A stretch of DNA of 59,836 nt, from the IMG/VR virus record IMGVR_UViG_3300014838_000022, positions 1 through 59,836 of that record; one strand, given 5' to 3'. The notes below the pieces were generated by a model. That model saw nothing but the letters and a program-made list of their open reading frames with translations. It made no database searches and had not been told where the DNA came from. The position numbers were made by a program, and so were the translations under genes. Position 1 is the first letter of the stretch, and the number at the start of each line of letters is the position of its first letter. Source of the DNA: a virus. Below are positions 1-59,836 of the stretch, piece by piece.

Positions 1-20
1 ATCTCCCAAGGCGTTAATTC

Positions 21-143
21 CTGTAGAACTCACAGTATTTGGTTTTGTCTTCATATATAAATACACTTCATTTTAACAAAAAGTCAAAAAATCTTTAACT
101 TTCTTTAGATATTTTAGACTAAATGATAACTGTTGTCAACCCT
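21..143. repeat. Left copy of 123-bp terminal inverted repeat
   Basis: Positions 21-143 are the reverse complement of 59714-59836 with a single mismatch (position 25 against 59832). The repeat ends immediately inside the 3' end of the 76-codon gene on this side and at the stop codon of the Cas12-like gene on the other. It contains an outward promoter, a second AT-rich promoter-like stretch and, at its outer end, a small hairpin (CTGTG-GAACT-CACAG in the right copy). Either a true repeat or an assembly break at a repeated element. Confidence 0.9.
111..139 (-). promoter_or_regulatory. Outward promoter in left inverted repeat
   Basis: On the minus strand TTGACA (134-139) and TAAAAT (111-116) are separated by 17 nt, a near-consensus sigma70 promoter reading off the left end of the window. 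No gene follows inside the window. The same promoter is present at the right end. Confidence 0.6.
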
Positions 144-349
144 TCCCGCATTTCACAAATTTGAGTGCAATAAAGCTCCCGAACTAACCATCCATAATCA
201 TTTATAAATGACTCTACTGCTTCATCTCTAGATTGAATCTTCCGTAAATATTTATGCTCATCCAAATGCCTACGGATAATTTCATATTGAATCCGCATGA
301 AGTCATTAAAACGTTGACACGAATCAGACGACATAAATTGGTAGTTCAA
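119..349 (-). CDS. Hypothetical 76-aa protein
   Basis: Not recognised. A 76-residue, charged, probably helical protein. Its ATG overlaps the stop of the upstream HNH gene as ATGA, so the two are likely translationally coupled. Its last codons (ending LTTVII) lie inside the 123-bp inverted repeat, so the C-terminus may be a product of whatever created the repeat. An alternative start is Met6. Confidence 0.55.
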   Translation of the reverse strand: MNYQFMSSDSCQRFNDFMRIQYEIIRRHLDEHKYLRKIQSRDEAVESFINDYGWLVRELYCTQICEMREGLTTVII

Positions 350-798
350 GCCATTTCATTTCGCAATAAATTACTTCTGAAATAAGAAAACTGTTCAGAC
401 GTTTTTATTCTATGACAATTAGCACAACGAATATCACATTTTCCAATTTCCATTAAAACTCGTTTCCAATTACGTTGCCTTAACATTCGAGATATTCCGT
501 TTGTTTTTACTGATGGGTCTCTATGGTCAAACTCAAGCACTCGAACATCACGTATTCCACAGTCTATACACTTCTTATCTTTCAAATAATCAAACAGACA
601 TTTTTGATTAATGTTAGTATAGACTCGTCGTTGTTGTCTTGCTCTTAAAACATACGACGGTTTATTTTTTGTATAGTGAAGTTTTGAATATTCACATTGA
701 CATATTTTACATTTCGATGCCCGACTGCCTGTGCCTTCATTTCGAAATGCAAATTCGGTTTCTGGTTTTGATTGATTACAACAACAACATATTTTCAC
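346..798 (-). CDS. HNH endonuclease with N-terminal zinc ribbon
   Basis: A 150-aa protein. The N-terminus carries CCCC and CKIC cysteine pairs typical of a small zinc ribbon. The C-terminal half has CIDCG, then LEFDHRDP, then CANCHRIKT, which is the HNH nuclease pattern (first His in FDH, last His in NCH). Such stand-alone HNH proteins in phages are usually homing endonucleases that cut DNA and spread themselves. It is followed by an overlapping small ORF and lies just downstream of the tRNA array. Confidence 0.85.
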   Translation of the reverse strand: MKICCCCNQSKPETEFAFRNEGTGSRASKCKICQCEYSKLHYTKNKPSYVLRARQQRRVYTNINQKCLFDYLKDKKCIDCGIRDVRVLEFDHRDPSVKTNGISRMLRQRNWKRVLMEIGKCDIRCANCHRIKTSEQFSYFRSNLLRNEMA

Positions 799-852
799 TC
801 CTATAAATAGAAATATATGGAGTCAAACATCAAAAAATAATTCTACTTCAAA

Positions 853-945
853 TGGTATCCCACCACGGTAACGATCCGTGCTCTTACGCTGATCTAGCGA
901 TTAACCGACTTATAAGGTCGGCGGCTTTCCTTAAGCTAGTGGGAC
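853..945 (-). tRNA. Class II tRNA, anticodon reads TAT by position
   Basis: Acceptor GTCCCAC pairs with GTGGGAT and the end ACCA is encoded. D arm GCTT/AAGC with GG in the loop, anticodon arm CCGAC-CTTATAA-GTCGG, then a long variable arm (CGCT...AGCG) and T arm CACGG/CCGTG. The long variable arm is a class II trait (Leu, Ser, Tyr), but loop positions 34-36 are TAT (Ile). The T loop ATCGTTA departs from TTCRANY. Identity is therefore uncertain. Confidence 0.7.
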
Positions 946-1105
946 GTATAAATGTGTTGGATGGTGATTTACATTATCACCTTTACAACTCGCAGTTAGG
1001 CTTGCCCAACAACGACAGAGTTCCTAAAACTCCGCTAAAATATTGCAATGCCAAGGAATTTTACAACTTTCCAATTCCTCAACATAGTCAAACAATATTA
1101 CAAAT

Positions 1106-1179
1106 TGGAGCCAGTTCTGAGAATCGAACTCAGGTTATTAGTTTACCAAACTAACGTAATGCCACTATACTAAACCGGC
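1106..1179 (-). tRNA. tRNA-Thr(GGT)
   Basis: Acceptor GCCGGTT/AACTGGC, discriminator T and encoded CCA. Anticodon arm TTAGT-TTGGTAA-ACTAA gives anticodon GGT (Thr, ACC/ACT). T loop TTCGATT is canonical. It is part of a minus-strand array whose members are separated by a recurring AATTT-type spacer. Confidence 0.9.
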
Positions 1180-1183
1180 AAAT

Positions 1184-1257
1184 TGGAGCACCATGTCGGT
1201 ACTGGCCCGACTTCTTCTGCTTGGAAGGCAGATACATTACCTTTATGTTAATGGTGC
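1184..1257 (-). tRNA. tRNA-Gly(TCC), first copy
   Basis: Acceptor GCACCAT/ATGGTGC with encoded CCA. D arm ACAT/ATGT with GG in the loop. Anticodon arm TCTGC-CTTCCAA-GCAGA gives TCC (Gly). The T arm GTCGG/CCGAC is paired but its loop GCCAGTA is not TTCRANY, suggesting drift. Confidence 0.8.
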
Positions 1258-1412
1258 AATCATCGGTTTCATTTATCTAATGGTCAGAACTATTTCCGCT
1301 GACTCGGCATTTTCACCGATAAAATTTATATGATAGATTCGGCGACCGTATTTACATGCCATGAATTTTATGCCGAACTTGTCATTCCTTCGATGACACT
1401 ATCTATCAAAAT
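1258..1412 (-). other. Degenerate tRNA-like segment between tRNAs
   Basis: Positions 1332-1407 (76 nt) have a perfect 7-bp acceptor-like stem GATAGAT/ATCTATC and a good D arm TGTC/GACA with GG in the loop, but no convincing anticodon or T arm and no CCA. Positions 1262-1320 form a second closed structure (ATCGGT/ACCGAT enclosing GTCAG/CTGAC). Both look like decayed or highly divergent tRNAs. Confidence 0.4.
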
Positions 1413-1488
1413 TGGAGGTAGTGAAGGGAATCGAACCCTCTCATAAAACTTGGCAAGTTTTCAGGCTAAACCATTACATCACACTACC
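1413..1488 (-). tRNA. tRNA-Gly(GCC)
   Basis: Acceptor GGTAGTG/CACTACC and encoded CCA. Anticodon arm AAAAC-TTGCCAA-GTTTT gives GCC (Gly). T arm GAGGG-TTCGATT-CCCTT is canonical. The most normal-looking tRNA of the array. Confidence 0.92.
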
Positions 1489-1495
1489 ATGAAAT

Positions 1496-1570
1496 TGGAG
1501 CACATGGAGAATTTTGAAATCTCGACGTTCACGTTGGAAGCGTGACATTCTGCCTCTGAATTACATGTGC
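1496..1570 (-). tRNA. tRNA-Gly(TCC), second copy
   Basis: Acceptor GCACATG/CATGTGC, encoded CCA, D arm ATTC/GAAT with GG, anticodon arm TCACG-CTTCCAA-CGTGA (TCC, Gly), T loop TTCAAAA. It differs in sequence from the first TCC copy, so it is not a recent duplicate. Confidence 0.85.
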
Positions 1571-1627
1571 ATTAAATCTTGGAGGCGCTAGGCGTCTCCG
1601 TATGAGTTGCTATGCATCTCACAAAAT

Positions 1628-1700
1628 TGGAGCAACTAGTATGATTTTACATACATTTTCCACTTGGACAGTGGATGTCCTTTAATTAGACGACCATTGC
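1628..1700 (-). tRNA. tRNA with TGTCCAA loop (Gly TCC-like, lacks U33)
   Basis: Acceptor GCAATGG/TAGTTGC is imperfect, CCA is encoded, D arm GTCT/GGAC, anticodon stem TCCAC/GTGGA. The seven-base loop TGTCCAA puts TCC at 34-36 but a G at position 33, where U is nearly universal. A GTC (Asp) reading would need a shifted stem that does not pair. T loop is six bases. Function uncertain. Confidence 0.6.
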
Positions 1701-1707
1701 ATTAAAT

Positions 1708-1781
1708 TGGTGGCAGATAACAGAATCGGACTGTTGACTTCGGCGTATGAAACCACTGTTATACCATTTAACTAATCTGCC
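1708..1781 (-). tRNA. tRNA-Met(CAT)
   Basis: Acceptor GGCAGAT/ATCTGCC, discriminator A, encoded CCA. D arm GTTA/TAAC, anticodon loop TTCATAC (CAT), T arm AACAG/CTGTT. Sequence alone does not separate elongator Met from the Ile tRNA whose C34 becomes lysidine. First gene of the array after the promoter. Confidence 0.8.
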
Positions 1782-1868
1782 ATACTCTACACCATAAATA
1801 TCTGTCCGTCAACTAAAATCTCATTTTCTTAAGACTTTTTTTAAAGTCCGCTTGTTAAGCGTGAGAAT

Positions 1869-1896
1869 ATTCTACCACATTTTCATTATTTGTCAA
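1869..1896 (-). promoter_or_regulatory. Promoter of the tRNA array
   Basis: Minus-strand TTGACA (1891-1896), 16-nt spacer, TAGAAT (1869-1874). It overlaps the stop of the preceding gene and faces the tRNA array about 90 nt downstream. Confidence 0.75.
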
Positions 1897-2387
1897 GCCC
1901 CAGTTGGAGGTTGTTCGGAATTATTTTGGGAAGATGCTTGTTTATAGAACATTATGAGTTCTTCATTGGTGTCTACATAATCCTGATAGACTTCATTGAT
2001 ATGGTTGTCTACCATACGAGTAATCTCCTTGGAGGCACTCGAAAGCTTCTTTGAATCTTTCAAATCCTTATCTGTGAACGCCGTATTTCCCATAATGTCA
2101 TATTCAATATCCTTTGCGGGGACTTCTCCTATGGCAATTTGGGCGTAAATGGAAACTTCTGGAAAAAACGTAATATCGTCATCAGTCGATACTTTAACCC
2201 GAATCAACGTATGGATTTGGTCTTTCCACTTGGTATCATCCAACCGTCCTTCGACGATGATTGGACGCACGAGAGGCACATATCCATCAGCTTTAAGCGA
2301 GAGTTGCCACTGGCTATCGGTTGTCCATCTATCATCCTTTAGGAGTTTGACAATCTGCAATAAAATGACTTGTGCTTTCTGGTTCAT
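1893..2387 (-). CDS. Hypothetical 164-aa protein
   Basis: Not recognised. The ATG at 2387 (MNQKAQVIL) is chosen because it clears the upstream gene. A longer reading from 2477 would overlap that gene by 71 nt. Mixed alpha/beta composition with an acidic C-terminus ending in a Ser/Gln/Pro-rich tail. The tRNA promoter overlaps its stop codon. Confidence 0.7.
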   Translation of the reverse strand: MNQKAQVILLQIVKLLKDDRWTTDSQWQLSLKADGYVPLVRPIIVEGRLDDTKWKDQIHTLIRVKVSTDDDITFFPEVSIYAQIAIGEVPAKDIEYDIMGNTAFTDKDLKDSKKLSSASKEITRMVDNHINEVYQDYVDTNEELIMFYKQASSQNNSEQPPTGA

Positions 2388-2406
2388 ACGTATATAAATA
2401 TCTACG

Positions 2407-2628
2407 TTAAATAGTTTCCACCTCATTGTCAGGTTCAATTCTATAGTAGACACTTGCATTGGTCCAAAACTCTCCACTTAAAATATGACCACCAAACGCA
2501 TCTCGTTTTATAAAAACACTTCCGAGCGGACGTGAGTCCTTCTTGTCACCTCGGTTATAAATAATTTCATCTCGGTTATTTGCACGAAACCGAGCACTAA
2601 TGGGTAATTCTTTGAATGTAGTTGTCAT
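2407..2628 (-). CDS. Hypothetical 73-aa protein
   Basis: Not recognised. A small basic/aromatic protein beginning MTTTFKELPISARF, 19 nt upstream of the next gene in the same direction. Probably cotranscribed with the neighbours from 3605 downwards. Confidence 0.65.
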   Translation of the reverse strand: MTTTFKELPISARFRANNRDEIIYNRGDKKDSRPLGSVFIKRDAFGGHILSGEFWTNASVYYRIEPDNEVETI

Positions 2629-2660
2629 TTTAATAAATATTAGAATCCATTTTGATTGAA

Positions 2661-3011
2661 TTATAGTCCACGATCTTTTACTTCGGCTTCACTTAAATTA
2701 CCTATGGCATGAGCAAGTTCATGATAATAAATCTGTCGCACCGAGGCCATTGCAGCATCTATATCTTGATTGCAATCTTCATAAATTTGTCCGGCAAAAA
2801 TTACAATCGGACCACTTGTCCACGACATATAACACCCGAGGATTTTCCGGTTTTTCCATTGGTCAAGAGGCCATTGATACTTATCAACAATAACTTCAAT
2901 CTGACACGCTTTTGTTTTAACTGGTTCGGGAAGATCATCCATTGCTTTAGTGACTGTTTCGTCTACATAGTCAAACAACCCATCCCATTGTTCGTCAGTT
3001 AAAACAATCAT
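2661..3011 (-). CDS. Zincin-like metallopeptidase (HExxH)
   Basis: A 116-aa protein with HELAHAIG near its C-terminus, the HExxH zinc-protease signature, preceded by a segment ending in a conserved Y-Y just before the motif. Overall order (short helical start, beta strands with GPIVIFAG, then HExxH and a short tail) matches the minimal zincin family PF06262, which is about this size. The start at 3011 is chosen because ATG overlaps the upstream stop as ATGA. A substrate cannot be inferred. It is presumably cytoplasmic because no signal peptide is visible. Confidence 0.7.
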   Translation of the reverse strand: MIVLTDEQWDGLFDYVDETVTKAMDDLPEPVKTKACQIEVIVDKYQWPLDQWKNRKILGCYMSWTSGPIVIFAGQIYEDCNQDIDAAMASVRQIYYHELAHAIGNLSEAEVKDRGL

Positions 3012-3442
3012 ACAATAATTGGTCCCTCCAACCACCTGCCCGTAAACTCTGCAACATAGTCATCCCCTCCATTGGTACGGGACGGTTCAATGACCAATAG
3101 CACTATAATATCTATAGTATCAATATGACATGAATGCTCATATGCACCGACTTGCCACCCATAGAATCCGTATCCCTTGCCCTGGCTTTTTATTTTCCAA
3201 AACTTATCTCCCTTCTTGGGAGAATATCCACGACTGTTATACAGTTCAATCAATTCATCTTTTGACAATTTCTTTGCCAAGAACAGACGATCACGCTCTT
3301 TGAGCAAGGCACCAATATTTTTTTGAATGGATTCTAATTCGGGAGAAGTCATTAACTTCGCTTGTTCTTCAAGTCGTTTAATGGTTTCGGGATTTGCTTT
3401 TTTTAGGTGCATAGGATTTTGTTTTTTTTGGAGAATAGCCAT
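3008..3442 (-). CDS. Hypothetical 144-aa protein
   Basis: Not recognised. An N-terminal lysine-rich helical segment is followed by a C-terminal beta-rich half (GYGFYGWQVGAYEH). The start at 3442 is preferred over the longer frame because AGAG lies upstream. It still overlaps the preceding gene. Translationally coupled to the zincin gene by ATGA. Confidence 0.6.
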   Translation of the reverse strand: MAILQKKQNPMHLKKANPETIKRLEEQAKLMTSPELESIQKNIGALLKERDRLFLAKKLSKDELIELYNSRGYSPKKGDKFWKIKSQGKGYGFYGWQVGAYEHSCHIDTIDIIVLLVIEPSRTNGGDDYVAEFTGRWLEGPIIV

Positions 3443-3605
3443 AACCAATCTCTTGTTCCCACGCCATGCGGAACAATTCAACCAGCTTCAACGACCCCAT
3501 ATTTTTATGTTTTGTTAAAACCGTTATCAAGTCCATAACAAAACCACGTTCCCACGGGGGAAGAGATTCTATTTCAGAAAGTAATTGGTGTTGTTTGTTA
3601 TTCAT
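3378..3605 (-). CDS. Hypothetical 75-aa protein
   Basis: Not recognised. Mostly helical with a Lys/Ser-rich tail (PKKTKSYAPKKSKSRNH). Its 3' end overlaps the next gene by about 65 nt in another frame, so one of the two boundaries may be wrong. Confidence 0.55.
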   Translation of the reverse strand: MNNKQHQLLSEIESLPPWERGFVMDLITVLTKHKNMGSLKLVELFRMAWEQEIGYGYSPKKTKSYAPKKSKSRNH

Positions 3606-3660
3606 ATCAATGACCCTTTGGATCGGTCTGATGTTTTTGTAAATACTGTTCTGCTACCTG

Positions 3661-3924
3661 CTAACGTTGGCCAATTTTTGGCTCTTTATTTATCAAATTT
3701 AGTTTTTGTTGCCGAGGCAATTGTTTAATCTCATATTCCCGACTCATTGCCGCCGACTTGGTATCATACTCACAAGCCCAAACAAGTTTGCATGGACGCC
3801 GAGTCCGAGTATATTTCGCTCCTTTGCCTGCATTGTGAGTCTCCACCCGTTTCTGAACATCTGTTGTGTAGCCCGTATAAATAGTGCCATCTGCACAACG
3901 AAGCATATAAACATAGAAATTCAT
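3661..3924 (-). CDS. Single-domain GIY-YIG nuclease (UvrC/YhbQ-like)
   Basis: An 87-aa protein. It starts FYVYMLRCADGTIYTGYT, which is the GIY-YIG core with YVY and YTG, followed by conserved R (KRVETHN), the ARYT-like KYTRTRRP, and E in REYEIKQ, the catalytic acid region. Length and layout match stand-alone YhbQ-type proteins related to the UvrC N-domain. Likely a DNA-nicking enzyme or homing nuclease. Its ATG overlaps no other gene, and its stop side overlaps nothing. Confidence 0.88.
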   Translation of the reverse strand: MNFYVYMLRCADGTIYTGYTTDVQKRVETHNAGKGAKYTRTRRPCKLVWACEYDTKSAAMSREYEIKQLPRQQKLNLINKEPKIGQR

Positions 3925-4124
3925 AATTCAGCCATTATAGTGGCGTGAAATTTCTCAAACGCTTCATCCATCGCCTCGTCCTTAGCTTTATTATCATCCT
4001 CCGTTGATTCCCCAACAACTCGTTCAGCAACCCAAACCCTCTTGCTTTCAATGTCAACAATTTCACATATCCACGATCTCATTCCACATGAAATACTTTC
4101 AAACAGAACATGGTCTATTTTCAA
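3921..4124 (-). CDS. Hypothetical 67-aa protein
   Basis: Not recognised. It starts with ATGA overlap to the upstream gene and ends in ATGA overlap with the GIY-YIG gene. The C-terminal half is strongly acidic and helical (ESTEDDNKAKDEAMDEAFEK). Confidence 0.6.
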   Translation of the reverse strand: MKIDHVLFESISCGMRSWICEIVDIESKRVWVAERVVGESTEDDNKAKDEAMDEAFEKFHATIMAEL

Positions 4125-4336
4125 TCTTCACCTCGTGCCAGTCGATATTGTGCGGGAGATATACCATATAAAGATTTCAACTTGAATACCTCGGGTCTTG
4201 AAGGCGTCTTTTGCCAAAGTTTTTTCCAAAGATAATACACTTCTTTCTGTGAAGGTTTATGGTCAACATAAACGGACTCTGCCGCCCATTCGGACCATAC
4301 CTCGTATATCTGGTGATCGGTAATTCTTTTAAGCAT
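4121..4336 (-). CDS. Hypothetical 71-aa protein, leaderless start
   Basis: Not recognised. Small helical protein rich in Trp and Tyr. The -10 hexamer TAGCAT ends six nt before its ATG, so the mRNA probably begins at the start codon. First gene of an operon running down to about 1893. Confidence 0.7.
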   Translation of the reverse strand: MLKRITDHQIYEVWSEWAAESVYVDHKPSQKEVYYLWKKLWQKTPSRPEVFKLKSLYGISPAQYRLARGED

Positions 4337-4342
4337 AGATAT

Positions 4343-4371
4343 ATGCTATCACAGTATGACTGAACTGTCAA
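4343..4371 (-). promoter_or_regulatory. Promoter of the 4336-to-1893 operon
   Basis: Minus strand TTGACA (4366-4371), 17 nt, TAGCAT (4343-4348), six nt before ATG at 4336. Confidence 0.75.
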
Positions 4372-4376
4372 TCATA

Positions 4377-4403
4377 AAAAGAGCGGCTTTTAAGCCGCTC
4401 TTA
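4377..4403 (-). terminator. Rho-independent terminator
   Basis: A perfect hairpin AAGAGCGGCTT / AAGCCGCTCTT followed on the minus strand by TTTTT. It ends the operon whose last gene stops at 4446. Confidence 0.85.
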
Positions 4404-4445
4404 GGGGCGTTTTGCCCTCCACCATTTGACGTTGCCGCCAAATTG

Positions 4446-4853
4446 TTAAGGTTCATCGAAAAACTTTAACGCTATGGCATACTTCTGACGAGCATGGTCC
4501 GAAGGCTGATCGTTTAAATTATCGTTAATATCCTTACGTTTAACCTCTAAAGCGTCAGGACTTGTCTTAATTGCTGTCCAATAATCCATATTGGACACCC
4601 CCTTGAGATGAGTCAAAAGACGCACAGCATCAATGATATAGCTCGGAAATCCCAATTTTATTAAATCCTCAATTGTAATGTGCGTATCTTCCGGAATATC
4701 ATGAAGAAATGCAATAGGCTTGAGACGGTCATCAACATTAAAAGCTATTCGGGTGGCGTGGCGGATTGCCCGAGAATCAAGTGGAAATGCACGATGAAGA
4801 ACTTCATCCGCAAGTTTAATCCATACACCTACTGTTTGTTCACTTGGTTTCAT
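4446..4853 (-). CDS. HD-domain hydrolase, SpoT/MESH1-like
   Basis: A 135-aa protein. Visible motifs are HATRIAF (metal His), AFLHDIPEDT (the HD pair with downstream EDT) and VKRKDINDNL, the KxxDxxDN element. This is the layout of the RelA/SpoT hydrolase domain. Family knowledge suggests hydrolysis of (p)ppGpp-like nucleotides, which a phage could use to blunt the stringent response, but substrate is inferred only. Overlaps the end of the fucose synthase gene by 14 nt. Confidence 0.7.
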   Translation of the reverse strand: MKPSEQTVGVWIKLADEVLHRAFPLDSRAIRHATRIAFNVDDRLKPIAFLHDIPEDTHITIEDLIKLGFPSYIIDAVRLLTHLKGVSNMDYWTAIKTSPDALEVKRKDINDNLNDQPSDHARQKYAIALKFFDEP

Positions 4854-6870
4854 CTTTGTGTAGTTTATACCAGTTTATAGTTTTTGTCAATCCTTCTTTC
4901 AAAGGAATTTGTGGACGCCAGTCCATATCAAATAAGCGAGACGTGTCTAGAATTCGCTTCGGAGTACCATCGGGCTTGGTTGTATCCCAAATTATTTCTC
5001 CCTTATACCCGATGATTTCAGCGATATTTCCCACAATATCTTTGATTGTGTAGTCCGTCCCATATCCAATGTTAATAATGCGTTCATCACTATATTTCTC
5101 CATTAAAAATATACAAGCATCCGCCATATCATCAACATAAAGAAACTCCCGCCGAGCATTCCCAGTCCCCCACACCGTGACAGTCGGAGCATCCTTTTCG
5201 GTTGCTTCGACAAAACGACGAATCAGTGCAGGGATTACGTGTGAGTAGGTAGGATGAAAATTATCATTCTCGCCGTAGAGATTGCACGGCATAACCGAAA
5301 TAAAATCACATCCATATTGTTTACGATACGCTTGACACATCTTTATACCCGCTATTTTTGCAATGGCATAGGCTTGATTGGTTGGTTCAAGCTCTCCCGT
5401 CAACAGTGACTCTTCTTTAACAGGGACTTCGGCATATTTTGGATATATGCAATTATGAACGGCAATTCCATTTGCAGTATAAGAATGATCGTTTTCTACG
5501 GATAAGTCATATACCATTTCCTCCGTATCAATATGATGAATATTTTTGACTTTTATTTCCAAAAAATCACCATTGAAAGTATGATTTATTCGAGGTTTAT
5601 ATGATGGATGAAATTCGTCTATGTTTTCATTCAATATTTCTATTATAAATTTTATTGCATCTAAACCTACTATTTTCACTTCCCATTGAGACCGTTGATT
5701 TACAATTCTATTTTCAATAACACATGTTGGAGATTTCTTTTTATAATAAATTGTAGAAAAAATTCGCAATTTCAGCAATAGCTGTTGAAGTTGATATATT
5801 AGCTCTTTTGATGTAGAGGATGCTGTGCAGAAATATTGATTGTTTTTTCGATCAGTTCTCATTTTCCAATGCCCATCCCCACGCCAATATCCTTTCAGAA
5901 ATTTGGAAATAATTTCATTGGAAGAATTCATCATAAATTGAGGAATAAATTTTGTATGTGCTTTATGAATTAAATCGTCATTATAAAATGATCTGAAAAA
6001 ATTACACATGTCCTCCCCATTTACACAGATTTGCCAAGACGTTCGTTTTTTATACGAATGTGGATTTATTCCGAACACAGTTGAAATTTTAGAACATATA
6101 TCATCTTTAAATACTTCGTCGTGTCCCGGATAAAAAAATATATTGTGATATGATCCCCGTTTTCCGGATGCGTTTTGTCTAAGACATCCTTCCGCTACAA
6201 AATATCCACTTAATTCTGCTAAATCAGTTGTTATTTTGCGTTGGGACATATTATCTACCATTTTCAATTCGTCCGCTAATGGAATTAAAATTAAATCTTC
6301 TTTAGTTATATCCTTTGCTGCCACAAATCCACGTTTTGTATAAATCAAATGTTCTGGAGTACATGATAATTTATTCCATCCTTTAAAACCAATGACAATA
6401 AGTTTTTTATTAAAAACATTTGTTGTTGTTTTATAAACCTTCTGAAATTTATGCTGATGAGTTAGGACATAATCTCCAATTTTTACATCCACAATGTCCG
6501 TTATTCCTCGTCGTGTTATTATCATGGTTCCCATTGGAAAACAAACGCTACCTAAAAAACACAATTTTTTCACATCATATTTTCTACACGCCTCGATAAT
6601 ATTTGTTTGAATGGCCAAATTATTATAAATGAATTCCGCTGGCATAACATTGTTGGCATGTATTCCTCCAACTTTAGCTGCTGCATCGAAGATATATTCC
6701 GGTTGAACGTTACCCATCATGACCTCGACATCATCCTGACAAGTTAAATCAGCGTCTTTTCGTGTGATCGGAGTTACATTGTCATATCCCATCACCTTTA
6801 AACGACGAATAAGAGAACTTCCTACCAGTCCATTAGCTCCAAATACTACGATTTTACTTTTAGGATTCAT
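4840..6870 (-). CDS. fcl: GDP-L-fucose synthase interrupted by an intein
   Basis: A 676-aa precursor. The exteins together are 312 aa, the usual length of GDP-L-fucose synthase (GDP-4-keto-6-deoxymannose epimerase-reductase, NADPH-dependent). The N-extein has the Rossmann motif FGANGLVGSSL, and the active-site segment would read GSV-CIYPK after splicing. The C-extein has YAIAK, the SDR Tyr-x3-Lys catalytic pair. The intein occupies residues 110-473 and sits exactly in the active-site loop, so the enzyme is inactive until it splices. The product would feed surface-sugar or glycan modification. No GDP-mannose dehydratase is in the window. Confidence 0.92.
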   Translation of the reverse strand: MNPKSKIVVFGANGLVGSSLIRRLKVMGYDNVTPITRKDADLTCQDDVEVMMGNVQPEYIFDAAAKVGGIHANNVMPAEFIYNNLAIQTNIIEACRKYDVKKLCFLGSVCFPMGTMIITRRGITDIVDVKIGDYVLTHQHKFQKVYKTTTNVFNKKLIVIGFKGWNKLSCTPEHLIYTKRGFVAAKDITKEDLILIPLADELKMVDNMSQRKITTDLAELSGYFVAEGCLRQNASGKRGSYHNIFFYPGHDEVFKDDICSKISTVFGINPHSYKKRTSWQICVNGEDMCNFFRSFYNDDLIHKAHTKFIPQFMMNSSNEIISKFLKGYWRGDGHWKMRTDRKNNQYFCTASSTSKELIYQLQQLLLKLRIFSTIYYKKKSPTCVIENRIVNQRSQWEVKIVGLDAIKFIIEILNENIDEFHPSYKPRINHTFNGDFLEIKVKNIHHIDTEEMVYDLSVENDHSYTANGIAVHNCIYPKYAEVPVKEESLLTGELEPTNQAYAIAKIAGIKMCQAYRKQYGCDFISVMPCNLYGENDNFHPTYSHVIPALIRRFVEATEKDAPTVTVWGTGNARREFLYVDDMADACIFLMEKYSDERIINIGYGTDYTIKDIVGNIAEIIGYKGEIIWDTTKPDGTPKRILDTSRLFDMDWRPQIPLKEGLTKTINWYKLHKDETK
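5452..6543 (-). other. Intein with LAGLIDADG (DOD) homing endonuclease
   Basis: 364 residues beginning Cys (CFPMGTMI) and ending AVHN, followed by Cys of the C-extein: the Cys1, penultimate His, terminal Asn and +1 Cys needed for protein splicing are all present. The block-B-type CTPEHLIY is visible. Two DOD-like motifs, LSGYFVAEG and FLKGYWRGDG, mark an apparently intact homing endonuclease. Host insertion is before the catalytic-loop Cys of the synthase. Confidence 0.93.
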
Positions 6871-7048
6871 ATTTTATAACCTGTTTTGCAATTGGTAAAG
6901 CTGATTGTGCTAGATTATACATAACTACACTATATCTGTCAACTTTTCTTAAAGGCATAATTTTAACTAGGGCATCGTCACGATCTCCAATAGAGATTTG
7001 TGGTGTAACTTTTGTAACCATTTCAATGAATGTAGATTTTTCGCTCAC
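6860..7048 (-). CDS. Hypothetical 62-aa protein
   Basis: Not recognised. Overlaps the upstream gene by 26 nt and the fucose synthase by 11 nt, as expected of a compact operon. No motif seen. Confidence 0.5.
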   Translation of the reverse strand: MSEKSTFIEMVTKVTPQISIGDRDDALVKIMPLRKVDRYSVVMYNLAQSALPIAKQVIKYES

Positions 7049-7397
7049 CGATGCCTAAACGGACAGTCTTCCGCAATCCTTGGGAAAATCCTTCACTTAA
7101 AAATGCACGGTCATCCACTAAACTAGGAGGAATCTCCCATCCAAATGAAATTTGAACGGAATCAGTTGGGAGATTGGGATAGCTATTACCTTTTTCACGC
7201 TGTTCAATATAATCCAAATCTTTTTTTCGTTGCTCATCAAGTCTTGCTTTTTCCGCTGCTTCCCATTGTTCTCGTTCAACTCGTTGTACTTTGACAACAT
7301 AATTGCACAAATCGTTTTCAGACATCCCTGCAAATTGTGGCAATTTTTTGAGTTGTGGAATATCCATATATTCCATATCGTTTCCATAGTAATTCAT
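7023..7397 (-). CDS. Hypothetical 124-aa protein
   Basis: Not recognised. A charged helical central stretch (REQWEAAEKARLDEQRKK) suggests a coiled coil. The start at 7397 is chosen for its ATGA overlap with the upstream ATP-grasp gene and an AAAGGA upstream. Confidence 0.65.
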   Translation of the reverse strand: MNYYGNDMEYMDIPQLKKLPQFAGMSENDLCNYVVKVQRVEREQWEAAEKARLDEQRKKDLDYIEQREKGNSYPNLPTDSVQISFGWEIPPSLVDDRAFLSEGFSQGLRKTVRLGIGERKIYIH

Positions 7398-8179
7398 ACT
7401 TTTCCTTTCGTTGTTAATTCCATCCACCGAGACGAAATCATCTCAGCATAATGAATTGGATCAAGTCCATAGTTTCCCAAACAAATACCATCATTGATTT
7501 CTACCAATGCACTTAATGCATTAGACCCGGGAGATACCTTATGGTTAGCACCATCCGCTTGAATAATAACGCCCACGTCAAGTCCATACGCAATCGGTGC
7601 CACAGGTTTATATGCATCAATCATCTTCGTTACTTCAACATAAAATGGGGTCAACTGATAATCATATACTTCTTTTTGAAAGTATGGTTTCACTCCTACG
7701 ATTTCATTCTCGTGGACATAAATTCTCCATTCCGATACAAAGTTAACGGGATCACAAACAAAAACTTCATGCTCGGGATCAACCTTACCTGTTCGGATCG
7801 TATCAAGCAATGTGCTCAATACTGCTCCATTAAACTGCTTCTGAATGACAGGCTTGATGAACATATGTCCTTCCAATGCTGCTTCCCTAGCATCCGCCCA
7901 TTTTTTACGCTCCACATTGCGGTGCATAAAAGGCATAAGTTCGGTAGGATATGGATTAATGCCTACGTAATCCCACCCAAAGACTCGCTTTATTATTTTA
8001 CGACAGGAACCCACACCAGCAAACACGGGAGTCTCTGGCGTAACGTCGATAGTGTCTTCTTGGTCTTCCTCAAACTTTACTACTTCATATCCTATCTCAT
8101 CAAACCCCTTCCATGCAGCATAATAGTTTACATCAGGGAAATTTCCATTGCGAATTTTTACGTATGCTTTTTGCTTCAT
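7394..8179 (-). CDS. ATP-grasp protein, R2K clade
   Basis: A 261-aa protein. MFIKPVIQKQFNGAV looks like the central Lys-bearing strand, SEWRIYVHENEIVGVKPY the Arg-rich strand, and LVEINDGICLGNYGL the metal-binding E-x-N. These match the phage-associated R2K ATP-grasp family (PF14243). ATP-grasp enzymes ligate a carboxylate to an amine or thiol using ATP, and this clade has been proposed to modify peptides or proteins. The target is unknown. Coupled by ATGA to genes on both sides. Confidence 0.8.
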   Translation of the reverse strand: MKQKAYVKIRNGNFPDVNYYAAWKGFDEIGYEVVKFEEDQEDTIDVTPETPVFAGVGSCRKIIKRVFGWDYVGINPYPTELMPFMHRNVERKKWADAREAALEGHMFIKPVIQKQFNGAVLSTLLDTIRTGKVDPEHEVFVCDPVNFVSEWRIYVHENEIVGVKPYFQKEVYDYQLTPFYVEVTKMIDAYKPVAPIAYGLDVGVIIQADGANHKVSPGSNALSALVEINDGICLGNYGLDPIHYAEMISSRWMELTTKGKV

Positions 8180-8712
8180 ATCTTTTTTGGTAATCTCGCT
8201 CCCCGAAAAAATACAGGGAACATATAGTTGTGAAACACATCTCCATTAGTATATTTATCATCCCATATACATGGGGAATCACTGAGACGGACTTCATACA
8301 CATAATGAAATTCTTGACGTTTCATCTCCTTAAGAATCATCGGCTTGAAAATATCTTTCTTATAATGATAGTCCCGCACATTATGAATGCCTCGACGAGT
8401 TCCACTATCAATATCATAATCTTTTATGAACCAAGGAGTAAACATCCATGTCTTCACTATCATTGGACGTTCCCATTCATCATCCTTAGACGTATATGAT
8501 TTCATTATTGGATTGTATGGATCATTCCATTGATGAATGAACGTAGGAAAAGTTACAAACACAACCCCGGCATCAGTTATTTCATCGGGGGTCCACAACC
8601 GTTCTGGAACAATGTCTGTAGAACTATATGTGCCAACCTTAGTCTCGGTGCTAATAAATGGAAATGCTGCCAATGAAACCGCAGCGGATTTGATAAACCT
8701 TCTTCTATTCAT
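8176..8712 (-). CDS. Tat-leader protein of unknown function
   Basis: A 178-aa protein starting MNRRRFIKSAAVSLAAFPF, a textbook twin-arginine signal (RRxFIK followed by a hydrophobic stretch). The mature part is rich in Trp, Tyr, Asp and His (WMFTPWFIKDYD, GIHNVRDYHYK) and is not recognised. If the leader works, the product is folded in the cytoplasm and exported, which is unusual for a phage protein. Coupled to the ATP-grasp gene, a possible modifier/substrate relation (speculative). Confidence 0.75.
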   Translation of the reverse strand: MNRRRFIKSAAVSLAAFPFISTETKVGTYSSTDIVPERLWTPDEITDAGVVFVTFPTFIHQWNDPYNPIMKSYTSKDDEWERPMIVKTWMFTPWFIKDYDIDSGTRRGIHNVRDYHYKKDIFKPMILKEMKRQEFHYVYEVRLSDSPCIWDDKYTNGDVFHNYMFPVFFRGARLPKKI

Positions 8713-8715
8713 AAC

Positions 8716-9132
8716 TTATGTGTGGTAGACTGGAAACTGTTCCATGCGTGTTTGCATCTTTTTGATAAGCATCAACAGGTATTTGTCATAATCTGTATCG
8801 ACATATGGTCCCTCCGAAATACCATCTTCAATACGTCTTTCTGCTAATGCAATATTATTCATTCGCTTATCCTTCAGAACGCCTTGAATAAAATCATATT
8901 CCGATGGCGTGAGGGTATTCTCGGCATTATCAATAGATTCAATGATTATATCAGTGTATTCGGGAAATAAAGTCTCTGCAATCATCAATGCATTTTCCTT
9001 TGTAAGAGGTGCTCCTCGGATTACAAAAGTATTCTTGATTCGAGAATACTGATGCTTGAAGTTGTGCGAGAACATCACACAATAGTTTTGTATTAAATTC
9101 TCAGTTCCGTTAAAACTTGTTGGGGGATTCAT
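8716..9132 (-). CDS. Hypothetical 138-aa protein
   Basis: Not recognised. Helical, with an AGGAAG-type ribosome-binding site 11-16 nt upstream. Part of the operon from 11314. Confidence 0.65.
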   Translation of the reverse strand: MNPPTSFNGTENLIQNYCVMFSHNFKHQYSRIKNTFVIRGAPLTKENALMIAETLFPEYTDIIIESIDNAENTLTPSEYDFIQGVLKDKRMNNIALAERRIEDGISEGPYVDTDYDKYLLMLIKKMQTRMEQFPVYHT

Positions 9133-9135
9133 ATA

Positions 9136-9903
9136 TTACTTACTTCCTTTCTTTTTATAGTAACATGGGATTTTCTCCCATTCCAATCCATATTTCGAAC
9201 ACAATTCTTTACCTTTTTTGAAGGCTAATGTTGCTTCGTTTAAATTAGGACTTTGAGTTAAAGATTTCAGCTTCTTAAGAACATCAAATTGTTCCAATGT
9301 TAAATCAGCATACAAATATTCAACCATGTTCTCAGGTTCCTTCAATGTAACTTCTTCTTCTTTGGGACGATATTGTTTCTGTGCATCAAACGTAGCATTT
9401 GCTGCCTTCCGTTCAGGACTGGTTGGTGCAGAGAAACGGTCATCAATAAACTCATCCAAAATGCGTTCCGCCTCGGATTCACTCATCTCTGAAAAGTTTG
9501 GGCTATTATAGGTTTCCGATATAGTTGCGTGACCATTTTTAACCAATGATTCATTCATTTGATCCCGTCGGTCATAATGACTACGACCATAATGAGCATC
9601 ATCTTCCGATTCACGAAGCATGAAATAAAGAAGATTCAAGATAGGTGTCCGCAAACATGGAACAAACTTTCCATAGCTTCCCATGATTTGTTCTTCGGTC
9701 AATCCCTTTTGGGTTCCTTCAGTAAGCAACCGATTTCGTAATTCGGTGCCTTCCAATATTTCTTGCTTATACTTTGCTTCATAGGTATTTGCAATCCCCA
9801 AAATATTCTCTTTATCTTGTTTTATTTCTTCGACCTTTTTAGAGATTCTTCGTCCGAACCCTGGGTCGCTGGTCATTATCGACATTAGTGATAGGTTACT
9901 CAT
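9136..9903 (-). CDS. Hypothetical 255-aa protein
   Basis: Not firmly recognised. The C-terminal part (KLKSLTQSPNLNEATLAFKKG, KELCSKYGLEW; shown in pieces) resembles the helical pattern of DUF2786-like domains, a weak similarity. The start has a clear GGAGG 11 nt upstream and overlaps the stop of the previous interrupted gene as ATGA. Confidence 0.65.
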   Translation of the reverse strand: MSNLSLMSIMTSDPGFGRRISKKVEEIKQDKENILGIANTYEAKYKQEILEGTELRNRLLTEGTQKGLTEEQIMGSYGKFVPCLRTPILNLLYFMLRESEDDAHYGRSHYDRRDQMNESLVKNGHATISETYNSPNFSEMSESEAERILDEFIDDRFSAPTSPERKAANATFDAQKQYRPKEEEVTLKEPENMVEYLYADLTLEQFDVLKKLKSLTQSPNLNEATLAFKKGKELCSKYGLEWEKIPCYYKKKGSK

Positions 9904-10169
9904 AATGCATTTTCCTCCGAATCTATGTATTGAATAAACTTCATAAATTCTTTGTATTTTTTCTCCAATTCATTTATTTTATCAACTTTTGCTTTCCATA
10001 CTATTCTTGTTCCAAGTGCAGGAGCAGAATATGTCAATTGTTATTCCAATGATTTTTTATAGTTATGAACATATTCGAATAATAACGCCAATTCCGATCC
10101 AAGATATTTATCTTCAACCTCGTGTTTTACATCTCCGTCATACGTGTGGTCGGTAAGCACCATTTTCAT
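9900..10169 (-). pseudogene. Small gene with in-frame TAA at codon 43
   Basis: The frame opens at 10169 by ATGA overlap with the ADP-ribosylglycohydrolase stop, runs 42 codons to TAA (10041-10043), then continues open in the same frame for 45 codons to a TGA that overlaps the next start as ATGA. Both ends fit the operon, so this looks like one ~88-aa gene broken by a stop. Alternatives are readthrough, a sequencing error, or a second gene starting at TTG just after the stop. Confidence 0.6.
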
Positions 10170-11314
10170 AACACACCTTCCATTGGCTTACAGAACTGAG
10201 ACCATTTGGCGGGAGGTGAACATATAACACCAATCATACCACCTACAATGGCACAGTTGGTATCTACATCTCCGAATGCCATAGAGGTTTCGATAATAGC
10301 CTTCTCATACATTTCTTCAGACCCCTCGTCTTGAACTAAATGCTTGATGGTCAAGTAACAACACAAAGGCACCGTGTCTTGACACGTAACATGCGTACCG
10401 TTTCCAAGAATTTCTATCGCTTTTCCAATCGGAACATCATATCCCATTTTGCTTGCCTTGTCAATACCATTCCGAACTTGACCTTCGGGCACTCGACGAA
10501 GAAGATTTTCATACAATCTTTTTGAATCGGACTTAGGTGGAATTACTTCTGCTGCCACCAACGTAGTAATATCATATGCCAAAGACGTAATGGCAATAGC
10601 CCCGGCGATTCCTTCGGGATGACAATGAGTAACTTGTGCCTGTAATGCTGCTTCAGCAATGATTTGTTTATCAATACCCGACAATCCGGATTGTGCATCA
10701 TAAACCAACTGACCCGGCCACTGCGATCCCAAATAGGCTCCCAACGGGGATACACGCATGGCTGACCCATTGCCACAAGACCCTTGCAGTTCCGATCCAT
10801 CAGCGGTATCCTTCTGCCGTTGCAATACGATGTTGACTTCGTGCATTGCTGCCTTCAAATCATGTCCTTCGGATAGACTATGAACCAAACTATCAATATG
10901 CGAAGGCATACCTTCGGCTTTTGGCTTCATAAATTTATTTGCGTTAGTCCAAGGAGTTCCTTCATAGATGTCTCGAAGAACTTTACGAGTGTTAAGACCA
11001 TATCCATAGATTTTTCCATCGGGGTCTCGTGTCATATAACGGGTAGCAAACTCTATAGCGAGATTATCGGGGGATACTATAGGAGTTTTGGAAAATGCTG
11101 CTTTTCCTTTGAGATGGTTATACAAAACAATTGCCTCCTCGGTATCATCCGAGTATTGAAACTGATTGTGGAACTGGGTGAGTTGTCCTCCGGATTTAGC
11201 TACTCCTTCAGAGAGTGCTTTGAGGATGTCATGAGCGAAGTAAAGTTGACCCAAGTTGCCAACACAGTCTCCAACCCACAGTCCTTCTAGGGACTTTTTT
11301 GCGTAGTCTATCAT
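10166..11314 (-). CDS. ADP-ribosylglycohydrolase (DraG/ARH family)
   Basis: A 382-aa protein. LEGLWVGDCVGN is the N-terminal GxxxGD element, YSDDTEEAI the S-D-D-T metal-binding motif, CGNGSAMRVSPLG the conserved central block, and FGDVDTNCAIVGGMIG the D-x-D-T-N/D metal site. These bind two Mg ions and cleave the ADP-ribose-protein (or nucleic acid) bond. In a phage it could remove host-applied ADP-ribose marks or toxin modifications (inference). Upstream AAGGTT lies close to the ATG. Confidence 0.92.
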   Translation of the reverse strand: MIDYAKKSLEGLWVGDCVGNLGQLYFAHDILKALSEGVAKSGGQLTQFHNQFQYSDDTEEAIVLYNHLKGKAAFSKTPIVSPDNLAIEFATRYMTRDPDGKIYGYGLNTRKVLRDIYEGTPWTNANKFMKPKAEGMPSHIDSLVHSLSEGHDLKAAMHEVNIVLQRQKDTADGSELQGSCGNGSAMRVSPLGAYLGSQWPGQLVYDAQSGLSGIDKQIIAEAALQAQVTHCHPEGIAGAIAITSLAYDITTLVAAEVIPPKSDSKRLYENLLRRVPEGQVRNGIDKASKMGYDVPIGKAIEILGNGTHVTCQDTVPLCCYLTIKHLVQDEGSEEMYEKAIIETSMAFGDVDTNCAIVGGMIGVICSPPAKWSQFCKPMEGVL

Positions 11315-11338
11315 ATAATAACCTTTCAGTGTATGTGT

Positions 11339-11659
11339 TCATTGTGTATTAACGTAACGTTTATCCGTTTCAATATATGATTGAATACGGTCTTGCATTT
11401 CTGCAAGGTTTTGTTTTAACCTCTCCTGACGCCGTTTAAGCACCGTGAGGGTATAGACATCATGTAAATGTTTTTGTTCTTGTCGGGGATTTTGAAAATT
11501 ATTGATGTTATGAACTACATCTTTTCCCGCCAGTTCATTGATTTGTTTGTCAATCATGTCAAGCATTTCTTTCATACGTTGGTATGACAGAATAGCATTG
11601 ATACTTTCGAGGAATGGTCCTCGGTGATACCCCAAATCAAATTCTTGATCCTTATCCAT
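11339..11659 (-). CDS. Hypothetical 106-aa coiled-coil protein
   Basis: Not recognised. Two helical, charged stretches (AILSYQRMKEMLDMIDKQI and a C-terminal RRQERLKQNLAEMQDRI) predict an antiparallel coiled coil. Lies directly downstream of an HNH gene insertion. Confidence 0.65.
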   Translation of the reverse strand: MDKDQEFDLGYHRGPFLESINAILSYQRMKEMLDMIDKQINELAGKDVVHNINNFQNPRQEQKHLHDVYTLTVLKRRQERLKQNLAEMQDRIQSYIETDKRYVNTQ

Positions 11660-11666
11660 AGATTAT

Positions 11667-12476
11667 TTATGATGATTGTGTTTTGAAAATTTGATATTCA
11701 TAAATTTTTTTGACGTGACTCAAAAAATCACTGACCGACGAATCTAACTTAGCATAATTACACATGCTACAACACGGCACACAATTTGAAATAGTATATC
11801 CACCATTACTGTCCATTCGATCAATTCCATTACATATACACGCTCCTCCACTAGAATTCGGACGTTTTATCATACTCGGAACTTGACCGCAATAATAACA
11901 ATTTTGTTTAATGATTGTTCTAAACTCATCTTTAGTTAACTCGAACGGTATTTGTCTTCGTTTTGCTGCTCTACTATAGGATGAATAGTGATTATTAAAT
12001 GCGGTTTCTCCATACGGCAATATTTTATATTCGTTTTTCTTTTTACAAACACAACACATTTTTAAAAGGTGCATTTTTGATGACTGTATATTATGTTTAA
12101 TCCTCCCACAATCACATATATAATCAACTCGTAAATCTCCTTGTCCATTTATGTAATATTGTTTAACAACCGTTAATTTTCCAAATTTCATCCCAACATA
12201 ATTCCGTTTTGTTCTATTTTTACAAATTGGGCAACGAGTATTATGTGTTAAACTATATTTTAATCCCTGTTCCGTATAAAAATATTGTTCTTTTCCACAA
12301 TCAGGACACGACTTTCGAAATCTCTTTATCTTCCCAGTATCGCTGCATTCTGTCTTTACAGATATGTTGTTTATTGCGTTGATACCATCGTTTGGAGCGA
12401 ATGTTAGTTTGCTCTCGGATTTCCTCGATTGTTCGATTAAGTTTTTTTCTTCCCATAATGTTATTGTGTTGTCCAT
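11667..12476 (-). CDS. HNH homing endonuclease with zinc fingers
   Basis: About 269 aa from the ATG at 12476 (MDNTITLWEEKN). It has successive CPDCGK, CPIC, CDCGR and CCVCKK cysteine pairs, then CYYCGQVPS, GIDRMDSNGGYTISNCV and CCSMCNYAK, the zinc-bound HNH pattern common in phage homing nucleases. A longer reading would overlap the preceding gene by 17 nt. Codon and base use are AT-richer than neighbours, fitting a mobile origin. Confidence 0.85.
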   Translation of the reverse strand: MDNTITLWEEKNLIEQSRKSESKLTFAPNDGINAINNISVKTECSDTGKIKRFRKSCPDCGKEQYFYTEQGLKYSLTHNTRCPICKNRTKRNYVGMKFGKLTVVKQYYINGQGDLRVDYICDCGRIKHNIQSSKMHLLKMCCVCKKKNEYKILPYGETAFNNHYSSYSRAAKRRQIPFELTKDEFRTIIKQNCYYCGQVPSMIKRPNSSGGACICNGIDRMDSNGGYTISNCVPCCSMCNYAKLDSSVSDFLSHVKKIYEYQIFKTQSS

Positions 12477-12516
12477 ATACAATAAATACTGCGTCAAAAC
12501 ATAAAACGTCAAAACA

Positions 12517-13392
12517 TTATCGTTTATTTTCAACGAAAGTATAAAGAATTTTTGCAGTCGAAACTACTTTTTCCGGAGAAATCTCATGGGTCTTATTATT
12601 ATGAAACAATAAATCTATTGCCATCGAAATTAAATCGTTTCTCAATTCAAATGCATTTCTTCCAGATACCGATTGGCGACGAGGTAGCTCATTATCATCA
12701 TTCTTATTATTTTCCGATGCATTTCCACCTACAAGTTTTTTAATGCGGTTAGAATCGAGGACTAAAGACCCTCCAACGGTAACTTTACCACCATCTTGTT
12801 CAATGAGAACATCGTTGTTAAGCCCGGTGTCATTTGTTTTTTCTGGATGAATAACGGCATTGAAGAAATTTAGGTCTACGGTATGAGTATCATTGGAATC
12901 CACAGAAGAATAAGTAATTATAAAATCTTTAGTTCCGGTGAATTTAACCGACAATATCATCTCATGCGATGACAATTTTATAGCAGCATTGGGAGGAAGT
13001 TGTCCCATAATTAAGTCTTGGTCAACTTTAGGAAGTCCTCCAATTTTAACGTTGGTATCTTCAATAGAAAGAATAACGCAAAGTACCACCGAACCTTCAT
13101 ACGATAGATACTTGGGGTAAGCAACCAACTGCTCTTTAAAATGTTCGATTATCCGCTTGGACTCGGCGATACTCTTTTTCTTTACTGAAGTCTCAGTAGA
13201 TTGATTACAATCAGCAATTACCTGTTTGATGGAAGTTTGTATGGGCTTTCCACCTACGTCTTCTATAATGGAATTTAGGTCGTATGATGGACGATCTTGG
13301 AGTTTATACTGATTAGCGACGGCTTGGGGTATTGAAATATCGTCGCTTTTTACCTCTTGACAGGTCCGGACTTCTGGCGTAGTGTTCTGCAT
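12517..13392 (-). CDS. Hypothetical 291-aa protein
   Basis: Not recognised. N-terminal helices rich in Lys and Glu, a beta-rich centre (VVLCVILSIEDTNVKIGGL), then a low-complexity Asn/Asp stretch (NASENNKNDDNE) and a helical C-terminus. First gene of the operon; starts divergently from the gene at 13493. Confidence 0.65.
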   Translation of the reverse strand: MQNTTPEVRTCQEVKSDDISIPQAVANQYKLQDRPSYDLNSIIEDVGGKPIQTSIKQVIADCNQSTETSVKKKSIAESKRIIEHFKEQLVAYPKYLSYEGSVVLCVILSIEDTNVKIGGLPKVDQDLIMGQLPPNAAIKLSSHEMILSVKFTGTKDFIITYSSVDSNDTHTVDLNFFNAVIHPEKTNDTGLNNDVLIEQDGGKVTVGGSLVLDSNRIKKLVGGNASENNKNDDNELPRRQSVSGRNAFELRNDLISMAIDLLFHNNKTHEISPEKVVSTAKILYTFVENKR

Positions 13393-13427
13393 ATGTTACT
13401 CTCTGTGTGTATCTGCGGTCAACAAAT

Positions 13428-13444
13428 AGTTGACGAGTGTGTTC
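13428..13444. promoter_or_regulatory. Palindromic site in divergent promoter region
   Basis: GTCAAC-AAATA-GTTGAC is a perfect 6-bp inverted repeat around 5 nt. Its right arm supplies a plus-strand TTGAC -35-like element, 16-18 nt from TATATT/TATTTA, in the gap between divergent genes at 13392 and 13493. A candidate operator. Confidence 0.4.
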
Positions 13445-13492
13445 TTTGATATATATTTATGATTGTACCAAAAACACTTTTTTTAATAGTCT

Positions 13493-15142
13493 ATGATAAA
13501 ATTGATGCCACTTGTGAATCCTAAGCACTTGATGCTTGAGACAGAAGAGAAGGAATTGCCCGAACAGTTCAAGGTATTTGATCGTGGATTCGAGTTTATC
13601 AAGCAACGTGTAGCCGAACTTAACAAGAAAGCCGCCAAATACAAGGTTCCTCCCCTTGAAATCGTCGTTCACAAAGAAGAGATGGTCAAGGTTATACACC
13701 CTGACATCAAGAAGATGCAGATGGCACAGTCCATGACTATTCCCCTTGATCCCGGTCTTCTGAAAGACCCAAACTCGTGGGTTTTAGCAAAACAATATAC
13801 GTTGTCATTGAAGGGTGAACCACCACATGTCGAAGGCTACGAGTTTATTGCACGGCTTGAACATACCCCTGAGGGAAACTTTATTTACACCAGTTCCCAC
13901 TCATCAGTTCCAAACCTCCCCGCCGAATTCAAGACTGCTAATCAGCATTGCGATGTTTGCCATACCAACCGTGATCGTAATGATACGTTTGTCATAAAAA
14001 TGGTAAACGATGATCCCAAACGGTTTCCCGACAAGAAAGCCGGAGATTTGTTAATTGTCGGACGAAATTGTTTGGCAAGGTTTATGCCGGGAGTCAGTGT
14101 TGCAGGACTCATTGCCTATACTAACATGGTTGAAGCAACTCAATTCGATGTTAAGGAAGCCCAAGAGATGGACACCGATGCTGAAAAAGGTGGAGGCGGG
14201 GGTGGCGGAAAATATTATGAACCCGCTGACAATCTGTTATTCTGGCTCTGTGCAACCTACTTGTTCACGGGACATTATTTATCCAAATCTCAAGCCAATA
14301 AAAATGCTGAAGCAGGAATGACTGGCACAGTGACAAACCCAACAATCTATCGTGCATTGACTGAAATGCGTCCCAATCCGTTTGGAAAAGAAGACCCACA
14401 TAAGACGTATCCTATTTATTACAAGGTAAAGGAAGACGAATCATTCAAACAAAAGGCTGAAGGAATGGCGAAAGAGTTTGAAGCGTGGTATCCATCGAAA
14501 GATTGGACACAAATGGCTATCGACAAGCCAGATAAAGCCGACTTCATTAATAACATGGCACTTGTAGGTAAACAGGAATATCTTAAGTCCCAACAGTTTG
14601 GATTCTTCTCGGCACTATTCCAGTATTTTCTGAGAGACAAAAAATCAGCAGAAGACAAAGCCGAAGCAGCCAAAAAAATGGCAGAACTTCCTCCGTCCCC
14701 GATCAACTTTGGAGACCCATCATTACTAGGAAAAAGGTTGCGTGATATTGTAAAGGAAGCTGAAATCAAGAAGCTTGCCACCAGTGGAATGGACGAGAAA
14801 GCAATCAAGAAAGCTATTAAGGGACGTGAATGGGGATGGGAAGTATCAGTCAAAAAGATTTCTGAGTATGAGAAGACCCAAACCTTCGGGTATGGTGACT
14901 CGGGAATTGGGTATCGTATTCTTTTCGAAGACGCCTTTGGCAATGAATTCATGTGGTTCGCAAGCAATGATCTCGGACTCCAAGAGACCAAGAAATATAT
15001 CATTGATGCCGCCCTAGTTAGCTTTGAACCTCCGAGCAAGTATCATCCTACTAAACCACAAGCCCGTATCAATCGTGTAAAAATAATCAAGGACTTGCAG
15101 AATCCGAACGCACCTATTCCTCCTGTCGTGGCGATGGAGTAA
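13493..15142 (+). CDS. Zinc-knuckle/OB-fold-like nucleic acid-binding protein
   Basis: A 549-aa protein not assigned to a named family. Around residue 155 is CDVCHTNRDRNDTFVI, a CxxC knuckle followed by Arg/Asn, a pattern seen in several phage and plasmid proteins. There is a glycine run (GGGGGGGKYYEP) near residue 235. The C-terminal ~95 residues (WGWEVSVKKISEYEK to TKPQARINRVKII) have the strand and turn pattern of an OB fold. Likely binds DNA or RNA. Met5 (13505) is an alternative start. Confidence 0.65.
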   Translation: MIKLMPLVNPKHLMLETEEKELPEQFKVFDRGFEFIKQRVAELNKKAAKYKVPPLEIVVHKEEMVKVIHPDIKKMQMAQSMTIPLDPGLLKDPNSWVLAKQYTLSLKGEPPHVEGYEFIARLEHTPEGNFIYTSSHSSVPNLPAEFKTANQHCDVCHTNRDRNDTFVIKMVNDDPKRFPDKKAGDLLIVGRNCLARFMPGVSVAGLIAYTNMVEATQFDVKEAQEMDTDAEKGGGGGGGKYYEPADNLLFWLCATYLFTGHYLSKSQANKNAEAGMTGTVTNPTIYRALTEMRPNPFGKEDPHKTYPIYYKVKEDESFKQKAEGMAKEFEAWYPSKDWTQMAIDKPDKADFINNMALVGKQEYLKSQQFGFFSALFQYFLRDKKSAEDKAEAAKKMAELPPSPINFGDPSLLGKRLRDIVKEAEIKKLATSGMDEKAIKKAIKGREWGWEVSVKKISEYEKTQTFGYGDSGIGYRILFEDAFGNEFMWFASNDLGLQETKKYIIDAALVSFEPPSKYHPTKPQARINRVKIIKDLQNPNAPIPPVVAME

Positions 15143-18100
15143 TTAGATTAACCACTTCCTCAAGTAATCTCTAAGACTTCCTTCTTGGATGTTGGGGGAA
15201 TATTTGTCCCACAAGAACTGCATGAGTTCCATCGCTGTATTGAAATAGTGAGGTCCATCCGTTTTAGTTGCCCAATATGATGCCTGTCCTCCTGCAAAGA
15301 AATAAACGTTATCATCACTCTTTTTTCTATAATATAAAACTCGGAATGCAATCCCCGCATTGGAATCGGTTTCCTTTTCAAACCCCATACTAGCAAGAGT
15401 CTCTTCATCTTTTGATACCAAGGAAATAGCTTCATTGTTGGGAGTATTCGGATATTCTTTATTAAAATAATCTCTGTAGTCTACTCCGCTATATGGAACT
15501 TTACTCAAATTCTCTGCCTTCGGATTTTCATTTGCATGTTTGGCTGAATAATTAAAATACCATTCCATTTGTGGTGAATTAGTATTTTTATCAGCACTAG
15601 CTAATGTCTTCTTCAAATAATATGCTTGTTTGTCTTGTGGAATCTTAACAAATTGCTCGTTAAGACCAATTGTCCACATAATTCCGTCAGTGAATAACTT
15701 TAGGGTAAATTTACTAGGATGCACCCACTTAGTTCCATAAACAAGCATCTCTGGATGGAACCCAACACTCTTGAGATTATTGACTACTTCTATATCCGGA
15801 TAATACATCCCGCCAGAAGTTTTATCACTATCTAATTTATTCGAATGAGTTTCAAGATATTGATGCGATTCTCCATTAAATAAATCGAAAACATCATTAT
15901 TACTTGAAGATTTGTCAACATCAGTCAGAGCCATCGTCAAAAAATGTCCTTGATGAGAGAGTGGAATCTCAAGTTCCGTGACTCCGTTTATACTATACCA
16001 CCGAATTCCCTTAGTGTGTAATTCAAAATTAAACTGGCTTGGATGCACCCATCTAATTACACCATTCGGCATAGTTTCTGAGGTAAATCCCGAAGTTGTG
16101 AGAAGTTTTACAACCAACTCTTTAGGATAATATGATTCACCCAATGGGTTTTCTTTTGGAGTTGGGTTTACTTTATTTTTCCACAACCATCTAAGGGTAT
16201 CTTCTACGGATGGAAAGATTTGGGTGACTCCTCCAGTATTAAAATTAGACCAATAATTTGATCCCCCGTGATTATAAAACGCTATTCTCCGATTATAATT
16301 TTGATACACAAGTCCACCTCCCCATTTTACAGGATTCCATCCCATAGATTTCATTGTAGTCTCATCAAATGGAGTAAGACTCAATGGAACTTTAGGAGGT
16401 TGTGTATTCCACATAATCTTATAATTCATCCCCGAGAATGGCATATTCTCGGTTCCTGCTAATACTGTTTTATTCTTATTGGATTCTGATTTTTTGGATA
16501 CCAAATATTGTATGGCGGATGAATAAGTATTGAATTTTTGGACCTCCGCTGTGGACGTACTAATTACACTTGCAGTTCCATCTTTAAGAAATACCACATC
16601 AAAATCTTTATTCGTATAAAAAACACTTCCATCGGGAGGTTGAACTTTTTGGAACCCCAATTTATTCTCGTTATCCGCAGAGAGTTCTACTGAATCTTCT
16701 GGGGCAAAACTTTGGAGTGGCGTTTCTGGCTCGGAAATCTCCGGTGAGGAATTTTGCAAATGATCCATTAATGACTCGTTATCAGTAAACGAAAAAGAAT
16801 TTTTACTTCCCTTCATTTTAACGGATGATGAATGGTCAGCAACATCATAATACAATACCGTTCCAGACTTATTTAGGAATTGAAGCAAATTTCCCTTTAC
16901 CATCATTAACTTAAATCCCTTAATATCAATTTCCTCATCCAACTCTACATCGCCCGTGCTATGAGTAAGTTTAGGAGATGCCTCCGTAGTTTCCAAATAA
17001 TTTACAAGGTCAGATACATTATTAAATTTATGTACGGGATTGTTATCAGGTGCCAAATATAAATTAGACGTTCCATCATGAAACAAATATAAAGTATCAC
17101 CATTAGAGTTTCTATACATGGTAGCTTCCTTAACCCCACCCATTGTAGTAATATTGATGGTAGTTTCAAATTTAAACCCATGTTTTTCTATTAATTCCGG
17201 AAGTTTGGCTTCGGGGACTTCTTTTACTTCTGGCGTAGGTTGATTGATAGACGAAGGTTCTTCTTTTGGCTTCGAATCTTTGTAAGACCATTTATTAACT
17301 ACATCCTCTATATTTTTTAGAAAATATGCGATGCCATTCATTCTAACATACTCTAAGAAATCATCGACATGCTCGATTATACGCTTCGCATTTCCCAAGG
17401 ATAAATTAATGTTATATGTACTATAAATGTAATTCTTAAGTGTTTTAATGGCTGCAATCTTATTGGATGAATTAATCGGGGTAGACATTGGAATGTCTCC
17501 ATCCAAATTCATAAACTGCTTAAGTACCCCATGCATGGTATTGTAGTCATCTTCAGAAACGGTTGGGTTCTCATCCGCCATTGCCCATTTCCCCACTACC
17601 TTATCTATGTCAATCAATGAATCGGGAAGACCATAATTTTTAACGTAATTCAAAAATATTTTCACATTTTCCACAATCCATTTTCCCTCTCCTAAAGACA
17701 ATTTCAACCCATACTGCTTCAACATCACATGCCGCAAATATACAACGGCTCCGACTTTGTTATTATGATATTGGGGTGATCCGGGAGGAGTCTTTTGGGA
17801 TGGAATATTACCCTTTTCATCCCTGAACGGCTTAAGTTCCTTGACTAAATTGTCATGGATGACTTGAAACTTTTGTTCATCGGGCGTAGCAACCTTGGTC
17901 AATGGAGGCACTGCCGAAACGGGGGGTTCAGGTGATTCCGTAGATGCCGACACAATGGCTGGTGGTTTAGGAGATACTACTTTTTTTTTTACAAACATCG
18001 CCATCTCGGGCAAACTGTTGAAGTGTTGAACTTCTCCCGTTTGACCATTCGTATAGGTAGATTTTGGATACGGCGAGATTTTAATGGTGTCATTGGTCTT

Positions 18101-20947
18101 GACGTTAACATAGTCGAATCCCATATGATCCCATACAAATCCAGCATCGTTCAATGTTTTTTCAAACATTGCCCCAGCCTTCATTCCGTCCTTCACAGGA
18201 GTAGATGGAGCAACCAATGGAGACACGGAAGCCCCTTGATACTTGGTTACTAACCACGATATTGCATCTGCAATCTTCTTGGTAACGGCGGAATGAGTGT
18301 TTCCCATTATAATAAGAATCTTGGCTACATCATTGGGGTAAAATTTGGCTACATCCCCAATTTTTTTATGCATATACCATACATCTGATCCTTGCATCTT
18401 AGGCTCAAATCCGACAGACTTCAATGCATTTTCATCTTCTTGTGTGAGACGAATCGTATGGGTTGGGGGTTTTGTAATACCAACGTGGGCTTTGTATGAT
18501 GCCTTTGATGGTGATGGCGGTGGCAATGGAGCATCGGATGACTGTGAAAAAATCTGAGGAGTCACCAAAGTTGAAACCGTGCTCTGGACTGGATTTTTTA
18601 TCTGAGTCAATGCCGCAAAGTTGTTGGCAACGAATGAATAAGTCTTATTCCAGTTCGAAAATGACCATTGTTCAGTCGGACTTCCTACAACCCCATGCTT
18701 AACAACATAGGTCTGTCCGGTCGGAGTCGTAGATTTTTTACCAACTGCTAAAGCAGTGCTTCCATTAACTAAGAACAACGTCATACCCGATCCCGCAGTA
18801 TTAGGTTCAACGGTGACTGTTCCTCCGGTCTGGTTGGCTAGAATCTGAAATGTATTTACTTCAACATTATTGAGCGAATATTCAGTCGATGGCTTGGTTC
18901 CAACCGATGGAGCCATCAATGGCTCTTTAAAGGGAACGCTGGAAACACCACCCATAGATTTACCAATCCATGCTTTACTTGCATCATAATCTTCGTTTGG
19001 AAGAGCATTCTCCGTGAAAGTTTTGCACAACAAAAATATAGAATCCCAAAAAGACTTATGATAAACCTCATTTGGATTAGACTTCTTACATACCATATAT
19101 GTCCCATTGGAAAACGCAAATAATTGAACTCGGTCGTCTCCGGGAAGATATGCCTTGTAATACTGAGTTGATGGTCTCCATCCCATTTTGCATTGCTCCA
19201 ACAATTGGGTTTCCTTAGCCGCATCCAATTTAATCTTGGTATGAGATTCCAGAATTTCATCTTTTTTAGATTTAACTTTTGGCTTTGAAAATGTAGACAC
19301 CCCCGGAATAGGCTTAATGAAATTAAATACATTCTGGGTTAGCCATTTTTCCAATTTTTCAGGGGTTTCGAATACCTGAATATCGGCATTCATCGAATCT
19401 TGAACCGAATACATTCCATTAGTATGGAACTTGGCAGTATATTGATTCTGAATGGTGATTCCCTTCTTATTTTCATAAGGAGCCTGTGTTTGCCATTCAT
19501 TTCCGACCGAAGATTTAACAAACTTGTTTGCCGTAAGCACCGCTTCCACTTCAGGCGGAAATGGTTTATCTGGGCTTTGAGTTACCTTATTAATATCCTG
19601 TTCAATATCAGGATTATCGCTCAAATATCCAAGCACCCGGACAATCAATCTCTTAATCAGTGGAGATACAAATGGAAGATACCGAGCAATGTGAGTTGTC
19701 TTGGCACGACGATCAAGATCAGAGGGGGAAACATACATTCCACCTTTATTCAAAAGTGCTCCCCCATTGTGTTCCAAATCATAGATATGGTCAATTACCG
19801 ATGCCATATCCTCAATGTTTCCTTCGTTGGTTTGAGCAGCCAATTTTATAAGTGAATCAGTTCCTTCTCCCCATTTAGGACCACCGAATGCAGAACCTCC
19901 CCATCCAATCTTGTTATAAGCAAGGGAAATATCATCCCATGTTACACCCGATTTGAGGATGGCTTGATTAATACCAATAATTATGTTGGGAGACATTTCA
20001 CGAAGTAGAATTTTACGATGGGTAATACTCTCGGAAATATTCTTATGAGTCTTGAGCCATTTCTGAATCTTATCTGTTTCAACATCCGTCGAAGCATGTT
20101 TCAAATCATCGTCACCCCAATCAGCACCCGGGGGAACTTCAACTGTAGGCATATTGTAATCAGTATCATCGGGTTCTTCCGGAGCACTTGCTTTTGGTTC
20201 TGGCTCTGGCTCTGACTGTGTTGGCTCTGGTTCTAGCTCGGAATTTCCTACTTTAGGATTTTCCTGATCTTTCGATACAAAATCAAATGGATCGGGATTC
20301 ATTCCAGCATAATACTTACAAAACTTTAACAGACGTAAAACAGCATCTTCATGACCAACCATCTTAGGAATATACATATTGATATTGGCATTAAATTCCT
20401 CTTTGGAAACTTTACCTTGTTGATTGTGTAACCCAACCAATCTATGACGAAACGTTATCCAGTCGGGGGAATAATTAAGAATATATCGAAATTCCTGCAT
20501 GATGCTCAAACGCAAATGCGCCGAGATTTTTCTGGAAAGTTGAATAGTAACTTCATCGAACACTTGGTCAATAACTTTACGAAGTTGGGCGGGAACAATT
20601 GTACCACCCATTGGAGGAAATTCAACATCTTCCCACCCCGCTACACCAGCCGCCAAAGGATCAACACCACGTTCGATGGCTGCTCGATATTGTTTTGCTT
20701 GCGATGGAGTAAGTACTCGGGCTTTAGTTGGGTCTGATTGATGACCGGGAGCTATCGATGGATCGGGGCGGGGACTGCCCAATTGTCTATGCATAAGTTC
20801 CATTGCATAGAAATCATAAAACAGTTTGGTGGCATTGGCTCTAGTCGATGAGTCTTGCGCCCCACTTTTAGTGACATTTATGAACGGGGCATGATAATGA
20901 ACCCCTTCTTGAATGATTCTCAACTGTTCTTTTAGTGAAATAGCCAT
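15143..20947 (-). CDS. Giant repeat protein, 1,934 aa
   Basis: Start chosen at 20947 (MAISLKEQLRII), matching an ATG after a promoter-poor gap. An N-terminal ~270-aa helical domain is followed by an acidic Pro/Glu linker (EPEPTQSEPEPEPKAS). From about residue 450 to the end there are at least ten copies of a degenerate ~60-80-aa module of the form GF-x-(E/K)-...-W/Y-x-strand-strand-helix, for example GFHPEMLVYGTKWVHPSKF and GFTSETMPNGVIRWVHPSQF. Two alpha-helical repeats (VVGKWAMADENPTVSEDDYN; VVNKWSYKDSKP) interrupt them. Not recognised; a structural or virion-associated role is plausible. Confidence 0.75.
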   Translation of the reverse strand: MAISLKEQLRIIQEGVHYHAPFINVTKSGAQDSSTRANATKLFYDFYAMELMHRQLGSPRPDPSIAPGHQSDPTKARVLTPSQAKQYRAAIERGVDPLAAGVAGWEDVEFPPMGGTIVPAQLRKVIDQVFDEVTIQLSRKISAHLRLSIMQEFRYILNYSPDWITFRHRLVGLHNQQGKVSKEEFNANINMYIPKMVGHEDAVLRLLKFCKYYAGMNPDPFDFVSKDQENPKVGNSELEPEPTQSEPEPEPKASAPEEPDDTDYNMPTVEVPPGADWGDDDLKHASTDVETDKIQKWLKTHKNISESITHRKILLREMSPNIIIGINQAILKSGVTWDDISLAYNKIGWGGSAFGGPKWGEGTDSLIKLAAQTNEGNIEDMASVIDHIYDLEHNGGALLNKGGMYVSPSDLDRRAKTTHIARYLPFVSPLIKRLIVRVLGYLSDNPDIEQDINKVTQSPDKPFPPEVEAVLTANKFVKSSVGNEWQTQAPYENKKGITIQNQYTAKFHTNGMYSVQDSMNADIQVFETPEKLEKWLTQNVFNFIKPIPGVSTFSKPKVKSKKDEILESHTKIKLDAAKETQLLEQCKMGWRPSTQYYKAYLPGDDRVQLFAFSNGTYMVCKKSNPNEVYHKSFWDSIFLLCKTFTENALPNEDYDASKAWIGKSMGGVSSVPFKEPLMAPSVGTKPSTEYSLNNVEVNTFQILANQTGGTVTVEPNTAGSGMTLFLVNGSTALAVGKKSTTPTGQTYVVKHGVVGSPTEQWSFSNWNKTYSFVANNFAALTQIKNPVQSTVSTLVTPQIFSQSSDAPLPPPSPSKASYKAHVGITKPPTHTIRLTQEDENALKSVGFEPKMQGSDVWYMHKKIGDVAKFYPNDVAKILIIMGNTHSAVTKKIADAISWLVTKYQGASVSPLVAPSTPVKDGMKAGAMFEKTLNDAGFVWDHMGFDYVNVKTNDTIKISPYPKSTYTNGQTGEVQHFNSLPEMAMFVKKKVVSPKPPAIVSASTESPEPPVSAVPPLTKVATPDEQKFQVIHDNLVKELKPFRDEKGNIPSQKTPPGSPQYHNNKVGAVVYLRHVMLKQYGLKLSLGEGKWIVENVKIFLNYVKNYGLPDSLIDIDKVVGKWAMADENPTVSEDDYNTMHGVLKQFMNLDGDIPMSTPINSSNKIAAIKTLKNYIYSTYNINLSLGNAKRIIEHVDDFLEYVRMNGIAYFLKNIEDVVNKWSYKDSKPKEEPSSINQPTPEVKEVPEAKLPELIEKHGFKFETTINITTMGGVKEATMYRNSNGDTLYLFHDGTSNLYLAPDNNPVHKFNNVSDLVNYLETTEASPKLTHSTGDVELDEEIDIKGFKLMMVKGNLLQFLNKSGTVLYYDVADHSSSVKMKGSKNSFSFTDNESLMDHLQNSSPEISEPETPLQSFAPEDSVELSADNENKLGFQKVQPPDGSVFYTNKDFDVVFLKDGTASVISTSTAEVQKFNTYSSAIQYLVSKKSESNKNKTVLAGTENMPFSGMNYKIMWNTQPPKVPLSLTPFDETTMKSMGWNPVKWGGGLVYQNYNRRIAFYNHGGSNYWSNFNTGGVTQIFPSVEDTLRWLWKNKVNPTPKENPLGESYYPKELVVKLLTTSGFTSETMPNGVIRWVHPSQFNFELHTKGIRWYSINGVTELEIPLSHQGHFLTMALTDVDKSSSNNDVFDLFNGESHQYLETHSNKLDSDKTSGGMYYPDIEVVNNLKSVGFHPEMLVYGTKWVHPSKFTLKLFTDGIMWTIGLNEQFVKIPQDKQAYYLKKTLASADKNTNSPQMEWYFNYSAKHANENPKAENLSKVPYSGVDYRDYFNKEYPNTPNNEAISLVSKDEETLASMGFEKETDSNAGIAFRVLYYRKKSDDNVYFFAGGQASYWATKTDGPHYFNTAMELMQFLWDKYSPNIQEGSLRDYLRKWLI

Positions 20948-21059
20948 ATATACAGGAATAAATATACGATAACGTGACCATTCTCGTAATAAAGATACAC
21001 GGTGGAGATAAGTGAAAACAAAATTATGACTTTCATTTATCTCCACCTATTTATAGAAC

Positions 21060-21758
21060 ATGAATATTATTTGTGAAGAGTGTGGAGCCGAATTTAGGAG
21101 GTCTAAATCCTCATACGAGCGGTCGATAATTCAGGGAATGAAATTTTTCTGTTCGTTGAAATGTAGTGGTTCTCATAAAAACCGTGTGGCCCGAGGAAAA
21201 TGGGGCAATGGAAAAACAAAAACATTATGCGAAGAATGTGGTACAGAATTTGAAAAACGAACGGCTGACTATAATAGAACCGAATCAAATGGGAAAAAAC
21301 ATTTTTGTTCATTAAAATGTAGTGCGGTTTATCGAAATAAAAGCATGACCGAAGAACAGAGGCAAGCAGCTGGGAGACGATTAAATAGTGTTCCTCATAA
21401 AACACGAGAAGATTGTTATTCCCCATTTCGGGAGTTTATGAGAAGATGTCAAAGCAAAGAACGGATAACGGCTTATGGGACACCAAACATAAATTTAGAA
21501 TACTTGAAAAGAGTTTGGGAAACTCAGGGCGGAATTTGTCCTTACACTGGAATTAAAATGATTCTTCCAAAAAATTTACGAGAATATGACCAAGTTCGTA
21601 GCCCGCAAAAAGCCAGTTTAGATAGAATAGATTCATCGGCGGGATATATTCAAGGAAATGTAGAATTTGTTTGTAGTAGCGTTAACTTAGCAAAAAATTC
21701 ATTTACTCGTGAAGAGATGATAGATTTTTTCTCCAAAATTAGACTGAATCACGTTTAG
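21060..21758 (+). CDS. HNH homing endonuclease, two zinc ribbons
   Basis: A 232-aa protein. Two tandem ribbons of the form ICEECGAEF...FCSLKC and LCEECGTEF...FCSLKC form the N-terminal half, then ICPYTGIKM and ASLDRIDSSAGYIQGNV mark the HNH-like core of group-specific phage homing nucleases. It lies alone on the plus strand between two minus-strand units, just upstream of (convergent with) the tmRNA, typical of an inserted mobile gene. Confidence 0.82.
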   Translation: MNIICEECGAEFRRSKSSYERSIIQGMKFFCSLKCSGSHKNRVARGKWGNGKTKTLCEECGTEFEKRTADYNRTESNGKKHFCSLKCSAVYRNKSMTEEQRQAAGRRLNSVPHKTREDCYSPFREFMRRCQSKERITAYGTPNINLEYLKRVWETQGGICPYTGIKMILPKNLREYDQVRSPQKASLDRIDSSAGYIQGNVEFVCSSVNLAKNSFTREEMIDFFSKIRLNHV

Positions 21759-21805
21759 CATTACCCATTCGCAACCATCGTGGAGGTAGTGATTACACTG
21801 CGAAC

Positions 21806-22207
21806 TGGACATGCGGAGAATCGAACTCCGGTCTCTAATATATTCAATGAATAACACTACACGCTTAGTTTGTATATGAATTATGCTGATTATTAACAAA
21901 CAATTTACTCAGTATAGACATACTTAACAAGTATGTCAGTTGCCTCTATGATAGAACCATAGAAAGTTCCCTCGCTTATTAACGCAACAGAATTTTTAGC
22001 GAGTATTATATTCTGCTTACCGAATTAAGCCAATGCTAACTCTTCGGAAACCACTTCTTCATTTCCCAAAGGAAACTCGAAGTTGATAGCGGACAATTCG
22101 TTTAAACGATTATCGGTTATATTTCAGTCGTTTTTTTACAGAGCCGATGACCAAACTCTGGCGTGCATTCCTCATTTCCAATCTTAGATCGAAACCAGGT
22201 CATGCCC
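21806..22207 (-). ncRNA. ssrA: tmRNA
   Basis: The 5' end GGGCATGACCTGGTTTCGA matches the tmRNA start, and the 3' end has the T arm GGAG-TTCGATT-CTCC and CATGTCC pairing with GGGCATG. The tag frame ends GAG TTA GCA TTG GCT TAA (22039-22025), so the peptide ends EELALA. Read from a GCT resume codon at 22090 the tag is 21 residues (AINFEFPLGN then EEVVSEELALA). CCA is not encoded. It would rescue stalled ribosomes and mark products for proteolysis. Internal pseudoknots are expected but not drawn here. Confidence 0.92.
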
Positions 22208-22232
22208 ATAATACTTCAAAGAACTGATAATA

Positions 22233-22261
22233 AATATAACACAGACACCCCAACCTGTCAA
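22233..22261 (-). promoter_or_regulatory. tmRNA promoter
   Basis: Minus strand TTGACA (22256-22261), 17 nt, TATATT (22233-22238). Predicted start about 20 nt upstream of the mature 5' end. Overlaps the end of the next gene. Confidence 0.8.
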
Positions 22262-22262
22262 C

Positions 22263-22673
22263 TTAAATCTTTGACCTACGTTGTTTGTCTGTTAATATTC
22301 CACGATCTTCACCAAACATTACATCGTGTATGGTCATATGGTCAACGTTTACTTCGGAGTCTCCTTCAAAATATACATCACCCGTGATAGTAAAACACAT
22401 TTTATGAACGGTGTCAATATCTTTTTCTTTCACCACTAACCATATCGCCAACGTATCGTCACTAGTAGGAACTACCCGCAACACATCTGCTTTGATAGTA
22501 TTTATACACATGGTTACGTGGCGACGATGATCCAACTTTTTATTGAACTCTTCCGTTGCCTTACGCAAGACGTTGGTGCCGAATTTATAATGTTTGAATA
22601 CCGGAGGAGTTTCAATCGGATAACGATAGTTAACTCCACGGTTCATCATTACACTGTTAGATGTGAATTTCAT
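22263..22673 (-). CDS. Hypothetical 136-aa protein
   Basis: Not recognised. Alpha/beta with an amphipathic helix near residues 32-50 and several beta strands afterwards. Its stop nearly abuts the tmRNA promoter. Gap 22674-22774 holds only AT-rich sequence. Confidence 0.65.
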   Translation of the reverse strand: MKFTSNSVMMNRGVNYRYPIETPPVFKHYKFGTNVLRKATEEFNKKLDHRRHVTMCINTIKADVLRVVPTSDDTLAIWLVVKEKDIDTVHKMCFTITGDVYFEGDSEVNVDHMTIHDVMFGEDRGILTDKQRRSKI

Positions 22674-22774
22674 AACTTTTTATAAATAAACTTATGTCAA
22701 CAAATACACCACAAATGTGATATACTGTGGAAACATAATACACCAATTATTTATGGTTATTAGTAAATGTGTCA

Positions 22775-22960
22775 TCATGGTATTTCCTTTTCGGTTAAGT
22801 CGTTAAGCCACGCTTTGATTTCTTTGACATACCCTTTGAGCAATCGGTTCTTTTTACGTACATCCCGATCAATCAAATCTCTATCAGTTATAATGCCTTC
22901 TTGCACAAAGTCTTGTAACGCAGTCAATAGTTCGATTCGGCTGGTTTGAATTTTTCTCAT
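22775..22960 (-). CDS. Hypothetical 61-aa protein
   Basis: Not recognised. Start at 22960 (MRKIQTSRIELL) is chosen because a TATTTA sits five nt upstream and the longer frame would run into the divergent promoter. Helical, charged. Confidence 0.6.
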   Translation of the reverse strand: MRKIQTSRIELLTALQDFVQEGIITDRDLIDRDVRKKNRLLKGYVKEIKAWLNDLTEKEIP

Positions 22961-22997
22961 ACCGATAAATAGCGGGAGACTGGTTAAAAAGAAGAAG

Positions 22998-23025
22998 TTG
23001 ACAAACTTTGGTAGTATGCTATATT
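22998..23025 (+). promoter_or_regulatory. Promoter of the 23.0-kb plus-strand gene
   Basis: TTGACA (22998-23003), 16 nt, TATATT (23020-23025); six nt to the ATG at 23032, implying a leaderless mRNA. Confidence 0.75.
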
Positions 23026-23031
23026 GATGAT

Positions 23032-23295
23032 ATGAATGAACCATCATTTCCTGTAAACACATTATCCGAAACCAACACAGAGACTACCCCTATCTCTAAA
23101 GCTCCCACAGTTTTTAAACTTATTTGTGTGTCAAAATGCAAGAAGCACGCAGTTGAAATGGCAAAACAACTTCGCCCATCCAACAAATTCACCCGGGTCT
23201 CCGAAGACTTCTTACTGGCGTGTGAAGGCAATCTCAGGGCTTTTATCGCCAGCCGTGTTAAAGCCCATCCGTCAAAAGGAAAAACCTTGACTTGA
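23032..23295 (+). CDS. Hypothetical 87-aa protein
   Basis: Not recognised. A Thr/Ser-rich N-terminal tail of about 25 residues, then a folded segment with KLICVSKCKKHAVEMAKQL and a basic C-terminus. The ATG is six nt from the -10 box; no ribosome-binding site. Confidence 0.6.
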   Translation: MNEPSFPVNTLSETNTETTPISKAPTVFKLICVSKCKKHAVEMAKQLRPSNKFTRVSEDFLLACEGNLRAFIASRVKAHPSKGKTLT

Positions 23296-23315
23296 AATTG
23301 ACAATCTGATAAGAT
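23287..23315 (+). promoter_or_regulatory. Promoter of the 23.3-kb operon
   Basis: TTGACT (23287-23292), 17 nt, TAAGAT (23310-23315); eight nt to the ATG at 23324. Starts the plus-strand operon that continues to about 27.9 kb. Confidence 0.65.
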
Positions 23316-23323
23316 ATTGACCT

Positions 23324-23509
23324 ATGGAAAAAAAGAAAAGTGAAAAACTTGTAAACGTGTGCGTTGTTATGGGGGTCGAAGGCCCAAGCGTATCTATCAA
23401 CGACTATCGTGTGGCAGGCAATAAACCTTGGGGCGGGGGTAAAATTTTATTAGATGTAAACGTTCCATTATCTGACATAAAATATGCAATAAAAAATTCA
23501 ACCGAATAA
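23324..23509 (+). CDS. Hypothetical 61-aa protein
   Basis: Not recognised. Starts MEKKKSEKLVNVCVVMGV; beta-rich. Its stop TAA overlaps the next ATG by one base. Confidence 0.6.
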   Translation: MEKKKSEKLVNVCVVMGVEGPSVSINDYRVAGNKPWGGGKILLDVNVPLSDIKYAIKNSTE

Positions 23510-23775
23510 TGAAACTTTTAGCCAAATTTACCGGGAAGGTCGTAACCTTCAATAAGCCCCCAACTCCATCACTTGTCCTTTTGACTGGTGATGGAAAAAC
23601 ATGCGAAGCTACCGCACCATCTGACCTCCTGCAAGCACAGGGCGTAGATTACACAGGGGCTGAGTTCGAAATTTTGATTAATGAAGGTCCATCAGGAGTC
23701 CCAGTACCTACCATCAACAAGATCGTTCATGTCGTCGCCCCCGCTCCAGAACCATCCGACGACTTCAATATATGA
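23509..23775 (+). CDS. Hypothetical 88-aa protein
   Basis: Not recognised. Beta-rich small protein (KLLAKFTGKVVTF) ending in a Pro/Glu/Asp tail (APAPEPSDDFNI). ATGA overlap with the next gene. Confidence 0.6.
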   Translation: MKLLAKFTGKVVTFNKPPTPSLVLLTGDGKTCEATAPSDLLQAQGVDYTGAEFEILINEGPSGVPVPTINKIVHVVAPAPEPSDDFNI

Positions 23776-24209
23776 CTGTCTCAGATTCCATAAACGGCAT
23801 ATATGAACTACTCGGCGGATTAGCCTTGGCATTTAACTGCTACCGCACTTATAAAGATAAGGAAATCAAAGGCATATCCGTGGTGTCTATGGTGTTTTTT
23901 ACTTCGTGGGGATACTGGAATCTTTATTTCTATCCTTCTCTACATCAAGTTGTTAGCACAATTGGTGCTGTAATATTGGTATTTTTCAATACCATTTGGC
24001 TTTGTCAAGCACTCTATTACATTACTCATCCAAAAAAACAAATAATCCTCCTAAACCCCAACCCAAATACGGTTATGGAAAATAATAATGGAAATACTGT
24101 CACCGTGCTTGAAGTCGGTGAAGGTTGGATTCGTGGGCAACATCCCGATGGTAGCAAATTTATGCGATCAAGATCCGGGTTCATGAAGAGTTATCATCCA
24201 AAACAATAA
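23772..24209 (+). CDS. Membrane protein, PQ-loop/SWEET-like phage family
   Basis: A 145-aa protein with about three hydrophobic segments in the first 90 residues (IYELLGGLALAFNCY; ISVVSMVFFTSWGYWNLYFY; VVSTIGAVILVFFNTIWLC) and a soluble C-terminal tail. The central FFTSWGYWN...YPSLHQ block resembles small phage proteins related to half-SWEET/PQ-loop transporters, from memory and not tested. Would sit in the host inner membrane. Confidence 0.65.
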   Translation: MTVSDSINGIYELLGGLALAFNCYRTYKDKEIKGISVVSMVFFTSWGYWNLYFYPSLHQVVSTIGAVILVFFNTIWLCQALYYITHPKKQIILLNPNPNTVMENNNGNTVTVLEVGEGWIRGQHPDGSKFMRSRSGFMKSYHPKQ

Positions 24210-24229
24210 CTCCAAACTAAAGAAAATAA

Positions 24230-24466
24230 ATGACTACTGCGTTTAAAACCCCACAAGATGTCATCAATGCTTGCAATGTCGAGTGTGAGCGGGCATGGAA
24301 TGAATACCTTAAAATCAATAACATCGACCCCGTGCTCGCACCCGAAGCGGTCGCTGCCGCCAAGCAAGTATTCAATGATGGATATTATGCCGGTGCCCGA
24401 TGGGTCAGTGGCACTATTGTTCAAAATTTGATTAACTCCAACAAACTCAACATCCCCCAAACATAA
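24230..24466 (+). CDS. Hypothetical 78-aa protein
   Basis: Not recognised. Starts MTTAFKTPQDVINACNVECE; helical, with a YYAGARWVSG segment. Part of the plus-strand operon. Confidence 0.6.
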   Translation: MTTAFKTPQDVINACNVECERAWNEYLKINNIDPVLAPEAVAAAKQVFNDGYYAGARWVSGTIVQNLINSNKLNIPQT

Positions 24467-24470
24467 CATT

Positions 24471-25631
24471 ATGAAGTTCAATATCCTAAATTTAGATGGC
24501 ATCCTTTCACAAGCTAAAACCTTGTTCAAGTCCATTCCAACCGATGACCTACAAAAGCGGTGGGATGCCTTTTCTAAAAAAGTAGTCGATAAACTTGAAA
24601 ACGAATACTTCAATCATATCGAAAAACTCAATTTGGAACTTACCGATCAGCAAGATGCCATCAACAAGCTTATTCTGCAAAATGCCGAACTCCAAGCCAA
24701 GTTGGAATCAACAATGATTCGTGATAACCGCATGGAAAAAATGCAGTCCGAATTGAATACTGCATATCATCAAATCAACAAATTAAAATCTGATTTGGAA
24801 ATCGAAATGGGAAATCGCAACCATTTTCGTGAACTCGTCGCCACAAACGATACCTTCATGATCGAACTAAAAAAACAAATCGCTACTTACAAGACGGATA
24901 AACAAAAAGAAACCTCCGATCTTAATCGCAAGTTGACCGAGAAAACGGGTGAAGCCGAGCATCTTGCCAAACAATCCATTCGCCTTACTGAGGAAAATGC
25001 AACCCTTCGTCTCGGTATCACGGAACTTACGACTAAAAACGAAGAACTTACCGCACTCAATTCTCAATTGAATACTCAAACTCCCTTGCTTATGGCAGAG
25101 AATGATAAGTATCGGGAACAACCCGTGCGCTTGGTAGAGGAGAAACATCTGCTACAAGAGACCATCAATGAGTATATGGGTATTGCGAAAGATGTTGGTG
25201 AACGTCTTGCCCATAGTGAATTTATTCGTGATAACCACATGGAAAAAATGCAGTCCGAATCCGTGCGCTTGGTAGAGGAGAAACGTCTGCTACAAGAGCA
25301 AGTCAATGAGTATAGGGGTATTGCGGAAGACGGTGCTGACCGTCTTGCCCATAGTGTAAATACTATTGCCAACCTTCAACATATGCTCGATAATAAACAA
25401 AAGATTAACGATCTCAACAGTGTCATCAATGTCATTCTAACTAATGTCCTTACTAAATTGAACGCTATGCCGTGGTATGCTTGGGGGAAGAAAAAAGAAT
25501 TACTCGCCACGTATCCAGATAGAATTTATATCTTCCAAGAAGAAATCAATCTTATTCAATCGTGCAAACACATAGATATGGTCGGAGATACTGCGTGCCA
25601 AGCAACGGGTGCGGGAACTAAGAGTGCTTAA
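24471..25631 (+). CDS. Long coiled-coil protein with internal duplication
   Basis: A 386-aa protein, almost entirely heptad-like (KLKSDLEIEMGNRNHF, ARLRL-type stretches). Two internal repeats are visible: VRLVEEKHLLQETINEYMGIA against VRLVEEKRLLQEQVNEYRGIA (both shown up to 20 residues), and IRDNRMEKMQSE against IRDNHMEKMQSE, also nearly identical at DNA level. Suggests a rod- or scaffold-like protein. C-terminal ~80 residues are less repetitive. Confidence 0.7.
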   Translation: MKFNILNLDGILSQAKTLFKSIPTDDLQKRWDAFSKKVVDKLENEYFNHIEKLNLELTDQQDAINKLILQNAELQAKLESTMIRDNRMEKMQSELNTAYHQINKLKSDLEIEMGNRNHFRELVATNDTFMIELKKQIATYKTDKQKETSDLNRKLTEKTGEAEHLAKQSIRLTEENATLRLGITELTTKNEELTALNSQLNTQTPLLMAENDKYREQPVRLVEEKHLLQETINEYMGIAKDVGERLAHSEFIRDNHMEKMQSESVRLVEEKRLLQEQVNEYRGIAEDGADRLAHSVNTIANLQHMLDNKQKINDLNSVINVILTNVLTKLNAMPWYAWGKKKELLATYPDRIYIFQEEINLIQSCKHIDMVGDTACQATGAGTKSA

Positions 25632-25674
25632 ACAAGCCGCAGGCTCAGGCCGAAAACTTTAAGATATAATAAGT

Positions 25675-25776
25675 ATGAAAGATCGAGCAACCGCATTAAA
25701 TGTCCTCATCGACGATGATACTGTGAAAGATGACCCCAATAACATCTATATGTCCTTAAACAATTATTCATTATGA
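25675..25776 (+). CDS. Possible 33-aa protein
   Basis: A short open frame MKDRATALNVLIDDDTVKDD... between two genes of the operon, preceded by AAGATATAATAAGT. Nothing recognised. Could also be spacer. Confidence 0.35.
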   Translation: MKDRATALNVLIDDDTVKDDPNNIYMSLNNYSL

Positions 25777-25779
25777 CAT

Positions 25780-26073
25780 ATGAACTGGAAACGCCATGAT
25801 AACCCAATGGCATCAAAATTAGGACGCTGCGGCGTCACTGGAAAAGTAATATTCCGAACCGAAGGCGCAGCTAAAAAACGAATCAAAGAAATTCTAACCG
25901 AAGATACTAACCGATGCCATAATTACATGCGAGCATTCCAATGCGACCGATGCGGTTATTGGCACCTAACCTCAGCACCAAATAAATTCAACCCAATAAA
26001 CATATGCAATTCAACACCAAACTTAACGTCAACGATACCGTGTGGACTTTTCCCCAAGATACCACCGCCCTAA
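25780..26073 (+). CDS. Small zinc-finger protein, 97 aa
   Basis: CGVTGK and CDRCGYWHLTSAP suggest a zinc site close to that of small phage or plasmid proteins with a CxxCGxWHLT element. The last 20 codons overlap the next gene in another frame. Met10 is an alternative start. Confidence 0.6.
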   Translation: MNWKRHDNPMASKLGRCGVTGKVIFRTEGAAKKRIKEILTEDTNRCHNYMRAFQCDRCGYWHLTSAPNKFNPINICNSTPNLTSTIPCGLFPKIPPP

Positions 26074-26873
26074 AATTTCAATGCCATACTATCATGGGTA
26101 TCACCGTTAAGTTATTCAACGGCGAACTTCCTACCATTCGTTATACCCTCAGAAATAATACCATTATCTACGAACATAAAGAAGGTAAACAATGGTGGAG
26201 AACCGAAAAAGATGCCATTAATAAACTCTATGGCACATTCGGAAAACCTAATCAATGTACCTGTGGTCATTGCGAAGATAAAAATAACCCAGAAGCACCC
26301 GACCTCAAGGCACAATACACTGCCAATAAAAAAGTCAATTCCTTAAGCGAAGAATACACCCGCTTCTTCCAAGACCCAGGCGAAGTGAACGAAAATCCCA
26401 AAATAGATAAGAAATACTTCGAAGAACCCAAAACTCCTATCAAAAATCAAACAACCACTGCCGAAACCCTTTATGCGGCATTGAATGCGGCATTGGAAAA
26501 AATGTTTCCGCAACCATCTAACGATAAACCCCAACCCATCGCCAAATCGGAACTGGAAAACGCATTCAATGAAATCTTCCACCACCCCGATGAAGAACTC
26601 GATGATGATTTCGACCGTAACTTCGGTGAATACGTCTGCTCAAACCCCAAGCCCAAAAACCAGAACGAACTCAATGCTCTCTACGAAGAACTATACAATA
26701 GAAGCGAGACATTCAAAATCGGTGATAAAGTAAAACTCCAATCCAATGGCTGCCCCGATAAAATTGGAAAACTCGTCAAGTTCGATAAAAATGAATATCA
26801 TGGACGTAAGTATAAATTCATGGATAACTATGGAGAAATCACTTATTGTACCCATGGTCTTTCCAAACTATGA
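26004..26873 (+). CDS. Hypothetical 289-aa protein, SH3/KOW-like C-terminus
   Basis: Not recognised overall. A N-terminal beta-rich domain (~75 aa) is followed by CTCGHCEDKNN, a possible zinc site, then an acidic linker region. The C-terminal ~50 residues (FKIGDKVKLQSNGCPDKIGK ... LVKFDKNEY) look like a KOW/SH3-type small barrel. Confidence 0.6.
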   Translation: MQFNTKLNVNDTVWTFPQDTTALKFQCHTIMGITVKLFNGELPTIRYTLRNNTIIYEHKEGKQWWRTEKDAINKLYGTFGKPNQCTCGHCEDKNNPEAPDLKAQYTANKKVNSLSEEYTRFFQDPGEVNENPKIDKKYFEEPKTPIKNQTTTAETLYAALNAALEKMFPQPSNDKPQPIAKSELENAFNEIFHHPDEELDDDFDRNFGEYVCSNPKPKNQNELNALYEELYNRSETFKIGDKVKLQSNGCPDKIGKLVKFDKNEYHGRKYKFMDNYGEITYCTHGLSKL

Positions 26874-26895
26874 ATGAAGAACTCTTTGGGAGCAT

Positions 26896-27291
26896 ATGAA
26901 AATACCCATCCTTACTCTCAATACGCCCAATAAAAATAAGCGTATATACCCACGGGAAGTCATGGAGAAGGCTTTACAGAAATATCGAGACGAATATGTC
27001 TCCAAATCACGATCCATAGTTACTTGTACCCCACCCACCGAATTTGAGACAGACTTAACGGATGCAGTCGGAATCGTAAAAGAAATAATCATTGTGGATA
27101 ATACCGTAATAGGTGAACTTCACTTGTTTAAACTTCCCAAAGCCGAAAGTGTCGAAGAAGCTATCAATAGTGGGAAATTACATATGCGTACCGCAGGTAT
27201 AGGAAAAATGACCGAACAAGCAGATGGAACATTCAAGATCGAAGATGGTTATGAAATCATCTCCTGCTTCCTAACCGATGACCCCGCATAA
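26896..27291 (+). CDS. Prohead-protease-like protein lacking catalytic residues
   Basis: A 131-aa protein. NKNKRIYPREVMEKALQKY closely resembles the N-terminus of T4 gp21-type (S80) prohead proteases, which begin with N-x-N-x-R-x-Y-P. Downstream, the segments where the family carries the catalytic His and the SS-R-G serine read DLTDAVGIV and MRTAGIG, so it appears inactive. It is also shorter than the ~210-aa family. Low-confidence family call; possibly a paralogue recruited for another role. Confidence 0.4.
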   Translation: MKIPILTLNTPNKNKRIYPREVMEKALQKYRDEYVSKSRSIVTCTPPTEFETDLTDAVGIVKEIIIVDNTVIGELHLFKLPKAESVEEAINSGKLHMRTAGIGKMTEQADGTFKIEDGYEIISCFLTDDPA

Positions 27292-27297
27292 AATCAT

Positions 27298-27744
27298 ATG
27301 AACGAAGAATACTATAAGCTCCTCAGCAAAATAGTAATCCAAATCATTAACCCCGCACTTAAAGAGTCGGAACAGCGTGAGTTCTATCTCGCCTGTTCCT
27401 ACTTCCATGACCTCGATTCATTTACCCATGACGCTATCTCCAAAGCTTACCCTTGGGGTTATCTGAAAAAAATTGTAGATTTACATGTGGACCTTAATCA
27501 ATTTTACCCATGTATCTCATATACTGATCTAGTTAGCCTATATCCATATGAATCCATATCCGATGACGGTGCCCTAAATACAATCTGTGATAAAATCCTA
27601 GCCGCTAATCCTAAAAGCATAGAAGATTATAAAAAAGGTAAAATGAACTCCCTTAATCACTTGAAAGGTCAAGTCATGAAGGAAACTAAAGGTAAAGCTA
27701 ATATCCAAAAAGTTGAAATAATCCTAAAAGAAAAAATGATATGA
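27298..27744 (+). CDS. Hypothetical 148-aa protein
   Basis: Not recognised. Helical. ATGA overlap with the following small gene. Confidence 0.6.
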   Translation: MNEEYYKLLSKIVIQIINPALKESEQREFYLACSYFHDLDSFTHDAISKAYPWGYLKKIVDLHVDLNQFYPCISYTDLVSLYPYESISDDGALNTICDKILAANPKSIEDYKKGKMNSLNHLKGQVMKETKGKANIQKVEIILKEKMI

Positions 27745-27896
27745 ATGAACCACATTATGACTTCTTTGACCTCCCGCCGGATGAACGTAGTAACGTATAT
27801 CAAAAGGCAGAAGAAGAAACAGGTCAGAATTTCTTTGACCTTCCCCCAGAAGACCGTGCAGCATATTATAACGCCGCTACCCGTGAATTTGAATAA
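27741..27896 (+). CDS. 51-aa protein with duplicated FFDLPP motif
   Basis: Opens on the ATGA overlap. It contains two copies of a unit: YDFFDLPPDERSNVYQKA and QNFFDLPPEDRAAYYNAA (one before, one after residue 28). Function unknown; last gene of the plus-strand operon and convergent with the gene at 27903. Confidence 0.6.
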   Translation: MNEPHYDFFDLPPDERSNVYQKAEEETGQNFFDLPPEDRAAYYNAATREFE

Positions 27897-27902
27897 AATT
27901 TA

Positions 27903-28094
27903 TCAAAATATCTGACCGCTCGGACTCGCCTTCCGCTGCCCACGAGTAATTAACCACTCGTCTATCGCCATTACATTGTTCCGATACAGATTCCACCCAT
28001 TCGGAGTCACTGGCTCCTTCTTCCCATTCTCCGATAATATAAACGCCGGAATGTTGTCCAAATATACGATGTCCTTCTTTATGTCAATTGTCAT
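27903..28094 (-). CDS. Hypothetical 63-aa protein
   Basis: Not recognised. Start at 28094 by ATGA overlap with the upstream gene (MTIDIKKDIVYLDNIPAFI). Beta-rich N-terminus. Confidence 0.6.
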   Translation of the reverse strand: MTIDIKKDIVYLDNIPAFILSENGKKEPVTPNGWNLYRNNVMAIDEWLITRGQRKASPSGQIF

Positions 28095-28627
28095 TTGCTT
28101 CTTCTTTCTTTCTTTGTGTCTGTCTTGTTTACCGTCTTTTTCTTCTTCCGCTTCGTAAGCCATTTAGCCCCCGATGCTTCTAAATCATATATCACAAAAT
28201 ACCCCGTGATCTCCCCATACTCATCCTCCCGACTGTCCCCATTGTCCCATAATAACCCACCATTGAACGCTATCGCTACATGCATCGCACTCTTGTCTAC
28301 CATCGATAACCGCACAATGCTAAAACCTGCCGGTCCTATCGGAGGATTGTTCCTCATCCCACTCGTCTCCATAAATGCCTTCGCAGGTATGTAAATTATC
28401 CCCTTCCTAAAATTCTCCGCTAACCACTTCCTACTCTCCTCCATATACGCATTCTTATACAGCTTCACAAAATTTGGAACCTTCTTAGGTGAAACCTCTA
28501 ATATGCACGCTAAACTGTCCGGCCAACAAGTATCCTTAGTATTCGTTGTGTATCGTTTCATATATCCATCATACATACTCAAATGTTCCCATATAAAAAT
28601 GTTCCTGCGTATTTTTTTAATTCCCAT
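28091..28627 (-). CDS. Papain/C39-like cysteine peptidase domain protein
   Basis: A 178-aa protein. DTCWPDSLACILEV places Cys at the start of a helix as in NlpC/C39-like peptidases, MHVAIAFNGGLLWDNGDS supplies a candidate His and Asp/Asn, and KKVPNF between them fits the phage C39-like pattern. The C-terminus is Lys-rich. Later Met codons (28561) are possible starts. Could process a peptide or a cell-wall bond. Confidence 0.55.
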   Translation of the reverse strand: MGIKKIRRNIFIWEHLSMYDGYMKRYTTNTKDTCWPDSLACILEVSPKKVPNFVKLYKNAYMEESRKWLAENFRKGIIYIPAKAFMETSGMRNNPPIGPAGFSIVRLSMVDKSAMHVAIAFNGGLLWDNGDSREDEYGEITGYFVIYDLEASGAKWLTKRKKKKTVNKTDTKKERRSK

Positions 28628-28644
28628 ACTTCTTACCCCCAATT

Positions 28645-28693
28645 TCTAATTACACGAAAATCATCCAAAAACAACTCTAATTACACGAAAATC
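28645..28693. repeat. 18-bp direct repeat, 31-bp period
   Basis: TCTAATTACACGAAAATC occurs at 28645-28662 and 28676-28693. The 28640-28900 stretch has no gene and also carries two related GAGCGGGAA/GAACGGGAA elements. Function unknown; too few copies for a CRISPR. Confidence 0.6.
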
Positions 28694-28909
28694 TACCGAA
28701 CGGGAATATTTTCCACTCTAATCCTATGAAAATTATCCAATCACCCCGAGCGGGAACATTGCCCACAATCCCCAAAAACATCACCGTTTTTTACCCGAAT
28801 ACACTGACGATGCACACTACACTTCCTTTGTTTATCGTTCAACATTGGTGTATTGTCACAATTTAACATCTTCGGAATTTGCTACTTATACTGCGTAATA
28901 TGCGCTGTT

Positions 28910-29080
28910 TAAATATCATTGAAAAATAGACCCCGAATCTGATGTCATGCCCTTATCATAGTAACTCGCCAAGTTTCGACGACAAATTGTATCTCTGTTC
29001 TTTTGATAATATCGCTTCTGTCTTTCTCGAAGTGCTTTTTTTTGATCATCATCCGTAAAATATTTCTTGCTTCTACCCAT
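28910..29080 (-). CDS. 56-aa basic protein
   Basis: Not recognised. MGRSKKYFTDDDQKKALRER begins a very basic, helical protein, like small proteins that accompany homing nucleases. Start overlaps the stop of the upstream nuclease by 8 nt. Confidence 0.5.
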
Positions 29081-29634
29081 AAAGTTCCTTCTCTAAAATT
29101 TGTTGAATCATTCCTATTCTAATATATGATATTCGTATTAATTTTATGTTTTTGTCTTTACAATACTCATCTTTTATTTTATCCTTTATCTGACTATATT
29201 TCAAATCTTCGGTAGTCGTCATATATTGTCCCCGCATAAACTGTCCACTGTAAAAATGTTGCTTTCCATCATATTCTATAATAATATTGTTTCTCGGAAC
29301 GAAAAAATCAAACTTTAATGGATACCCTTTTGGCGACCGACAGTCGGAAAATAGTTTCTGATAAACATAAGAAATATTCTTCCCGTCCATATATGTCATA
29401 ATCTCTAATTCACCTATAGAGATTTTACATTTCGGACATCCTTGACCTCGAAGATGTTCCGATGGTCGCTTATAAAATGTCCCATGTTTGGCACAGATAA
29501 TCTCAACTTTCCCCCCCATTGTAAATGACCTTGGAATAATCATACTTTATCCCATGTTTCTTTATAGCGCCAATAACAAATTCTTTCGTTGCCTCAGCAA
29601 TAAGTTGTGACGTAATATATCTTGGATGATTCAT
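29073..29634 (-). pseudogene. PD-(D/E)XK (EDxHD/Vsr-like) homing nuclease, frameshifted
   Basis: The downstream frame (from 29543) contains the nuclease core: GCPKC, GELEIMTY, KFDFFVPRNNIIIEYDGKQH. The expected N-terminal HG-x-KYDYSKV segment is present just upstream in another frame (IKKHGIKYDYSKVIYNG from ATG 29634), ending at a run of seven C (29511-29517). Removing one base fuses both into a ~187-aa protein. Either a recent frameshift or a homopolymer error. Confidence 0.85.
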
Positions 29635-29639
29635 GCAAG

Positions 29640-29872
29640 TGAATATACATACAAACAAAAAGTAGTAAAAAACATCTATAAAAAATTATTTCATGGGTTT
29701 TTTTCTAATATGTTGTCTATGATTTAACTTTTCATTTTACTACTTTTTCCTATTACAATATCACTTCCGTATGTTAAAAGGGTATGGGTGGCTGTGGCAC
29801 TGGTCGAAGTGTCTCATATTCAGACACACCCATCCGCCCCATGGTGGGGGGGATGGGTGGCACGCTTGTTGC
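29640..29872. other. Non-coding gap with G/C-rich inverted repeat
   Basis: No supported gene. Contains CCCATCC ... GGATGGG (29831-29860 region) around a poly-G stretch with no clear T run, and AT-rich flanks. Nothing else seen. Confidence 0.4.
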
Positions 29873-30340
29873 TTACGAATGTTTCTGTTGTATGAGATAC
29901 CATTTGGCACGAGGCTTGCTGCAAGGGCGGGGTTTATCTTCCGCATTAGTTAGTTGTATCTTGGCAATTTCCAGTTTGCCATAAGTAGAAAGTACATTCT
30001 TGACGGCTTGCGGCTTATAACGCATCCCGCCGCTCGCAAAGCGAGTATTAACGGCTTGCACAATATCACTTGTGAACATGCTTGCGGCAATGCCGATTGC
30101 TCTTAGTTCCGTGTTTTCAATGCCACGGGAGAACACAGCCTCATTTTCCCGCAAAATATCTTTGACTAAAGCAACAATACCGCAAATGTCCAATTCGGCA
30201 TTAGCATAATGCGTGCCATAAAAGCCAGTGACTTTTTTTGTTTCGGCTAGGGTGTTATTAATTGCCATCGAATTTTCGACGACGACCACGGACAATTCAA
30301 TGGCCGCTTGTTGTGTTTCGGTATTTAATGTATCATTCAT
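29873..30340 (-). CDS. Hypothetical 155-aa protein
   Basis: Not recognised. Helical throughout. A candidate promoter TTGATT - 16 nt - GATATT ends six nt before the ATG, with an ATACTGGAT half-site in its spacer, linking it to the repeat family of the following region. Confidence 0.65.
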   Translation of the reverse strand: MNDTLNTETQQAAIELSVVVVENSMAINNTLAETKKVTGFYGTHYANAELDICGIVALVKDILRENEAVFSRGIENTELRAIGIAASMFTSDIVQAVNTRFASGGMRYKPQAVKNVLSTYGKLEIAKIQLTNAEDKPRPCSKPRAKWYLIQQKHS

Positions 30341-30474
30341 GTATCCAATATCGCACGATCCAGTATTTAATCAAATTTTATTTTGATATATAAGTGATTA
30401 TTTTTATGTATCATTTTGAGACAGCGAGGAATGGGGCAGTATTTATGCTCGGTGAAATGACCTTAGTAAATACA

Positions 30475-30482
30475 TTCGGTGA
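30475..30482 (+). repeat. TTCGGTGA motif, left-most copy
   Basis: One of at least 16 copies found between 30.4 and 46.5 kb (see finding). Here flanked by CTCGGTGA at about 30448. The gap 30341-30560 otherwise holds only ATACTG-type half palindromes. Confidence 0.6.
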
Positions 30483-30561
30483 AATGATAGGTAAATAATG
30501 GCCAGTATTAAGTCGTGATGGCAATTTCAGTTCGAGGTGAACGGGCAAGGAATATGGACAC

Positions 30562-30594
30562 GAAAAACCGTTTAAGTTATTACACTTAAACGGC
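30562..30594 (-). terminator. Terminator of the 30.6-30.9 kb gene
   Basis: Minus-strand hairpin GCCGTTTAAG / CTTAAACGGT then TTTTT. Confidence 0.75.
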
Positions 30595-30631
30595 TTCTGT
30601 AACCCCGCTCTAAAATGGGGGTGTTATCGGC

Positions 30632-30943
30632 TTAGACTTCGGCGGGGGAGCCTTGGACCGCATTGGCGGGGGTGAGCCAAGTCACATCGTTTTCGCCGGG
30701 ACCGCTGGTATAATTGCGACAAGTGCGCCCGAGGAAAGTTGTACGAGTTCCGCCATCGGGTTTGAACGAAATGGTAAGGGAGGACTTGAAATGCACCTTT
30801 CCTTCATCGCCAGCCTTCAAGAGGGCGGCAATGGTGGCTTTCTTGGACTTGCCCACTTTGATGCCCAGAGCCTTGGAGGCGGCAGCTAGGTCTTCGGCGG
30901 TAATGGTTTCGAGGACGGGAGAGGCAATGATTGATTTACTCAT
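30632..30943 (-). CDS. Hypothetical 103-aa protein
   Basis: Not recognised. Helical N-terminus (ITAEDLAAASKALGIKVGKS) resembling a small nucleic-acid-binding helix pair, then a beta-rich C-terminal half. Single-gene transcription unit with its own promoter and terminator. Confidence 0.65.
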   Translation of the reverse strand: MSKSIIASPVLETITAEDLAAASKALGIKVGKSKKATIAALLKAGDEGKVHFKSSLTISFKPDGGTRTTFLGRTCRNYTSGPGENDVTWLTPANAVQGSPAEV

Positions 30944-31004
30944 AATGAACTATAGCGGTTAATACTGCGTTTGTGAAGCTTGTTGCTTCGTTTGTTACAC
31001 ATAG

Positions 31005-31032
31005 AACATAACACACTAGGCTAGGTTGTCAA
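31005..31032 (-). promoter_or_regulatory. Promoter of the 30.9-kb gene
   Basis: TTGACA (31027-31032), 16 nt, TATGTT (31005-31010). About 55-nt leader. The palindrome TACTGGCCAGTA (31103-31114) lies upstream. Confidence 0.75.
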
Positions 31033-31102
31033 ATTTTAGTTTTAAAATAGTTAAAAAATCTTTTTTGACACCGCAGCCGAGGCAAGCCATCCGCACCCTA
31101 TT

Positions 31103-31114
31103 TACTGGCCAGTA
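31103..31114. promoter_or_regulatory. Palindrome TACTG-GC-CAGTA
   Basis: Member of the ATACTG-NN-CAGTAT family; followed 30 nt later by TTCGGTGA (31144-31151) in the same arrangement as other units. Confidence 0.65.
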
Positions 31115-31162
31115 TTAAGTCGTCCGGGTTGGCAGTATTTTGGTTCGGTGACATGGGAATAT

Positions 31163-31206
31163 AAAACAGCAATCCCCGCACCACTTGGCACGAGGATTGC
31201 TTGTTT
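31163..31206 (-). terminator. Terminator downstream of 31.2-31.8 kb gene
   Basis: AGCAATCC ... GGATTGCT stem with T-rich flanks on both sides; could act in both directions. Confidence 0.7.
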
Positions 31207-31222
31207 TTGCGAAACAGACGAC

Positions 31223-31825
31223 TTAATCGGCAAGAATAGCTTCTGCCTCAGCAAGTTCGGGCATCTCAATAATTACGCCTGAAGCTTTCAATTGTTTGAC
31301 GTTGGACAATTTAACCGCTATTACGGATGGTTTAAACTCGCTCCGTTCGCTTTCGGCATAGAGCCAAGGATTCACTTCATCATCAGAAACGGGTTCTCCC
31401 GCCTCATTCACATAGGCGTTAGTTGATTTCATCGGGAAGTATTGCAAGTAAAACTCTCCCCGCTTGGTTTCATCTTTGTGTTGAACCACGGGAAGGGACT
31501 TGCCATCAGAAGTCATAAGATGCTCATACCATGTTTCGCCCGCAACGTATTCAACTTCGGATTCTTTCACGCCGAGTTTTTCGGCAATGCGGCGGGAAAC
31601 ACTGTCGCAATAATTGGCATTGATGATTCCCATTTTACGGGACACCTTGTAAAGGCCATTCTTGGTCTTGGCACTTGCGCCCCAAGGGTTACCCTTGCGG
31701 ATTTTGACTACGGGAGTTTTGGTGACGATGGCCACAAAGCGACATTGGGTGCTATTGATCTTTAAGAAGCCTAGCATTTCCAAGTCTGACACCATTTTTA
31801 CCACATTTTCTTTATTAAGTTTCAT
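31223..31825 (-). CDS. Hypothetical 200-aa protein
   Basis: Not recognised. Starts MKLNKENVVKMVSDLEMLGF; mixed alpha/beta with a conserved-looking NPWGASAKTKNGLYKVSRK segment near residue 40. Own promoter and terminator. Confidence 0.65.
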   Translation of the reverse strand: MKLNKENVVKMVSDLEMLGFLKINSTQCRFVAIVTKTPVVKIRKGNPWGASAKTKNGLYKVSRKMGIINANYCDSVSRRIAEKLGVKESEVEYVAGETWYEHLMTSDGKSLPVVQHKDETKRGEFYLQYFPMKSTNAYVNEAGEPVSDDEVNPWLYAESERSEFKPSVIAVKLSNVKQLKASGVIIEMPELAEAEAILAD

Positions 31826-31863
31826 TTGTTTCGCAATGTTTATTTGTTTCTTACTTACAATTC

Positions 31864-31891
31864 AATTTAACACACTATGAGAGATTGTCAA
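31864..31891 (-). promoter_or_regulatory. Promoter of the 31.8-kb gene
   Basis: TTGACA (31886-31891), 16 nt, TAAATT (31864-31869), followed by a ~35-nt leader. Confidence 0.7.
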
Positions 31892-31954
31892 ATAATGTTT
31901 TAAAAATCTTTTCAGTCACCCGATCTCGATCCGGTGGCGCCGCCAGTCGAGTGA

Positions 31955-31968
31955 ATACTGGGCAGTAT
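31955..31968. promoter_or_regulatory. Palindrome ATACTG-GG-CAGTAT
   Basis: Perfect 6-bp arms. TTCGGTGA follows at 31995-32002. Lies about 64 bp upstream of the -35 of the 31.8-kb gene. Confidence 0.7.
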
Positions 31969-32011
31969 ATGCCAGTGTCCGGGTAGTAAATGGGTTCGGT
32001 GAGAGTAAATA

Positions 32012-32055
32012 GAAAAACACTCCCGAGGAAGGAGTGGTTCATCTCCCCGGGAGTG
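32012..32055 (-). terminator. Terminator downstream of 32.1-32.5 kb gene
   Basis: CACTCCCG ... CGGGAGTG hairpin then a T-rich tract on the minus strand. Confidence 0.65.
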
Positions 32056-32085
32056 GAAACCGACAGAACACCAACAACCAAAATT

Positions 32086-32496
32086 TTACGAGATTCGCTT
32101 AAAGGTAAAATAATCTTCATTACTATGCAGCATACCCCGGAAATGCTTGCCCTTGCGCTCAAAATTCACCACTTTGCCGCCGGGGATGTAATTCACTGCA
32201 TTGGCGACCTGTACACCGGAAAAGGTATGGACAACATGTTTGTTGCGGTCAAAATAGAATTCACCATGCTGTCCAACTTGGCAATTTTCGTCCAATCCTT
32301 TTATTTGCGCTTCCGAGAGATAAATATTGTGCATTTCTGCTTCATCGGGGGTAACGTCCACACGTCCATATTGGGCATCGTACACCCCATGTCCGGGGAA
32401 TGGCATAAGATAGCCGAGGCAGTCGTTTGAATTGGCAATCGTTATGAGACTGCCTTTATTTTCTATGGTTAGTGAGAGAGTTGGTTTATGTTTCAT
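32086..32496 (-). CDS. Hypothetical 136-aa protein
   Basis: Not recognised. The ATG at 32496 (MKHKPTLSLTIENKG) is chosen because the promoter at 32508-32536 excludes the upstream ATG. Beta-rich. Confidence 0.65.
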   Translation of the reverse strand: MKHKPTLSLTIENKGSLITIANSNDCLGYLMPFPGHGVYDAQYGRVDVTPDEAEMHNIYLSEAQIKGLDENCQVGQHGEFYFDRNKHVVHTFSGVQVANAVNYIPGGKVVNFERKGKHFRGMLHSNEDYFTFKRIS

Positions 32497-32507
32497 ATTG
32501 TGCCTAT

Positions 32508-32536
32508 AAATTAGCATACTTATGCGGATTTGTCAA
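32508..32536 (-). promoter_or_regulatory. Promoter of the 32.5-kb gene
   Basis: TTGACA (32531-32536), 17 nt, TAATTT (32508-32513); 11 nt to the ATG. Confidence 0.7.
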
Positions 32537-32934
32537 GTGGCCATGGCATAATTGGTTGAAAGAATTTTAGTGTCGGCATTATACTCCGCCGTGTAATAAT
32601 ACTCATAAAATGATTCGACCTGAGTCCACCGCTTTGGTTTTCCCGTGAGAATAACGTCTTGTATGAAGATAGGGAACCGGCAGCAATGGCGGGAAATACT
32701 GTCCCCACTCATAAGTTTAAAGTCTGCCTCCGTTACATTGTATAATGACACCCCGTTAGGTTCACAGATAATGAACCCATAAGGCCATGGCGAAGTAAAT
32801 ACGCCGCCTGGGAAGTCTAACATCACCCGCTGGCCAACTGTAAATTTGAAGTGACTGGTAAATTTACCATTTCCAATTTCCACTTCATAGGGATAATTGG
32901 GAGAAATTTTGGTTACTATGCCTTTTATTTTCAT
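32533..32934 (-). CDS. Hypothetical 133-aa protein
   Basis: Not recognised. Starts MKIKGIVTKISPNYPYEVEI, a probable small beta barrel (GQRVMLDFPGG). The -10 box ends five nt before the ATG at 32934. Confidence 0.65.
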   Translation of the reverse strand: MKIKGIVTKISPNYPYEVEIGNGKFTSHFKFTVGQRVMLDFPGGVFTSPWPYGFIICEPNGVSLYNVTEADFKLMSGDSISRHCCRFPIFIQDVILTGKPKRWTQVESFYEYYYTAEYNADTKILSTNYAMAT

Positions 32935-32939
32935 AAGAC

Positions 32940-32968
32940 ACCTTATCACATAAGAATATAAATGTCAA
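32940..32968 (-). promoter_or_regulatory. Promoter of the 32.9-kb gene
   Basis: TTGACA (32963-32968), 17 nt, TAAGGT (32940-32945); leaderless arrangement. Confidence 0.75.
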
Positions 32969-33017
32969 ATGGAATTCCCTACACCCGAGTCTGGTGACTG
33001 GACCCGAGTACGAGTTA

Positions 33018-33031
33018 ATACTGGACAGTAT
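33018..33031. promoter_or_regulatory. Palindrome ATACTG-GA-CAGTAT
   Basis: Perfect palindrome 50 bp upstream of the 32.9-kb promoter; TTCGGTGA follows at 33058-33065. The following GTTCTCGATAAAATATAGGA stretch recurs almost unchanged after the copy at 39100. Confidence 0.7.
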
Positions 33032-33076
33032 GTTCTCGATAAAATATAGGATTTGGGTTCGGTGAGACTATATATA

Positions 33077-33119
33077 AATGTGTTGATTACTGTAAAATCA
33101 GTCAATCGAAGACACGGTG
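33077..33119. repeat. 43-bp direct repeat, copy 1
   Basis: Identical to 36515-36557, and both copies follow TTCGGTGA(G/A)ACTAT. Starts AATGTGTTGATTACTGTAAA and ends GAAGACACGGTG; it contains an imperfect TTGATTACTG/CAGTCAA palindrome. Confidence 0.85.
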
Positions 33120-33130
33120 AAAACAATAAC

Positions 33131-33160
33131 AAATCCCTTATGATTTCTCATAAGGGACAA
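33131..33160 (-). terminator. Terminator downstream of the DUF932 gene
   Basis: TCCCTTATG / CATAAGGGA hairpin, weakly T-rich tail on the minus strand. Confidence 0.6.
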
Positions 33161-33176
33161 TGTAACTAACCGACAA

Positions 33177-34196
33177 CTACACCGATGAAAGAAGTTTATC
33201 TCCGCTCGCCGCCCAGTCCGCAACGACTTCAGGGTCACGGATACCATTCCAAAAAGTTTGTTTCGCCATTAACCCCGCCCCGTATTCACTGGATTCAACT
33301 TGCCTCATGGGATTATTTCCACGGGAACTGGTATGAGTATAATAATCAGTTACCGATGACATCATGTCACTATAATCATTGCCATCGTTCCCACGACCTG
33401 ATTTGAACAAGCTTGCCAAGGTATTCACCGTATTGCGGGTCCGGGTTGATAATGTTTCCGCATCTGAATTACGAGTAAGAAACCCAGTGAAAATGCTTTG
33501 GGCATCATGAGAAGTTGTCTTGATTTGAGACAGTTTATCAAATTCAATTTGAAACTCTCCTTGAACCCCCACGGCTTTGTCGATCAAAGCGGCAATCGCA
33601 GGCAACTTTAAAGTTGCATTCTTGGTATGCCGTTGGCGAACAGCAATGTTATCGGGGACTGATGTGTCATCATCTTTCCCCGCCTTATTTTCCACGGAAA
33701 ACAGATTCATGGAAAACGTGTTATCGCATACAGTGCAAATATTGGACGTATTTACCCACAGTACAGAGGACTTATCATGTCCATTGCCGAAATTCAAGAA
33801 AGCAGAAAACTCCCTCCCGGCCGCTTTGAATTTCTCCATGCCGATGAGTTCAATCGAAAGGAATACACGGCCACGGTTGCGGGTAGAGCCGACAGACACA
33901 ATCTTATGCTGTGTTCCAGAAATGGACATTTTCACCAGTTCCAAGAATAAAGCGTTAGTAATTGGTTGGAATGTTCCTGGGTTATACGGCTTCCCAATTT
34001 CCAATCCAACCACGTCATTGCATTCCAAGATAGAATATTTGCTTGGCTGACCTCGTTTCTCCAATACCACGGGCACCAAGTCCCATTTATTGAGGTAGTT
34101 ATCGTCCAATGTAATCAACGGACGAACATGAGTTTTTCCATGCCATCCCATGGTCGTTGCTTCATGTATATCGTAATTTTCAATTCGATCAGCCAT
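33177..34196 (-). CDS. DUF932 (phage/plasmid-like TIGR03299-type) protein
   Basis: A 339-aa protein of the DUF932 family: early THVRPLITLDD and YSILECNDVVGLEIGKPY, mid RGRVFLSIELIG and FLNFGNGHDKSSVLWVNTS, then ICTVCDNT and RQRHTKN-A blocks, in the order usual for the family. These proteins are widespread in phages and plasmids, often near replication or host-interaction genes, but their function is not established. Own promoter 34239-34266. Confidence 0.85.
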   Translation of the reverse strand: MADRIENYDIHEATTMGWHGKTHVRPLITLDDNYLNKWDLVPVVLEKRGQPSKYSILECNDVVGLEIGKPYNPGTFQPITNALFLELVKMSISGTQHKIVSVGSTRNRGRVFLSIELIGMEKFKAAGREFSAFLNFGNGHDKSSVLWVNTSNICTVCDNTFSMNLFSVENKAGKDDDTSVPDNIAVRQRHTKNATLKLPAIAALIDKAVGVQGEFQIEFDKLSQIKTTSHDAQSIFTGFLTRNSDAETLSTRTRNTVNTLASLFKSGRGNDGNDYSDMMSSVTDYYTHTSSRGNNPMRQVESSEYGAGLMAKQTFWNGIRDPEVVADWAASGDKLLSSV

Positions 34197-34238
34197 AATT
34201 GTTTAAGTGTTAATTGTTGTGTTTCTCTCAACACCTAA

Positions 34239-34266
34239 ACAATAACAGATTTATTTCAAATGTCAA
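34239..34266 (-). promoter_or_regulatory. Promoter of the DUF932 gene
   Basis: TTGACA (34261-34266), 16 nt, TATTGT (34239-34244), ~40-nt leader. Confidence 0.7.
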
Positions 34267-34329
34267 ATAAATCTAAAGTTTTATCACATTATTTTTTGCA
34301 GTCCCGCAGCCGAGACACGGGTATAGCAA

Positions 34330-34342
34330 ATACTGGACAGTA
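34330..34342. promoter_or_regulatory. Palindrome ATACTG-GA-CAGTA
   Basis: Followed by two TTCGGTGA copies (34370-34377, 34379-34386). Confidence 0.65.
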
Positions 34343-34396
34343 GATAGATACATCATGGCAGTAAATTGGTTCGGTGAATTCGGTGAGTTCCATGAA

Positions 34397-34426
34397 AATA
34401 AAAAAACCCTCGAATAGTTTCGAGGG
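34397..34426 (-). terminator. Terminator downstream of 34.5-34.7 kb gene
   Basis: CCCTCGAA / TTCGAGGG hairpin followed by seven T on the minus strand. Confidence 0.8.
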
Positions 34427-34468
34427 GTGTCCCGTATGGGTTAATGGGTCTTTCGACCCAAGACTAAA

Positions 34469-34729
34469 TCAAGTAAACAGACGATTAACAACCAATTGCT
34501 TCAAGTCCCGGGCAATGCCATTCGTATCATGCAGATTGATCATTGGAGCGTTTTTCACACCAACGGCTTGAGCATCAGCCAAGACATTGCCACTCAGGAC
34601 AACAGTATGAATGATATATACACCGCCACGGTAACGAACACGGCGACCGTTGGCAGCAATGAGGGCTTGGCGACGGGCTTCAATTCCCGCTTTGAGGTTC
34701 GAGGGAGGGAGTGTGGATTCAATTTTCAT
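34469..34729 (-). CDS. Hypothetical 86-aa protein
   Basis: Not recognised. MKIESTLPPSNLKAGIEARR then a beta-rich middle. A perfect TATAAT ends six nt before the ATG, so the mRNA is predicted leaderless. Confidence 0.65.
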   Translation of the reverse strand: MKIESTLPPSNLKAGIEARRQALIAANGRRVRYRGGVYIIHTVVLSGNVLADAQAVGVKNAPMINLHDTNGIARDLKQLVVNRLFT

Positions 34730-34735
34730 ATTGTT

Positions 34736-34763
34736 ATTATACCGCAGTTGTGGTGATTGTCAA
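34736..34763 (-). promoter_or_regulatory. Consensus promoter, leaderless gene 34.7 kb
   Basis: TTGACA (34758-34763), 16 nt, TATAAT (34736-34741). Confidence 0.85.
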
Positions 34764-34766
34764 ATT

Positions 34767-34970
34767 TTAATTAAGCAATCCCAGAAGAATTTCAGCCTTT
34801 TCCGGACTTCCAATTTCAGTTTCGTTTTTTGCCTTGTAAATGGTAGAGCGAGTATGTTTATCCATCTTCAACAGAAAGGCCATTTCCAATGCCGATGCCG
34901 CTTCCACAGGATCATTCGCTTCCAACATTTTTTGGGCTTTGATAATGGCTTACTTTAATGTTTTATTCAT
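34767..34970 (-). pseudogene. Small gene with in-frame TAA at codon 7
   Basis: From ATG 34970 the frame reads MNKTLK, TAA (34950-34952), then 60 open codons (AIIKAQKMLEANDPVEAASA...) to TAA at 34767. The downstream part is a coherent helical protein. A start at Met15 after the stop is the alternative, as is a broken start region. Confidence 0.5.
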
Positions 34971-34985
34971 ATTGATTGTCAATTT

Positions 34986-35147
34986 TTACTTTTTTGGATT
35001 GAGGATATGTCCCACGGGAGGAATGTAATACTTCCTCAAATGATTAAGAGTTTGCCGTATAGCCCTTGCTTCATACAGTGTTATATCTGGACATGCAAGC
35101 ATGAACTCCAGTTCTTTTTCGACGATCTTTGCTCTTTTTGGTTCCAT
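34986..35147 (-). CDS. 53-aa protein, leaderless
   Basis: Not recognised. MEPKRAKIVEKELEFMLACP begins a helical protein. TTGACA (35176-35181), 16 nt, TATATT (35154-35159), six nt to the ATG. Confidence 0.65.
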   Translation of the reverse strand: MEPKRAKIVEKELEFMLACPDITLYEARAIRQTLNHLRKYYIPPVGHILNPKK

Positions 35148-35153
35148 AGTATT

Positions 35154-35181
35154 AATATACACTAGTTGGTGTGGTTGTCAA
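35154..35181 (-). promoter_or_regulatory. Promoter of the 35.1-kb gene
   Basis: TTGACA-N16-TATATT, six nt from the start codon. Confidence 0.8.
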
Positions 35182-35242
35182 ATTCTTTTTTGGAGTGCAG
35201 TCAAAATGTCAAGTGAACCTCAGATGCCGAGGGGACGAGTGA

Positions 35243-35256
35243 ATACTGTCCAGTAT
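35243..35256. promoter_or_regulatory. Palindrome ATACTG-TC-CAGTAT
   Basis: Perfect arms; TTCGGTGA follows at 35283-35290. Confidence 0.7.
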
Positions 35257-35308
35257 ATAGTCGTCCGAAAGCAGTAAATTCATTCGGTGAGATCGGTGAA
35301 AATAATAC

Positions 35309-35336
35309 TTGACAAGTCCTATAAGTATGTTAATTT
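35309..35336 (+). promoter_or_regulatory. Promoter of the 35.3-kb plus-strand gene
   Basis: TTGACA (35309-35314), 16 nt, TAATTT (35331-35336), six nt before the ATG at 35343. Confidence 0.75.
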
Positions 35337-35342
35337 GTATAT

Positions 35343-35543
35343 ATGCCAACCAAGACTAAAAAACTATCAACGGTGAAAGAATGTATTGCCTACGTTGAAT
35401 CGTTGGGCTATACCTTTCAAAGGCGGTTATCACATCACAAATACTTCTTTAGAATCAATCGCCCCGAAACCCGCCCTCCCCATAATTGGGAAATGACTTG
35501 GAGTCTCGGGGAGATGCGTCGTGCAATGATATATGGCTGTTGA
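35343..35543 (+). CDS. 66-aa protein with TWSLGEMR motif (paralogue A)
   Basis: Not recognised. C-terminal half FFRINRPETRPPHNWEMTWS + LGEMRRAM closely parallels the 36.0-kb gene (FTIRRPKSH...FTWSLGEMRIAV). The shared R-P, aromatic, T-W-S-L-G-E-M-R pattern suggests a small conserved domain. Leaderless. Confidence 0.65.
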   Translation: MPTKTKKLSTVKECIAYVESLGYTFQRRLSHHKYFFRINRPETRPPHNWEMTWSLGEMRRAMIYGC

Positions 35544-35567
35544 CATTCGTTTATTCGGTGATATAAT
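35540..35567 (+). promoter_or_regulatory. Promoter of the 35.6-kb gene, spacer contains TTCGGTGA
   Basis: TTGACA (35540-35545), 16 nt ending in TTCGGTGA (35554-35561), TATAAT (35562-35567), six nt to ATG. Here the 8-mer directly abuts the -10 box, so a bound factor would block or help RNA polymerase. Confidence 0.8.
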
Positions 35568-35573
35568 AACAAT

Positions 35574-36032
35574 ATGAAAATAACAAAACTTCGGTTGACC
35601 TTGGATATGAACATCGACCCGCAAGGTATTTCCACTGACCGTCTGAAAATTAACATTCATCGGGTCATTCACGAAGCTTGTGATAATGGCACCTTCACCG
35701 AGGGCGGCGCCACACTTGAATTCTACAATGTCAAGGTCACGACCCGTCGCCCCCGGAAGAAAAGGAAAGATACAACCCCAACTTTCCCGTGTGTTTGTGC
35801 AGTTTGTGGACAGAAAGCCATTACTACCCGTTCAATTTCCATCGACAATGCACCAAAGCATAACCTGCCTGTGTGTGAAATCCACGCCGATGCCGCTGAT
35901 GAAGACAATGAACGGGCACACAATAGGATAATGCCACTCAGAGGCATCAAGGACAACGAGGATGCCATTGAACAGCAGCGGAGGGACGAGAAAAACGGAT
36001 TGTATCCCGAACACGAAGACCCGTCTAATTGA
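35574..36032 (+). CDS. Zinc-finger protein, 152 aa
   Basis: Not recognised by family. N-terminal ~50 residues beta/alpha, basic linker RRPRKKRKD, then CVCAVCGQKAITTR and LPVCEIHADAADEDN, a CxxC...CxxH zinc site. C-terminus helical and acidic. Leaderless from a consensus promoter. Confidence 0.65.
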   Translation: MKITKLRLTLDMNIDPQGISTDRLKINIHRVIHEACDNGTFTEGGATLEFYNVKVTTRRPRKKRKDTTPTFPCVCAVCGQKAITTRSISIDNAPKHNLPVCEIHADAADEDNERAHNRIMPLRGIKDNEDAIEQQRRDEKNGLYPEHEDPSN

Positions 36033-36044
36033 TTCGGTGACAAT

Positions 36045-36290
36045 ATGAAAGGTAAAATTTACTTTTATGAACTTTCGGAATTAGCTACGTTTCTGAAAGC
36101 ATTTACTGGTTCCACCGCAACCTTTGAGGTCAAACAAGACCAACCAACCAAACGATGGATATTGGAATTCCTTGGGGGATACTGTTTCACGATCAGACGC
36201 CCTAAATCCCATGCCACTCCCAACGGGGGATTTACATGGTCGCTCGGCGAAATGCGTATCGCAGTGCGAAACAAAGTTGACTTTTTATAA
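36045..36290 (+). CDS. 81-aa protein with TWSLGEMR motif (paralogue B)
   Basis: Not recognised. Paralogue of the 35.3-kb protein in its last ~35 residues. TTCGGTGA (36033-36040) lies five nt before its ATG. Confidence 0.6.
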   Translation: MKGKIYFYELSELATFLKAFTGSTATFEVKQDQPTKRWILEFLGGYCFTIRRPKSHATPNGGFTWSLGEMRIAVRNKVDFL

Positions 36291-36304
36291 TTCTGTGATA
36301 CAAT
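36277..36304 (+). promoter_or_regulatory. Promoter of the 36.3-kb gene
   Basis: TTGACT (36277-36282), 16 nt ending TTCTGTGA, TACAAT (36299-36304), six nt to ATG 36311. The spacer end resembles TTCGGTGA. Confidence 0.7.
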
Positions 36305-36310
36305 AATAAT

Positions 36311-36499
36311 ATGAAAAAATACATTCGATTCTTTCGGAATAAAGAGGAAATGATACCATTAATTTCTTATCAACTTACTCCCATCGACAAGCAAACCAAC
36401 AATACCATCCTTGATACTCCTGAGGAAGTGTATGAGAACATCAATCAATGGATGAACATATACGTCAACGGCAAGGTGGACTTCGTATGGCTCCCCTAA
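36311..36499 (+). CDS. Hypothetical 62-aa protein
   Basis: Not recognised. MKKYIRFFRNKEEMIPLISY start; leaderless arrangement. Confidence 0.6.
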   Translation: MKKYIRFFRNKEEMIPLISYQLTPIDKQTNNTILDTPEEVYENINQWMNIYVNGKVDFVWLP

Positions 36500-36514
36500 T
36501 TCGGTGAAACTATG

Positions 36515-36557
36515 AATGTGTTGATTACTGTAAAATCAGTCAATCGAAGACACGGTG
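36515..36557. repeat. 43-bp direct repeat, copy 2
   Basis: Identical to 33077-33119, again preceded by TTCGGTGA (36500-36507). Confidence 0.85.
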
Positions 36558-36580
36558 CAGTTATTATATCTTCTACCGTC

Positions 36581-36609
36581 TTGACATGGGAATAAGGAAT
36601 TGCTATCCT
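36581..36609 (+). promoter_or_regulatory. Promoter of the 36.6-kb gene
   Basis: TTGACA (36581-36586), 17 nt, TATCCT (36604-36609), seven nt to ATG 36617. Confidence 0.7.
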
Positions 36610-36616
36610 TGTTCCC

Positions 36617-36904
36617 ATGAGTACGAACATAACTAAATGGACCTTTAAAGACGGACCTTCACAATTTCCTTACGATACCTTCCCCTTGGCATTCCGAGCC
36701 ATGTTTAATACTGTAAAAACCGGGGTTGAAAAAGGACGTAAGTTTAATGAGATGACCAAACAAATGGTTATCCTTGCCCCTACCAAGGATCAACATGGGG
36801 ATTTCCGCCGCTATAATTACGATGCTGCCACGGAACTTGCCAAGGCTAGTGAACTCCTCACATCCGACGGAGAAATCAATGGCAGAGTGTTTAAACGCCG
36901 TTAA
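36617..36904 (+). CDS. Hypothetical 95-aa protein
   Basis: Not recognised. Contains PYDTFPLAFRAMFNTVKTGV and RYNYDAATELAKASELL. Convergent with and overlapping by 4 nt the minus-strand gene ending at 36901. Confidence 0.65.
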   Translation: MSTNITKWTFKDGPSQFPYDTFPLAFRAMFNTVKTGVEKGRKFNEMTKQMVILAPTKDQHGDFRRYNYDAATELAKASELLTSDGEINGRVFKRR

Positions 36905-37098
36905 ACGACCTTAAAGGTATCCAAGGGGACATCTATAAGGATGTCCCCCTCATAGGTCACAATGTCCGCAGTCTTCTCCTTGGTGGATACTTCCTCTATA
37001 TTCATCTCCGTCCACCGGCTGTAGGAAATATCCCACGTCTCATTCAAGCGAAATTTCTGAACTTCGCCGACCCAGTTCTTCATGAATCGTATTTTCAT
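36901..37098 (-). CDS. Hypothetical 65-aa protein
   Basis: Not recognised. Beta-rich. A weak promoter TTGATT - 18 nt - TATGTA ends five nt before its ATG and is overlapped by the palindrome at 37107-37119. Confidence 0.6.
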   Translation of the reverse strand: MKIRFMKNWVGEVQKFRLNETWDISYSRWTEMNIEEVSTKEKTADIVTYEGDILIDVPLDTFKVV

Positions 37099-37106
37099 AA
37101 GAGTAC

Positions 37107-37119
37107 ATACTGGACAGTA
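37107..37119. promoter_or_regulatory. Palindrome ATACTG-GA-CAGTA overlapping a promoter
   Basis: Lies in the spacer and -10 (37104-37109) of the 37.1-kb minus gene, the clearest case where the palindrome could act as an operator. Confidence 0.65.
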
Positions 37120-37151
37120 AATGTTATAATCAAACTAAAATTTGATATAAT

Positions 37152-37180
37152 AAAAAATCCCGGCTCTTTCGAGCCGGGAT
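37152..37180 (-). terminator. Strong terminator
   Basis: ATCCCGGCTC / GAGCCGGGAT hairpin then TTTTTTA on the minus strand, downstream of the 37.2-37.5 kb gene. Confidence 0.85.
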
Positions 37181-37210
37181 CACTTTGCCAAGGTGCTGAG
37201 GTGTTATTGG

Positions 37211-37462
37211 TCAATTGATTTTACAATGATCAACACTATGGGACAACCACACACAATACCCATTGCCGTCCTCGAACGTGCCATCTTCACTCAATGCCAA
37301 CAAATCATCAGCAAAAATTGTCGGGGAGTTTTCTTTCACACAGGTCTCAAACACCCGTGTTGCGTCGGCATTTCCCACGGGAGTTTCAGAAAAGGACTGA
37401 ATACTTTGAAGGTTTCCATTGATTACTTCAATAACATTGACTGTATTTAGTTTAGCGTTCAT
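37211..37462 (-). CDS. Hypothetical 83-aa protein
   Basis: Not recognised. TTGACA (37491-37496), 16 nt, TATGGT (37469-37474), six nt to ATG 37462. Confidence 0.65.
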   Translation of the reverse strand: MNAKLNTVNVIEVINGNLQSIQSFSETPVGNADATRVFETCVKENSPTIFADDLLALSEDGTFEDGNGYCVWLSHSVDHCKIN

Positions 37463-37491
37463 ACCTAAACCATAACATACTATAAGAACTT

Positions 37492-37568
37492 GTCAAATAC
37501 TTTTTATACGGAAAATGAAATTGACATTTCTTGATAATGCTGTAATATATATTCATCGAATGAAACCT
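37492..37568. repeat. 77-bp divergent-promoter repeat, copy 1
   Basis: Matches 38338-38414 with one mismatch. It starts in the -35 of a minus-strand gene and carries a plus-strand TTGACA - 16 - TAATAT promoter and an ATG AAA CCT start. In this copy the plus-strand frame stops after 27 codons, so the gene is a remnant. Confidence 0.85.
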
Positions 37569-37594
37569 ACACCAGAGTTGGTATTTGTCAACCG

Positions 37595-37789
37595 TTATTC
37601 TTCGGAAACTTCGACAAATTTGCATCCGATGACGGAAGGATAGTAACGGCTTCCATCCATGTAGATATGGCCGTTTGCTCCAGTCAGAGGAGAGACATCA
37701 GTGAGAATGCCTTTATCCCCACTAAAATCGGTGACGGTATCACCAATCTTGACTTCTTTGTTGGTAGTAGTATTTACAAGTTTTGTCAT
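37595..37789 (-). CDS. Hypothetical 64-aa protein
   Basis: Not recognised by name. MTKLVNTTTNKEVKIGDTVT and DFSGDKGILTDVSPL look like a small SH3/KOW-like barrel seen in phage proteins. Promoter TTGACA (37819-37824), 16 nt, TATTGT (37797-37802), seven nt to ATG. Confidence 0.65.
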   Translation of the reverse strand: MTKLVNTTTNKEVKIGDTVTDFSGDKGILTDVSPLTGANGHIYMDGSRYYPSVIGCKFVEVSEE

Positions 37790-37897
37790 ATATCACACAA
37801 TAACGCACTATGAGAGGTTGTCAAATGCTTTCTTCATACTTTTGATTTTGTCTTGACATTTTCTCACAATGGATTATAATTAATCATTTTCATATTG

Positions 37898-38308
37898 TTA
37901 GTTGGTTTGTTCCGCAACCTTAAATTGAATCACTGCCGTGTCCATGTCAATCAGTTCCGAGAAATCCATCCACCGATTGATCCCACCAGTGTAATCCTTT
38001 CGCCCCTCACAGTGACGATACACGAATTTCTTGAAAAAACTGCCTTGGTAGAGTTGAATATAAATGTGCTCCCCATGTAGTGTAATTTTCCCGCTGACAG
38101 CAATACCTCCCTTATTTGAGCGAATATCAAACGATCCATCAGTCAGTCCCATTTTTGCCGCCACTTCCTTCAATACTTTTTTCCCAAGGCGATGGAATTC
38201 ATATTTGATTGATCCCTCTTTCCATCCCGGCAATTTGACCGCATCCCCATTAATGATATTGGACATAACCAACTTGGTTAGTTGTTTGGCAGTAGTTTCT
38301 TTATTCAT
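37898..38308 (-). CDS. Hypothetical 136-aa protein
   Basis: Not recognised. Promoter TTGACG (38337-38342), 16 nt, TAGGAT (38315-38320), six nt to ATG. Confidence 0.65.
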   Translation of the reverse strand: MNKETTAKQLTKLVMSNIINGDAVKLPGWKEGSIKYEFHRLGKKVLKEVAAKMGLTDGSFDIRSNKGGIAVSGKITLHGEHIYIQLYQGSFFKKFVYRHCEGRKDYTGGINRWMDFSELIDMDTAVIQFKVAEQTN

Positions 38309-38337
38309 ATATTTATCCTAACACAATCTCTCTAATC

Positions 38338-38414
38338 GTCAAATACTTTTTATACAGAAAATGAAATTGACATTTCTTGATAATGCTGTAATATATATTC
38401 ATCGAATGAAACCT
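38338..38414. repeat. 77-bp divergent-promoter repeat, copy 2
   Basis: Second copy of 37492-37568; here the plus-strand promoter drives an intact gene starting at 38406. Confidence 0.85.
38367..38394 (+). promoter_or_regulatory. Promoter of the 38.4-kb gene
   Basis: TTGACA (38367-38372), 16 nt, TAATAT (38389-38394), 11 nt to ATG 38406. Confidence 0.75.
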
Positions 38415-38768
38415 ATTCAACTTGATCCAACCAGACAAAATTTAAAGTCCCGTCCTAAAGGACTTACCGAACAAGAATACTTTCAAATCGCCCTCAAAGA
38501 AGGCTACGCTCTGCTAAAAGCGGACCCTAAGCATTCAACCCCGCATTCGGTGACTTCATCTATAATGTCTAAGGTCTATACTACCTTGGGGAAGATGTCC
38601 AATAACCCCTATACAAGGGCATGGGCACAATTATTAGCAAAAATGAGGCCCGAGGTGCGTTCGGTGATCGAAGACATGATCAATGGAAAGATTCTTAAAG
38701 ATCAGCGATATGATACATTCTGCCGTTCGGTGACTGAACTTGGTGACCTGCTTTCAGCAAAAAATTAG
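38406..38768 (+). CDS. Hypothetical 120-aa protein
   Basis: Not recognised. Start 38406 (MKPIQLDPTRQNLKSRPKG); an earlier in-frame ATG lies inside the promoter. The coding sequence itself contains three TTCGGTGA copies (38546, 38660, 38726), each read in frame as part of S-V-T/S-V-I. Confidence 0.65.
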   Translation: MKPIQLDPTRQNLKSRPKGLTEQEYFQIALKEGYALLKADPKHSTPHSVTSSIMSKVYTTLGKMSNNPYTRAWAQLLAKMRPEVRSVIEDMINGKILKDQRYDTFCRSVTELGDLLSAKN

Positions 38769-38793
38769 TTAAACCATTAAACCAAATAAAGTT

Positions 38794-39003
38794 ATGCTCA
38801 TTGATCCCACTCTTACCGGTCGCAAATACTATACATCTGACCCCCACACAGTTTACACTCTTCGTGGTATCTACGTTAATCCCGGCAGCCTCCCTATCGT
38901 TATCGCAGAAATGGATAGTGCTGCGCCGGCTGGAATCCGCCCGGCGGCTCCTATCACCTTACTGGTTACCCACCAGTTGAAAGAAGTTCACCTTTTGCCA
39001 TAA
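38794..39003 (+). CDS. Hypothetical 69-aa protein
   Basis: Not recognised. MLIDPTLTGRKYYTSDPHTV; beta-rich. Followed by a strong terminator, cotranscribed with the 38.4-kb gene. Confidence 0.65.
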   Translation: MLIDPTLTGRKYYTSDPHTVYTLRGIYVNPGSLPIVIAEMDSAAPAGIRPAAPITLLVTHQLKEVHLLP

Positions 39004-39024
39004 CTTATAAGGCTAGGGTCCACC

Positions 39025-39053
39025 AGCCTCCTCTTAACTGAGGAGGCTTTTTT
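39025..39053 (+). terminator. Strong terminator
   Basis: AGCCTCCTC / GAGGAGGCT hairpin then TTTTTTA on the plus strand. Confidence 0.88.
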
Positions 39054-39099
39054 ATTGTCTCGATTCAGGCAAATCATAGCCCCTCGCCAGGTTAAGTAT

Positions 39100-39113
39100 A
39101 TACTGGTCAGTAT
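39100..39113. promoter_or_regulatory. Palindrome ATACTG-GT-CAGTAT
   Basis: Perfect arms; the downstream stretch to CTCGGTGA copies that after 33018. A terminator-like AGAGCCGA/TCGGCTCT hairpin follows at 39161-39195. Confidence 0.7.
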
Positions 39114-39265
39114 GTTCTCAATAAAATATAGGATTTAGGCTCGGTGAAATGAATATAAAAGAGGAGAGCCGACAACCATTTGGTAATCGGCTCTTAGTTA
39201 TATGAGAAGGATCATTACCATTTGGAATCAAGGCAAAGCTTGGTAACAACCTGTGTGTGGGGACT

Positions 39266-39490
39266 TTACGAAGATGGAATGTATTTCTGCTTCAGAATCT
39301 TGTATGCTTCCGCCGTGGTCTGCTCGAACCCAAAAGGATTCTCGTGACATGAGGGAATACATTTATTCAGACACCACACCATAACCCCGTGCTTCTCATC
39401 CCCTTCCACGGTTGGAATAGCGGTGATCGGACCCCCGCATAAGGGACATGTAAGCTCGGGATGGACGATTGGAGTAGTTTTCCATGCCAT
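39266..39490 (-). CDS. Zinc-ribbon protein, 74 aa
   Basis: CPLCGGPI near the N-terminus and VWCLNKCIPSC in the middle form a plausible Cys4 zinc site. Third gene of a three-gene operon from 40144. Confidence 0.65.
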   Translation of the reverse strand: MAWKTTPIVHPELTCPLCGGPITAIPTVEGDEKHGVMVWCLNKCIPSCHENPFGFEQTTAEAYKILKQKYIPSS

Positions 39491-39494
39491 AAAA

Positions 39495-39656
39495 TTAATC
39501 AAACCTCTCCAACAATTTCAGTACGTCTTCTTTAGAAAGGTAAATTCTAGTTGTTTCTTCGTTGAATTCAATACAAATTTCATTATCGAGATCAGGCAGA
39601 CTTACATCACATATATCCCGAAGCCGCACACTATATGGCTTTTCATCTTGACTCAT
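39495..39656 (-). CDS. 53-aa acidic protein
   Basis: Not recognised. MSQDEKPYSVRLRDICDVSL. ATGA overlap with the upstream gene. Confidence 0.65.
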   Translation of the reverse strand: MSQDEKPYSVRLRDICDVSLPDLDNEICIEFNEETTRIYLSKEDVLKLLERFD

Positions 39657-40144
39657 GACATTGCCTGTGGATTAAAGGACACAACTTGAAAGCTGTAGGC
39701 TTTGAGGACGAGATACTTTTTGAACTTGAAACCACCATTCACTTGATGCTCCAACCCCGTGTAATGAGTGCCATTGGAAGAAATCAATCGAACAAGACGT
39801 TTGCTAGTATGCCATGGCAGGTGACTCATCGGATAATAAAACGACACCAAGGGATTCTGCTCAACCTTGTTCTTCTTGGGAACCGACTCGCATTGGCAAT
39901 CATAGGAGTCTTTACCGCACTTTTTGCAATGGACTGAAAGATTGATCCCATGCTTGAAAATAGGGGCTTGAAACCTTCCATCCGCCGTCCGGGGTTGCTT
40001 GCGGGCCTTGGTCCAGTTCTTGAATCGGTTCGCCATGTTGATCGCAACCTTGCTGTCAGTTCGATCAAGATGCTGTTCAATCGCCCATTGAGCGGCTTCT
40101 TTGACAATACGGTCAAAGTCTTTTACGGAATACACTGTAATCAT
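39653..40144 (-). CDS. Hypothetical 163-aa protein with zinc site
   Basis: Not recognised. CKKCGKDSYDCQC in the middle is a possible zinc knuckle; the C-terminal ~70 residues are beta-rich. Perfect promoter TTGACA (40173-40178), 16 nt, TATAAT (40151-40156), six nt to ATG. Confidence 0.65.
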   Translation of the reverse strand: MITVYSVKDFDRIVKEAAQWAIEQHLDRTDSKVAINMANRFKNWTKARKQPRTADGRFQAPIFKHGINLSVHCKKCGKDSYDCQCESVPKKNKVEQNPLVSFYYPMSHLPWHTSKRLVRLISSNGTHYTGLEHQVNGGFKFKKYLVLKAYSFQVVSFNPQAMS

Positions 40145-40150
40145 ACCATT

Positions 40151-40178
40151 ATTATAACACGTTGTTTCAATCTGTCAA
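40151..40178 (-). promoter_or_regulatory. Consensus promoter, leaderless operon 40.1 kb
   Basis: TTGACA-N16-TATAAT six nt before the start codon. Confidence 0.88.
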
Positions 40179-40490
40179 CTGATAAAGATCATATTTCTTT
40201 GTGATCCCATCCCAATTCGCTATCAACCATTCCTTCAATTGGTTATACTGTTCCCGATCCCCAAAACCTTCAACTGCTTTCGCCAAGGTTACATTCTTCC
40301 ACCCGCAGCATTCATTAGCATCCTTGACGATCAATGTCACCCGCATCCCATCCTTCTTCCCTTCGGCTCCCATATAATTTTTCCATCCAATATACCCAAC
40401 GACTTTCGTGTCAACCTTGATGTCAACATAGATATGATCGAAAGACCGATACTTCCCCATCGGCTGATTGATTTTAAATGTGAGTCCCAT
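40167..40490 (-). CDS. Hypothetical 107-aa protein
   Basis: Not recognised. MGLTFKINQPMGKYRSFDHI; the reading from 40502 would begin with TTG. Its 3' end overlaps the next promoter. Confidence 0.6.
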   Translation of the reverse strand: MGLTFKINQPMGKYRSFDHIYVDIKVDTKVVGYIGWKNYMGAEGKKDGMRVTLIVKDANECCGWKNVTLAKAVEGFGDREQYNQLKEWLIANWDGITKKYDLYQLTD

Positions 40491-40494
40491 AAAT

Positions 40495-40719
40495 TTATTC
40501 AAGAAGAAAAATGGTGGTATCCGTCGAGATTCCCAATTGAGTCATAATGTTTTCGGACAAACAACGATGTGCCGCACAAACATCGGATGGACCTTCCGAC
40601 CACAACCTATATTGATTCCAATCGGCTATTCCTTTACCAATCAATGTTCCTGACCGATAATCATAAATAGATGCCATGCCATTGTCTGTAAAAGTGGATT
40701 CCGTAGTTAATCGTTTCAT
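40495..40719 (-). CDS. Hypothetical 74-aa protein
   Basis: Not recognised. MKRLTTESTFTDNGMASIYD. A TTGACA lies about 25 nt upstream of the ATG but the -10 is poor. Confidence 0.6.
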   Translation of the reverse strand: MKRLTTESTFTDNGMASIYDYRSGTLIGKGIADWNQYRLWSEGPSDVCAAHRCLSENIMTQLGISTDTTIFLLE

Positions 40720-40756
40720 ATCAACACAGTCGCACATCTGTATACTTTGTCAAATG

Positions 40757-40869
40757 ATTTTCCTGTACTTATTATCTTTTATTCTTTATCGAGTGGCTTG
40801 GTGCTGCCGAGCGGCAGCGAGCAACCAAGCCTAGATAATTAATACTTCCTGAATATAGTACAGGAAAAT
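40757..40869. other. Nested inverted-repeat (cruciform) element, 113 bp
   Basis: Outer arms ATTTTCCTGTACT (40757-40769) and AGTACAGGAAAAT (40857-40869) are perfect; inner arms GGCTTGGT (40795-40802) and ACCAAGCC (40824-40831) enclose GCTGCC-GAGC-GGCAGC. Non-coding. Could be a structured RNA, a replication or recombination site, or a small non-autonomous mobile element. Confidence 0.6.
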
Positions 40870-40965
40870 GCTTTCCTTGTCAAGATATAATAACAATGTA
40901 TTAAGTACCGGATAATTAGTTTTTACATGTTTTGAAAACATCAACAAAATTCATTCGGCATATAT

Positions 40966-41071
40966 GTAGTGTAGTTTGAAGGAATATAATTAATAATACA
41001 CTACAGGTAGTAGGTATACCATTAGTAGTGTAGTTTGAAGGAATATAATTAATAATACACTACAGGTAGTA
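40966..41071. repeat. Two 47-bp direct repeats, iteron-like
   Basis: GTAGTGTAGTTTGAAGGAAT... occurs at 40966-41012 and 41025-41071, each with internal GTAGTGTA/TACACTAC arms. Related CTGTAGTG or CACTACAG pieces continue to about 41215. Very AT-rich. No gene. Candidate replication origin or regulator-binding array. Confidence 0.7.
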
Positions 41072-41352
41072 TAACAATAGGTTGGTGTATCAATTATATA
41101 CACACATCCTGTAGTGTATATACCTTCTGTAGTGGTATGTCATCAATGGACTATACCTTATATGGTGTTATACTATTACGAGGGTATGATATATTTACAC
41201 TACACTACAGGATGTGTGTCTAAATACTGGATATTATATGTTTGGGTCCGAAGTATCAACGTCGCAGACCCGGAGCCTGGTACAGGGAAATACTGGATAT
41301 TACATACTCGCCCGGGCGCATTAAATTGGTTCGGTGAAACGATGTGATTATA

Positions 41353-41416
41353 ATAAAAAAGAGCGGTTGAAAATAATAATTGGGGACTGAATCCCAAGAA
41401 CTAAAATCAACCGCTC
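41353..41416 (-). terminator. Terminator of RNA A
   Basis: GAGCGGTTGA / TCAACCGCTC closing a 36-nt loop that itself folds (TTGGGATTCAGTCCCCAA), followed by TTTTTT on the minus strand. Confidence 0.8.
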
Positions 41417-41635
41417 ATCAGACTTTAGACTCTAACTACTAATACACTCATTGCCTTTATCTCACGTTTACTTCTGTCACTGCGTTCCTTTCGGAATTGA
41501 ATGGCGTGGCTCTCCATTCATGATATACCTTCAATGAGTTTTTAATCCCCACTTAACCCTTGCAAACTTCCATTGCGGGAACCAAATTCTAATTGTGAGT
41601 CTGTTTCAATCCGCACCCCGGTCTCACGGGGTGAC
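41365..41635 (-). ncRNA. RNA A: ncRNA beginning with a CRISPR-repeat-like unit
   Basis: The predicted start is 41635, seven nt from the TATAGT box, and the transcript ends at a strong terminator, about 270 nt. The first 33 nt are the repeat-like unit. The rest is rich in self-complementarity: ACTCATTG/CAATGAGT, GAATGG/CCATTC, the GNRA hairpin TTCC-GAAA-GGAA, AGACT/AGTCT. No supported reading frame. Function inferred only. Confidence 0.65.
41603..41635 (-). other. Solitary CRISPR-repeat-like unit, copy A (33 nt)
   Basis: On the minus strand it begins GTCACCCCGTGAGACC and ends GGGGTGCGGATTGAAAC. It has the size of a type I/III repeat, CACCCC/GGGGTG arms and the ATTGAAAC end that forms the crRNA 5' handle in such systems. 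Only one copy here, at the very 5' end of a transcript. Confidence 0.7.
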
Positions 41636-41641
41636 ATAAAT

Positions 41642-41670
41642 ACTATAACATACTCTACCAAACTTATCAA
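41642..41670 (-). promoter_or_regulatory. Promoter of RNA A
   Basis: TTGATA (41665-41670), 17 nt, TATAGT (41642-41647). Confidence 0.7.
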
Positions 41671-41675
41671 ATTTT

Positions 41676-41725
41676 ATTTTGTGAGTCTCACCCTGAATAC
41701 ACATAACCCTTGAGACTCACAAAAT
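41676..41725. repeat. 14-bp inverted repeat
   Basis: ATTTTGTGAGTCTC (41676-41689) and GAGACTCACAAAAT (41712-41725) are perfect arms around 22 nt, directly upstream of the RNA A promoter. Possible terminator or operator. Confidence 0.65.
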
Positions 41726-41730
41726 CTATC

Positions 41731-41844
41731 TGTTGGACTAATTGTGCATGGCAACACAGTCAGAGGCTCTACTGCATGATCCTGCTAGTAACTTGCTGTA
41801 TTACGGGTCTGATCTATTACGTATTCAATCAGCATAGTCCAACA
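41731..41844 (-). ncRNA. Structured 114-nt RNA closed by a 10-bp stem
   Basis: TGTTGGACTA (41731-41740) pairs with TAGTCCAACA (41835-41844). It lies between the stop of the 41.9-kb gene and the RNA A promoter, with no reading frame. Could be a 3' element of that mRNA or a separate RNA. Confidence 0.45.
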
Positions 41845-41853
41845 AAAATAAAA

Positions 41854-42045
41854 TTACTGTCCAAACAATGCCGATGTCTGGTCACCACTATAACGCACCT
41901 TCCCTTGGCTGTCAAGTGTCTTTTTGGTATTTCCATCATACCGTCCAATCGTCGCACCCGAGGCATCTTGAGCAATCACTTGGGAACCAGTATGCAACTT
42001 GTATCCCTTCGTGCGACCACTACCGTCTTTGATTGTTTCTCTCAT
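41854..42045 (-). CDS. Hypothetical 63-aa phage protein
   Basis: MRETIKDGSGRTKGYKLHTG and IGRYDGNTKKTLDSQGKVRY form a pattern I recall from small conserved phage proteins of unknown role. Promoter TTGACA (42074-42079), 16 nt, TATGTT (42052-42057), six nt to ATG 42045. Confidence 0.7.
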   Translation of the reverse strand: MRETIKDGSGRTKGYKLHTGSQVIAQDASGATIGRYDGNTKKTLDSQGKVRYSGDQTSALFGQ

Positions 42046-42051
42046 GCTAAG

Positions 42052-42079
42052 AACATACCACAAATACTTGCGGTGTCAA
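42052..42079 (-). promoter_or_regulatory. Promoter of the 42.0-kb gene
   Basis: TTGACA-N16-TATGTT six nt from the start codon. Confidence 0.8.
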
Positions 42080-42087
42080 ATTTTATT

Positions 42088-42324
42088 TTATAACACCGTG
42101 AGCGTAATCTCAGTGCCCGATTCGAGCGGAAACAATACCCTCTCACATATGGGCGCTATATTCGTCCAAGCCTGAACCGCAATTCCTCTATCTGGTCCAG
42201 TGACCAGAAACAAATCAAAGATTGAATTTTTTGCCCAGTATGGATAATTACGTTGTTTAATCTCTTCTTTAGGCAACGTTATTTTCACCTTGGCATTTAC
42301 GCACATGTAGTTTTGGTCATTCAT
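42088..42324 (-). CDS. Hypothetical 78-aa protein
   Basis: Not recognised. Promoter TTGACA (42353-42358), 16 nt, TAGAAT (42331-42336), six nt to ATG. Confidence 0.65.
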   Translation of the reverse strand: MNDQNYMCVNAKVKITLPKEEIKQRNYPYWAKNSIFDLFLVTGPDRGIAVQAWTNIAPICERVLFPLESGTEITLTVL

Positions 42325-42330
42325 ACGGTT

Positions 42331-42358
42331 ATTCTAACACACTATTGGGACTTGTCAA
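42331..42358 (-). promoter_or_regulatory. Promoter of the 42.3-kb gene
   Basis: TTGACA-N16-TAGAAT six nt from the start codon. Confidence 0.8.
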
Positions 42359-42365
42359 ATAAAAT

Positions 42366-42943
42366 TGGTGCCATCGGCTGGACTTCCACCAGCAAACGGG
42401 AGTCACCCCATTATTTTTCCATCCTTGAGTTTAACTGGAATCTAGCGACACTAGATTTGCTTTATCTTTCGAACCATTAAACTGTTAGGACGAAGTAACG
42501 TTGTATCTAGCACGTTACGCTATGGCATAAAATTTGGTATTAAGAGGATTTCACGTAAGAACCATTTAAGGTTAATTCGTTCCAATAAAAAGGGGGTGAA
42601 CCTTTACCTCCCCTCGTTCAAGAGGGGCGTGCTACCAGTTACACCATATCGTCGTTTGTCTCTTGCGGAACCACCCAAAGAGAGCTACTCCCTGGAAACC
42701 GCTTTGTTTGGCCTTACAAATTAAAATTAGTGTGCCAGTCACGGCATCTTCGTGCAATGAAACTTGGTGACTAGCCTATTTCATTATTAACCGATTCGCC
42801 CTTTATCCTTGGCATCTTACAATCACACGCAATACTGTATGCGGCAAGTTCGGCGACAAGACTAATCAAAAATTAAAGGTAGCAATTCAGTCTAATCCCA
42901 TTACATTGTAAGTTTCAATCCGCACCCGGTCTCACGGGGTGAC
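42366..42943 (-). ncRNA. RNA B: ~575-nt structured region with tRNA-like parts
   Basis: Starts at the second CRISPR-repeat-like unit. No gene. Near its 3' end CGATGGC-A-CCA (42376-42366), preceded by a T-arm-like GCTGG-TGGAAGT-CCAGC, looks like a tRNA 3' end, with a partner GCCATAG at 42536, too far (171 nt) for a normal tRNA. A second tRNA-like core (GGTGTAACTGGTAGCACG D arm, CCCCT/AGGGG anticodon stem, AAAGG-TTCACCC-CCTTT T arm) lies around 42595-42650 but lacks an acceptor partner. Either decayed tRNAs or a novel RNA. Confidence 0.45.
42912..42943 (-). other. Solitary CRISPR-repeat-like unit, copy B (32 nt)
   Basis: Same as copy A except for one fewer G/C in the stem. Promoter places +1 at 42943, the first base of the unit. 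Upstream ~45 nt are also nearly identical between A and B. Confidence 0.7.
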
Positions 42944-42949
42944 ATAAAT

Positions 42950-42977
42950 ACTATAACACACTCCCCAAACTTGTCAA
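42950..42977 (-). promoter_or_regulatory. Promoter of RNA B
   Basis: TTGACA (42972-42977), 16 nt, TATAGT (42950-42955). Confidence 0.8.
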
Positions 42978-43222
42978 ATTTTATTTTGTGTCCATTTCCC
43001 CCGAGGGTTAGGATAATACAGTGTTCCTGTCGCAATATTCATGATCCCCCCTGCCCCCCCCGGGAGTTCCCTTGGGGGAAAGGAAAATACTTCGTGGCCG
43101 CTATAAAGTGTTTTCTTACAAGGGGGTGCACTCTCCCCCCACCCCCAGGTCTCTCTATTCCAGTGCATAGGAACCCCATCATCCCCATCGGGGCCAAGTA
43201 TGATAAATGTTTTATTTGACAT
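42974..43222 (-). CDS. Hypothetical 82-aa protein
   Basis: MSNKTFIILGPDGDDGVPMH and a Trp/Gly-rich middle suggest a small conserved phage protein, not named. Overlaps the end of the GP88 gene by 11 nt, and its stop overlaps the RNA B promoter. Confidence 0.6.
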   Translation of the reverse strand: MSNKTFIILGPDGDDGVPMHWNRETWGWGESAPPCKKTLYSGHEVFSFPPRELPGGAGGIMNIATGTLYYPNPRGKWTQNKI

Positions 43223-44078
43223 ATTCAATGGTCTTGAATTTATTGGAGAGTTTCAATGGGGCGGGGTGCATCGTAATCTTTCCCGCTTTCGTGTTGATTG
43301 TTACCACAGCGGGCACGGTGACAGTTTTCTTTCCCTTGCCGTGATGAAAGTAATCAGCCTTGTAACCACCCTTCCCCTGTTTGCGTAATTTATATACAGC
43401 CTTCCCCGCAGCACTCCCGGCGGGCATTGTCCCGTGAATCAACAAACAAAAATCCTTGTCCCCCTTCCACAACAAAGAATCATCATGGTCTATTTCAAGC
43501 CCCAATTGCTTGGCTTCATCCTCTGAAAATACCACCTTGGCAAAACGCAATCCCATCATGTCAATCAAATCGTCAAACTTTCCTCCACGGGATGCCACCA
43601 ATTTTAAATTGGAAGGAATAACATTAAGCCGTTTTACCCAAAGCGGTAACATCTTGGAATAACCATAGAAAATCCAGTCCGGATGTTGCTGTGCTACCAT
43701 AATCCAAGCATCAAAATAGGCTTGATTGAAGAAATCCCCGCTCCCATGTATGCGGATACGTTTAACGTTTTTCTTGGTAAGCAAACTGGATTCAATCAAG
43801 TTAGCCATCCCAATTGCCGTATTGGCTTGTTTCAACAAGTCAAAATTGTTCCACCGTGACTCCCGTACAGTCTTGAACAAATTCTCCGGTAGTGTGGCAA
43901 AACACCGAAATTCTGTATTCGGGCCATCTGTTATTTTTCCAGTTTCTCTGTTAACACTTGAACGACAAAGGTTTGCCCCTAAACAAGTGTGTCCGGCGGG
44001 CAAAGAGAGGATAAACGTATCTCCGTCAAGTTTAGCGTTTCCTTTAGCAAATGATAATGTTTTATTTGTGTCAGTCAT
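43212..44078 (-). CDS. GP88-like phage protein
   Basis: A 288-aa protein. FILSLPAGHTCLGANLCRSS, TEFRCFATLPENLFKTVRES and the RWNNFDLL element match the GP88 family (PF17338) found in many phages; the conserved Cys, CRS and FRC-x positions are present. Function unknown. Start chosen at 44078 (MTDTNKTLSFA) because the upstream ATG lies inside the -10 box. Leaderless. Confidence 0.85.
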   Translation of the reverse strand: MTDTNKTLSFAKGNAKLDGDTFILSLPAGHTCLGANLCRSSVNRETGKITDGPNTEFRCFATLPENLFKTVRESRWNNFDLLKQANTAIGMANLIESSLLTKKNVKRIRIHGSGDFFNQAYFDAWIMVAQQHPDWIFYGYSKMLPLWVKRLNVIPSNLKLVASRGGKFDDLIDMMGLRFAKVVFSEDEAKQLGLEIDHDDSLLWKGDKDFCLLIHGTMPAGSAAGKAVYKLRKQGKGGYKADYFHHGKGKKTVTVPAVVTINTKAGKITMHPAPLKLSNKFKTIEYVK

Positions 44079-44084
44079 ACCTAT

Positions 44085-44112
44085 ACAATACACTATCCTA
44101 TTTATTTGTCAA
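44085..44112 (-). promoter_or_regulatory. Promoter of the GP88-like gene
   Basis: TTGACA (44107-44112), 16 nt, TATTGT (44085-44090), six nt to ATG 44078. Confidence 0.8.
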
Positions 44113-44120
44113 ATTTTATT

Positions 44121-44159
44121 TATAAAAACAAAAATGCCCTTGATGTTAACAAGGGCATT
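44121..44159 (-). terminator. Terminator
   Basis: AATGCCCTTG / CAAGGGCATT hairpin then TTTTTGTTTTT on the minus strand, after the 44.2-44.9 kb gene. Confidence 0.85.
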
Positions 44160-44177
44160 CATATGAAGGATAAGAAC

Positions 44178-44867
44178 TTAGGAAACAGGAACCACCGGCA
44201 AGGTCGCCGTTGAAGGAGGCGTGCCGCTGTTATCAGCCGCAGAAACTTCAACCGCATTGTCAATCACGGGAGCACTGGCTGGAATAGTTTCCACAGTGGC
44301 AGAGTCCACAATGGCTTGAGCCGATTCAACCGGAGCCGGGGCAGTAGGAATAACGGGAGCAACTTCGGGCGCTGGAGTAATCAATACCGGCGTAGCCGTG
44401 GCGATAATCTCCTGTGCCGCCGCAATCGTGTCAGCAACTTCTGTATTCACCTTGCGGGCCTTGCGAGGAACCTTGGTCTTGGTGTCAGAATGATCTTTGG
44501 CCGCAACTGTCCGCAAACGATACAGTTTCGCACGCCGTCCCAAACCAGACTCAGAATCCGGTTCAGCCGTGGCCCCAATTACCGCAACCACCAAAGAATG
44601 AGCATTCACCCGCCCAGACTTCGTGAACATGTCATGCTTCAAATTCTTCCGCAACGTCAGCATCGTGCAATTCTCCCCCTTGCCAAACATAGATACTACC
44701 TTCGTCTGCCCATTATTGGTAGTAATGGTTTTTGTGGCAGTCTTGTCCAATTCAATCCCGTTGACCTTCATCAATTGCGTGAAAGTCCATTCCGCCGATT
44801 TCGGAAACTTCATCCCGTAACGAGGACGACCGGGATGCTCATGAACCATTGTATTTTCGTTTTTCAT
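44178..44867 (-). CDS. Hypothetical 229-aa protein with Ala/Pro-rich tail
   Basis: The first ~130 residues are folded and include FPKSAEWTFTQLMKVNGIEL, resembling a small DNA-binding helix pair. The last ~90 residues are low-complexity Ala/Pro/Val/Thr. Promoter TTGACA (44922-44927), 17 nt, TAAAGT (44899-44904), ~30-nt leader. Possible regulator, unproven. Confidence 0.6.
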   Translation of the reverse strand: MKNENTMVHEHPGRPRYGMKFPKSAEWTFTQLMKVNGIELDKTATKTITTNNGQTKVVSMFGKGENCTMLTLRKNLKHDMFTKSGRVNAHSLVVAVIGATAEPDSESGLGRRAKLYRLRTVAAKDHSDTKTKVPRKARKVNTEVADTIAAAQEIIATATPVLITPAPEVAPVIPTAPAPVESAQAIVDSATVETIPASAPVIDNAVEVSAADNSGTPPSTATLPVVPVS

Positions 44868-44912
44868 ATTTTATATTGTGTTAACTAACTGTATTACTAC
44901 TTTATCACTTCT

Positions 44913-45608
44913 TTATACCGATGTCAAATTCTTTTTAAAAGTGTTTTTAAATGCTTCCAAATCAACAGCTTGTTGCTTTTTGAAGGTAACAATCTTTTGC
45001 CATGCGCTAACCGTAAACGTTTCACCAAAACAAGTGAGACACGTTGAATTCTCATTCAAAGCAAACATATTGCGATCAGCATACCCCCTGCCCGTAATGT
45101 CCTTAATGAGTGTCTCATTTTCAGGCACTTTAAGCCATGTTTGTTTATGGAAGGTAGCACGGATGCAGTCATCATGCTGTTTCTTGGCAGCAATTTCCTC
45201 CGCTTGCAATTCCAACAAGATAGCAATAGCCTTGGCTTTTTGCTTCTCATTCAATCCAAAAGTTGTCCCGTCCCCCATAGCAATCCACCGCTTGCAACTC
45301 CAATCCCCAAATTTGAGACGATACCCCGTGATTCGCCACCGGAACCCTGTCACAGCCGAACGGATTTCATTGATTTCCACCCGCACTCCTAAGCATCGTG
45401 CCCCATCTGTGTTCGGGTCCAACATCTTTAAAATGTCAAGTTTAGTCTTGGCCTTTTGAAACTTGGCATCTTCCCGAGCCTTTGCGTCGGCTTCCTCTTT
45501 TAAAATCTTATCGTCAGGCTCCCACGCTTCCATCAATCCGCAACCAATCGCAGACTTGTTTTCCGTGTTGTACTTGTTGCACTCTTCAGTCGTTTTGTAA
45601 ATTTTCAT
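44913..45608 (-). CDS. Hypothetical 231-aa protein
   Basis: Not recognised. Charged N-terminal helices (ILKEEADAKAREDAKFQKAK), central RWRITGYRLKFGDWSCKRW. Promoter TTGACA (45636-45641), 16 nt, TATATT (45614-45619), five nt to ATG. Confidence 0.65.
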   Translation of the reverse strand: MKIYKTTEECNKYNTENKSAIGCGLMEAWEPDDKILKEEADAKAREDAKFQKAKTKLDILKMLDPNTDGARCLGVRVEINEIRSAVTGFRWRITGYRLKFGDWSCKRWIAMGDGTTFGLNEKQKAKAIAILLELQAEEIAAKKQHDDCIRATFHKQTWLKVPENETLIKDITGRGYADRNMFALNENSTCLTCFGETFTVSAWQKIVTFKKQQAVDLEAFKNTFKKNLTSV

Positions 45609-45718
45609 ACTTCAATATACGTTATGGTTCTCGGTTGTCAAATTTTATTTATACAGAATTCTTAATGACAAATTCAATCGCCAAACGATTAACCCCATGC
45701 TCTACATGTCAAATCCTA

Positions 45719-45961
45719 TTATCTAACCATTGTTCCATCTTTTTGCAAAACAAACCCAATTGATGAATAAAATACCATTAATTGTTGATTCGATAATCCT
45801 TCGTTAAAAAATAAACGGCATGGAAAAAGTCTGGCGTGTTTGGGAATAAATTTGGATAATTGTCGAGCATATCCTTTCCCACGATATTTCTTATGAATAA
45901 TAAATCGTTTGATAAATCCATCTCTAATATCAATATATCCATATTTCTTGACTATTCTCAT
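45719..45961 (-). CDS. Small GNAT-like acetyltransferase
   Basis: An 80-aa protein. RFIIHKKYRGKGYARQLSKF is the acetyl-CoA-binding motif A (R/Q-x-x-G-x-G/A), and FYSSIGFVLQKDG is the typical C-terminal strand. It is much shorter than a full GNAT (about 140 aa), so it is a minimal or truncated version. Leaderless: TTGACA (45990-45995), 16 nt, TATAGT (45968-45973). Confidence 0.65.
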   Translation of the reverse strand: MRIVKKYGYIDIRDGFIKRFIIHKKYRGKGYARQLSKFIPKHARLFPCRLFFNEGLSNQQLMVFYSSIGFVLQKDGTMVR

Positions 45962-45967
45962 ACCTAC

Positions 45968-45995
45968 ACTATACGCATATATACATCAGTGTCAA
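45968..45995 (-). promoter_or_regulatory. Promoter of the small GNAT gene
   Basis: TTGACA-N16-TATAGT six nt from ATG 45961. Confidence 0.8.
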
Positions 45996-46893
45996 ATCCT
46001 ATTTCCATGTCCTTTATACCCCAAGAAGTCCCCGACCCTCAAACGAGAACATACTGCCCAGTATTTAGATCGAGCATATACTGGATATTATTTGCTCCTA
46101 AACAAAATACTGGATATTATTTACATGCGTAGATACAGTAATAAGTATTCATATGTATTCGGTGAGAATAAGCATTTTTTTATAGTATTTAGGAATTCGG
46201 TGACATTATTATAAAATACACCTCATTATATAATTAATCCAAAACAATCACACTGCGGTCTAATCTCACTTTCACCCAACCCGGCATTGAAATCATAAAA
46301 TCATGAAAATTACCAAATATAATAATGATATTTATAACGTATATACGTATCCTACCAAATAATTGGCATTTTGCTCCGTGATCCCATCAATATACTGCCT
46401 ATCATACATCTAAATACTGGATAGTATATGCTCATATACATATATTAGTATTTACCCCACATAATAAGTATACATATGTTCGGTGAAATGGCACACTTAT
46501 AAACATGTGCTTATGATCCAGTAAATAATGATTCATAAGTAATCGGTGAGAATCAACTGTTATTCTTCTGCCCTCTACCACTTCATACACGCCCTCGCCT
46601 TCGGCTCGGGCATATCATCCTATACATCTTTATCCCCATTCCAACATGCTACATTGTCTGCTCTTTTAAATGCCCCATATAGCAAATATGTTATCGCCGA
46701 GGGCGAAGCCCGAGGCGTATGTGCGTATGTATATGTTTGTTCCTACTAGAAAAGTATTTTTATATACTCCTCACATATGGTAAAACTAAACCTGTGGGTC
46801 TATATGGGTCACAATGGGGTAGGTGGGGGACTTATTATAACGTATCTACGTATTTGAAGGTGAATAAAGAAGTATGCACAATGATGTATTGAC
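45996..46893. other. Non-coding motif cluster, ~0.9 kb
   Basis: No convincing gene. Holds ATACTG-CC-CAGTAT (46051-46064), three ATACTGGAT(A/T)(T/G)TAT relatives (about 46077, 46106, 46415), three TTCGGTGA copies (46158, 46196, 46479), and a G/C-rich pair of palindromic blocks (46585-46605 and 46695-46715). Densest motif cluster in the window. Confidence 0.55.
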
Positions 46894-47103
46894 ATGAAAA
46901 TATACATCTATGGACTATATGAAGATACTGAGGATCAACTTCGCTACATTGGAGCGAGTATAAATGCCAAACAACGGCTACAGATGCATTGTGCATCTAC
47001 AGATGATGTATCTTCTCGTGAACGATGAATAAAATCTCTTCAAGAATTGGGTAAAAACCCACGAATAAAAATTCTTGAAGAAACCGACGAAGTTATGGAT
47101 TAG
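46894..47103 (+). pseudogene. GIY-YIG protein with in-frame TGA at a Trp position
   Basis: MKIYIYGLYEDTEDQLRYIG ASINAK is a GIY-YIG start (YIYGL ... RYIGAS). After RER the codon is TGA (47026-47028), then IKSLQELGKNPRIKILEET to TAG. GIY-YIG proteins often read R-x-x-W-I-x-x-L here, so TGA sits where Trp is expected. Either a nonsense mutation, readthrough, or an error. Confidence 0.7.
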
Positions 47104-47148
47104 TGAAAAGATGTGGTAATACGTATATATGGTAAAGTATATTACAAT

Positions 47149-47721
47149 ATGAGAACATTAAAAGAGATAATGGAAACGCCGTTAGAGAGCATGGATGTAT
47201 TAAACGGGGATGAATTGGATTTATACATTGAGACTATTATTAGTGAGGCGGCACCTGGATTCAACTATAGGAAAATAAATCAACATGTATATCAATTTGA
47301 TGTGAAAGATTTATTATATCAGGTAGAGATCACCGAGTCTATATTTCCTGATGGTAAGAAGATGATTGGAGTAAAGTTCAAGTTAATGAATAATCCCAAT
47401 GCGCCAAGTCGAGATGATTTTCAAACTGATCAACAGTATAAGGTAGCGATAAGGAAGAGTCAAATAGGGATTACTGGGACGGGGAATCCTAATGCGGTAT
47501 TTGCTCAAGTTATGGGGGTGATGATTACTTCTATTAAGGAGATACAACCTAATTATATTTCTTTTACCGCTGATGAAGGGAACCGACAAAGTTTATATGT
47601 TAGGCTTATTAAATTAATGGAGAAACACATTCCGATAAAATACGATAGAATTTTTATTAATCCATTAACGGGAGAGAATACTGGTAATGAAGAATTTTGG
47701 TTGGAAAGAAAGGATAAATAA
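47149..47721 (+). CDS. Hypothetical 190-aa phage protein
   Basis: Not named. MRTLKEIMETPLESMDVLNG start. The middle (GTGNPNAVFAQVMGVMITSI) and the C-terminal RQSLYVRLIKLMEKH match a layout I recall from conserved phage proteins of unknown function. Confidence 0.65.
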   Translation: MRTLKEIMETPLESMDVLNGDELDLYIETIISEAAPGFNYRKINQHVYQFDVKDLLYQVEITESIFPDGKKMIGVKFKLMNNPNAPSRDDFQTDQQYKVAIRKSQIGITGTGNPNAVFAQVMGVMITSIKEIQPNYISFTADEGNRQSLYVRLIKLMEKHIPIKYDRIFINPLTGENTGNEEFWLERKDK

Positions 47722-47812
47722 AGTGGCACCGTATAGGCGGGGTTGAAGTTTAAAGCCTAGTCTTTGACATTCATGGATGGATATACGTATATAAGGATGG
47801 GTGTATATATAT

Positions 47813-48145
47813 TTAGAATTTGATAGTAAATTTAAAGGTAGAAGTGTAAGACTCATTGAATCCAGACTCATCGAATCCTGGTTTATCATAAACGACGTTC
47901 CAGCCTACTTGTTGGAAGAAAGGTTCTACATCGAGGAAATGATTAGCAAGCAATACTTCTTCTTTAGGACCGCCATCAATAATAATTTGTTTCACCACAT
48001 CTGATTGGGTAAAGGTTGAGTCATAACCATTCCAGTGTTGAACTATGAGACGATTAAAGGCATTAAAGACTTCATTGGGGATGGATTTAAGTTTACCAGA
48101 TTGGATTTGGACTTGTGCGGGGGTAATAGGTTTAACTTGTTTCAT
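47813..48145 (-). CDS. Hypothetical 110-aa phage protein
   Basis: Not named. Starts MKQVKPITPAQVQIQSGKLK; SIPNEVFNAFNRLIVQHWNG recurs in phage proteins of unknown role. ATGA overlap with the upstream zinc protein. Confidence 0.65.
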   Translation of the reverse strand: MKQVKPITPAQVQIQSGKLKSIPNEVFNAFNRLIVQHWNGYDSTFTQSDVVKQIIIDGGPKEEVLLANHFLDVEPFFQQVGWNVVYDKPGFDESGFNESYTSTFKFTIKF

Positions 48146-48396
48146 AGGAGGGTAGATGTTGTAGTCCCATATGGATGTATGAATACTTGATTGGTTTCAA
48201 TTTTGAATGTAGCTATCCACTCATGTTCACAGATACAGCAGTAATGGGGGATATTGATTTTTGCTATAGAGGGGTTAAAGTTTGGGGCTTCGATGTCTAC
48301 ATTTGCATAGAGGGAAGGAATTCTTTTTAGGCACCGAGGGCAGGTGGTATGGTCGGGTAAACCTAAAAGTTGGGTGAGGTCGAGTTGTAGTCCCAT
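48142..48396 (-). CDS. Zinc-ribbon protein, 84 aa
   Basis: CPRCLKRI and YCCICEHEW form a Cys4 site. Not otherwise recognised. Confidence 0.65.
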   Translation of the reverse strand: MGLQLDLTQLLGLPDHTTCPRCLKRIPSLYANVDIEAPNFNPSIAKINIPHYCCICEHEWIATFKIETNQVFIHPYGTTTSTLL

Positions 48397-48483
48397 ATGG
48401 ATGTATGTAGTTAAGTATTTATGTATTAGCGATTATGTAAAGGTTTAGGAATATAAGTAATACGAAGATGTGGGCTAACAATG

Positions 48484-48867
48484 TCATATGATTATTTCGA
48501 TGTTTATGTCTGGATGTTTTGTTGCCGATGACACAAATTTCTTAGCAACTCGTGAATGAGTATGAAGGGTTAAGCCTCCATATCCTACCATTTGGACCAA
48601 TTTAGTGGCTATTCCTCGTCTACGAAATTTTGGTTTGACATAGACAGCGAAATTAGGTAGAGAGAACCTGGTCAATGCCATAGCTATGGGATTACCTTTA
48701 AATTCAACGACCCATACCGATTTTACACGGAGACTTATAGGGTTGTAAGAATACCACCATTTAAGTGCTTTCCTTGGGCTGTAGCACTTGGATTGGAGTA
48801 AGCGTTTAAATTGCTCCCTTATAGTAGAAACCGATCTATATTCAGTGAATTTTAGATTAGGTATCAT
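48484..48867 (-). CDS. GNAT-like acetyltransferase, 127 aa
   Basis: VWVVEFKGNPIAMALTRFSL, then VYVKPKFRRRGIATKLVQMV, which carries the R-R-G-I-A acetyl-CoA loop. N-terminus basic. Likely N-acetyltransferase; substrate unknown. Confidence 0.75.
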   Translation of the reverse strand: MIPNLKFTEYRSVSTIREQFKRLLQSKCYSPRKALKWWYSYNPISLRVKSVWVVEFKGNPIAMALTRFSLPNFAVYVKPKFRRRGIATKLVQMVGYGGLTLHTHSRVAKKFVSSATKHPDINIEIII

Positions 48868-48948
48868 ATGTTTATTCAGAGCCTTTTCCGAATCGACGTT
48901 ATTATGATTAAGCCTATGCGATAGGTAAGTAGTTAAGTGTAAATGTGT

Positions 48949-49101
48949 TTACTTATGATTTTTATTATATTGCCATTGGAAGAAGAGGGCAATGACGAGA
49001 AGGAAGGACACCAGTATCATTACGGGGTATAGGGTACAAATGGCGCACCACACTATTAGGATGATGATTGGTATTAGGAGGACAAGTAAGAGTATGTTCA
49101 T
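48949..49101 (-). CDS. Tiny membrane protein, 50 aa
   Basis: MNILLLVLLIPIIILIVWCA followed by a second hydrophobic span; two likely membrane helices. First recognised of a cluster of five small membrane proteins. Confidence 0.6.
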   Translation of the reverse strand: MNILLLVLLIPIIILIVWCAICTLYPVMILVSFLLVIALFFQWQYNKNHK

Positions 49102-49117
49102 ATGTTTATTTATTTAT

Positions 49118-49330
49118 TTATTTCTCATGCAAGTGTTGAAGTATTAGACGGATGCAGAGAAGGAATATAAGTAACCCGAAGAACAATGAAAGTGTGGAAA
49201 ATATGAGACTATATGCCATGACAATTATATGTCCGAGGACGCCAATAAATACAAACAGGCACCCGAGTCCAAACAGGAGGATCGAGGAGATACCTATGAT
49301 TAATACAAAGAGGTGAGCTAAGAGTTTCAT
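49118..49330 (-). CDS. Small membrane protein, 70 aa
   Basis: Two to three hydrophobic segments (FVLIIGISSILLFGLGCLFV, FSTLSLFFGLLIFLLCIRLI). Start preceded by TAAACATATG, ATGA overlap upstream. Function unknown. Confidence 0.65.
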   Translation of the reverse strand: MKLLAHLFVLIIGISSILLFGLGCLFVFIGVLGHIIVMAYSLIFSTLSLFFGLLIFLLCIRLILQHLHEK

Positions 49331-49554
49331 ATGTTTACTTGTGTGGGTAAAATGAGATGAAGAATGAAATAGAGGAGTATAGCAAATAATAATAAGCCCG
49401 TGAGAAGTATTAATATCATAGCTGTTACCATCTCGGAAAATGTCAATGGGTGTCTAAATCTTATGATATTCGATACAATGAATACACAACCACCAACCGT
49501 GATTATGAATGCAAGGGCTAAGACAAATATTGAGAATGTGGCATAAGTTATCAT
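49327..49554 (-). CDS. Small membrane protein, 75 aa
   Basis: Start at 49554 (MITYATFSIFVLALAFIITV) is chosen because it clears the upstream gene by 4 nt. Two strong membrane spans. Confidence 0.65.
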   Translation of the reverse strand: MITYATFSIFVLALAFIITVGGCVFIVSNIIRFRHPLTFSEMVTAMILILLTGLLLFAILLYFILHLILPTQVNI

Positions 49555-49558
49555 ATGT

Positions 49559-49774
49559 TTACTTGCGTGGGTAAATGAGATGAAGGATGTATTGAGTTGA
49601 GACAATTGACACGCAGGCACATCCCCATGATATAAACAATATTTCGAGTTTGGTGAGAGCCATGAAGCTATCATGTCCCAATACTGCACGGACAATAGTG
49701 AGACACACGAAGAAAAAGAATATAGTCAATACGATATTGAATAACAAATGGATGGCTTCTTTTAATAGTTTCAT
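49559..49774 (-). CDS. Small membrane protein, 71 aa
   Basis: IHLLFNIVLTIFFFFVCLTI and ILFISWGCACVSIVSTQYIL are two membrane spans. ATGA overlap with the upstream gene. Confidence 0.65.
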   Translation of the reverse strand: MKLLKEAIHLLFNIVLTIFFFFVCLTIVRAVLGHDSFMALTKLEILFISWGCACVSIVSTQYILHLIYPRK

Positions 49775-49992
49775 ATATGATTATTCAATCCCATTCGTGG
49801 GGTTATTTTAACGGGAACATTGGGAAAATTGGTCTCAACGTATTTTACTCCTGTGTCATATTGAGCATGAAACATAACACTCAACGGCTCTTTAGTAATG
49901 AATGGAGTGGGGGAAGGTAGATCATCAAGATGTAATATCACAAGGTCCATTGAATAATCGAGAAGGATAACATGAATTTTTGATATATTCAT
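49771..49992 (-). CDS. Hypothetical 73-aa protein
   Basis: Not recognised. MNISKIHVILLDYSMDLVIL; alpha/beta. Confidence 0.6.
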   Translation of the reverse strand: MNISKIHVILLDYSMDLVILHLDDLPSPTPFITKEPLSVMFHAQYDTGVKYVETNFPNVPVKITPRMGLNNHI

Positions 49993-49998
49993 ATATGT

Positions 49999-50379
49999 TT
50001 AAGTGACGGGGTTAAGGGATGATTCATCGAAATCAATGGGATCGTCCATAAGGTCAACCATGATGGAGGCACCGGGGATAGACCAATAAGAGGTGCTTTC
50101 GGGGACACCGAACCAAGTATGTTCAAACAAATTTGCCACCGTAGTCCAGTCCTTTTTTTGGACGGCGAGGTCAAATTGAACTTCAGGGCAATCGAGAGAT
50201 GTGGCTTTTATTTGTTCACACGCCGCTAGACGAACACGCTCTACATTGGGAGCAGTGATAGGCAGATTGGGACGTAGATGAATCTTACGATGAGTGTTGG
50301 CAGGATGGTAACTTTCGATGAAATAACGCAATACGTATTTGTTCTCAATCACCTTGGCAATCCAAAGGTCTTTATTCAT
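49999..50379 (-). CDS. Hypothetical 126-aa protein
   Basis: Not recognised. MNKDLWIAKVIENKYVLRYF. A shorter overlapping frame in the same region was discarded. Confidence 0.65.
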   Translation of the reverse strand: MNKDLWIAKVIENKYVLRYFIESYHPANTHRKIHLRPNLPITAPNVERVRLAACEQIKATSLDCPEVQFDLAVQKKDWTTVANLFEHTWFGVPESTSYWSIPGASIMVDLMDDPIDFDESSLNPVT

Positions 50380-50397
50380 AGCAGTATCAGTGTTGGG

Positions 50398-50679
50398 TTA
50401 ACCTGCTAACGGCTTCCAATCTTGGGAAGGACTATCCTTGGAATTGCCATTCATCCATTCCAACGCCCAAAAAGCGGAGTCATAGACATAATCATCCCAC
50501 TCTCCATCGTCTCGCTTCATATCAATGTCATCAAAACTCAAATTGTCCCGTAGGACTTCGAGTTGGGCATTAATGGCCCCATCATTATCATCCCCGAATC
50601 CACTTTGGGACGGAATATGGGGTTTCAAGTCGGAAAGAGATTTGATTTCGGCTGCTATTTGCTCAGAAGTTTTATTCAT
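50398..50679 (-). CDS. Hypothetical 93-aa acidic protein
   Basis: Not recognised. MNKTSEQIAAEIKSLSDLKP. Start set by the promoter TTGACT (50708-50713), 16 nt, TATAGT (50686-50691), six nt to ATG. Confidence 0.65.
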   Translation of the reverse strand: MNKTSEQIAAEIKSLSDLKPHIPSQSGFGDDNDGAINAQLEVLRDNLSFDDIDMKRDDGEWDDYVYDSAFWALEWMNGNSKDSPSQDWKPLAG

Positions 50680-50685
50680 ACACCA

Positions 50686-50713
50686 ACTATACCACACGGG
50701 GATAAAAAGTCAA
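50686..50713 (-). promoter_or_regulatory. Promoter of the 50.7-kb gene
   Basis: TTGACT-N16-TATAGT, leaderless arrangement. Confidence 0.75.
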
Positions 50714-50733
50714 GGGATATTTACCATCCAAAA

Positions 50734-50910
50734 TCATGGTTTTCTCCGCCATTTCCATGCCACGATTGCACAATTACCAAGGATTATTATCCCCCAAGCG
50801 GTGATTATAGCTGAGAGCGTGGTTTTAATGGCTGTTAGACCCATAATAAGTAATAGAAATCCAACAACCAAAAATACAAGAAAGACAATAATGTCAATGA
50901 GTTGAATCAT
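50734..50910 (-). CDS. Small membrane protein, 58 aa
   Basis: MIQLIDIIVFLVFLVVGFLL is a membrane span; a second follows (AIITAWGIIILGNCAIVAW) with a basic tail. Start overlaps the end of the upstream gene by 17 nt. Confidence 0.6.
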   Translation of the reverse strand: MIQLIDIIVFLVFLVVGFLLLIMGLTAIKTTLSAIITAWGIIILGNCAIVAWKWRRKP

Positions 50911-51637
50911 AATATTTGTTTGGAGGCAAAACTCTTATCACCTTGAGCTTTTTCACTCGCAATTTATCAGCATTCCCTGGCAATCCCCCGAAACAAATAT
51001 CCTCTCGCTTCACTTCCACTTCCAAGCATATTAATTTGTTAGTTTCTTCTGGAGTACACAGCCCCATGAATTCTGGACGAATTCCAACTCGAAATACATG
51101 CAATCCAGGGGCACATTGTCGGTCAGAAACAACCGCATATGGTATCTCCAAAGTTGCCCCTATATCATATTTGATCGGGCTAGAGCGTCCCCATCCAGGT
51201 GACATGAAGTTGAATTTAACCCATTTCCATGCCATAAACACCTCGGGATGGATCGCTATAAAATACTGGTTAAGATAAGCGGTTGTGTCCTCTTTGCCAA
51301 TGTTGGCACGGTCTCCAATTCTGGCCTCGTCGCCAATGTTGGCCCCGTCGCCAATGTTGGCCCCGTCGCCAATGTTGGCCCCGTCGCCAATGTTGGCCCA
51401 TTTGCCAATTGTGGCCACGTCGCCAATTGTGGCACGGTCTCCAATTCTGGCCCCGTCGCCAATGTTGGCCCCGTTGCCAATTGTGGCCCCGTTGCCAATT
51501 CTGGCCCCGTCGCCAATGTTGGCCCCGTCGCCAATTTTGGCCCATTTGCCAATTATAATATGACGAGACGAGAAATCATTTTCGGTAGGATTTTCAAAAA
51601 GTTTCCAATTGCCATTTTCTTTGAGATATATTTTCAT
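50894..51637 (-). CDS. Hexapeptide-repeat (left-handed beta-helix) protein
   Basis: A 247-aa protein. Residues ~30-110 are tandem copies of A-x-I-G-(D/N/K)-(G/R/E), such as ANIGDGANIGDGARIGNGAT, the left-handed beta-helix hexapeptide. The remaining ~135 residues form a separate C-terminal domain (APGLHVFRVG, KREDICFGGLPGNADKL). The repeat DNA (51295-51560) is an 18-bp unit repeated about 15 times. Hexapeptide helices occur in acyltransferases and phage tail proteins; here the C-terminal domain suggests the latter or a novel use. Confidence 0.8.
   Translation of the reverse strand: MKIYLKENGNWKLFENPTENDFSSRHIIIGKWAKIGDGANIGDGARIGNGATIGNGANIGDGARIGDRATIGDVATIGKWANIGDGANIGDGANIGDGANIGDEARIGDRANIGKEDTTAYLNQYFIAIHPEVFMAWKWVKFNFMSPGWGRSSPIKYDIGATLEIPYAVVSDRQCAPGLHVFRVGIRPEFMGLCTPEETNKLICLEVEVKREDICFGGLPGNADKLRVKKLKVIRVLPPNKYYDSTH
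51295..51560. repeat. ~15 tandem 18-bp units encoding hexapeptides
   Basis: Units of the form CCAATGTTGGCCCCGTCG with point changes (ATTGTGG, ATTCTGG, CGTTG, CATTTG). Because the period is a multiple of three, long open frames appear in several frames and on both strands; only the minus-strand beta-helix frame is supported. Confidence 0.95.
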
Positions 51638-51688
51638 ATAATCTGTTGGGCGTAGTATTCCTAATTGGTTATTCGCAATCTTGACAGA

Positions 51689-51910
51689 TCAGTTAAGGCG
51701 GGTCCAGCGGCGGGCGTCACTGAGGCGTGTGAATTTCACAATAGTAGGTCCAGCCCCATTCAACCCGACAGTCTTAGTTTCGACTGAAAATTTGAATGTC
51801 GAATCACCTTCGAGGACGTTAATCTTGTAGCCGTTAACCACAATAGGGAAGATGTTGGGAACGGCGGCAACAGTGGGGTCGATGATGTTAGTTTTATTTG
51901 ATTGTGTCAT
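51689..51910 (-). CDS. Hypothetical 73-aa protein
   Basis: Not recognised. MTQSNKTNIIDPTVAAVPNI; beta-rich. TTGACA (51942-51947), 16 nt, TATCTT (51920-51925), nine nt to ATG. Confidence 0.65.
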   Translation of the reverse strand: MTQSNKTNIIDPTVAAVPNIFPIVVNGYKINVLEGDSTFKFSVETKTVGLNGAGPTIVKFTRLSDARRWTRLN

Positions 51911-51943
51911 AATGGTATTAAGATAGCAGAGTTTTTTTATTTG

Positions 51944-52174
51944 TCAAGTGGGTTTCTTAGTTCGTTCGATGTATTGATAAAGAATGCCAAAGAATATACC
52001 TATGGCGTCAAAAGCAATAGTTACGAATGCCAACACAATCAATGTAATCAGAACTATATGCGGAATGTGGTTCCCGGTCAGAAGTATTGCTCCCGAGAAG
52101 ATGCATGTCGAGCAGAATCCAACCATACAGCTTGCCCATAAGACAATGGGCATGACTGTCAAAAATAATTTCAT
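51944..52174 (-). CDS. Small membrane protein, 76 aa
   Basis: Start at 52174 (MKLFLTVMPIVLWASCMVGF) fixed by the promoter TTGACA (52203-52208), 16 nt, TATATT (52181-52186), six nt to ATG. About three membrane spans. Confidence 0.65.
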   Translation of the reverse strand: MKLFLTVMPIVLWASCMVGFCSTCIFSGAILLTGNHIPHIVLITLIVLAFVTIAFDAIGIFFGILYQYIERTKKPT

Positions 52175-52180
52175 GCCAAT

Positions 52181-52208
52181 AATATAGCACAAATCAGAGG
52201 ATTGTCAA
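52181..52208 (-). promoter_or_regulatory. Promoter of the 52.2-kb membrane gene
   Basis: TTGACA-N16-TATATT, leaderless arrangement. Confidence 0.8.
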
Positions 52209-52269
52209 GGAGAAGATGTGGTATTCAATGACATATTAATAACATGGGTTAACAGCTCTCCTGTTACTC

Positions 52270-52488
52270 CTATTCCGCATAAATCAACGAGTGGGTATAA
52301 AAACTGCTTGGGCTTCCTTCCTCAAATAATACACGTCCATCCTTTTGTGATTTAATTTGAAAAATTGCTCCGTGATTTCTACATGCAATGCAAAATGTGT
52401 GAGGTTTTATATATGGAATTCCCCATGGAGTATCTTGAAGATGCCCACAAATTGTGCATGTTCATTTTTCATTCAATCGGTCCTTCAT
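52270..52488 (-). pseudogene. Small zinc-ribbon gene with in-frame TGA at a Trp position
   Basis: From ATG 52488 the frame is MKDRLNEK, TGA (52462-52464), then TCTICGHLQDTPW ... FCIACRNHG to TAG, 73 codons. A zinc ribbon preceded by K-W-x-C-x-x-C-G is a very common pattern, so the TGA again sits where Trp is expected. Mutation, readthrough or error. Confidence 0.6.
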
Positions 52489-52633
52489 ATGGTCCTATAC
52501 TTTTTAAAGCAGCATCCCGACCACAATTACATGGGGTATTACTTGAATAGATATTGCCACTCGCTTGCTCACACCACGGTTTGTGTGGTGACTGTTCGAT
52601 CCATTCTTTTATAATGTTAGTATTGGGAATCAT
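52469..52633 (-). CDS. 54-aa protein
   Basis: MIPNTNIIKEWIEQSPHKPW; not recognised. ATGA overlap with the upstream HNH gene. Contains NTPCNCGRDAA, a CxC. Confidence 0.55.
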   Translation of the reverse strand: MIPNTNIIKEWIEQSPHKPWCEQASGNIYSSNTPCNCGRDAALKSIGPYEGPIE

Positions 52634-53379
52634 AAATCTAAATAGCCCTCGGGCAAATAAAGAGGTTTGCATGATAGAAATAGTTCTCGAAAGTATGCTT
52701 TAGTGCCGGGGATACCACCTTGGGAATCAATAAACTTATGTCCCCACTTGGCGATGGCTTTTTGATGTTCAAGTGACTGAGTATGATGCACATTATCCCG
52801 ATCTTCTTTGGTGGGAGCCGGTGGGATTTCATCATCAGATTTGTATCCAGCCTCAGCCATAAGCAATGCATATTTCCATGCGGGGAGTCGAGTAAGCATA
52901 TCGTTGCTTTTCAGGTGACGAAGAGCGGCACTTGCCTTCTCTTGAGTGACGTAAACACCTTGGGGATAATCGACTTTATACACTGATTGGGTTATGGCTT
53001 CAACCTTCTCGTGGCAGTCGATACATAATAGAACACACCATTGCCTTGCTCGGCTCTTATCTTCGACCGGAAATAATTTGCGAATAACGTGGGGGATTAC
53101 GTGATGAAGGGTCAATTCTTTGTTAGCGCCACAGATAACGCATTGGTTCTTGATGACAGCAATTTCAAATATCGTGGGATCACGTTCCACTTTAGCGTCG
53201 AAATTAAGCTTAATAGCACAAGGATAACCCTCGGGCGGTGTGACTTCAACTGCAAGATTACGCTCCAGATACCATCTCACTCGTTTGCCGTTAACCGTGG
53301 ACAGAGGATTGCCGCTTTTGGATAACACAAGGGCATTACTATAGTATTTGGGATCGTGTAAACAGCGATTACGTCTCAT
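52630..53379 (-). CDS. HNH endonuclease, 249 aa
   Basis: QCVICGANKELTLHHVIPH and CVLLCIDCHEKVEAI form the zinc-supported HNH core (CxxC, HH, CxxCH). The N-terminal ~80 residues are not recognised. A host-directed or homing nuclease. Confidence 0.8.
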   Translation of the reverse strand: MRRNRCLHDPKYYSNALVLSKSGNPLSTVNGKRVRWYLERNLAVEVTPPEGYPCAIKLNFDAKVERDPTIFEIAVIKNQCVICGANKELTLHHVIPHVIRKLFPVEDKSRARQWCVLLCIDCHEKVEAITQSVYKVDYPQGVYVTQEKASAALRHLKSNDMLTRLPAWKYALLMAEAGYKSDDEIPPAPTKEDRDNVHHTQSLEHQKAIAKWGHKFIDSQGGIPGTKAYFRELFLSCKPLYLPEGYLDL

Positions 53380-53570
53380 ACGTCAGTCCATTGTCTGACG
53401 GGATACCATTTCCAAAAACAACAGTCTCCCCGCTCTTGAAGTTCCCATAGATGTTTGTAGGAGAAATAAACAATGCGATACTCGTCCATCTTGACCACGA
53501 CCTTGAAGTCCTTGGGCTTAAAGACTGCCAGCCAAAGAACTTTAGCCACTAATTTCAAATCATTTAACAT
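53376..53570 (-). CDS. Hypothetical 64-aa protein
   Basis: Not recognised. MLNDLKLVAKVLWLAVFKPK; ATGA overlap downstream. Confidence 0.55.
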   Translation of the reverse strand: MLNDLKLVAKVLWLAVFKPKDFKVVVKMDEYRIVYFSYKHLWELQERGDCCFWKWYPVRQWTDV

Positions 53571-53802
53571 AGTTAATCAATTTCCCTTTTAAGAGCATGT
53601 TGTCGTAAATCTTCCCTTGTATTTTATTGCACCGCTCACATTCCACTCTCGCATTAAACGTGGGAAAACACCACTGATACACCGCATCCTTGTGAAAATG
53701 CGTGCCACATAGGGCTTTGTCGTTCTCAACAAGATGCGTAATCCCACCAGTTCTACCGGGGACTCCGAAGTAACCAATCGTAATGCAGCGGGTATCAATC
53801 AT
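53560..53802 (-). CDS. Hypothetical 80-aa protein with Cys pair
   Basis: MIDTRCITIGYFGVPGRTGG and ARVECERCNKIQG (CxxC). Start fixed by TTGACG (53833-53838), 17 nt, TATATT (53810-53815), seven nt to ATG 53802. Confidence 0.6.
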   Translation of the reverse strand: MIDTRCITIGYFGVPGRTGGITHLVENDKALCGTHFHKDAVYQWCFPTFNARVECERCNKIQGKIYDNMLLKGKLINYVK

Positions 53803-53834
53803 ACCGTACAATATACCACAGTTCCCACTATACG

Positions 53835-54005
53835 TCAAGCCTTTGATCGTAAAAATGTGCTTTGGCTAATAAACATCGGCGTATTGTCCTTAATACATTT
53901 GAGTTCCGCTTCGAGGGCGGCAATCTTGGTGTCCTTCTGCTTAAGGTCTTTCTCCATCGCCTCAATCATCAGAGTGAGGCGAGCATTGTCGTTAGAATTT
54001 ATCAT
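53835..54005 (-). CDS. 56-aa coiled-coil protein
   Basis: MINSNDNARLTLMIEAMEKD then heptad-like KQKDTKIAALEAELK. Not recognised. Its stop overlaps the next promoter. Confidence 0.55.
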   Translation of the reverse strand: MINSNDNARLTLMIEAMEKDLKQKDTKIAALEAELKCIKDNTPMFISQSTFLRSKA

Positions 54006-54019
54006 AATTAAATTAACTT

Positions 54020-54082
54020 TTAGGATAGGGCATCCTCTAATATTTTCAATAGTTTTCGAATATTGACTGCATCTTTTTTCAT
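54020..54082 (-). CDS. Possible 20-aa peptide
   Basis: MKKDAVNIRKLLKILEDALS, opened by ATGA overlap with the previous gene. Small and unproven. Confidence 0.3.
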   Translation of the reverse strand: MKKDAVNIRKLLKILEDALS

Positions 54083-54381
54083 ATCACTGTTTTCTTTCCT
54101 GTTTTCGAATCATATTTGATCCCCAATGACCCTAGAATTGCCACAGCCTCCTCGTATTTAATTCCTGCATCGTGTATTTGTTCTTTGGTCTTACACTCGG
54201 CTATAGAATCAAAGAAGAAGTCGGCGTGGTTAACTATGATTTGAATTATTTCCTCGGAAGATAGCAGGGACATTACCCGTTCTCCGGGAGGATTCGGGGT
54301 TCGTTCGTGTCTCACGTATTCATTCCCTTCTTCCCAAGGGTTTAATGGTGGTTCGGAATATGCATCACTTAGAGTTGCCAT
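54079..54381 (-). CDS. Hypothetical 100-aa protein
   Basis: Not recognised. Acidic, helical C-terminal half (EEIIQIIVNHADFFFDSIAE). Confidence 0.6.
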   Translation of the reverse strand: MATLSDAYSEPPLNPWEEGNEYVRHERTPNPPGERVMSLLSSEEIIQIIVNHADFFFDSIAECKTKEQIHDAGIKYEEAVAILGSLGIKYDSKTGKKTVI

Positions 54382-54444
54382 ATGATTATTTATTCATGTG
54401 TTGAATTTCAGAATATGATAATGCTTTGTTGTAAATATTTTTAG

Positions 54445-56775
54445 CTATCTTAAATTCATCATTATTTTTCCAATTCCAGATTCGTCATCATAGTCCTCAT
54501 TCCACACATAATATTCTTTCTCATCAGTTGTGGTTATTATTTTTAAGTCTATTAACGCTTCAATTCGTTCAATCTTGGTGAACCACAGTTGAATGGAATT
54601 TCTTACAATTGCATTATAGGGAACTTTCTCTCCTGCTATAATCTTCTTTACCAAATCTTTATCAATAATTACAGTAGCAGTAGCATTGTCAATAACCTTA
54701 AAATTATTATTAATCTCTTCAAATTGTCGATCATCTTCCATCATTAAAAGTTTACTCCCCCTACCCTTAGATATGATACTTAACTCCATTCTAACTAATT
54801 CGGTGCAATACGATGGAGTGAGGTTATCGAATAGTGTACTATTAAAGACTTGAATGCCTGAGAGTAACTGTGGATTAGCAGTGAACATATGATTTATTCC
54901 AACTAAGCTTGGAGACCAATGATAAATATATACTGTAGCGTCCGTCGAAATGCTACCACGATTAATTCTTCCCATGAATTGAAATAGATTAAGTGGGCCA
55001 CATTTCTCTCGCCATCCCACATCAAATGATATATCAACCCCACACTCAATGGTTGAAGTAGCTAATACCAAGACCTTCTTGGATTTATCTTTAAGTGATG
55101 TTTTTATATTCTCAAGTATCTTCTCTTTATGTGTAGGAGTCTGATACCCCGTTAGTTCGTATATTATCCATTTATCCAATCCATCATACCTACGTAAGAT
55201 ACTTGCTAATACTGAAGCATTGTTAATAGTATTACAAACAACCAATCCACTATGCTTAATGGACATTTTGTCGAGAATATGATTGATGAAGGAATCTAGG
55301 TTCATAGCATCTTTAATTATGTCAATCTTTACTCGTTTGTGTTCGAGGTCTTGGAACATTTTATAGGTAGACTTAGCAATGATGTCATGAACTTCTATCT
55401 CGGATTCGTCGAATATATTCCAATAATATGCCGATGTTCCTGAGCTAAAAATGAAAGAGCAATTAAAATTTATAGATAAGTCTTTGAGTAAAGGAAGGAT
55501 ATACTGCCAGTATTCATGTGGCATACTCTTGTCAAATTCATCGAAAAAGAACACCGAGTTGGCGAACCAATGAAGTTTTCTACAGCGACCGGGGCGATTG
55601 TTGGCTAATGATTCGAAGAATTGAACTGCGGTTGATACATTAATGGGAGCATTCCATTTGTTGGAATGTTTTCGCATCCACAACTTTTCAAACTCACATT
55701 TACTGTGAATTTCATTGACGTTGTTTTCATTTTCTCCGTCCATCAATATTGACTTGCGATACTCATCAACGGTTTGACTTATAATGTTGGTGAAGGGAAT
55801 GATATTATAAATTCTGTCAGCATTTCTCTGTGCTGCCAATCGTAACATATAGGTTAATCCACTGAATGTCTTTCCTAATCCTACCGAGCCATCTAATGGG
55901 AAGAATGCGACATCATTGGGTATAGGTTCATTGAGACATGTTGATCGCAACTGTTGGCGGCTTTTCAATCGTTCGGGCGACACATCTGATGGCTTAAGAC
56001 GGTCAATGTGAAGGTTAAGTTTCTTTAATCGTTCGAGGGGAACCAGTTTAGTAAATTCAAAGGGATCGTATTTTTGATTATAAAATCTATCAGTATCAGT
56101 ATGATCTGCGTCCACTAAGCAAGAAAAAGCAATTCTTATTTGCAATGCCGATAACGGTATTTTACGACTAATATTAGTTCTCGGGACATATACAATACTA
56201 ACAACCGAGTCATGAATATTCTCATACTCATCAATATGAGCATTGATGTAGTCCATCACCGATTTCTCCGGACACTTAATCTTATATGTCTCTAAGATGT
56301 CTCGGTTATCCCTAAACAATCTATTATTGATTTTGTAATAGTAATTTGTTCTAATAGGATTGGATTTGTCTATGCATTCTTGAGCCATTGGATTTTGATT
56401 CTTAAGACCAAGATGGTGGGCATGAACCAGGAAGGCAGCTACAAGATAAGAAAGATTTTCGGTTTGTTCATACTTTTTAATTAGAATAGCAACACCAGCG
56501 TCCACATGATTGAGCATCTTGGCATCTTGATTGTCATCATTATCACCATTCAAGATGACTTGAGCCGATGCATCTAACTTCCCAATGTCATGATAAAGCG
56601 CAGCTAAGGCCACTACATCCATCAAGAAAGCGACCTTAGAAGGACTGAGGTTGGTCTTCCGCAATGCATCCGTAATAAAAGTGCGTCCGTCGTTATATAC
56701 ATTAGTAATGTGTTCACAATAGGTCTGCGTGATCATTACACCACGTTTTTTGTCAGATGAGTGTGCCGCTATCAT
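54445..56775 (-). CDS. cas3: Cas3-like HD-nuclease/helicase
   Basis: A 776-aa protein. It opens with AAHS, as Cas3 HD domains often do; ALYHDIGK (H62-D63), H90, and HAHH (118-121) complete the HD metal site. VDADHTDTDRF (221-231) is the LADxxDS-type element before the helicase. Helicase motifs: I GSVGLGKT (296-303), II FFFDEFDKS (DEFD, 412-415), III SSGTSA, VI QFMGRINRG (599-607) preceded by TSTIECGVDISFDV. It is shorter than typical ~900-aa Cas3, with a reduced C-terminus. In type I CRISPR, Cas3 unwinds and degrades DNA recruited by Cascade, yet no Cascade gene is in the window. Divergent from the Cas12-like gene; own leaderless promoter. Confidence 0.9.
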   Translation of the reverse strand: MIAAHSSDKKRGVMITQTYCEHITNVYNDGRTFITDALRKTNLSPSKVAFLMDVVALAALYHDIGKLDASAQVILNGDNDDNQDAKMLNHVDAGVAILIKKYEQTENLSYLVAAFLVHAHHLGLKNQNPMAQECIDKSNPIRTNYYYKINNRLFRDNRDILETYKIKCPEKSVMDYINAHIDEYENIHDSVVSIVYVPRTNISRKIPLSALQIRIAFSCLVDADHTDTDRFYNQKYDPFEFTKLVPLERLKKLNLHIDRLKPSDVSPERLKSRQQLRSTCLNEPIPNDVAFFPLDGSVGLGKTFSGLTYMLRLAAQRNADRIYNIIPFTNIISQTVDEYRKSILMDGENENNVNEIHSKCEFEKLWMRKHSNKWNAPINVSTAVQFFESLANNRPGRCRKLHWFANSVFFFDEFDKSMPHEYWQYILPLLKDLSINFNCSFIFSSGTSAYYWNIFDESEIEVHDIIAKSTYKMFQDLEHKRVKIDIIKDAMNLDSFINHILDKMSIKHSGLVVCNTINNASVLASILRRYDGLDKWIIYELTGYQTPTHKEKILENIKTSLKDKSKKVLVLATSTIECGVDISFDVGWREKCGPLNLFQFMGRINRGSISTDATVYIYHWSPSLVGINHMFTANPQLLSGIQVFNSTLFDNLTPSYCTELVRMELSIISKGRGSKLLMMEDDRQFEEINNNFKVIDNATATVIIDKDLVKKIIAGEKVPYNAIVRNSIQLWFTKIERIEALIDLKIITTTDEKEYYVWNEDYDDESGIGKIMMNLR

Positions 56776-56781
56776 GTCCCT

Positions 56782-56810
56782 ATATTACCACGCTATAATG
56801 GCCAATGCAA
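56782..56810 (-). promoter_or_regulatory. Promoter of the cas3-like gene
   Basis: TTGCAT (56805-56810), 17 nt, TAATAT (56782-56787), six nt to ATG 56775. Confidence 0.65.
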
Positions 56811-56842
56811 GCTTTTATTCTTAGAAAATTCACAGAAAGGAT

Positions 56843-56871
56843 TTGACACGGTTCTTTGATTCAGCTACACT
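56843..56871 (+). promoter_or_regulatory. Promoter of the cas12-like gene
   Basis: TTGACA (56843-56848), 17 nt, TACACT (56866-56871), ~39-nt leader without an obvious ribosome-binding site. Back-to-back with the cas3 promoter, 33 bp between the two -35 boxes. Confidence 0.65.
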
Positions 56872-56910
56872 CGGGTCAGAATTAACCAAAATATAACGAA
56901 ATTAGTTACT

Positions 56911-59721
56911 ATGACTAAACCATCCACAGCAGATATTCCACCACAAGACGTAAAATCAACCAAAACCACGACTCTCAAAGTCATAGGTAATGATGTTAAA
57001 CTTAGATTGTTCAGCTTATTTGATCCATTTACACTTATTTGTTCTGACATCAAGGATAAAATATATCAATTGAAGGATGACGAGTCAACAGTAAAAATCT
57101 ACAACGATTATGTGGATGAGGGTAAGCGAGGAAGGGCTGCTGCAACCACAGTATTCACCAAAATCAAAGAGAAAAAAACCCCATACGTGAAGAATTCGTT
57201 CACAGGAAAATATAAATCAAATCCTATATTTCCTATCTATAAATGTCCTAAGAAAGGATTAAACTTTGCCACGGCTGGATGGCATTACACCAGTAATGCC
57301 GCTATTCACACTCAACTAGATTCATTGAATAAATGTGATAAAATTTGTAATGACGAGTTCAATAAGTTAAAGAAAGAGGTTGAAGACTACGATGAAACTC
57401 TTCATGAAGACTACGATGAACAATTGGTGGCAGATTTCTATGAATTCATTCAAGACACTATGTTATCGGGATGGAGTTTTGATGGGAACTTTCAAAAGTT
57501 CTTTGTCCAAGTAATGTTGCCGGGTCTTAAGAATGGAACTATCATCACCAAAGGCACCTATCGGCTTGGTGATAAAAAGAAAAGGTATTCTTTCTATACC
57601 CCCAAGTTGGCCGAATCCATTGCATCCAATTCTAAGTTTTGGGACTTGATGGCAAATGACACTACAGTTAGTTACTTCAACGCTAATCATTTACTCCAAC
57701 AGAAAAAAGAACATGCTGCCTATTCTAAGACAACCTTGGTTAAGGCTCAAGTTCGTCCCGTGTTCGCAAACAATGGCGTTAAGTTTTCTATTTCGTGTGA
57801 TGGCAGAATGGCCTATATGGCATTCAAGCTTCCTGCTGTCGATGGGAATCCTTCAGAATTGCTAAATGTTCCATGTGCCTATCAAAAATTTTACTTTGGT
57901 GGCGATAAGGCTGGGACTCCCCGTAACAGTTATTTGTCGGGATTAACCATTGAAGATAACAAAGATGGCACATATATTTGCCATTACTCGGTTAACAACA
58001 AACGTCCCCAAACCGCCCAGTTAAACGAGTGCTTTTTAAGAATGGTGGTTAAGAATAAAAATTGGGTCCAAAAATATTTGGATGGCACATTGACCAAAAA
58101 GGATGGTCCTATCAACGCCAGCTATTTCGAGTTCTATTTCGATTTATGCATGGGAGTAGTCGAAGCCCCTATTCATGATCTTACCAACAATGAAGTCTTC
58201 AAGAAAGGAGGCATTCGGGGAGGCATTCGGGCGTTTCATAGTTCTGCTTATCCCGAACGCAAAGACTTCGATAATCAATCAAGCATTCCAGTTCAGTTCC
58301 GTTGTGTTGTAGATAAGCCGTATAGACTCATGGGAGTTGATTTGGGTCAACGAAATCCGTTTGCATATTGCATCAAGAATAATGATGGCAGTGTCGTAGC
58401 CTCGGGACATATGGTTGGGGCTTCCAACGATAACTATAAAAAATATATCGAGTTCGGGAATGAGTGTGAGTATATAATTCAACTCATTAAAGAAACCAAG
58501 AACTATCTGTATGGAGACGACGATGCTATTGATGCAGATAACTATGCACGAGTGAAATCTACGTTACCCTTTAAATCCTATTTGTTGTATCTTACATCTA
58601 AACGTGGATTGGTTAATGTAGAGGATCAATCCAAAGGGCAGACGCATCTGCTACGAGCAGATGATGGATGGATGATAAAGGATTTGGTATATAAACAAAC
58701 AAAACAATATCATATTCTAAATGACGGACGTTATACTGACAATGATTGGAGGCAGACTCTTTATTGGGCGGATGCTATATCTCGGTTCATAGACCTTCAG
58801 AAAACATATAATAATTTCGGGTCTTATTACGATCATGCGAAGAAGACTAAAGTCAATGGAACGGGAAAAGGATTTTGCTCTACTTACTATGACCACATCA
58901 ATAATTTGAATAAGGATACATTTAAGAAATTTTGTTTTGAACTCTTGCCTATTATCAAGAAATACGGGGTATCATTGGTATGTGTTGAGAAATTGACTTC
59001 TATGTATGGTGACAAACTGAGGTCTGCGGATGATAATCGCATGTATAATATGTGGCCGGTTGGTCAACTCAAAACTTTCCTCAAAGGTGTGTTGGCACCA
59101 TATAAAGTAGGCGTAATTCAAGTTTCAGAGCAAGATACGTCTCAAATCGTCGATGGTAAATGGGCATATCGCCCCAAAGATGGAAATGCCGCTAATAATC
59201 TTTATTATTTAGATGTGGCTAACAAGATTCAATCGGTTCATTCTGATGAACAGGCAGCATTTAATATTGTGGACCGGGCTTTAACCAACCATACTAATTT
59301 ATATAGTTTATACATGGTAAATGTATTAGATAGCTATTGGGTGCCGAATCAAACATGGAATCCCAAAGAAATCGGTGGCAAGCTAAGTCGTGGGTTTCTT
59401 ACTAAATTGTATGGTACATCCAATGTGGTATTCATAAAACAATATAATAAGCTTATCAGGACAACCATTGGAATTAAAGAACTCAAAAAAATGGTTGGTA
59501 AGAGCAAGCCACTAGGCAAGGGCTATATGTATAGAGTGAATGAGACCGAATGGATTGACGGAGAATCTAAACAAAAATTGGTTGACTCTATTTGCGAGAG
59601 GCTAGGTGATACATCATCCATGCTCACCTCCTCGCAAGTCACAACTTCCACAAAATCAGTAGTTTGTGTAGAGATTGGACCCCCCAATAAGAATTCAACC
59701 GTGAAATCTTGTGAGGGTTGA
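56911..59721 (+). CDS. cas12: Cas12-like (type V) RuvC effector nuclease
   Basis: A 936-aa protein. RuvC-I: RLMGVDLGQRNPFAYC (catalytic D477). RuvC-II: VSLVCVEKLTSMYGD (E693). RuvC-III: VHSDEQAAFNIVDRAL (D779), where the usual D-x-N-A-A reads D-E-Q-A-A. Order and spacing are those of Cas12 split RuvC domains in the C-terminal half; the first ~470 residues are unassigned (REC/WED/PID expected). No CxxC zinc ribbon is seen between RuvC-II and III, unlike TnpB/Cas12f but as in several larger Cas12 types. Subtype unclear. No CRISPR array, cas1 or cas2 in the window; the gene ends at the inverted terminal repeat. Confidence 0.82.
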   Translation: MTKPSTADIPPQDVKSTKTTTLKVIGNDVKLRLFSLFDPFTLICSDIKDKIYQLKDDESTVKIYNDYVDEGKRGRAAATTVFTKIKEKKTPYVKNSFTGKYKSNPIFPIYKCPKKGLNFATAGWHYTSNAAIHTQLDSLNKCDKICNDEFNKLKKEVEDYDETLHEDYDEQLVADFYEFIQDTMLSGWSFDGNFQKFFVQVMLPGLKNGTIITKGTYRLGDKKKRYSFYTPKLAESIASNSKFWDLMANDTTVSYFNANHLLQQKKEHAAYSKTTLVKAQVRPVFANNGVKFSISCDGRMAYMAFKLPAVDGNPSELLNVPCAYQKFYFGGDKAGTPRNSYLSGLTIEDNKDGTYICHYSVNNKRPQTAQLNECFLRMVVKNKNWVQKYLDGTLTKKDGPINASYFEFYFDLCMGVVEAPIHDLTNNEVFKKGGIRGGIRAFHSSAYPERKDFDNQSSIPVQFRCVVDKPYRLMGVDLGQRNPFAYCIKNNDGSVVASGHMVGASNDNYKKYIEFGNECEYIIQLIKETKNYLYGDDDAIDADNYARVKSTLPFKSYLLYLTSKRGLVNVEDQSKGQTHLLRADDGWMIKDLVYKQTKQYHILNDGRYTDNDWRQTLYWADAISRFIDLQKTYNNFGSYYDHAKKTKVNGTGKGFCSTYYDHINNLNKDTFKKFCFELLPIIKKYGVSLVCVEKLTSMYGDKLRSADDNRMYNMWPVGQLKTFLKGVLAPYKVGVIQVSEQDTSQIVDGKWAYRPKDGNAANNLYYLDVANKIQSVHSDEQAAFNIVDRALTNHTNLYSLYMVNVLDSYWVPNQTWNPKEIGGKLSRGFLTKLYGTSNVVFIKQYNKLIRTTIGIKELKKMVGKSKPLGKGYMYRVNETEWIDGESKQKLVDSICERLGDTSSMLTSSQVTTSTKSVVCVEIGPPNKNSTVKSCEG

Positions 59722-59836
59722 CAACAGTTATCATTTAGTCTAAAATATCTAAAGAAAGTTAAAGATTTTTTGACTTTTTGTTAAAATGAAGTGTATTTAT
59801 ATATGAAGACAAAACCAAATACTGTGAGTTCCACAG
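59714..59836. repeat. Right copy of 123-bp terminal inverted repeat
   Basis: Reverse complement of 21-143 with one mismatch; begins at the stop codon of the Cas12-like gene and ends exactly at the window end with the hairpin CTGTG-AGTTC-CACAG. Confidence 0.9.
59718..59746 (+). promoter_or_regulatory. Outward promoter in right inverted repeat
   Basis: TTGACA (59718-59723), 17 nt, TAAAAT (59741-59746). It sits directly after cas12 and reads out of the window, where a CRISPR leader and array could lie (inference). Confidence 0.65.

Follow-up and report, generated by a model that had tools for sequence, protein, structure and literature searches.

Organization of the locus

The window (the whole stretch of 59,836 nt analyzed here, positions 1 to 59,836 of IMG/VR virus record IMGVR_UViG_3300014838_000022) contains two solitary type I-C-like CRISPR repeats, both on the minus strand and both at the positions given in the original prediction: U1 (41603..41635), with which the transcript of an RNA gene is predicted to begin, and U2 (42912..42943). 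Read 5' to 3', U1 (41635->41603) is the 33-nt sequence GTCACCCCGTGAGACCGGGGTGCGGATTGAAAC and U2 (42943->42912) is the 32-nt sequence GTCACCCCGTGAGACCGGGTGCGGATTGAAAC, in which one G of the 3' arm is deleted relative to U1. The units are near-identical, and each combines a hairpin of the CACCCC/GGGGTG type with a CGGATTGAAAC handle; the 5' GTC and the handle GGATTGAAAC are the same in both, and exact GGATTGAAAC sites occur in the window solely within U1 and U2. As in Racrs and SRUs, these are CRISPR-type repeats of a virus record that lie outside open reading frames. A coding function was ruled out, since the difference between 33 and 32 nt breaks the frame and the overlapping ORFs are short chance ones.

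Each unit closes an 81-nt module, consisting of an AT-rich element, a promoter and the repeat, which is duplicated with 94% identity. This identity ends at the 3'-terminal base of the repeat, beyond which the two copies have nothing in common. The rest of the predicted U1 transcript (41355..41602, minus strand) consists of unique sequence with a long predicted hairpin and a possible 30-aa ORF (41517-41425, minus strand), and probably ends about 280 nt from its start at a terminator hairpin (stem 41416-41361) followed by TTTTTT. In the region downstream of U2 (42360..42911, minus strand), no ORF longer than 41 aa on that strand and no clear terminator were seen. A tRNA-like element with D, anticodon and T arms, lacking the acceptor stem, follows U2 at 42588-42647 (minus strand); it scores slightly above the cut-off of the Rfam tRNA model, and ARAGORN makes no call. 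Two small genes lie between the units on the same strand. The first, a 78-aa ORF (42088..42324) with the leaderless promoter TTGACA-16-TAGAAT-6 nt-ATG, has no family match and a structure model too poor for use (pLDDT 46); by position only, it is a possible anti-defence gene. The second, a small ORF beginning MRETIKDG (41854..42045), is in the leaderless register as well (TATGTT-6 nt-ATG at 42045). No known acr gene was found among the neighbours of U1 and U2.

No full or partial second repeat is present within the flanking 100-150 bp, the distance used to call Racrs and SRUs solitary, and a search for a degenerate copy gave flank alignments no better than shuffled ones (p 0.11-0.96). The sequence GTGGGGATTAAAAAC downstream of U1, which is at the right distance for a degenerate second repeat, was rejected as being at chance level (p 0.11). 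U1 and U2 are therefore not mini-arrays, the definition of which calls for a spacer flanked by two or more repeats. Other repeats in the vicinity comprise a perfect 15-bp inverted repeat (41676-41725) immediately upstream of the U1 promoter, a near-perfect inverted repeat whose 22-bp halves enclose 82 nt (41097-41222), with a weak RNA-OUT likeness below the cut-off, and a 47-bp exact direct repeat (40966/41025) adjoining the latter.

Predicted folding and chance occurrence of the units

The predicted fold of U1 (-13.5 kcal/mol, z -2.5) is a stem of 7 bp closed by a 6-nt loop, followed by an 11-nt single-stranded handle. The fold of U2 is weaker (-8.0 kcal/mol, z -0.4) because one G of its stem is missing. 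The Rfam family CRISPR-DR9 (RF01322) matches exactly the stretches of U1 and U2, with 21.5 and 21.0 bits, respectively, values that fall short of the gathering cut-off of 45 for membership. In 8 Mb of random Markov sequence with the dinucleotide composition of the window, the handle GGATTGAAA occurred 72 times, none of them with an in-place stem of at least 5 bp, whereas both handles of the window carry such a stem.

These data bear on the idea that the units are simply 5' hairpins stabilizing or regulating unrelated RNAs downstream, or relics of an array that has decayed, their CRISPR likeness being historical. The way in which the transcripts run into other sequence (the possible 30-aa ORF and terminator after U1, the tRNA-like stretch after U2) and the imperfect hairpin of U2 would suit it. 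However, the handle GGATTGAAAC and the 5' GTC, needless for a mere hairpin, are identical in both units while the downstream sequence is not conserved at all, and the combination is absent from random sequence; we regard this idea as very improbable.

Promoters and predicted transcription start

The promoter of U1 (41636..41683, minus strand) consists of a AAAATAAAAT element, TTGATA, a 17-nt spacer that includes a TG before the -10, and TATAGT, from which 6 nt lead to U1; that of U2 (42944..42990, minus strand) consists of the same AAAATAAAAT element, TTGACA, a 16-nt spacer and TATAGT, again 6 nt from the unit. The two promoters are near-identical, of sigma-70 type and strong by consensus, with the -10 ending 6 nt before each repeat. 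The strong promoter that had been proposed directly upstream of each unit is thus recognizable in both cases (TTGATA-17-TATAGT and TTGACA-16-TATAGT), and both units have, in the form of predicted promoters, one of the features by which Racrs and SRUs are recognized.

The register of transcription can be read from other genes of this phage. In a catalogue of its 65 strong promoters, the ATG of an ORF of at least 40 codons follows the -10 at a distance of exactly 6 nt in 14 cases, where about 0.4 would be expected, which indicates that the phage makes many leaderless mRNAs and that the +1 register is readable. The typical leaderless layout is TTGACA-16-TATAAT-6 nt-ATG, with examples at 34729, 35574, 37462, 40144, 42324, 44078, 45961, 50679, and 52174. 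U1 and U2 both begin at this register, and transcription of both units is accordingly predicted to start at the first base of the repeat. The original prediction had placed +1 at the same base; the argument from the register is independent of that guess and lends it support. Of the natural arrays that were read, a single one carried a -10-like hexamer at a matching distance from its first repeat.

Relationship to type I-C repeats and search for a cognate host

The representative genomes of GTDB, one per species, were scanned with the pattern CACCCC-N6-9-GGGGTG-N-GGATTGAAAC, which yielded 25 loci, mostly arrays. The natural array repeats share with U1 the GTCACCCC 5' end, the GGGGTG arms and the nGGATTGAAAC handle. 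The arms and the handle were prescribed by the search pattern, and likeness in these parts was thus to be expected; the presence of real arrays was not prescribed. One of these arrays, in Desulfocapsa (L014), adjoins a cas5c-cas8c-cas7c-cas4c-cas1c operon. Real arrays with the same layout, one of them beside an I-C operon, identify U1 and U2 as repeats of type I-C, with the GTC start, palindromic arms, ~11-nt nGGATTGAAA(C/T) handle and length of 31-33 nt of this subtype. The original prediction of a type I/III repeat consequently stands as regards the CRISPR-type repeat and is narrowed to type I-C, and its suggestion of an I-C-like end is borne out by the 5' end, arms and handle shared with natural I-C-type arrays.

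The edit distance to U1 is 5-7 of 33 in six aligned natural repeats, compared with 1-6 among those six. The main difference resides in the apical loop, GTGAGAC, which was not seen among the natural repeats retrieved, while the handle base C, where T is usual, also occurs in a Methylobacterium array (L002). Among the same-arm GTDB repeats, the closest one has an identity of about 85% (edit distance 5 of 33), as against the 90% or more to a known CRISPR repeat that SRUFinder demands of an SRU. There was no exact match to the strict pattern in GTDB, and no repeat within 3 mismatches of the units in ~1,480 genomes of five phyla. The expected similarity to genomic CRISPR repeats is therefore present at the level of I-C array repeats (~85%), and a host repeat closer than that was found neither in the GTDB pattern scan nor in the ~1,480 genomes.

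A BLAST search of U1 against plasmids and phages returned partial, chance-level matches only. Spacers of the retrieved arrays, compared with the window, gave repeat matches and a few short chance-level ones, with no convincing match. Relatives of the phage are mixed: its GP88 gene is nearest to Synechococcus phages and other genes to Vibrio or Rhodococcus phages, and these affinities led to no conclusion on the host. No relatives of the U1/U2 locus were found in viral collections, and no relatives of the Cas3c, Cas12-like or GP88-like proteins were confirmed in viral contigs.

Cas3c, a Cas12-like protein and the contig ends

A gene for a 776-aa Cas3 of type I-C (Cas3c) is located at 54445..56775 (minus strand), preceded by TAATAT-6 nt-ATG. 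It lies 11.5 kb from the units on the same contig, and no cas gene was recognized close to them; Racrs and SRUs are expected to lack an association with cas genes. The best matches of the phage protein are Cas3c models (PADLOC Cas3c, 3.2e-98, 328 bits, versus 229 bits for Cas3b), it contains the HD nuclease and helicase domains expected of a type I-C Cas3 (Pfam HD and Cas3-like_C_2), and Cas3 chains in PDB match it at 1e-28. The HD, Walker A, DExx and motif VI residues are apparently present when the translation is read by eye, and the protein appears full-length and intact. On the opposite strand, at 56911..59721, lies a gene for a 936-aa Cas12-like protein, a distant relative of Cas12X/CasJ19 (best PDB relatives, E 2.8e-9) with an NCBIfam guided_TnpB match of 1e-4, below the cut-off. 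The three RuvC acidic residues are apparently present in its translation, again by eye, and its structure model is too poor for use; it possibly represents a new type V lineage.

No CRISPR array or direct repeats were found at 53000-59836, no array was recognized in the window, and neither a Cascade nor any other I-C gene was recognized among the scanned proteins around Cas3c. The earlier remark that the window has no matching Cascade agrees with this result, although Cas3c and the Cas12-like protein on the contig had been missed. It holds for the window only, the contig being a fragment: the proteins scanned included a T4-type prohead protease and neither a capsid protein nor a terminase, which indicates that the contig is probably part of a larger phage and that genes may be missing. 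The source is probably a large phage. Its contig also encodes five tRNAs (853-1781), a nucleotide-sugar epimerase (4840-6870, minus strand) whose reading frame contains an intein bearing a LAGLIDADG endonuclease domain, a tmRNA (21803-22207, minus strand) with the unusually long tag DNRLNELSAINFEFPLGNEEVVSEELALA, and a 247-aa ORF (50894-51637) in which 14 copies of an 18-bp tandem repeat (51296-51554) encode an IGDGA[NR]IG-type repeat. The contig ends (21-156 and 59701-59836) are inverted 136-bp copies with 96% identity, carrying a promoter and the start of an ORF beginning MKTKPNTVSS, and are probably where the assembly broke. Their interpretation as leaders of CRISPR arrays was ruled out, the 136-bp repeat being the promoter and start of a paralogous ORF.

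The presence of Cas3c on the contig leaves room for a role of the units as guide RNAs with a host or off-contig Cascade. Each unit with its spacer-like downstream sequence would then be processed into a crRNA by host Cas5c/Cascade, or by a phage Cascade encoded off the contig, and the phage Cas3c would cut, or help to silence, a competing phage, a plasmid or a host gene. In addition to the full-length Cas3c, the near-identical repeats with unrelated downstream sequences are in keeping with this role, and phages using host Cas proteins with their own arrays have been reported (PMC7162821; PMC11656645). The first 10 nt after U1 (AGACTCACAA) moreover recur as a half of the inverted pair (41676-41725) upstream of the U1 promoter, a suggestive match that could mean self-targeting and self-repression by U1. 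On the other hand, no second repeat sets the 3' end of a crRNA, the best match in the phage's own genome covers 22 of 34 nt, and a long predicted hairpin lies inside the sequence after U1; no protospacer was detected for either unit in viral contigs (every sixth base free), nor for the U1 sequence in phage records. We consider the guide RNA role unlikely. A more specific version, a split, Cascade-less phage system in which U1 and U2 guides together with the phage's own Cas3c commandeer host Cas5c/7c/8c, be it for attacking rivals or genes of the host or for target repression, and do not merely jam the host complex, appears slightly more doubtful.

It is similarly improbable that the phage has its own I-C system, with Cascade and array off the fragment, and that U1 and U2 are outlying solitary repeats of it, either regulatory or left over. 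Cas3c and the Cas12-like protein at the contig end and the fragmentary state of the contig fit such a system, and the combination of an I-C variant with a type V effector has precedents among huge phages (PMC7162821). Nevertheless, no other I-C gene was found among the scanned proteins around Cas3c and no array at 53000-59836, and the units have dedicated promoters, in contrast to the first repeats of the natural arrays retrieved, of which all but one lack a -10-like hexamer at this place.

The units might alternatively serve as guide scaffolds of the Cas12-like protein instead of an I-C complex. Repeats of some type V systems end in AAAC or AAAG, and the Cas12-like gene, which has no recognizable array, is 14 kb away; against this, the whole unit has the I-C layout (5' hairpin, 11-nt single-stranded handle), with one such repeat standing beside an I-C operon, and there is hardly any likelihood that this explanation holds. 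The phage I-C system, the leader hairpin or remnant and the Cas12 guide are all judged less likely than guide RNAs of a type I-C complex.

Proposed function as RNA anti-CRISPR decoys

The best explanation, and one that we consider reasonably probable, is that U1 and U2 act as a pair of Racr-type RNA anti-CRISPR decoys against a host I-C system. It is favoured because the units are solitary, have strong promoters, were duplicated as promoter plus repeat only, are related to I-C repeats and fit the published SRUs. From the promoter register, we infer that the strong phage promoters would start an RNA at the first base of the repeat, the hairpin of which would be recognized by host Cas5c, the established repeat endonuclease of subtype I-C. 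A Cas5c cut at the stem base would leave the 11-nt CGGAUUGAAAC handle joined to phage sequence, and Cas5c, Cas7c and Cas8c would be sequestered, either by the uncut repeat or by a crRNA-like product that has no useful target. Fewer complexes would then be left for real crRNAs, and I-C interference would be weaker. Expression of the units, binding of Cas proteins, their titration and a benefit to the phage are thus the presumed steps.

Several observations speak against decoys. The phage's own Cas3c is not obviously needed by a purely anti-I-C phage; no repeat above ~85% was found in the genomes searched, the loop GTGAGAC is unmatched among the natural repeats retrieved, the U2 stem is weakened, and neither a known acr neighbour of the units nor, in viral collections, a relative of their locus was found. 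What the original prediction claimed in naming the units Racrs holds for the features of this class, i.e., solitary I-C-like repeats with their own strong promoters and a predicted +1 at the first base, and falls short at the matching host repeat (best ~85%). With the best repeat identity at ~85% versus the 90% rule, U1 and U2 are filed as Racr candidates, not as proven members.

If the decoy explanation is right, the two units are a Racr candidate pair whose start is predictable to the base from the leaderless promoters of the phage, which makes the pair clean to test. The occurrence of repeat decoys and Cas3c in one phage would also bear on the question, raised in the literature, of why phages recruit pieces of CRISPR RNA widely and Cas proteins hardly ever (PMC11656645), and makes it testable whether a single phage jams a CRISPR subtype and at the same time borrows it.

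Comparison with known systems

SRUs are solitary repeats in mobile elements, often directly downstream of a predicted promoter; among them, RacrIC1 inhibits type I-C and sits downstream of acrIC5 in a bicistronic RNA, and a non-targeting crRNA also lowers interference (Camara-Wilpert et al. 2023, PMC10651486). U1 and U2 resemble RacrIC1 and the other Racrs in that each is a single viral repeat, with no second one, directly after a predicted strong promoter, and they share the I-C type with RacrIC1. Unlike the bicistronic RacrIC1, they are predicted to be transcribed from their very first base, in the leaderless register. They further differ from Racrs in being present as two copies in one phage through a duplicated promoter-repeat module, in the additional Cas3c and Cas12-like protein of that phage, and in that no host repeat at 90% was found.

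With the repeats of the I-C arrays of Desulfocapsa (L014), Desulfovibrio (L015), Prevotellaceae (L025) and Methylobacterium (L002), the units share the 5' GTCACCCC or TTCACCCC, the CACCCC/GGGGTG arms, GGATTGAAAC and a length of 31-33 nt; the natural I-C loci read, in contrast, hold arrays of 2-76 repeats with spacers, and their apical loop differs. CreA is a crRNA-like regulator, a Cas-dependent repressor RNA. U1 and U2 are like CreA-type RNAs as solitary repeat-like RNAs that could load Cascade, but for these units neither a target that pairs significantly in the seed and over an extended stretch nor a toxin partner was found.

Viral mini-arrays and the CRISPR-Cas systems of huge phages also bring CRISPR repeats and cas genes together in a phage (PMC11656645, PMC7162821), and the joint presence of an I-C-like component and a type V effector in a single phage has been reported (PMC7162821). 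U1 and U2 differ from these in standing alone, with no array or Cascade recognized in the window, and their phage has Cas3c, while in the published I-C variant a different helicase takes that position (PMC7162821).

Finally, viral contigs were scanned for I-C repeats preceded at 5-8 nt by a -10 hexamer, and three contigs were obtained, one with a long array (L028), one with a solitary unit (L027) and one with a solitary I-C repeat (L029). In the last of these, three diverged I-C repeats occur in a tail-gene region (L029:5100-6280): two lie 1 kb upstream, and the last, solitary one is preceded by a -10-like hexamer and immediately followed by a terminator-like hairpin, and may be considered another Racr candidate. 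The scan shows that the promoter-repeat layout recurs in unrelated phages, though rarely.
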